IMG/VR virus record: IMGVR_UViG_3300008113_000487
Location: 1-26,132 of that record
Reading direction: 5' to 3' (one strand)
Source of the DNA: a virus
Length of the DNA: 26,132 nucleotides
Shown here piece after piece: positions 1 through 26,132 of the stretch; position 1 is the stretch's first letter; every line of letters begins with the position of its first letter. A program made the position numbers and the translations under genes. The notes below the pieces were generated by a model. That model was not told where the DNA came from, ran no database searches, and saw nothing but the letters and a program-made list of their open reading frames with translations.

Positions 1-80
1 AACGCTTTACGCGCCGCCTATCTCCCCCCTACGCTAATTTCAATGATTGATGCACGGACGCAGAACATTATCTCTCCCCC

Positions 81-116
81 GACTGGTGTGGTTTCATGGA
101 CGTCACCACACCAGTC
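81..116. repeat. 12-bp perfect inverted repeat upstream of the first gene
   Basis: The left arm GACTGGTGTGGT (81-92) and right arm ACCACACCAGTC (105-116) are exact reverse complements separated by 12 bases. Each arm carries one copy of the GGTGTGG heptamer that recurs through the window. The repeat ends 15 bases before the ATG at 132 and just before the G-run that would serve as its ribosome-binding site. It could be a protein-binding operator or an RNA hairpin controlling the first gene. No U-run follows, so it is not a standard terminator. Confidence 0.8.
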
Positions 117-131
117 ACTATCGGGGGTTTC

Positions 132-452
132 ATGCGCATCAGGAAGTCCTTCTAGATCAAAGGCAAAACCTGGTCTGTCGAATACAAGTGGGGCTGTCGT
201 CTCGACGACGTCCTCGTCGACGGCTACTGCGAATTCTCCACTCGCACGATCTATCTCCGCCGCGAGCTCTCTCAGGCTGACAAGTGGACGACCTTTCTCC
301 ACGAGTATGTCCATGCAGTTCTCTTCGAAGCCCACATCACCGACATCCCTGGTGGTGTGGACGGCTTCTGCGAAGAAGTCATCTGCGAGGCGCTCGCCGA
401 TGCTCTCTCTACAAACTTCAAGTTCCGATGGTCTCGTTGCGGGTTCGTCTAA
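132..452 (+). CDS. Zincin-like metalloprotease-type phage protein, with in-frame TAG at codon 8
   Basis: This 106-residue protein is only open if TAG at 153-155 is read as an amino acid (as Gln: MRIRKSFQIKGKTW). An HExxH motif (HEYVH, around residues 66-70) sits in a helix-like stretch and is followed by an acidic segment, DGFCEEVICEALADAL. This order, HExxH then a downstream Glu-rich helix, is the pattern of small zinc-dependent proteases of the ImmA/IrrE or SprT-like kind. Whether it is an active protease cannot be decided here. The ATG at 132 follows GGGGG with short spacing; an in-frame ATG at 96, inside the inverted repeat, is an alternative start. The gene ends in TAA at 450-452, so its last 15 bases overlap the 5' end of the suppressor tRNA. 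Confidence 0.82.
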
Positions 453-511
453 CGGTAGGACGCCTGTCTCTAACTCAGGAAATCCAGGTTCGAGCCCTGG
501 CCTCGCATCCA
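438..511 (+). tRNA. Amber suppressor tRNA, anticodon CTA, probably charged with Gln
   Basis: A full cloverleaf can be drawn. The acceptor stem pairs 438-444 with 501-507 (six pairs including one G-U, with the seventh, T444/C501, mismatched). The D stem is 447-450/458-461 with loop AACGGTA. The anticodon stem is 463-467/475-479 with one mismatch at its loop end (T467/T475). The seven-base loop CTCTAAC gives anticodon CTA at 470-472. A four-base variable region precedes a perfect T stem 484-488/496-500 with loop TTCGAGC. Discriminator T508 is followed by an encoded CCA at 509-511. Anticodon CUA decodes UAG. The U1-A72 end pair and U35 fit bacterial tRNA-Gln identity, and the loop differs by one base from a CUG (Gln) anticodon loop; the discriminator U instead of G is atypical. 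It fits the in-frame TAG codons of ten genes in this window. Confidence 0.9.
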
Positions 512-515
512 ATAG

Positions 516-542
516 CCTATTGCCGCTGGCGCGGCAGATAGG
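516..542 (+). other. Hairpin directly after the suppressor tRNA
   Basis: CCTAT (516-520) pairs with ATAGG (538-542), and inside it GCCGC (522-526) pairs with GCGGC (531-535) around loop TGGC. It begins five bases after the encoded CCA of the tRNA. No U-run follows, so it is more likely a processing or stability element for the tRNA transcript, or a weak pause site, than a complete terminator. Confidence 0.5.
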
Positions 543-548
543 CGGCTT

Positions 549-752
549 GTGGGCTTAGAAAAGTCTATTCGTATAATTGAAAGAGAGTTTGATCGTATGA
601 ATCAGGAAAAGGCTTTAGTGCGTTCGGTTCGTGTCGAGCGTTTAGAGAATGGATATGTTGTGACGGTTGAGAACCACGGTAAGCGATACGTGGCGCGGAA
701 TCGGTCAGAGCTTATGATGTTACTTGTAGAGATCGGGATGGTGTTTGAGTGA
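549..752 (+). CDS. Small conserved-looking phage protein of unknown function
   Basis: A 67-residue protein, if the GTG at 549 is the start. The ATG at 597, preceded by GAAAGAGAG, gives a 51-residue alternative and may be the true start. The sequence is charged, with a compact beta-like core (RLENGYVVTVENHGKRYVA) followed by a helix (SELMMLLVEIGMVFE). I recognise no family. Its TGA at 750-752 overlaps the GTG start of the next gene by four bases (GTGA), so the two are probably translationally coupled and belong to the packaging operon. It contains no in-frame TAG. Confidence 0.65.
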   Translation: MGLEKSIRIIEREFDRMNQEKALVRSVRVERLENGYVVTVENHGKRYVARNRSELMMLLVEIGMVFE

Positions 753-1453
753 CCGACATCTCAATACGCGATAAAGACGCTCCACGCTCTCTGATCAATA
801 TCTCTCCTAACGGAATATCCCGCACCATTGCGAGCATCCCTGAATAGATTCTCCATCTGGGAGAGCAGGAGATTTATCGTAAAGCAATCGTTGGTGTGGA
901 TGAAAAGATCCTTAACCGTCTCCGCATAGCTTTCTGGCGAGAGTACGAGCGTGCTCAGAGCACAAAGACGATGATGCTTCTAGCCAACATCACGAGCGGA
1001 ATCGTGAGCTATCAAGTATTCAAGAAACACTTTGAGAGCCACGCCACTCGTATGGCATTTATCATCACTCCTCCGCAAGACTATGACACGGTCATAGCTG
1101 AGATGTTCTCAATAGGCTTAGAGCAGATGCGTGACATCTTGGTATCTCCGCACGTTGACGAGCAGGGAAAGATCAATACTCGTCTAGCAGACGTGAAGAT
1201 CCGCATCGTTGAGAGTCTCCACTCAAGAATCAAGGGTGGTGTGGTCCAGCGAGTTGAGCAAAAGAATCTAAATGTAAATGTGAACAAAGAATCAAATCAG
1301 GCGCTACAGTCCATGGAGGACATCGACAAACGGCTTGCCGAACTCTCTACGAGAGTTGGCCAGCTTCAGATTGGCGGGGGGTTTGATGGACAAGTACGCG
1401 AGGCTGATGCACTTGAGTTAGCTGATAGCCAAGATACTGATGGAGATCGATAA
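749..1453 (+). CDS. Probable terminase small subunit or packaging-associated protein, in-frame TAG at codon 33
   Basis: The ORF runs 234 residues from the GTG at 749 if TAG at 845-847 is read through (SIPEQILHLGEQEIYRKAIV as Gln). Under the standard code only the part from GTG 896 would be called. The N-terminal half is rich in helix-forming residues (RLRIAFWREYERAQ). The middle is helical, and the C-terminus carries an Asn/Lys/Gln stretch and a possible coiled coil near residues 185-210 (MEDIDKRLAELSTRVGQL). Position immediately before the large terminase is the main argument for a small-subunit role; I see no clear helix-turn-helix. The continuous amino-acid character on both sides of the TAG supports readthrough. 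Confidence 0.75.
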
Positions 1454-1595
1454 CGATCCATTTCTTAAGGAACATTTCTACGATCAGAAAAGGTGTCTAA
1501 AATGCGGGAGTGTAGACTATGAGCAAGAACTTGACGAAGTCGGAGGGTACACGGTCTCGTGTTCGAAGTGTCCCGACACCAAAGATCACCATTGA
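1440..1595 (+). CDS. Small zinc-ribbon protein
   Basis: A 51-residue ORF (MEIDNDPFLKEHFYDQKRCL...) with two CxxC knuckles (CLKC near residues 19-22 and CSKC near 41-44) about 18 residues apart, a typical zinc-ribbon spacing. It overlaps the end of the upstream gene by 14 bases and the start of the large terminase by 77 bases, each in a different frame. The role is unknown; small zinc-binding proteins at this position may help packaging or DNA binding. It is acidic, ends in TGA and has no in-frame TAG. The long overlap with the terminase start is the main reservation, but the paired cysteines argue against chance. Confidence 0.62.
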   Translation: MEIDNDPFLKEHFYDQKRCLKCGSVDYEQELDEVGGYTVSCSKCPDTKDHH

Positions 1596-4125
1596 GGAAA
1601 AGCTCGAATAGATCAAACTCCTTGAAGCGAAACTAAAGCTTCAAGACGAGCTTCCGCATCTTCATGGTCAAAAGCTTTACTCTTGGCAGCGTAAGCACAT
1701 CGAGTCCCAGGAAAAGACGGCACTCATTTGTGCAGCTAACCAGATCGGTAAGGCTCTCGCAGATCACGAACTGGTGTGGACTTCTTAGGGGAAAAAACCC
1801 ATTTCCGAGATCAAACCTGGCGACATGGTTTGGGGAATGGATGGAAAGTTAAGAGAAGTCTTAGACGTCCCGTTTAAGGGAAAGGCTTATTGCTATCGTG
1901 TGACGTTTGATGATGGTCAATCGATCGTGGCGAGTGATGAGCATCTATGGATTGCGATGACTTCACAGAGTCGCTTCCGAAAGAAAACAAAGTCTGGCCA
2001 CAAGCGTAAGCATTACCGAGAGTGGTCGGTCCTCACCACTGAAGAGATCATGATTCAGGGGAAGTATTCTCCTGAGACAAAGCATCCGTACTATAGGGCG
2101 GCCACGCCTGTGGCTAGGCCGCTAGAGACTGAAGATACTGGATTGTTTGATCCATACTTGGTGGGGCTTCTTTTGGGTGATGGCAGCATGACAAGACGCC
2201 GCACCAGGATCGCATCGGCGGATAAAGAGATTCTCGATTACGTTCCTAGCAAGTACAAAATAAACAACGATGGCCGCTACTCTTACACCATCTCTGGTCT
2301 CAACGAGGACACGCTCCTCGCTGGGATCAGAAACAAAATCTCTTACGAGAAATTCATTCCAGAGAAATATCTAAACGGCGGAACCGCTGAGCGCCTAGCC
2401 CTTCTTCAAGGGCTAATGGACACAGATGGCTCTGTGTGTACTCGTGGCGCGGTGTTTGTGACGACTTCTCCCATGCTAAGAGACGGAGTGAGGCACTTGG
2501 TTGCGTCTTTAGGCGGTTACTCCACTGTAAGTGAGCGCATGGGCTCCTACAAAATCGATGGAGTGAAGAAAGAAACCCGCCAAGCTTACAAAGTAAATTT
2601 CTGGATGCTTGATAATCCGTTTCGACTCACGAGAAAGCGCGAAAAATACAAGACCGGTAAGCGGACATTTCAAAAAACCATCAAGCGAATTGAGCCGGTT
2701 GGTGTGGTCCCAGCGACTTGTATCCAGGTGGACCACGAAGATGGGTCTTTTCTGTGTGGCGAGTATGGAATCGTCACGCATAACTCCACTTGCAACATCA
2801 AAAAGTGGATTAAGTGGGCGACCGAACCAGAGATGTGGCCAGAGTTGTGGCCGAATCGTCGTCCGCGCCAGTTCTGGGCCCTTATGCCTACACGGGACAT
2901 CATCAGCACAGAGTATTTAACGAAGTGGAAAACAGAGTTTCTCCCTCGTGGAGAGATGAAGAATCATCCGAAGTACGGCTGGCGCGAAGAAATGCACAAT
3001 AAGCATTTGAAAGCGATCCACTTCAACACTGAGATCACGCTTTACACGCATACTTACGAACAAGACGTCCACCATCTCCAGGCTGGTACGGTTGACGCGC
3101 ACTTTGTTGACGAAGAACCGCCTTGGGAACTCATGCCTGAGCTTTTGATGCGACTTGCGGCAACGAATGGATATTTTAATGCGGTCATGACCCCGACAAG
3201 GGGTCAGGACCAGTGGCATAGGGTGTTTGAGGTTAAGGGTGACGGTGAGATTTTCACTGATGCTCTGAAACAGACCGTTTCTCTCTATGATTGTTTGAAA
3301 TATGAGGACGGCACTGACTCGATGTGGACGCATGAGCGAATCACAAAGATCATCAATAGCCTTGGAACAAAAGAAGAAGTGGATTTGAGGGTTTTTGGTC
3401 GGTTTGTTAAGCGAGTCGGCTTAAAGCTTTCAAGTTTTGACCGAGAAAAGAACTTAGTTGATCCAGAATCCACACCACACGATTGGTTGTGGTTCTCTGG
3501 TGTGGATATCGGTGGAGGAGGAAGCTCTCATCCTCCAGCTATTGCGTTTGTCGCGGTCAGTCCTGATATGAAGAAGGGCCGAGTGAAGGCCCTTTGGCGC
3601 GGCTCTAAGGAGCAGGATTATAATTCGACCGATGTGCTTCAAAGATACTTAGAAATGCGGGATGGTCGAACGATCATCGGGGAATATTACGATCACGCGG
3701 CAAAAGACTTCGTTACCACGGCACTTCGTCAAGGCGTGAGCTTTCAGCCTGCCGAAAAGAGTCATGACATTGGATTCCCGCTTCTAAACTCTCTTTTTAA
3801 GAACGAGATGCTACAAATCGAGAGAAACGGGGACTTTGAGGGCTTTTGCCAAGAGGCGAATACACTTCGGCACGAGTCACAAAAGCGCCACTCGGAAGAT
3901 GACCTCATCGATGCGGTGAGATACGCGGTTACGAAGATCCCTTGGAACTTTGAGGGAGTCGTCACCGATAGAATCATCCAGCCCGAGCCGCCGAGGATTA
4001 TTTCGAATGAAGAAATGCGAATGAACGGATATAAAAACCAAGAAACAACGGACCCAGAGACGCTTGAGGCACTGGTGGGGTTCTGGAATTCTCAATCAGA
4101 AATAGGGGACGAATATGGCTGGTGA
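1519..4125 (+). CDS. terL: Terminase large subunit, interrupted by an intein in the Walker A motif; two in-frame TAGs
   Basis: This is the ATP-driven DNA-packaging motor and nuclease. The 868-residue precursor starts at ATG 1519 with GGGAG eight bases upstream. TAG codons at 1609-1611 (codon 31) and 1786-1788 (codon 90) must be read as sense. Walker A is ANQIGK, then an intein of 344 residues (79-422), then ST, so excision restores ANQIGKST and a 524-residue mature protein of normal TerL size. Walker B is AHFVDEEP with D531-E533 in the precursor, followed by the coupling motif VMTPTRG. The C-terminal RNase H-like nuclease shows FSGVDIGGGG (D663) and HSEDDLIDAVRYAV (D794, D795, D798). The reading frame is continuous over both TAGs with plausible residues (EEKLEQIKLLEAKL; WTSQGKKPISEI). 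The gene overlaps the next one by 11 bases. Confidence 0.95.
1753..2784 (+). mobile_element. Intein with LAGLIDADG (DOD) homing endonuclease inside terL
   Basis: The insert begins with Ala after the Walker A Lys (GK|ALADHEL) and ends IVTHN before the extein Ser-Thr. Splicing blocks are visible: the A block with PISEIKPGDMV; a B block with SDEHLW (His at intein residue 64) in place of the usual TxxH; and a C-terminal CIQVDHEDGSFLCGEYG...HN. Two DOD endonuclease motifs are present: LVGLLLGDGS (Asp at intein residue 143) and LLQGLMDTDGSV (Asp at residue 225). Ala at position 1 instead of Cys or Ser means splicing would use a non-canonical first step. The TAG at 1786-1788 lies at intein residue 12, inside the N-terminal splicing block, so the element appears adapted to the recoded genome. 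Confidence 0.93.
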
Positions 4126-4366
4126 GTTATCGGCAAAAGACGTTTTAGAGATCATTCAGGCTTGCAAAGACGGCGGAGTAAGGAGTTTCAATTATGGAGA
4201 TCTCAAAATTGAGCTAGAATCAAAATCGGAAACGGTTTTAGATGAGGTTTCCACGCCAGCCGCTGACGCTGGTGAGGAGACTCCTCAGGACCCTGATCTT
4301 GAAAACGAATTACTCGCTATCGAAAACCCTGCCCAGTGGGAAGCAAAAGCAATGGAGAATAACTAA
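4115..4366 (+). CDS. Small acidic protein between terminase and portal genes
   Basis: An 83-residue protein whose first 40 residues look folded (MAGELSAKDVLEIIQACKDG then a short beta-like stretch) and whose C-terminal half is acidic and Pro/Glu-rich, probably disordered. It overlaps the end of terL by 11 bases and the portal start by one base (TAATG). Small proteins of this form are common between terL and portal in podovirus-like genomes, but I know no defined function. No in-frame TAG. Confidence 0.8.
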   Translation: MAGELSAKDVLEIIQACKDGGVRSFNYGDLKIELESKSETVLDEVSTPAADAGEETPQDPDLENELLAIENPAQWEAKAMENN

Positions 4367-6453
4367 TGAAAAAGCTAGATGCGGCGAAGCTTAACGAGAT
4401 GTACGAAAAGTCTGACTCGTGTGACAAGGATCTCTTTGCAGAGATGCGGTCGAATGTGCGTCTTATCAGTGGGAATCACTACTCACGAACAGCATCGAAG
4501 CTCTTTCACAGGATGAGAGACGTATAGACTTCTGAAGCGCAAAAGATCCGACTGGTTCGGAACCATACGCAGCTAATCACGAAGCGTTATCATTCAAACA
4601 TTCTCCGCATGGCTCCAGGGGTTAAAGTCATTCCCCATAACGAGACGGAGCTCCAGGATCAGAAAGCCGCAGAGCTTGCGAGCGCTGTTTGGATGCACGG
4701 GAAAGCAAAATACAATTTAAAAGAAAAGATCGCCGACCACGCAGAAGATTACGTGGATCTCGGAGAAACCTTTTGTCTTATCCAGTGGGATAAATCAAAG
4801 GGTGATCTTATTGGCTATAGCCAAGCGGTGGAAAAAGAAACTGGCTCTCCTATTTACGTCGACGAAGCTGGTGCGGATACGATTTACGCAGAGACTGTCG
4901 ATCCAATCACGGGCCAGGTGATTTCACACCAGCCAAAAGCCGACATGGATAGCCCTGTTTTCTCTGGTGACTTTGTTTTTAAGAACATTCTTCCGTTTAA
5001 CGTACTCCGCTGTCCGAAGGCCGAGACGATGAGCGAAAGTCCTTATCTCATCGTTCGAAGCATGATGAGTACGAACGATTTAAAAGAAATGTACGAGAGC
5101 GATCCAGAGAAGCTTGGCTTTATCGAGGAGAGTTCTCAGACGACGTTTAAAGTGTTCGATGGAGCTAAGGGCGAGTACGTCGACGGTAAAGACCAGACGA
5201 TGGTGAGAGAGTTTTTCTTCCGTCCATGTATGCAGTACCCGAAGGGATACTACTACATGACGACATCGACTGGGATATTGGAAGAGTCCGAGCTTCCTTT
5301 TGGTGTGTGGCCGATCGCCTGGTGTGGATTCCAAAAGATTCAGACCACACCACGTGCGTGTTCGATCATTCGGCACCTTCGGCCTTATCAGGCCGAGGTG
5401 AATCGCGCGGCAAGTTCTCAGGCGCAGCAGCAGCTTGAGTCGGGATTTGATAAGGTCTTTGTTCAAGGCGGGACGAAGGTCACAAAGGGAATTGATCTTC
5501 CTGGCACAAGGTTCTTCAACATCAGTGGAGCCACGCCACAAGTTGTTCCTGGCCGCAGTGGTGAGCAGTTTATGGCTTACCTCCAGATGACGATCGAAGA
5601 GATGTACCGTGTTGCAGACCTTGAACAAGACGACGCAGAGATCAATGGCCAGCTTGACCCGAATGTTCTCTTATTCCGCAGTATGCGTCAGCGAAAGAAA
5701 GTGGCGATCTATGCGGAGCGATTTGAATCGTTCGTAAAAGATATTTGCCGCATTTATTTAAAGCTTGCTCAGCATTACTTGGACGAAAGCGCTCTTATTC
5801 GAGCGGTCGGTCGTCGTGAAGCGATCAACATCGCAGAGTTTAAGAACATCACTGATCAAGACTTTGCGATCACACTTGAGTACGTTGGTAAAGACATCCC
5901 GCCAGAGGTGCGTGGGCAGATCATTGCGAATATGCCTTTTGCTAACAACGATGGGGCTTTTGGTGATCTCACGATTGATTATCGATCGGCTCAGTCCGAC
6001 ATTCTTGCCTTAGACCGCGGGGAATATCGTCCGGTTCGTATCTATGAAAATCACAAGTACATGATTAAGCAGTTAACGAACCGAATGAAGCAGCGGGACT
6101 TTGATCTATTAAGTCCTCAGATAAAGCAGATGTACGAGCAAAAGATCATGGAGCACTCAAAAGCTGAAGCTGAAGAGCTATCAAAGATGAAGGCTCTTCA
6201 GAGCGAGTTCATTCCCTCAGGCGGAGCTCTGGCGAAAGCAGACCTCTACATTGCCAAGGAAAACGGAAAGACAGAGCGTGCGACTTTCCCAACAGAGGCA
6301 CTCATGTGGCTCAAAGAGCGACTCGACGCTCAAGGTTCAACACAAGAACAGATGGAGGGAATCCCTCCAGATGCAATCGGACAGATACAAGAACAAATGG
6401 GAGGCATGATGCCTCCTGGAGAACAGGCACCGCAAATGCCAGAAGGATACTAA
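4366..6453 (+). CDS. Portal protein, in-frame TAG at codon 54
   Basis: The 695-residue protein is a fitting length for a podovirus portal, the ring through which DNA enters and leaves the capsid. The start ATG at 4366 overlaps the previous TAA. TAG at 4525-4527 interrupts a helix (RMRDVQTSEAQKIRLVRNHT as Gln); without readthrough the product would be a 53-residue peptide, and standard callers would start falsely at ATG 4609. The region after the TAG, with QLITKRYHSNILRMAPGVKV, then a long alpha/beta middle and a stem/crown-like helical part near residues 450-600, matches the portal pattern. The C-terminus is Met/Pro/Gln-rich (MGGMMPPGEQAPQMPEGY). Assignment rests on size, order between terL and scaffold, and general sequence character. 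Confidence 0.9.
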
Positions 6454-6456
6454 GTC

Positions 6457-7407
6457 ATGGAAGAAGTCGTAAGTCAGAGTACACCGGAAGTTTCCGCACC
6501 AGTTGTTGAGGCACCAAAGGAGGCGACTCCAACGCAAAGTGAATCACCAACGATAGTTGGTGGAGCTCCGCAAGAGGCTCCGCAGTATCAGCCGAACTTT
6601 AAGTTCAAGGTAAAGGACGCTGAGCACGAGATTCCTGAAGCCTTTCGCAGTGTGGTTAAAGATCCAGAGACAGAAAAAAAGGTCCGCGAGATCTTTGAAA
6701 AAGCTTACGGCCTAGACGAAGTGAAGCAGAGTCGCGATAAATATCAGACTCAAATCAAAGAGCTCACAGAGCGTGAGCAAAAACAGTATGCGCCAATTAT
6801 GCGTCAAGTAATGGAGGCTGAAGCACATTACAAACGAAACGACATTGGTGCGGTTTTCAAGACGCTCGGAATCCCAGAGAACAAGGTTTACGAGTGGGCT
6901 CTTCATCAAGCGAAATTGGCAGATTTGCCAGAAGATCAAAAAAGGATATACACTCAGAGCGAAGAGGCACGTCGGCAAGAGTATCAGGCCCAGACGCAAA
7001 TGGAGCAGATGCGTGAGCAGATGATGACTCTTCAGGTTTCTCAACGAAACCAAGAACTCTCCGCAGCACTGACGAAATCAGACGTTGCGGCTCTCGTACA
7101 AGCATTCGACGCCAAGCAAGGCGCAGGTGCATTTCAGGATGAGGCGATTCGTTTAGGCCAGTATTATTACCACACGCAAGGGAAAGACGTCCCTGTCGGT
7201 GAGGTTGTTTCGGAGCTGGTAAAGAAATATGGCGCGTTCTTACAGTCCGCACCACAAGCTCCGCAAGCGTTACAAGGCCCTAAGCAAGTCCCAGTCATTC
7301 CGAACATTCAGGCGGGAACCGCAAGTCCAGCCCAAAGAAAAGTACAATCAATCGACGATATGCGACGGCTCTATAGAGAGCGAGTCGAGCAATCGAGTGC
7401 TGAATAA
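6457..7407 (+). CDS. Capsid scaffolding protein
   Basis: A 316-residue protein with a Pro/Glu/Ala-rich N-terminus, a long charged coiled-coil-like centre (about residues 70-200; Gln/Glu/Lys-rich, e.g. EARRQEYQAQTQMEQMREQ) and a basic, Pro/Gln-rich tail. This composition, and its place between portal and major capsid genes, is typical of scaffolds that direct procapsid assembly and are later removed. It starts three bases after the portal stop with AAGGA upstream. It contains no in-frame TAG, unlike the portal before it. Confidence 0.85.
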   Translation: MEEVVSQSTPEVSAPVVEAPKEATPTQSESPTIVGGAPQEAPQYQPNFKFKVKDAEHEIPEAFRSVVKDPETEKKVREIFEKAYGLDEVKQSRDKYQTQIKELTEREQKQYAPIMRQVMEAEAHYKRNDIGAVFKTLGIPENKVYEWALHQAKLADLPEDQKRIYTQSEEARRQEYQAQTQMEQMREQMMTLQVSQRNQELSAALTKSDVAALVQAFDAKQGAGAFQDEAIRLGQYYYHTQGKDVPVGEVVSELVKKYGAFLQSAPQAPQALQGPKQVPVIPNIQAGTASPAQRKVQSIDDMRRLYRERVEQSSAE

Positions 7408-7424
7408 CAAAAAGGAGATAACAG

Positions 7425-8648
7425 ATGGCAGCTACAGCTAGTTACAGCGCGCTCTTGAAGCGTTACACGCCAGAGTCGCTGATCGAAAATGAATTTGCGA
7501 AAATGTCCTACATCTACGCGAACTGCGAAAAAGATAAGTCGTGGCGCGGTGGGACTTATGAGGTCCCATTTTTGGAAGCTGGTTTCAGCTCGCTCCAATA
7601 CGGATCTCTTGCGGCGTCTAACGACGTTGCTGAGATGGACGTGGTCATGGGTACTACAACCATGAAAGAGCTCTGGGGCTCGATCTTGGTTCGTGAGTCG
7701 GATCTCTATCGCCACGGTGATATGGAATCTTCGTACCTGAAGATCATGCCAGACAAGATCGAAGAGTTCGTGAAGTTCGCCCAAGAGCAAGTTGGTATCG
7801 GCTTCTTGGCTGGTGCTCGCATCGCTCGTGCGACTGCAAACGGAACCGCTGGCGGTGACATCACTGTCGATAAACCATACGCTTTCCGTAAGGGCATGAA
7901 GATCGAAGTCATCGACGACGACACTGGTGCGGCTACTGGCTACATCCGTTCGATCAACATCAACACTGGCGTTTTGTCTGTGTTCGATGCTCGAACTGGT
8001 GGTGCGGCAGTAAACTTGTCGACGTTCACAACTGCGCAGAACGCTCGCGTTCGCGTTGTTGGTTCAGGCACAGAGCGATTCCAATCGCTTCGTGACGTGA
8101 CGTTGACTGCGGCTCTTGGTGGATCGGACTCGATCTACGGACTCACTAAGTCATCGTATGCGGTTCTCCAGTCGCTCCAGGCGTCTGGTGCATCGTTCAC
8201 TGCGGCGACAATCCTCGACGATCTTCTTGGCACTTACTACGACTTCAATGAGAAGCGTGGAAACATGTTCAAGGAGATGTGGGTTTCGATGGGTGTTTTC
8301 AAGAACATCTCTCGAGTCCTTGAGTCGAACCGTCGCTATGCGACTATCGAAAAGAAAGCTGGTTACGGCTGGCAGTCTGTCGACATCGTTGGCGCCGAAG
8401 GCCAAGCGAAGATCGTTGCTCTTCGTGAAATGCCTAACGACGTCATCTATGTTGGCGACGTAAAGAAAGTCACTTTCGCTGGAGCTGAACCGTTCAAGCG
8501 CAAGATGTACGGCAATGAAGAGTTCTTCATGGTTCGTGGTACTGATGGCCCACAGATGATTACAGATATGGCGCTTCGCGGCGACTTCGTCTGTAAGCCA
8601 TCTCAATGGGGTGTTATCCACTCTTTGCCTGCTTCGGTTGTTGCTTAA
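7425..8648 (+). CDS. Major capsid protein
   Basis: A 407-residue protein directly after the scaffold, preceded by a strong AAGGAGATAACAG ribosome-binding region. It begins MAATASYSALLKRYTPES and has a mixed alpha/beta sequence with an inserted beta-rich stretch (about residues 140-210) and a C-terminal half resembling HK97-fold capsid proteins of podovirus-like phages in general character. The strong ribosome-binding site and the strong terminator immediately downstream fit the most highly produced virion protein. It has no in-frame TAG. Confidence 0.9.
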   Translation: MAATASYSALLKRYTPESLIENEFAKMSYIYANCEKDKSWRGGTYEVPFLEAGFSSLQYGSLAASNDVAEMDVVMGTTTMKELWGSILVRESDLYRHGDMESSYLKIMPDKIEEFVKFAQEQVGIGFLAGARIARATANGTAGGDITVDKPYAFRKGMKIEVIDDDTGAATGYIRSININTGVLSVFDARTGGAAVNLSTFTTAQNARVRVVGSGTERFQSLRDVTLTAALGGSDSIYGLTKSSYAVLQSLQASGASFTAATILDDLLGTYYDFNEKRGNMFKEMWVSMGVFKNISRVLESNRRYATIEKKAGYGWQSVDIVGAEGQAKIVALREMPNDVIYVGDVKKVTFAGAEPFKRKMYGNEEFFMVRGTDGPQMITDMALRGDFVCKPSQWGVIHSLPASVVA

Positions 8649-8665
8649 TAACGTGTGAAGCATGT

Positions 8666-8697
8666 GCCCTAGCCCCCTCGCGGGGGCTGGGGCTTTT
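8666..8697 (+). terminator. Strong rho-independent terminator after the major capsid gene
   Basis: A 12-bp stem pairs GCCCTAGCCCCC (8666-8677) with GGGGGCTGGGGC (8682-8693), including one G-U pair, around loop TCGC, and is followed by TTTT (8694-8697). It would end or attenuate transcripts after the capsid gene. Confidence 0.92.
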
Positions 8698-8716
8698 GCT
8701 GACGAAGGAGATAAAA

Positions 8717-9169
8717 ATGTCACTAACTGCACAAGCTCGAGCGGAACTAAACAGGTTCTCTTCTATCTTTCGAAAAAACAGCATTGGTAACGTCATCCAC
8801 AGAGCGCCAAAGGTTGTTGCGGCTGATTATTCATTTGCAACACAAGGCGGAGCGATCTCGACGATCACTCTTGCTTCTGTCATTCAGGACGTCGTTATTC
8901 CGGCAAACTCGGTTGTAACTCGCGTATTCGTTGAAGAAGTGACGAACGTCACCTCTGGCGGTTCTGCGACTGTTACGCTGAACGCTGGCGCGACAGCCTT
9001 AACTGGCGCGATTGCAATTGCTTCGTTTGCTGGAATTACCGCACCAGCTCTTGCTGGCTCGGTAGCAGGGATTAAAATCACTGCTAACTCGGACCTAACC
9101 ATCACGATCGCAACTGCGACTCTGACGGCTGGTGCCTTGAGATTCCACGTAGAATTTATTCCAGCTTAA
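8717..9169 (+). CDS. Probable head decoration or head-associated virion protein
   Basis: A 150-residue protein starting at the ATG at 8717 with AAGGAG upstream. After a short basic N-terminus (residues 1-35) it is rich in Ala, Thr, Val and Ile in alternating hydrophobic patterns (TLASVIQDVVIPANSVVTR; SATVTLNAGATAL), consistent with an all-beta domain. Position right after the major capsid gene, and isolation between two strong terminators, suggest an abundant capsid accessory protein such as a decoration protein. I do not recognise a named family. Confidence 0.83.
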   Translation: MSLTAQARAELNRFSSIFRKNSIGNVIHRAPKVVAADYSFATQGGAISTITLASVIQDVVIPANSVVTRVFVEEVTNVTSGGSATVTLNAGATALTGAIAIASFAGITAPALAGSVAGIKITANSDLTITIATATLTAGALRFHVEFIPA

Positions 9170-9219
9170 TCGAGTCATTGATTCGATCAACGGACCATAA
9201 CCACTTAGGTGGATGGTCC

Positions 9220-9245
9220 TAGGGGGGTCAAAACCCCCCTATTTT
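9220..9245 (+). terminator. Rho-independent terminator after the head accessory gene
   Basis: TAGGGGGGT (9220-9228) pairs with ACCCCCCTA (9233-9241) around a four-base loop CAAA, followed by TTTT (9242-9245). A second stem lies just upstream: GGACCAT (9192-9198) with ATGGTCC (9213-9219). Together they form a compact double-hairpin termination region between 9169 and 9257. Confidence 0.9.
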
Positions 9246-9256
9246 AAGGGGTGTAA

Positions 9257-9778
9257 ATGAGCGCGAGTCGCAAACAGATTCTTGGTCAAGATCCGAGTGG
9301 AAACTTCAAACCTATTCAGGTTGATAACTCGGGCAACGTGATAACCAACGGTGGTGGGGGAATCGCTTCCTCTGTCTCTATCACCGATGGTTCTCAGGAT
9401 GTTTCGATCACGGATGTTGGCGGAAAAAAAGCTTTAGACGTAAACGTCACCGACATCGTTATAGACCACGCCAACGACTCAGTCCGAATTGGTGATGGGA
9501 CGAATCTCATCGGCTCGACGGTCGCTTCTGGTGGTCGAGGTTTAAATGTAAACGTCGTGAATCCATCGGCTGCGGCTGATGAGTCTGTGATTATCGATAA
9601 AGCTTCAGACACGGTAACTTACTTTGGCTACGCCACGGTGGGCTCTTCTGAGGCTTCTGCGGTCTGGAAAATCAAGCGTGCGAGCGTCTCTGGTGCGGTG
9701 ACTAAGTTTTTATTCGCCGATGGAGACCAGAATTACGATAATATTGGGAACAATAGGGCTTCGTTAACAGACTCGTGA
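9257..9778 (+). CDS. Virion structural protein of unknown role, beta-rich
   Basis: A 173-residue protein starting at ATG 9257 behind AAGGGGTG. It opens MSASRKQILGQDPSGNFKPI and is rich in Gly, Ser, Asp and Val in short repeating beta-like strands (VSITDGSQDVSITDVGGK). Such sequences are common in tail or neck accessory proteins and fibre bases. It begins the cluster of small virion genes downstream of the double terminator. Ends in TGA, no in-frame TAG. Confidence 0.8.
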   Translation: MSASRKQILGQDPSGNFKPIQVDNSGNVITNGGGGIASSVSITDGSQDVSITDVGGKKALDVNVTDIVIDHANDSVRIGDGTNLIGSTVASGGRGLNVNVVNPSAAADESVIIDKASDTVTYFGYATVGSSEASAVWKIKRASVSGAVTKFLFADGDQNYDNIGNNRASLTDS

Positions 9779-9785
9779 GGTTCAA

Positions 9786-10193
9786 ATGAGTTTTTCAAAC
9801 ACAGCGGAAACAGCGGTACTCAACTAGATTTTTGTCGGTACGCCAACCTCATGGGATGGCAACACGGACCTATGGATCGCTCTTCACACGGCTGACCCAG
9901 GCGAGGCTGGAAGTGCGATAACGAGTGAGGCTACTTATGGTGGTTACGCTCGCGTTGTACTAACTCGTGCGACCGACTTCACGATTAGTGGCAACACGGT
10001 TAGCAATGCGAACCTTGAGCAGTTTGCGGCGTGTACTTCTGGAAGTAACACGATCACACACGCTTCGATTGTTTCTAGCTCAAGCGGAGCTGGTACGATT
10101 ATCGTCCGAGCGGCGTTATCTTCGTCGATCTCTGTTAGCACAGGCGTCCAACCTCAGTTTGCAGCCAACGCGCTGTCATTCACGTTGGATTAA
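9786..10193 (+). CDS. Small virion protein, in-frame TAG at codon 14
   Basis: A 135-residue protein if TAG at 9825-9827 is read (MSFSNTAETAVLNQIFVGTP as Gln). The pattern of a short helix with an LNxIF core, then a 'LWIALHTADPGEAGS' segment and a beta-rich body, is common in a widespread family of small phage structural proteins, in which the residue at the TAG position is polar. No ATG or good start occurs between the TAG and the ALHT segment, so a downstream restart would not rescue the conserved N-terminus. It lies eight bases after the upstream gene and ends in TAA. Confidence 0.87.
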
Positions 10194-10196
10194 GCC

Positions 10197-11063
10197 TTGG
10201 CTGGGTTTAGAGGCTTTCGGGACATTAAAGATTCGATGCAGTCAGATGGAAAATTCTGGCACGCATCTTTTCGTAAGGTTGTATCGAACACCACTGCCGC
10301 AGGGACGTGGTGCGATCTTTCTTATTCTCCTGGAAGTCCTCCAGCTAATTTCTATGCGACTGAACCTCTGGTCGCCGCGACGTTAAATTCCACGAAGGGA
10401 ATTGATAACGGCGGTGCAGTTACGCCAGACCGGAAATTCGTTAAGAAGCTCCACGTTGTTTCAGCGTCGACTGGTTTTCAGTCATCAACGCTCATGCTTT
10501 GTGACTATCTGCTTTACTATCCATTCATCGATGGCGATGAGACGTCGACTCAGTCCTTAGACAATACGGTTACTTTACCTCGATATACTTCTGGATCTGG
10601 CGTTCAAGCGATGCTTGTGAGCCAAGGTGCCTACACAGGAAACGTGAACTTCACGATTTCTTACACGAATCAGGCGGGAGTCTCTGGGAGAACCTCACCA
10701 GTCGTCACAACAAACACGACGGCGACCGCTGCGACAATCGTAAATTCAGGCACTGCGGCTGGAAGTCGTGGGCCATTCATTCCATTGCAATCAGGTGATA
10801 CTGGTATCAGGTCGGTTGAGTCCATTACCTTTGCTGCTCCCAACGGCGGGATTCTTTCTCTCGTTCTTGTGAAACCGATCTATGACATAGGGATCGACGA
10901 AGTCACGGCGGTCTTTGCGACACCTTCGCAGCTCGATAATTTCTATGACCACATGAGCGGCGAAACGATCGAGGACGGCGCTTACTTAAATTTCATTTGT
11001 TTACCTAACGCATCATTAGCGGCTGGCGTTCTTACGGGGATGCTCGTCACGACTTGGAGATAA
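10197..11063 (+). CDS. Virion structural protein, paralogue of the next gene
   Basis: A 288-residue protein. It shares spaced motifs with the gene at 11065: a GFRGF/GFSSL start, a KxWxAxF motif, a W(C/Y)DLS...GSP.AN.Y segment, and a C-terminal GPF(I/L)PLQSGDTGIRSV. The alignment of the N-termini supports the rare TTG start at 10197, even though no strong ribosome-binding site precedes it; ATG 10236 is the alternative. It follows the upstream TAA by three bases. Beta-rich, function in the virion unknown. Confidence 0.8.
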   Translation: MAGFRGFRDIKDSMQSDGKFWHASFRKVVSNTTAAGTWCDLSYSPGSPPANFYATEPLVAATLNSTKGIDNGGAVTPDRKFVKKLHVVSASTGFQSSTLMLCDYLLYYPFIDGDETSTQSLDNTVTLPRYTSGSGVQAMLVSQGAYTGNVNFTISYTNQAGVSGRTSPVVTTNTTATAATIVNSGTAAGSRGPFIPLQSGDTGIRSVESITFAAPNGGILSLVLVKPIYDIGIDEVTAVFATPSQLDNFYDHMSGETIEDGAYLNFICLPNASLAAGVLTGMLVTTWR

Positions 11064-11064
11064 T

Positions 11065-11946
11065 ATGGGTTTTTCATCGCTTGATGACTTAGTAACTGAG
11101 TTGACCGCGGGTAAGCGCTGGCGCGCAGACTTTAACAAGACAATCGCAAACGGCGCTTACGTTGCTGGCGCATGGTACGATTTGTCGCTTCTTTCAGGAT
11201 CGCCTGTCGCGAACACTTACGCAGGCACTGCGTTAGCTGCGACGATCCCTGACGAAACAACTGGTTGGGGGATTTATCACGGAGGCAACGTATCGAGTGA
11301 TACGAAGCACTTACTTAAGGCCGTTGTAAACGGAAACACGGCGACCGTGGCTCCTGGTACTTTATTGTTGGTCGACACACTTTTGTATTATCCGACGATT
11401 CTTTCTACATCAGCAACGACTCAGACTTTGACCAACGGGTCAGCACTCACGCGATACACCAACGGAAACGGCAATCGCGCGTTCATGGTTCACACTGTCG
11501 CCTCTGGTGCCAACACTCCAACGGTCGCAATGAGTTACACTCGTCAAAACACAGGTGGTACAGATACGGGCCGAGCTCTTGGAGCTACGACAGCTTTTAA
11601 CGCTTCTGTAGGTATTGGCCGATTCCCGCACTCAGGGACCTCGGCGAATAACCGTGGGCCGTTCTTACCACTTCAATCTGGTGACACTGGAATCAGATCA
11701 GTTCAATCGGTTACGGTTACGACGCCTCACGCAACGACGGGGACAATGGCTCTTGTCATTTGTCAGCCGCTTGCGGAGATCCCGCTCACAACTGCGAACG
11801 TCCCAGTGATCATGGATTTCTTGAGCGCAGCTCCAAGCCTTCCGCAAGTTGTTGATGGAGCTTGTTTGAATCTTCTTTATCAGCCAGCAGGTGCAGCGGC
11901 CAACGGTTCGATCATCAACGGTTCTTTAGAATTCGTGTGGGGTTAA
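11065..11946 (+). CDS. Virion structural protein, paralogue of the previous gene
   Basis: A 293-residue protein starting MGFSSLDDLVTELTAGK, one base after the upstream stop. It repeats the architecture of the 10197 product, with the same GDTGIRSVxSxT block near residue 212 and similar beta-rich Gly/Thr sequence elsewhere. Tandem duplication followed by divergence is the simplest explanation. The stop at 11944-11946 (TAA) is directly followed by TAG and then the ATG of the next gene; under the recoded code that TAG gives no backup termination. Confidence 0.85.
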   Translation: MGFSSLDDLVTELTAGKRWRADFNKTIANGAYVAGAWYDLSLLSGSPVANTYAGTALAATIPDETTGWGIYHGGNVSSDTKHLLKAVVNGNTATVAPGTLLLVDTLLYYPTILSTSATTQTLTNGSALTRYTNGNGNRAFMVHTVASGANTPTVAMSYTRQNTGGTDTGRALGATTAFNASVGIGRFPHSGTSANNRGPFLPLQSGDTGIRSVQSVTVTTPHATTGTMALVICQPLAEIPLTTANVPVIMDFLSAAPSLPQVVDGACLNLLYQPAGAAANGSIINGSLEFVWG

Positions 11947-11949
11947 TAG

Positions 11950-12705
11950 ATGGCTCTACGCACTAACAGACTCAACGCTCAAGGATACGTCGGCGGTCTT
12001 GCTGTCGGCGGAGCTCAGGCTTGGTCTGTTAAGCGTAAGGACCTATTAGTAAACCTTTACGTAGATGAACAACTAGACATCGATAACAAGTCCGGTGTTC
12101 CGAATGGTTACAACACTGGGGCTCTTCTCCTCCCGCTGAAAGCGGGAGGGATGTCCTCTTATAATTCGTCACAGGCGGCAATCTCTGCGACAAACGCAGA
12201 CGCGAAAATGGGGAAAGCCTTGGCGGGTACTTCTGCGATGTCGATCACGGTAATTACCGCTGATCTCGATCAGATCGTGGCAATGATTGCGTCTGGTGCG
12301 GCGACCATCACAGTAAACGCTGCGGATCTTTCCGCGGGTGTTTTGATGATCGCGACAAGTTCAGGGACTCTTTCTGTAAACGTAGCTCAGCTTGGCGGGA
12401 TCATTCCTGTAACGGCGACGAGCTCCATCGCAATCACGCCTAACGTCGTGATGACGGCTCTTGCAAACATGATTGCAGAGGCTGGCGGAGCCACACCACT
12501 GAGTCCTGAGGGTCTAGCAGACGCTGTCTGGTCCGCTCTTGTGGCTGAATATCCAGACGTCGGAACTATGGGCAAGGCGCTCGCAGATGCGGGTGGTGCG
12601 GGGAATCCGTGGAGTGCTGATCTCGCAACGAATAATACGACAGGAACCTTCGGCAAAAAGATTCAAGAGCTTTTGACTGAAACTAATTTTGTGGGGTTAA
12701 AGTAA
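11950..12705 (+). CDS. Virion protein of unknown role, Ala-rich
   Basis: A 251-residue protein, MALRTNRLNAQGYVGGLAVG, with a PLKAGGMSSYNSS motif near residue 60 and a long Ala/Ile/Thr-rich middle of hydrophobic repeats (SITVITADLDQIVAMIASG; ATITVNAADLS). It may be a fibre-base or neck protein. A GC-rich eight-bp hairpin lies inside the gene (12129-12136/12142-12149). It abuts the next small gene by one base (TAATG). Confidence 0.8.
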   Translation: MALRTNRLNAQGYVGGLAVGGAQAWSVKRKDLLVNLYVDEQLDIDNKSGVPNGYNTGALLLPLKAGGMSSYNSSQAAISATNADAKMGKALAGTSAMSITVITADLDQIVAMIASGAATITVNAADLSAGVLMIATSSGTLSVNVAQLGGIIPVTATSSIAITPNVVMTALANMIAEAGGATPLSPEGLADAVWSALVAEYPDVGTMGKALADAGGAGNPWSADLATNNTTGTFGKKIQELLTETNFVGLK

Positions 12706-12866
12706 TGGCAAGATGGACAGACCGCGCTCCAAAGACCGCGGAAGAAGTCGCAGACCGCGCCAAGGTATTAGCTCGAAAGATGCTGATACGCGAGGTTGTA
12801 GCATGGGTTATAGTTGGCGGGATGACGGTGGGCTTCCTCTATTTACTCTCAAGCCGAGGATGGTGA
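12705..12866 (+). CDS. Small single-span membrane protein
   Basis: A 53-residue ORF starting at the ATG that overlaps the upstream TAA. A basic N-terminal half (residues 1-30) is followed by one predicted membrane segment (VVAWVIVGGMTVGFLYLL, about residues 32-49). The stop TGA at 12864-12866 precedes the fibre-gene ATG by one base. Small membrane proteins next to fibre genes may be holin-like or accessory to virion assembly; I cannot choose. Confidence 0.72.
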   Translation: MARWTDRAPKTAEEVADRAKVLARKMLIREVVAWVIVGGMTVGFLYLLSSRGW

Positions 12867-12867
12867 G

Positions 12868-15501
12868 ATGGCAAAATTCAAAGGTCAGTTAGAACAAGCA
12901 TAGATTGAGAACCGCACCAGCGATCCCACGAACCTGCCTGACGGCCTGGTGTGGTTGAATACGACTGACAATCGCTTTAAGGCTTTTGTTCAGGGCGCTA
13001 CTCGTTCTGTCGGTACAGAAGATCAAACACAGACTCTCACGAATAAAACCCTGACCGCACCGGTCGTGAACTCTCCGACTGGGATCGTGAAAGCAGATGT
13101 TGGTCTTGGTAACGTCGATAACACGAGTGACGCAACGAAGAACTCGGCTGTCGCAACGCTCACAAATAAGACGTTAACGTCGCCTGTTATCAACTCCCCA
13201 ACGGGATTGGTAAAAGCAGACGTAGGCCTTGGCAATGTCGACAATACGTCGGATGCGACAAAGAATGCTGCCGCGGTCACGCTTACAAATAAAGACTACG
13301 ACGGCGGTACGGCTTCAAACACGAGCCGTCTTACGGTCCCGAAGGAAACAAAAGCCAATCTTGATACTCTTACGAGAAAAGAAGCGACGGTTGTTTATTC
13401 GACAGATCGCCAGAAGCTATTTTTTGACAATGGAACGACGCTGAAGGAAATCGGAACCGGAAGTGGTGGTAGTGGAATTAACTACATCACAAATCCGGAT
13501 GCTGAGAACGACACATCTGGCTGGGTGGACACATCTCGCGTAATTCTTGGAAGCGTTGATGGAACGACGGATACCTTTACGGCAACGACGTCTATTACGT
13601 TTATTGAAAACGAGCCGTTAATCGTTGTTGGAAACGTAAGCGGAGCTACGACTGGTACGACGTATTACGCAAAAAGTGTTTCTGGAAACACCACTCAGCT
13701 CTCAGCCACGCCTGGCGGCGCGGCCTTGAACCTAAGCACAAGTAACCCGTCGACTTTGATGAGTCCAAGCGCGACGTTTCGTGGTGAGTATGTGGCTTCG
13801 ACTGGATCGTCGTGGACATCATCAACGGTTACACCGCTAAGAGGGCTTCGATCTTTTCTTTTAAGCAAGCCAGCATCTCGCACCACTGGAGAAGTTAAGC
13901 GATTTGATTTCACAATCGATGCGACAGACAAGGGCAAGGTCCTCCAGATCGGGTTTGATTACACAGTTTCCTCTGGCACATACGTCACCGGAGATCTGGT
14001 TTGTCTTATCAGGGACGTAACAAACAATCGCATGATCCAGCCTTCGGCTTGGCAGATTGAGTCGGTCGGAATCGGAACTTCGGCGCAAGCCCGAATGACG
14101 TTTCAGACTTCGAGTGATTCGGTTTCTTACGAATTTATCATCTTTCAAATCACCGCAACGGCGCTCGCTTACGACTTACGATTTGATAACTTTGTTATTG
14201 GTCCACAAGTCGTCCCGCTCGGAGCGCCTGTTACTGATTGGGTTAGCTATACGCCGACCGGTAGCTGGTCTACCAATACGACGTACACTGGTCGCTGGAG
14301 ACGTGTTGGCGATTCGATGCAGGTATCTATTAATTTGGCGTTGTCTGGCGCACCTACCGCAGCAGACCTAAGTGTAGACTTACCTTCTGGCTACGTTATC
14401 GACACAGCTAAGATTGGAGACGTTAACTTCGGAACTACTGGTTACGGCACACTGCTAGACGGTGGAACTAGACAATATGTAGTGTCTATGTCGTACCGAG
14501 ATACAGATTCGCTCTACGTTATCCATACCGAATCAGGTAACGCTGGCTTTGTTAACGCAACAAACCCAATCACTTTTGCAAACTCGGATGAAATTGTTTT
14601 GACAGCCACTGTACCAATCGTCGGCTGGTCGTCGAGCACAGTAGTTAGTTCGAGTGCGGATACTAGGGTAGTAGACCTTGTGGCTTTTAACAGCGGCACA
14701 CAATCGGTTACAGCAAATACTACCAACATAGCAGCAACTTCTAGCAAAGACAGTGTTGGTGGGTGGAACGGGACGCAATACACGATAAAGGTACCAGGGG
14801 ATTACAACTTCACGATAGCTGGTTCAGATAACGTCGCAAGTACCCCAGTAATAGACCTGTATGTAAATGCAGTTTCCTATAGAAGAATTGCGGCGCTACA
14901 CGGCGGAAACTACTATACAGGCTCTCTATTAGTACCAAACTTAAAAGCGGGAGATGTAGTTTCTTTCCGCTCCAGTATTACAACCACGCTTGGTGCTAAC
15001 TTTAGGCTTGAAGGATACATGCTCCAAGGCCCCAGCCAGATTGCTGCGAGCGAGGTTATAGCTTGCCGAGCGTACTTGTCGGCTAACCAAACGGGAGTTA
15101 ACCCGAACGCAAGCGGTGTAAAGGTAAATTTTAACGCTACTACATTGGATACACACGGCGGATGGAATACTGGCACATACAGGTACACCTGTCCTGCACC
15201 TGGAATTTACGAAGTAGACTCTACGATTTACACGTCCGGCACAAACGTGCTGGCAAACACATACCTAATTCAGATTTTCAAAAACGGAGCCGGTATTCAA
15301 AACGGAGCGCCGACAACAGCGATTGCTTCTACGAGTACGGGAGCTTTTGGAAAGTACATAGGTGAATGCGTAGCCGGTGATTACTTTGAGGTTTACTTCT
15401 ACGGAGCAGGAAACAATAGCGTTAGCACACTGACTTTGTTTGGACCAACTGGAACGGTTAATAGTAACGTCACCGTAAAACGCCTCGGCGGGGTGATGTA
15501 A
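12868..15501 (+). CDS. Tail fibre / receptor-binding protein, in-frame TAG at codon 12
   Basis: An 877-residue protein that recognises the host surface. The TAG at 12901-12903 is the 12th codon (FKGQLEQAQIENRTSDP as Gln). Then come two tandem 41-residue units (residues 56-96 and 97-137) with LTNKTL...P and VGLGNVDNTSD, a repeat known from phage tail fibres, and a partial third (TLTNKDYDG). A beta-sandwich, possibly carbohydrate-binding, region begins near residue 205 (NYITNPDAENDTSGW). The C-terminus holds two similar beta-rich domains (about 600-715 and 720-870), which resemble C1q/TNF-like trimeric heads in pattern (GGWN..QYTIKVPGDY; GGWNTGTYRYTCPAPGIYEV). It is the longest gene here and carries no other TAG. 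Confidence 0.9.
13033..13278 (+). repeat. Tandem 123-bp coding repeat in the tail fibre gene
   Basis: Two consecutive 41-codon units (13033-13155 and 13156-13278) encode nearly the same peptide, with TLTNKTL, NSPTG, VKADVGLGNV and DNTSDATKN shared. Many synonymous sites differ, so the duplication is not recent or is held apart at DNA level. A partial third unit starts at 13279. Confidence 0.88.
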
Positions 15502-15503
15502 TC

Positions 15504-15665
15504 ATGGGAGATCAATTGAAAGTTTTGATTTTAATTCTGATGACCATCGTTCTCTCTGGTTGCGCTTCGAACATCGTGGTCTCCAATTGCCGAAAAATTA
15601 CCGTAGAAGATGACATAAAACAAAGATGGCTTTGCGACAAAAGCCTTTCTGATAACTGGCGATAA
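15504..15665 (+). CDS. Small lipoprotein in the lysis region
   Basis: A 53-residue ORF, MGDQLKVLILILMTIVLSGC, with a hydrophobic signal and an LSGC lipobox (Cys at residue 20), followed by a short charged mature part with two more Cys (residues 29 and 44). It would be lipid-anchored in the outer or inner membrane of a Gram-negative host. It could be an outer-membrane spanin-type subunit or an exclusion lipoprotein. It starts two bases after the tail fibre stop. Confidence 0.75.
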   Translation: MGDQLKVLILILMTIVLSGCASNIVVSNCRKITVEDDIKQRWLCDKSLSDNWR

Positions 15666-15680
15666 GCCAAGGAGTGACAG

Positions 15681-16067
15681 ATGGAATTACTAGTGTTGTT
15701 ACAAGAGCTCGCAGCTAAACTTGCAGACGCACAAGCTGCATTGGATCTTGAAAAGAAAAAGTCTTACGACGAAGGTTTTGCCGCTGGTGTGGCGTCTGTC
15801 CTCCCAGGCACAGACAAAGTTTACTCTCAAGAAGAGTTAAACGCAGCGGTCTTGGCCGCAAAGGAGGGCCTTCAGCTTGAGATCGATTCTCTCAAAGCAG
15901 AACTCGAAGTGGCCAAGGCAGATCTGGAAAAGCTCAAAGCTGATCTCGACGTAAAAGTCGAAGAAGCGAAAGCTGCTTTGAAAGTAGAACTTCTCGCTAA
16001 GCTCGATGCTCAGCAAGCCGCTGAGAGCGAGTCTGAAGCTGCTCTTCGTGCAGAGATCGCACAGTAA
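15681..16067 (+). CDS. Coiled-coil protein of unknown function
   Basis: A 128-residue protein with a hydrophobic helix at the N-terminus (MELLVLLQELAAKLADAQAA), a short linker with SYDEGFAAGVASVLPG, then a long Ala/Glu/Lys-rich coiled coil (about residues 50-125). An AAGGAG ribosome-binding site precedes the ATG. It lies between a lipoprotein and a holin-like gene, so a lysis or virion-accessory role is possible. Low-complexity composition makes homology hard to judge. Confidence 0.8.
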   Translation: MELLVLLQELAAKLADAQAALDLEKKKSYDEGFAAGVASVLPGTDKVYSQEELNAAVLAAKEGLQLEIDSLKAELEVAKADLEKLKADLDVKVEEAKAALKVELLAKLDAQQAAESESEAALRAEIAQ

Positions 16068-16074
16068 GGCTAAT

Positions 16075-16302
16075 ATGACTGCGCACGACTTTGGTTCATT
16101 TGCTACATGGGCTCTACAGGCGATTCTAGCTGGTGCAGTAGTTTATGCTGTCACGATCTTAAGTCGACTTCAGACGTCCGTTGAGCAGTTAAACAGCCAG
16201 ATCGCGGTCATAATTGAAAAAACATCGTGGCACGAGAGGGAGCTCGAGCGCCACGATGATCGTATTTCTCAAATCGAAAACTATAGGAGAGAAAATGTCT
16301 AA
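16075..16302 (+). CDS. Holin-like small membrane protein with coiled-coil tail
   Basis: A 75-residue protein from the ATG at 16075 (an upstream in-frame start at 16006 would overlap the coiled-coil gene without need). A membrane segment (WALQAILAGAVVYAVTILS, about residues 12-30) precedes a charged coiled coil (VEQLNSQIAVIIEKTSWHE...). This arrangement resembles small holin-associated proteins such as the haemolysin XhlA type. The coordinates place it in a lysis cassette. It overlaps the next gene by eight bases. Confidence 0.78.
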   Translation: MTAHDFGSFATWALQAILAGAVVYAVTILSRLQTSVEQLNSQIAVIIEKTSWHERELERHDDRISQIENYRRENV

Positions 16303-16579
16303 CGTAGGAACAAAAGAAATAAAAGAAGCGGTTATCGGACTTGCGGAACTGACAGCGGTCTTGGCTCCGATCTTAAAAGACGGTGTATAGATTGCTGACG
16401 TATCGGCGATCGTCGTTGCACTAAAAGACAAGCCTGAAGTCATTCAAGCGGTTCAAGCAGCGGTGCAGGGTCTAAAGGATATTCCCGCGGAAGCAAAAGA
16501 CCTCGATACAGCAGAAGTGCTGGATCTTGTCGTCACGCTTACGCCGGTAATTCTGAAGATTGTTGCTTCGCTGAAGTGA
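16295..16579 (+). CDS. Small helical protein in the lysis cassette, in-frame TAG at codon 30
   Basis: A 94-residue protein whose start has an ideal AGGAGA ribosome-binding site. TAG at 16382-16384 splits it (VLAPILKDGVQIADVSAIVV as Gln), so it escapes standard gene calling. The sequence is amphipathic and rich in Ala, Val, Ile and Leu with few aromatic residues, suggesting a helical bundle or peripheral membrane protein. I do not recognise a family. Its neighbours (holin-like before, spanin-like after) suggest a lysis or virion-associated role. Confidence 0.8.
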
Positions 16580-16586
16580 GGTCTAA

Positions 16587-16844
16587 ATGAGTTGGATTTC
16601 AGTTTTGCTCAGTCTTTTGACCAACATCCCAAAACTGATCAGCCTGGTGCGGATTATCCGAGAGGAAATCGAAAAGCACGAGGCTCGTCAGAGATCTAAA
16701 GAAATCAAGGAGGCCGTTGATGAGACCACAAGAACCCGCGATCAAAGACGCGAAGAAGAAGCTATGGGTCATTCTAATCCTGGCGCTCCTTCTGATGATG
16801 GGCTTAACAGCGTGCAAACAAGACCAGTTAAAGATCGAAGCTGA
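16587..16844 (+). CDS. Spanin-like inner-membrane candidate, overlaps a lipoprotein gene
   Basis: An 85-residue protein with a hydrophobic N-terminal helix (WISVLLSLLTNIPKLISLV) followed by a highly charged helix (RIIREEIEKHEARQRSKEI) and a polar, probably disordered C-terminus. The last 125 bases overlap the lipoprotein gene at 16720 in another frame. A membrane-anchored coiled-coil protein sharing its 3' end with an embedded lipoprotein gene is the arrangement of Rz/Rz1 spanins. The short length and a Pro in the hydrophobic segment are reservations. Confidence 0.72.
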   Translation: MSWISVLLSLLTNIPKLISLVRIIREEIEKHEARQRSKEIKEAVDETTRTRDQRREEEAMGHSNPGAPSDDGLNSVQTRPVKDRS

Positions 16845-17019
16845 TGGTTGGATGATTGACGAAACTGATTCCACTCTTTTCAGAGTCGTGAAAAAGAACG
16901 GAAGAGAGTACGAAGAGTTTCTGGAGATTAAAGACAATAAAGAGATGAAGCGATTTCTCTGCTTCACAGACACAGACCGTAAAAAATGGGCTGAGGTTTT
17001 ATCGAGGGAGTGCAGATGA
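16720..17019 (+). CDS. Lipoprotein, possible outer-membrane spanin subunit
   Basis: A 99-residue protein from the ATG at 16720, preceded by AAGGAGG with six-base spacing (an in-frame TTG at 16717 is too near to that site). A basic N-terminus leads to a hydrophobic signal (LWVILILALLLMMGLTAC) with an LTAC lipobox, Cys about residue 32, then a mature domain of about 67 residues with alternating beta-like and charged segments. It is not Pro-rich as classical Rz1 is. It is embedded partly in the upstream gene and its TGA overlaps the endolysin ATG (ATGA). Confidence 0.82.
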   Translation: MRPQEPAIKDAKKKLWVILILALLLMMGLTACKQDQLKIEADGWMIDETDSTLFRVVKKNGREYEEFLEIKDNKEMKRFLCFTDTDRKKWAEVLSRECR

Positions 17020-17543
17020 GTTTTCTTTCTAAGTTACTGAAATAGATTAAGAGCCTGTTTAAAGCGGAAGACGTTAAGATCCCCGCACCAGTGCCTGCGC
17101 CTAAGCCTGTCGTGAGTCAGACTCCGTGGATGGATATTGCGATGAAGGAGCTTGGCCAGCGCGAAGTCTCTGGTTCAAAAGCAAATCCTCGGATTGTTGA
17201 GTACCTAACCTCTACGTCTCTTGATCGAGATTACCGAGAGACGGACGAGACTCCGTGGTGTGCGGCGTTTGTTACGTGGGTTCTTAAGCAGGCGAAAATG
17301 CGAAACACAAAGTCCGCATGGGCGAGGTCGTATCTTAAGAGCGGCAACGAGCTCGATAAGCCTCAATACGGGTGTATCGTGGTATTGGAACGTGGCCAGA
17401 CGAGTGGCCATGTGGGATTCTTTGTAGAGGAGTCTGAGAAGTACGTGAAGCTCCTAGGCGGAAACCAAGGCAATAAGGTTTCTCTAGCTGATTATCCAAA
17501 GACTCGAGTTCTTAGCTACCGATGGCCAGTTAAGGAGGCATAA
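17016..17543 (+). CDS. Endolysin-like peptidase (TIGR02594/NlpC-P60-like), in-frame TAG at codon 10
   Basis: A 175-residue protein that would cut the host cell wall. TAG at 17043-17045 lies in a short N-terminal helix (MSFLSKLLKQIKSLFKAED as Gln), followed by a Pro-rich linker (KIPAPVPAPKP). The catalytic domain has Cys in ETPWCAAFVTWVL, His in TSGHVGFFVEE and a late LGGNQGNKV motif, the signature of the TIGR02594 Cys/His peptidase group. A product starting after the TAG would keep the domain but lose the amphipathic helix, so the amber could control the full-length form. The start ATG overlaps the upstream TGA. Confidence 0.88.
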
Positions 17544-17932
17544 TGCCAACAACAACGACGTATGGTTATAAAAAGCCGATCAACGGAGAACGAGGTTCGG
17601 TTTTTTATCCTGCTCTCAATGACAATATTCAAAGGTTGAACGACCACGCACACGACGGAGTGGATTCCGCACCAATTCCTGCCTCAAGTATTGCGAAGGG
17701 ATCGGCGTCGATCCTTGCGGCTTCTTGGGTGTCCCTAGGTGGTGGAAACTATCGTCAGCTTGTGACGACTCCATCTGGAGTGACGGTCGACAATATGATT
17801 CCTAAGTTCTTTTGTGCTGGTGGTGCGGAGGATGGACATCAGATCCTTCCGTCTATTGAGAAGGCATCGAGTACGACTTATTACGTTTACATCAACGATA
17901 ACACTCAAACACTGACGGTAAAATATGGCTGA
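17543..17932 (+). CDS. Tail-associated small protein of unknown function
   Basis: A 129-residue protein, MPTTTTYGYKKPINGERG, with NDNIQRLNDHAHDGVDS in the first half. Similar short segments with an HxHDGxxS motif occur at the start of many phage fibre or tail proteins. The second half is beta-like. Its start overlaps the endolysin TAA by one base and its end overlaps the nozzle gene by eight bases, suggesting co-translation with the tail genes. Confidence 0.8.
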   Translation: MPTTTTYGYKKPINGERGSVFYPALNDNIQRLNDHAHDGVDSAPIPASSIAKGSASILAASWVSLGGGNYRQLVTTPSGVTVDNMIPKFFCAGGAEDGHQILPSIEKASSTTYYVYINDNTQTLTVKYG

Positions 17933-20174
17933 GATTTCAGTTCGCCCATTAGAGGTCGACGATTTCTCAGGTGGAATCACTGACAATTATATGGCTGCAC
18001 GCTCTAACCAGATGCAGTCCGCGGATAACTTTGTTCTAGAAAAGAATGGTGAGAAGGGGAAACTCCGCACCAGGTATGGATTAGCGGTTTACAATTCTAC
18101 CTATCCGAGGATTCCGGCGAACGCTCGCGTATCTCTCATTGAGGACTCGGAAGGCACCCTTTTCTACATGAATGGCCGAAATGGTTACTACGTGAATGCT
18201 GGCTGGCAAACGCTCGCTGGCCCTACTGGGAATGCGATGCTCTCCGCTGGTGCGGGGAGCGATTATCTTTCTACTGCAAAGTGGAACAAGCACTTGCTTG
18301 CGACTGGTGACGCTCTATCGGAACCGATGAAAGTTTTTAACGATGGCTCATGGAGAGTTAGAAACCTAGGGCTTCCTTTTCTTTCTGTGAGTGGCGTCAC
18401 GATTACGCCTGGTGCGAATACAGGGAAGTCTTTTGTATATGCGTTTATTCGCACTGATAGTTACACGATTGGTACGGTTACTTTTCGAGAAGTCTCCACG
18501 CCAACATTTAAACAGGTTTCGAACGCTGATGACCCGAACGTGAATGCAAACGCAATTGCGTCGATTCCAGTGCTCGCAAACGGAGCCACTTCTAATTACA
18601 ACACGACTTCGTCGAAGGTAGAGATCTATCGAACCGTTAACGCTGGTTCGGTTTTCTATTACGTTGGCGAGGTTACGAACGGGACCACGTCGTTTAACGA
18701 TAACGTCTCAGACGCTACGATTCAGAATAACGCTCTTCTTTACACTGAAGGTGGTGTGGTTGATTTCGATCAGGCCCCGCCATGTAAGTATATCGTCCAG
18801 GCAAACGACATCGCCTGGTATCTGCACGTTAAAGAGGGCTCTGTGACGTATCCGAACAGGATTCGTCAGTCCATTAAGGGTGCTCTTTACGCGGCTCCTG
18901 AGGACTTTTACGACGATCTTGATGATGAGATTGTGGGTGGTAGTTCTGTCGGTATTTATCCGATCATTTTCTGTCGCTCAAAGATCTACCGACTTGAAGG
19001 ATTCTTTGATGAGTTCGGTCGAAATGGGTTTATCAAGCGTGAGATTTCAAACATCGTCGGGTGCGTTTCGAATCGCTCGATCGTCCGCACCAAAGAGGGG
19101 CTTTTCTTTGCTGCTAGTGACGGGTTTTATTTCACCGATGGTTTTAGTCTGACTCTTCTCACGGACGAGATTCCGGTTTCGTACTTGAATCTCGTTTCTA
19201 GTGCGACGGCGGCTGGCTACATCTATGGGGCTTACGACCGTCTAGAGCGCAGGGTTTGGTGGGCTGCACAGAACGATTCTAGCTCAACGGAAACGGACAT
19301 CGTTTACGTCTTTGATTTAAAATGGGGAATCACTACCAAGACACCATGCACAACGCTATCGGGAGGCGACAATGGATCTAACTTTAGCCCTAGTGCTTTG
19401 CATTTTTACGACGGCGCTATGCTTCATGGTGACAGGCGAGGATACGTTTTAAAGTACGACAAGGATCAGCTCGACGATGTTCAAATAAATACGTCGACTT
19501 CGGTGTCGAACTGGTCCGAGCTTGCAGTGATTCCTGACTATAGAAGCCCCGCTTTTGATTTTGGCACAACGGTGGTGCGGAAGTGGGTACCAAGGATTAC
19601 GACTTCGTTTGATAACCTGACGAATGTCTCGATTTTGATTCAGAGCAATAACGATAACACTGGTGTGTTCACTGATCTTCAGGAGATCAAGACGAATAAT
19701 AATAACGTGTGGGGTTCTGCCTCGGCGATATGGGGAGACCAGAATGATCGATGGAACTACGCAGCGGTCATCCCGAGCTGGAGAAGGTTTCCGGCTGGTG
19801 GACTTCGATGTCTCTATAAGCAGATCAGAATTACTCGCTTTGAAACGCTGATCGAAGATTCAACGACGCTCGGAACGGTCACTCTCGATGGAACCACCAA
19901 CACGGTCGCTCTTGATGATTCGTCAAAAGACTGGGTCACCGATCCCGTCGATTACTATATTTTTCATTCGCTTGATAACTATGAGAATGGCTTTAAGGTT
20001 CTCTCGATCTCTGGCGATATTCTTACAGTGGAAGATGTAAACAACATTCTACCGAGTGGGACTGGAGTATCGTTTGAACTGAGGGGGAAGAGAAAAGGCG
20101 AGGCTCTAAAGATTCTGTCTTACACGATCACCGCGGCTCCTCTTTCTATGACGCAAGAGAGTTACCGAGCATGA
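17925..20174 (+). CDS. Probable tail nozzle / stabilisation protein
   Basis: A 749-residue protein beginning MAEISVRPLEVDDFSGGITD, a typical start of podovirus tail tubular or stabilisation proteins ('FSGG..D'). The body is beta-rich with Tyr, Asp, Asn and Ser patterns (FYMNGRNGYYVNAGW; LFFAASDGFYFTDG), in the manner of a beta-propeller-like nozzle. The size matches proteins that extend the tail tube beneath the portal and adaptor. It overlaps its neighbours on both sides by 8 and 4 bases. It carries no in-frame TAG. Confidence 0.82.
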   Translation: MAEISVRPLEVDDFSGGITDNYMAARSNQMQSADNFVLEKNGEKGKLRTRYGLAVYNSTYPRIPANARVSLIEDSEGTLFYMNGRNGYYVNAGWQTLAGPTGNAMLSAGAGSDYLSTAKWNKHLLATGDALSEPMKVFNDGSWRVRNLGLPFLSVSGVTITPGANTGKSFVYAFIRTDSYTIGTVTFREVSTPTFKQVSNADDPNVNANAIASIPVLANGATSNYNTTSSKVEIYRTVNAGSVFYYVGEVTNGTTSFNDNVSDATIQNNALLYTEGGVVDFDQAPPCKYIVQANDIAWYLHVKEGSVTYPNRIRQSIKGALYAAPEDFYDDLDDEIVGGSSVGIYPIIFCRSKIYRLEGFFDEFGRNGFIKREISNIVGCVSNRSIVRTKEGLFFAASDGFYFTDGFSLTLLTDEIPVSYLNLVSSATAAGYIYGAYDRLERRVWWAAQNDSSSTETDIVYVFDLKWGITTKTPCTTLSGGDNGSNFSPSALHFYDGAMLHGDRRGYVLKYDKDQLDDVQINTSTSVSNWSELAVIPDYRSPAFDFGTTVVRKWVPRITTSFDNLTNVSILIQSNNDNTGVFTDLQEIKTNNNNVWGSASAIWGDQNDRWNYAAVIPSWRRFPAGGLRCLYKQIRITRFETLIEDSTTLGTVTLDGTTNTVALDDSSKDWVTDPVDYYIFHSLDNYENGFKVLSISGDILTVEDVNNILPSGTGVSFELRGKRKGEALKILSYTITAAPLSMTQESYRA

Positions 20175-20494
20175 GAAACTTTAGGATTGAAGAAATCGAA
20201 GACCCACTTGTTCGAGAGAACTTCCAGCGCTTGATTGAGTTTTTCCAAGCTCAACCTGTTTTGCAGGGTCTTTTTAAGCATTTTCAGATCACGATCCCCC
20301 AGGCTGTGACGAACTATCGATACCGCCACGGGCTTGGCTTTCAGCCCAAGGATGTAATTCAAAGCTCCCTCACTGGCGTGGGAGCTTTGACTTGGAACTA
20401 TGCTAGTTTTGATAAAGAATATGTGAGTATCACGACGACTGGCCCTTGCGTCGTTAGAGCCTTTATCGGCAGATATGAGGAGGTCAATCAGTGA
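20171..20494 (+). CDS. Small tail-region protein
   Basis: A 107-residue protein with a charged helical N-terminal third (FRIEEIEDPLVRENFQRLIEF) and a beta-like remainder (HGLGFQPKDVIQSS; SITTTGPCVVRAFIG). It couples to the nozzle gene (ATGA) and to the adaptor-like gene (GTGA). Its role is unknown; accessory proteins in this position can join tail parts. A perfect 11-bp inverted repeat lies inside the gene at 20359-20390. Confidence 0.8.
   Translation: MRNFRIEEIEDPLVRENFQRLIEFFQAQPVLQGLFKHFQITIPQAVTNYRYRHGLGFQPKDVIQSSLTGVGALTWNYASFDKEYVSITTTGPCVVRAFIGRYEEVNQ
20359..20390. repeat. 11-bp perfect inverted repeat inside a tail gene
   Basis: TCAAAGCTCCC (20359-20369) and GGGAGCTTTGA (20380-20390) are exact reverse complements around ten bases. 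In RNA this would form a stable hairpin inside the coding region. No U-run follows. Confidence 0.85.
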
Positions 20495-21183
20495 CGCTTT
20501 GGACATTGCTACAACTAAAAGAAAAGATTCAGGCTGATCTAGATCTCTAGGAGGAAATCTTCATAGAGGCGTCGGAGCTTACTGGTTACATCAATGAAGC
20601 CATTGATGAGGCCGAGCAACACATCCTGACGATCTATGATGATTATCTTTTGGCAGCAGAGACTTTGTCGGTGACGAGTGGTGTGGCTGAGTACGACCTC
20701 CCCGCCGATATTTACGCTCATAAGATCAGAAAAATCTTTATCGACAATGGTTCGGACAAGTACGAAATCCGTCGAATTCGTATGCTTCAAAACACGGTAG
20801 ACGTCGACTCCTCAGAAGAGCTTCGTTACGTGATCATGAACACTTTGTCTGGCGGGGCTAAGATCAAATTCTTTCCCGCACCAGACTTCACTGATTCAAC
20901 ATCGATCACGATCTGGTTCATTAGAAACGCGAGAAATCTAGCGCAAGATAGCGATCTCATGGACCTTCCCGAGGCGGCTCAATTTGTGATCCAAGCGGCG
21001 AAAGTTCGTTGCTACGAAAAAGAGGGTCATCCTCAGACAGAGGCTGCGAAGGCCGAGCGCAATCGTCTACAGGCTCAGCTTGTTGAAACTCTTCAGTCGA
21101 TGGTGCCAGACGAAAACAACATGGCGATTCCTGATATGTCTTTTTATGACGAATTCGACACGTCATACACTAAGGGGTGGTGA
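20491..21183 (+). CDS. Probable head-tail adaptor protein, in-frame TAG at codon 20
   Basis: A 230-residue protein starting GTG at 20491, overlapping the previous TGA (GTGA). TAG at 20548-20550 falls in the first helix (KEKIQADLDLQEEIFIEA as Gln); standard callers would begin falsely at 20650. After the TAG come LTGYINEAIDEAEQHILTIY and a beta-hairpin segment AYDLPADIYAHKIR-like region, the arrangement seen in podovirus adaptor or tail tubular A-type proteins that join portal to nozzle. The C-terminal helix is rich in Glu, Ala and Arg. The functional call depends on position beside the nozzle gene and on length. Confidence 0.82.
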
Positions 21184-21185
21184 GA

Positions 21186-22097
21186 ATGTCCAAAATAACT
21201 ATTGATAAAAATATCGGCGGCGGTGGACGTCTTTCCTATTCGAAAGAAGAGTTCGATAAGCTTCCGCCGAAAGAGAGGCAAAACGTCGCTTCTCAATTGA
21301 TAAGTCAAAACCCGAACACCTTACCAGGCTGGGCTCAGCTAGAAGTGCGCCGCAGTCAGGGTCTAGACGTTGGAACTGATCAAGCTTCAAATGCTCGGAT
21401 TGCAGAGCTTGAGGCTCAGCAAGCTGAAGCGAAGAAGCTTCAGTCGATGGGTGTAAACCCAGACGGTTCGCCGATTCGTCCTGGTTGGGATTCTCAGCTT
21501 GGACCAGACGGACTTCTTAAGGATAATTACCGTCTGACTGATCGTGGTCCGGTTCAAGTTGACCAGCGTGGTATTGGTGCGATCAGAGAACGCGCGCTTA
21601 GCCAAGGCCCATCGGCTTGGGCTAAGATGATGACTGATAAGCAAAAGCTCGAAGAGCAAGGTGCAAGAGATCAAGCGGCACAATCTGCTCAAGGTCAAAA
21701 CGCTCAGGCGTACAATGATCTTTCTATGCGCGGTGGAGTTTCGGGTGGTGCGAGAAACCGCATTGCTATGATGAACTCTCGGAACTCCATGATGGCGGGA
21801 CAGAATGTCGCAAGACAAGGGATGCTCGACCGCGCCAACATCGGCGTGCAGGATGAGACCCAGCGTCTTGGCCTTTTGAATAACCTTGCAGGGCTTGATT
21901 TCCAGCAAGCTGGTTTGGATGAAAGAAACCGCGCTTACTCGACTGATATTCAGGGTCGAAACATCAACGCAGCTCTTTCTGAGCTCGATAAAAAGCGTAT
22001 GCAGGACATGAACGTTTACTCTGAGCAAATGAAGAAATGGGCCGCTGGAAAATCCGCCGATGCTCAAGCTGCGGCGGGGAGTGGTGGAAAGAAGTGA
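21186..22097 (+). CDS. Gln/Ala-rich internal virion or ejection-region protein
   Basis: A 303-residue protein from ATG 21186, with AAGGGG eight bases upstream (a GTG at 21177 is in frame but worse placed). It is helix-prone, low in aromatic residues and rich in Gln, Ala, Arg and Asp (IAELEAQQAEAKKLQSMG; QAAQSAQGQNAQAYNDLSM). Such proteins in podoviruses are carried inside the head and released with DNA. The end overlaps the GNAT-like gene by four bases. Confidence 0.8.
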   Translation: MSKITIDKNIGGGGRLSYSKEEFDKLPPKERQNVASQLISQNPNTLPGWAQLEVRRSQGLDVGTDQASNARIAELEAQQAEAKKLQSMGVNPDGSPIRPGWDSQLGPDGLLKDNYRLTDRGPVQVDQRGIGAIRERALSQGPSAWAKMMTDKQKLEEQGARDQAAQSAQGQNAQAYNDLSMRGGVSGGARNRIAMMNSRNSMMAGQNVARQGMLDRANIGVQDETQRLGLLNNLAGLDFQQAGLDERNRAYSTDIQGRNINAALSELDKKRMQDMNVYSEQMKKWAAGKSADAQAAAGSGGKK

Positions 22098-22513
22098 CGG
22101 TACTTTGCTTAAAGCCAGAAGAGTGGGAATCAATGAAGCGTGAAGCTCATTTAATTTCATTTAACGAGACTGGGTCTGGTGCGGCTCATGCGATTGATTT
22201 TGCTCTACTTGCGGTGGATGAGAAAAAACCACTTGCTTACATGACTTGTAGAGAGAGCGATCCAGACACGGTCTACGTTTCTCATGGTGGAGCTATGCCT
22301 GAGACGATCGGTACTGCGAATTCTTACCGTGCGTATCAGGCGATGCTAGATCGTCTTGGTGTGGCCTACAAAAGAGCTTCAACGCTGATCGAGAATACCA
22401 ATACGCCAATGCTTCGCATGGCGATGAAGGCTGGTTGGTTGATTAGTGGCGTGAGGCTTTTTGAGGGCCAGGTATTTGTTGAACATCAATTGAATTTCAC
22501 TGGGGGTTTATAA
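22094..22513 (+). CDS. GNAT-like acyltransferase-fold phage protein
   Basis: A 139-residue protein. The GTG at 22094 (GTGA overlap with the upstream stop) is the preferred start, as at 749 and 20491; ATG 22133 is the alternative. The C-terminal half contains IENTNTPMLRMAMKAGWLIS, close to the common GNAT motif 'N.PM..l..k.GF', followed by FEGQVFVEHQL. The N-terminal half has beta strands with PLAYMTCRES. Proteins with this fold recur among virion genes of podovirus-like phages, where acetyl transfer has not been established as far as I know. Confidence 0.78.
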   Translation: MTVLCLKPEEWESMKREAHLISFNETGSGAAHAIDFALLAVDEKKPLAYMTCRESDPDTVYVSHGGAMPETIGTANSYRAYQAMLDRLGVAYKRASTLIENTNTPMLRMAMKAGWLISGVRLFEGQVFVEHQLNFTGGL

Positions 22514-22872
22514 TGGCTTTTTGGATGTTACCTGCGGCGATGGCGGGAATAAATGCGATCAAGGGTTCACAGCAAAGAGATGCGGCTCGTGATTACAATA
22601 AGCATCAAGCGGAAGTGACTCGTTACTCGCCTTGGACTGGAATGACTGGTCAAACAAAGCAAGTTACTGGTGGGCTTCTCACTGACGCCGCTGGTGGAGC
22701 GATGCAAGGTGCTATGATGGGTCAAGCATTTGGTGTTGGAGGCGGGGCTCCTGATGCTGGTACGAGTGCTGTGGTTTCTCCTGAGTATTCGACTGATATG
22801 ATGCAGTCACCTTGGAATTACATGAAGCGTAAAGACGCTCTCCAGGGTGGAATGTCGATGATGAACGCCTAA
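22513..22872 (+). CDS. Small Gly/Met-rich virion protein
   Basis: A 119-residue protein, MAFWMLPAAMAGINAIKGSQ, with an N-terminal hydrophobic stretch, a motif TRYSPWTGMTGQ (residues 36-47) and a Gly/Ala/Met-rich middle (AAGGAMQGAMMGQAFGVGGG). A related SPWTGMGQ motif ends the large protein encoded at 24050-26041, hinting that the two interact or share a processing or packaging signal. It may take part in DNA ejection. It starts at the last base of the upstream stop. Confidence 0.8.
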   Translation: MAFWMLPAAMAGINAIKGSQQRDAARDYNKHQAEVTRYSPWTGMTGQTKQVTGGLLTDAAGGAMQGAMMGQAFGVGGGAPDAGTSAVVSPEYSTDMMQSPWNYMKRKDALQGGMSMMNA

Positions 22873-22883
22873 GAGGAGGCTTA

Positions 22884-24050
22884 ATGTCTAACTTCAAAAT
22901 GACTCCCATGCCTATGAATCAAAGTATTTGGGACATGATGAGCCCATAGATTGCGAAGCAGTCTCCTTTGATGTCCACACCAGGTGATGAGATTTATATG
23001 CCTCCGACTGAGCCTCAGGCTCCTATGCCTATGCAAGGCGGAATGGCTCCAACGAAGATGAAGATCTCGGAATCGTCATCTGGTGGTGGTTGGGGAAATG
23101 TTGACCAAGATCAGAAGTCTATTTTCGAAGATCTGATCCAGCGCAGACGTGAAGGTGCAGATCAGATTCAAGGAAAGCTCGCAAGCCTTGGACCTCGTCC
23201 AGGTGGTGCAGCGAATATGGACTTGTCGCTGCTTGCTGGTGCGGTTGATTCGTTCACCGATGGTGAGACGAATTTCTCGCAGACCTACAGGGCTCCAACG
23301 AGAGCAAAAGAGTTTGATCAAAACAAAGCAAACTTAGAAAAGGCTCTTAGTGAGCAGCAAAACTCGCTTAGCGATGATCAGTTAAAATACTTGTCTGCGA
23401 TGGCTCAGAGTGAGGACCGAAAGCTCCAGCGTCAGCTTCTGATGGAGACTGCGAAGCAGCGCAATGAGATTAAAGCTGGCAATCAAGATACTAATTTAGA
23501 AAATAAGCTCAGGAAAGAATGGCTAAGTGGGGCAACAACAAAAAACTCGCTCATCATGAAAGACGGAGCGAGTACGCTAGAAAAGCTCGGCATAAACCCA
23601 AGTCCGGCTGGCGATATGGCGATGCTATACAGTTTTTTCCGGATTCTCGATCCCACTTCGACCGTCCGCGAAACAGAATATGCAGCGGCAGCTTCGGCGG
23701 CTGGTCTCGGAGACAAGGTTAGTGGCTATATAGAGCGTATCCAGAGGGGCGAAAAGCTCACTCCTATGCAGCGACAAGATTTCGTTCGCGTCGGCAAAGA
23801 GCTTTATCGAAAAAAGCTCGACTCGCAACGAGGTTTCGACGAGGGCTACATCAGCCTAGCAAAAACAAGCGGTGTGGACCCAGACAGGGTCGTTATGTCT
23901 AAAAACTTTTTCGGTGAGGCAGCTCAGCCTGGATCGATTGGTTCGGCCCCCGCGCCAGCGGCGGGGCCGCCTAAGGTGGGTGATGTTGTGAATGGCTATG
24001 AATACATCGGCGGATCTCCTGGTGCGCAGCAATCTTGGAGGAAGAAGTAA
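22884..24050 (+). CDS. Ejection-region virion protein, in-frame TAG at codon 22
   Basis: A 388-residue protein with AGGAGG upstream of ATG 22884. TAG at 22947-22949 splits a Met/Pro-rich N-terminus (SIWDMMSPQIAKQSPLM as Gln). After it come Pro/Met repeats (PTEPQAPMPMQGGM), a long charged helical middle (about residues 60-220) and a beta-like C-terminus with PPKVGDVVNGYEYIGG. This is a plausible internal or tail-lumen protein acting in DNA delivery, with functional assignment from position only. Its stop overlaps the next ATG by one base. Confidence 0.82.
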
Positions 24051-26041
24051 TGAGTGGACCTTGGGAGAAATACAAAGATTCCGCACCAGCGCAAGCTGGA
24101 CCGTGGCAGCAATATCAAGACGTCGAGAAAACCCAAGATGAACGCGCTCGAGAAGGTGCGGATGTTGGGTTTTTAACGCGCTTTGTGGCAAAGAACTTTG
24201 CGAATTCTCCTGAGAGCGCTGCGAAGTATGTGAAGAGTAAAAATCCAGATGCTTCTGTGACCGTCGAGGATGGCGAGGTCATGATCCAACGCCCTGGTGA
24301 GGAGTATGCAAAACGCCTTGATCCAAAAGGCGTCGACCTCCAGGACGTAACCGACCTTGCTTACGATGTTCCTGCGGGACTTTTATCCAGTGCAGCGACT
24401 GCGGCTGGTGCGGTAGCTGGAGCTCCGACTGTAGTCGGTGCAGTACCCGCAGCGGTGGGAGCTGGTGCGGCTTCAAGTGCTGCGCTCGAAGCACTTCGTC
24501 AGAAGATCGGTCAATGGGCAGGGATTGACCAAGAGATCTCTGGTAGGGACGTAGCGATCAGTGGTGCGGTGGGAGCTGCCTCGCCAGTTATGTTTGGTGC
24601 GGGTAACGCGGTCGGAGTAAAAGAGATCGCAAAGACAGCGTCAAAAATGGGCGGTGACGAAGTCGCGGCGAAAGCTGCGCTAGAAAAAGCCTCGAAAGGT
24701 GCTCTTGGTCAGCTTCGAGAAAAGGTATTCCCGAAGCTTGGAGCTATGTCGAGCGGCCTAAACGAGGACGTGATCGTAAACTACAAAAAAGCTCCTGAGT
24801 ATTTCGATGACATTGCTGCGAAAAACGAAGGTTATCGAATTTCCGAAGATATGATTGCGAATACTTCGGACGCAATGCGCTCAAGAATTAGTCAGGCTGG
24901 CGACGCTCTTGGCGACGCTCTTGATCAAACGGGCAGAATTCCAACGGCTCCGATTCGACAGCCTTTGGACGAGTTGGTCGCGAGATACAAAGCACTCCAA
25001 TCTTCTGGGACGCTTGATACTCCGCAAACTCAGCGAGATCTCGAGGCGGTAGAAAACGAAATCAAGTTACTTCTTAAAAAGACTCCGCGCGAGGCCGAGC
25101 TAAAGTACGACGTTTTTGGAAAACTCATTAACGAGCAAGACGCGGACATGGTGCCTAAGAATGTTAGCAGTCCTGCCTACACGGTACCAGCTGCCGATAC
25201 ACCTAATACATACGCGATGGGGACTCCTCCACCTTCTTCCGCCGCTCAGGTTAGCGTCCCATCTCGCACCGCTGTCCGAATGGAGGCTCAGCCTAAGATG
25301 GTGACTCCAGACGTTGATGAAACTATGTCGCCTCGCGAAGCACAGGCGCTACTGGCTCAAGTGAGACAGCGAACTGAATTTGCTCAGCGCGAGTTATTCA
25401 GAGGCGGAAGCGATCCGTTGAATAATTCATTGAAGTCTGTCTATGCGAAAATCAATGAAGGTCTCGACCTCGCAAGCGAGGGGCTCACGTCAGACAAAAA
25501 AGCTGATTATAAAAAGTGGCTCGATTTATCGCGTGCGCTTGAGTCAAACTTCGGCACACCAGAACAGGCTCGAAAGACTCTTTCGAATCTCGACACAAAG
25601 AGCCGAAAGCAGTTTATGGAGAAGCTCAAATCCATCGATCCAGAGCTTGCTCAGGTGATCGAAGATGCTTCGCTCAAGATTCGAACATACGATGGATTTC
25701 AAGACCCGTCGCTTATGCCAATGTCGAGCGGAGGGACGACGTCGACTTCTAGGAACTTAATGAGTGAGAATCGCGGTGGAGGTATTGCGTCAGCGGTCGC
25801 GACTGGTACGGGTACTCCGCCTAATCTTCTTCGAACATTAGGACGCCTTGCTGGTTCGGTCGCTGGCTCTCCACGCGCAGTACAGAATTACGTTCGGATA
25901 GGCCGCGCCAGCGATAACTTTACGGATAGATTTATGAGAAACAACCTTGGCGGAAGATCTGCCGCTGGTCAGTTACTCATGACTCCGCTTGTGAGTCCGT
26001 GGACTGGTATGGGTCAACGTGGATACTACGAGGCTGAATAA
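24050..26041 (+). CDS. Large internal virion / DNA ejection protein
   Basis: A 663-residue protein starting at ATG 24050, MSGPWEKYKDSAPAQAGPWQ. The N-terminus repeats a GPW(E/Q)xYxD motif (residues 3-9 and 17-23), as seen in some large phage internal proteins. Residues about 115-185 are Ala/Gly-rich and hydrophobic (LLSSAATAAGAVAGAP; VVGAVPAAVGAGAASSAA) and could insert into a membrane during ejection. The remainder is helical, with a Pro/Ser-rich linker near residues 370-420, and the C-terminus contains VSPWTGMGQRGYYEAE. A start 15 bases upstream is possible but the TAATG junction is better supported. Confidence 0.85.
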   Translation: MSGPWEKYKDSAPAQAGPWQQYQDVEKTQDERAREGADVGFLTRFVAKNFANSPESAAKYVKSKNPDASVTVEDGEVMIQRPGEEYAKRLDPKGVDLQDVTDLAYDVPAGLLSSAATAAGAVAGAPTVVGAVPAAVGAGAASSAALEALRQKIGQWAGIDQEISGRDVAISGAVGAASPVMFGAGNAVGVKEIAKTASKMGGDEVAAKAALEKASKGALGQLREKVFPKLGAMSSGLNEDVIVNYKKAPEYFDDIAAKNEGYRISEDMIANTSDAMRSRISQAGDALGDALDQTGRIPTAPIRQPLDELVARYKALQSSGTLDTPQTQRDLEAVENEIKLLLKKTPREAELKYDVFGKLINEQDADMVPKNVSSPAYTVPAADTPNTYAMGTPPPSSAAQVSVPSRTAVRMEAQPKMVTPDVDETMSPREAQALLAQVRQRTEFAQRELFRGGSDPLNNSLKSVYAKINEGLDLASEGLTSDKKADYKKWLDLSRALESNFGTPEQARKTLSNLDTKSRKQFMEKLKSIDPELAQVIEDASLKIRTYDGFQDPSLMPMSSGGTTSTSRNLMSENRGGGIASAVATGTGTPPNLLRTLGRLAGSVAGSPRAVQNYVRIGRASDNFTDRFMRNNLGGRSAAGQLLMTPLVSPWTGMGQRGYYEAE

Positions 26042-26048
26042 TCATAAG

Positions 26049-26076
26049 GATCGTCTCGCTTTGGCGAGCGATCTTT
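26049..26076 (+). terminator. Terminator-like hairpin after the last ejection gene
   Basis: GATCG-T-CTCGC (26049-26059) pairs with GCGAG-CGATC (26064-26073) around loop TTTG with one bulged T. Only TTT follows, so termination would be weak to moderate. The remaining 56 bases of the window contain no gene I can support. Confidence 0.6.
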
Positions 26077-26132
26077 CGCACTGGGCTTTACTGTCAAAGC
26101 TATAGAGAATGTACTTTTCAAATGTGCCGTTA

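Follow-up and report, generated by a model that had tools for sequence, protein, structure and literature searches.

A phage tRNA with a CUA anticodon and single start-proximal TAG codons in ten same-strand genes: a candidate amber gate on a putative late operon

The window analyzed here is a stretch of 26,132 nucleotides, positions 1 to 26,132 of the IMG/VR virus record IMGVR_UViG_3300008113_000487. It carries 11 in-frame TAG codons in ten same-strand genes of a putative late operon, one per gene plus one more in the intein of the large terminase (TerL), whereas the major capsid gene and about two thirds of the late genes have none. The interrupted genes, the tRNA and an adjacent stem-loop are as follows.

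132 to 452, + strand: M78/IrrE-like putative metallopeptidase gene (weak Pfam and PHROG matches); TAG at 153-155 (codon 8), next codon ATC; homologues cross the TAG.
438 to 511, + strand: putative amber-suppressor tRNA of the tRNA-Gln type (ARAGORN, Rfam, identity to a phage tRNA-Gln(CTG), pair check).
515 to 543, + strand: stem-loop of 12 bp (fold -22.4 kcal/mol; z -1.4, weak).
749 to 1453, + strand: gene at the small-terminase position (TerS); TAG at 845-847 (codon 33), next codon ATT; 13 homologues cross the site.
1519 to 4125, + strand: TerL with intein (PHROG terminase and LAGLIDADG matches); TAG at 1609-1611 (codon 31), next codon ATC.
1786 to 1788, + strand: TAG of the TerL intein (codon 90, ~12 residues into the intein), next codon GGG.
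4366 to 6453, + strand: portal gene (Pfam P22_portal); TAG at 4525-4527 (codon 54), next codon ACT; 33 homologues cross the site.
9786 to 10193, + strand: Gp80-like structural gene (Pfam Gp80, 5.6e-21); TAG at 9825-9827 (codon 14), next codon ATT; two homologues cross the site.
12868 to 15501, + strand: tail-fibre-like gene; TAG at 12901-12903 (codon 12), next codon ATT, in place of a Gln conserved in 9/9 homologues.
16295 to 16579, + strand: small gene with no assigned function; TAG at 16388-16390 (codon 32), next codon ATT; ribosome-binding site at the upstream start, one weak homologue across.
17016 to 17543, + strand: CHAP-domain lytic enzyme gene (Pfam CHAP); TAG at 17043-17045 (codon 10), next codon ATT; ribosome-binding site.
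20491 to 21183, + strand: SU10-type adaptor gene (Pfam SU10_adaptor, 1.4e-16); TAG at 20548-20550 (codon 20), next codon GAG; four homologues cross the site.
22884 to 24050, + strand: phrog_13634 gene, function not known; TAG at 22947-22949 (codon 22), next codon ATT; PHROG match downstream of the site.

The tRNA is the only one that ARAGORN calls in the window, and it matches Rfam RF00005 over 438-508 at 46.6 bits (gathering threshold 29, E = 3.4e-7), which meets the requirement for membership. A first-pass annotation, made by a model without database searches, had placed a tRNA at 438-511 with its CTA anticodon at 470-472, had read from it U33, A37, a U1-A72 pair, an encoded CCA, a U at the discriminator position (U73) and a single mismatched pair in each of the acceptor and anticodon stems, and had proposed a tRNA finder as a check; the call and all of these details held. 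A pair check identifies the acceptor-stem mismatch as T7.C and the anticodon-stem one as a T.T at the base of that stem. Folding energy does not separate the gene from shuffled sequences (z = -0.26), but the covariance model does, and an identical copy is present in a second contig. At its 3' end the M78 gene, with its TAA stop at 450-452, runs 15 bases into the tRNA. The stem-loop at 515-543 begins almost directly 3' of the CCA, has no T run and matches no ribozyme family in Rfam; we infer only that it could be an element that processes or protects the tRNA end.

In a search of 50,697 phage records, this tRNA was matched best over its full length by tRNA-Gln genes from Caulobacter phages. One of these, the annotated tRNA-Gln(CTG) gene of CcrRogue, is identical at 61 of 74 positions (82%) from end to end, and acceptor pair 3 and T-stem pair 48-62 are altered on both sides between the two genes yet remain paired. 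The CcrRogue gene differs in its CTG anticodon, its ordinary decoding of Gln and its location in a tRNA cluster. It shares both U73 and the T7.C mismatch with the window tRNA, so these two oddities are not marks of a defective tRNA, and the earlier concern that they might impair function is weakened; only the T.T at the anticodon-stem base remains peculiar to the window. The Gln-like character claimed in the first-pass annotation is thus supported by this kinship, as is its proposal that a suppressor provides the mechanism for recoding, given that the tRNA sits among TAG-interrupted genes, although suppression itself is inferred. The CUA anticodon, one criterion for an amber-suppressor tRNA, is present; charging and the reading of UAG in the cell are inferences from sequence alone. 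The best-supported reading is an amber suppressor derived from tRNA-Gln(CUG). We rejected a pyrrolysine tRNA: "tRNA-Pyl" is the name ARAGORN gives to any CTA anticodon, the cloverleaf is normal, the body is Gln-like, and no pyl gene was recognized among the window proteins scanned, so that membership in tRNA-Pyl is not met.

The case that the TAGs lie inside genes rests on homology. A naive count of ORFs opened through TAG was rejected as evidence, since tRNA-free relatives yield similar numbers. Among about forty loci found by portal or capsid relationship, unbroken homologue alignments cross 9 of the 11 TAG sites, with conserved sequence before the TAG, and 131 homologous alignments in the relatives (48,499 residues) contain no TAG and one TGA. 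These nine crossings satisfy the code-15 criterion that TAG be read as sense within homologous coding regions. Ribosome-binding sites precede most of the upstream starts. The two sites with weak or absent homology support, in the CHAP gene and in 22884-24050, rest mainly on this signal: no homologue reaches the CHAP site, and the site in 22884-24050 has a single weak alignment together with a strong ribosome-binding site at the upstream start. Assignment of 749-1453 as TerS is inferred from gene order, without a family match. We note that the Walker A motif of TerL is split (ANQIGK / ST) by the LAGLIDADG intein, which begins with Ala and has its own start-proximal TAG.

The TAGs also recur in independent contigs, nine of the 11 in a second, overlapping contig and three in a third, and the frames of the interrupted genes are otherwise intact, never broken by TAA or TGA. 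At 5875-5880 of the portal gene, both near-identical contigs carry 63 extra bases (21 residues) in frame; their absence from the window copy could reflect either a natural deletion or an assembly error.

The placement of the TAGs is strongly nonuniform (Kolmogorov-Smirnov p 1e-6), with the first TAG falling within 54 codons in all ten genes (p about 4e-8); both statistics were computed with the longest possible starts. TAG is used 11 times in 8274 codons of the window, against 356 CAA or CAG codons. As a control we applied the same script to phAss-1, a published code-15 phage, which has 262 TAGs in 33,095 codons (7.9 per 1000) at a mean relative position of 0.47, whereas the window has 1.2 per 1000 at a mean relative position of 0.065, a density about sevenfold lower. 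The code-15 criterion that TAG serve as an ordinary Gln codon throughout genes is therefore not met, the TAGs of the window being N-terminal only. We dropped stop-codon usage as evidence for reassignment: none of 28 window genes ends in TAG compared with 13.8% in relatives (p 0.016), but the closest TAG-free relative also has 0/11 and one or two ORFs of the upstream contig do end in TAG, making the signal too weak.

The sequence that follows the TAGs is equally biased. Nine of the 11 are followed by A and the other two by G, a purine throughout, whereas in phAss-1 the next base is A in 34%, G in 32%, C in 21% and T in 13%. The next codon is ATT or ATC (Ile) at 8 of 11 sites, compared with 8% Ile after CAG. 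In the relatives, the column after the TAG is Leu in 9/9 fibre, 11/16 TerL, 2/2 Gp80 and 1/1 small-gene homologues, and at these four sites the window has Ile in every case, whereas only 7.8% of Leu columns elsewhere show this change (p 5.5e-5). Two of the four sites rest on one or two relatives, and restriction to columns with at least four relatives gives p 0.009. Where the relatives already have a purine after the TAG column (intein, adaptor, mostly portal, and M78), the window has one too. For SupE, a Gln-inserting suppressor, a change of the next base from C to A raises efficiency tenfold, and purines help generally (PMC6266110). Such a context bias would be expected if selection had favored efficient suppression by a Gln suppressor. 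A change from Leu to Met would also supply the A but, by our inference, would create a start codon right after the stop; AUG follows none of the 11 TAGs. Neither the restriction to N-termini nor the suppression-favoring contexts had been noted in the first-pass annotation.

The residue inserted at UAG is most likely Gln, a conclusion inferred, not shown, from the kinship of the tRNA and from the TAG columns in relatives. The fibre column is Gln in all nine homologues; the remaining columns are mostly Lys, Arg, Glu, Ser, Thr, Ala or His. Summed BLOSUM62 scores over all TAG columns favor Gln, and with the fibre excluded Lys, Ser and Glu move slightly ahead of it.

The closest TAG-free relative (L011; 71% capsid identity) lacks the tRNA and has no TAG in homologous segments, so that the tRNA and the TAGs occur together on one lineage. 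There the M78 gene runs straight into TerS through an ATGA overlap, with no insert, whereas in the window the same interval spans about 297 bases and holds the tRNA, the hairpin and a small ORF. The pattern is seen in a single phage lineage (the window and two near-identical contigs), and its conservation therefore cannot be judged.

Two overlapping contigs show the phage to extend over at least 33 kb, and from its relatives, which are about 42-43 kb, we judge its full size to be roughly 40 kb. A contig that reaches 7 kb upstream of the window encodes a tyrosine recombinase (13851-14381 of that contig), on which basis the phage may be temperate and could have a use for tight silence. The same contig holds a RusA/PDDEXK-type gene with TAG as its stop codon and a Gp80-like gene that has a Tat-like signal. 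One further ORF there has a TAG followed by T and may be recoded or may be two ORFs, no homologue deciding between these.

We hypothesize that an amber-suppressor tRNA co-transcribed with the late genes gates their translation, which we consider the likely and best explanation of the locus. The tRNA, the TAG positions, the readthrough-compatible homology, the context bias and the empty site in the relative are supported by sequence, while suppression, the residue, timing and polarity are inferred and no expression data stand behind the reading. The tRNA would head a late operon for packaging, structure and lysis, its targets serving mostly to build the virus particle. A single transcript may yield both tRNA and targets, because the tRNA overlaps the 3' end of M78 and the targets come after it on that strand. 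Our search recognized no late promoter, and the operon and its late timing are inferences drawn from the order of the genes. Until the tRNA builds up, ribosomes initiating on mRNAs of the TAG genes would halt within a few codons, and a start-proximal amber would end translation before a sizeable fragment is made. Once the operon is transcribed, the same transcript would give rise to the tRNA, which would be charged by the host, most likely with Gln, and would permit full-length proteins, so that the arrangement would act as a coherent feed-forward gate that keeps late genes from premature or leaky expression. In general, nonsense codons are most polar when they lie early in a gene. Transcriptional polarity from those in the window could bring TAG-free genes, the capsid gene among them, under the gate, and production of the tRNA might reinforce itself, since the M78 amber precedes the tRNA gene.

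The most serious rival shares the biochemistry of the gate, the sole disagreement being whether control is what the TAG placement was selected for: a young or sparse ordinary TAG-to-Gln recoding, in which the tRNA was acquired otherwise, TAGs drifted in, and internal ones were purged as costly truncations without any regulation. In its favor, phages that recode TAG to Gln with a suppressor tRNA are well known, TAGs are few here, an N-terminal bias would follow from purging as well, and the fibre TAG replaces a conserved Gln. Against this, most TAGs replace non-Gln residues of the relatives and would have needed several base changes, the Leu-to-Ile changes beside them resemble tuning of suppression, and, the intein apart, each of ten genes has exactly one. 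We regard drift as unlikely but cannot exclude it.

Other explanations fare worse. The TAGs might be real stops, with true starts downstream or with leader peptides and restart at the AUU or AUC that directly follows 8 of the 11, both rare start codons, and chance N-terminal extension through TAG is indeed common in the relatives. This is very improbable: the N-terminal segment before the TAG is kept unbroken in homologues and has ribosome-binding sites at its upstream starts, conserved terminase sequence flanks the intein TAG on both sides, and no next codon is AUG. There is similarly little to recommend a host that itself reads UAG as an amino acid, with the phage following the host code. 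Some phages do infect recoded hosts, among them a patescibacterial phage that carries a UGA suppressor tRNA, but such a code predicts TAGs that are spread and context-free as in phAss-1, the RusA/PDDEXK-type gene of the upstream contig ends in TAG, and portal relatives in bacterial assemblies, one of them Bdellovibrionales, have no TAG in homologous segments. Decay mutations or sequence and assembly errors find some support in the 63-base portal difference between contigs but are practically ruled out by the recurrence of TAGs in independent contigs, the otherwise intact frames and the presence of a matching tRNA.

The gated reading has partial counterparts in known systems. Code-15 phages with a tRNA-Sup(CTA) (phAss-1, crAss-like and Lak phages) likewise carry a CTA tRNA, probably read TAG as Gln and have in-frame TAGs mainly in structural and lysis genes, for which late-gene control has been proposed; Borges et al. 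2022 is reported to be the main source for this proposal. These phages, however, have large genomes (135,976 b in phAss-1) with many evenly spread TAGs per gene, whereas the phage of the window, known over at least 33 kb, has one per gene, all N-terminal and in a context that looks selected. E. coli supE (glnV) is also a tRNA-Gln with a CUA anticodon whose efficiency is raised by an A after UAG (PMC6266110), but it is a host mutation rather than a phage gene that has dedicated target genes of its own. A parallel in logic is a synthetic feed-forward loop, the "leak dampener" of Ho et al. 2020, in which a single signal drives both an amber-bearing gene and a suppressor tRNA, and in which 1-3 ambers cut leak 3- to 7-fold while 40-69% of the signal is kept in a release-factor-1 strain (PMC7969014). 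That circuit is an engineered one in E. coli that uses the supP tRNA together with a ribozyme, while the window is natural and involves many genes with one start-proximal amber each.

A bolder form of the amber gate, which we favor by a narrow margin, is that a temperate phage uses a dedicated suppressor tRNA and single start-proximal, context-tuned UAGs in ten late genes as a translation-level feed-forward lock on lysis and morphogenesis, possibly self-reinforcing through polarity. If true, this would be a natural safety lock against premature switch-on of late genes. Phages with hundreds of TAGs make it hard to decide between regulation and drift as the basis of recoding, while the ten TAGs of a phage of roughly 40 kb could be reverted singly. 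N-terminal placement and Leu-to-Ile tuning are the traces expected of selection for control, and they match an independently engineered circuit. We found no report of single N-terminal, context-tuned TAGs in the literature searched, which left out Borges et al. 2022, and novelty is provisional.

Searches for the pattern elsewhere returned little. The tail-fibre motif with its TAG, sought in other viral contigs, was found only in this phage and in three chance matches, and none of the further relatives retrieved with a small-terminase profile carried the tRNA. A partial scan for other CTA tRNAs covered 80 loci, only eight of which have such a tRNA by ARAGORN, with no clear copy of the pattern in the four inspected. 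One viral contig with a CTA tRNA (L058) has a few genes opened by early TAGs and may be either a further sparse case or chance. Matches to the tRNA in assemblies that hold portal relatives were weak or absent, and the host was not identified. The structural module also has a syntenic relative on a 213-kb contig from a Bdellovibrionales assembly (L171), which hints at a prophage in predatory bacteria.
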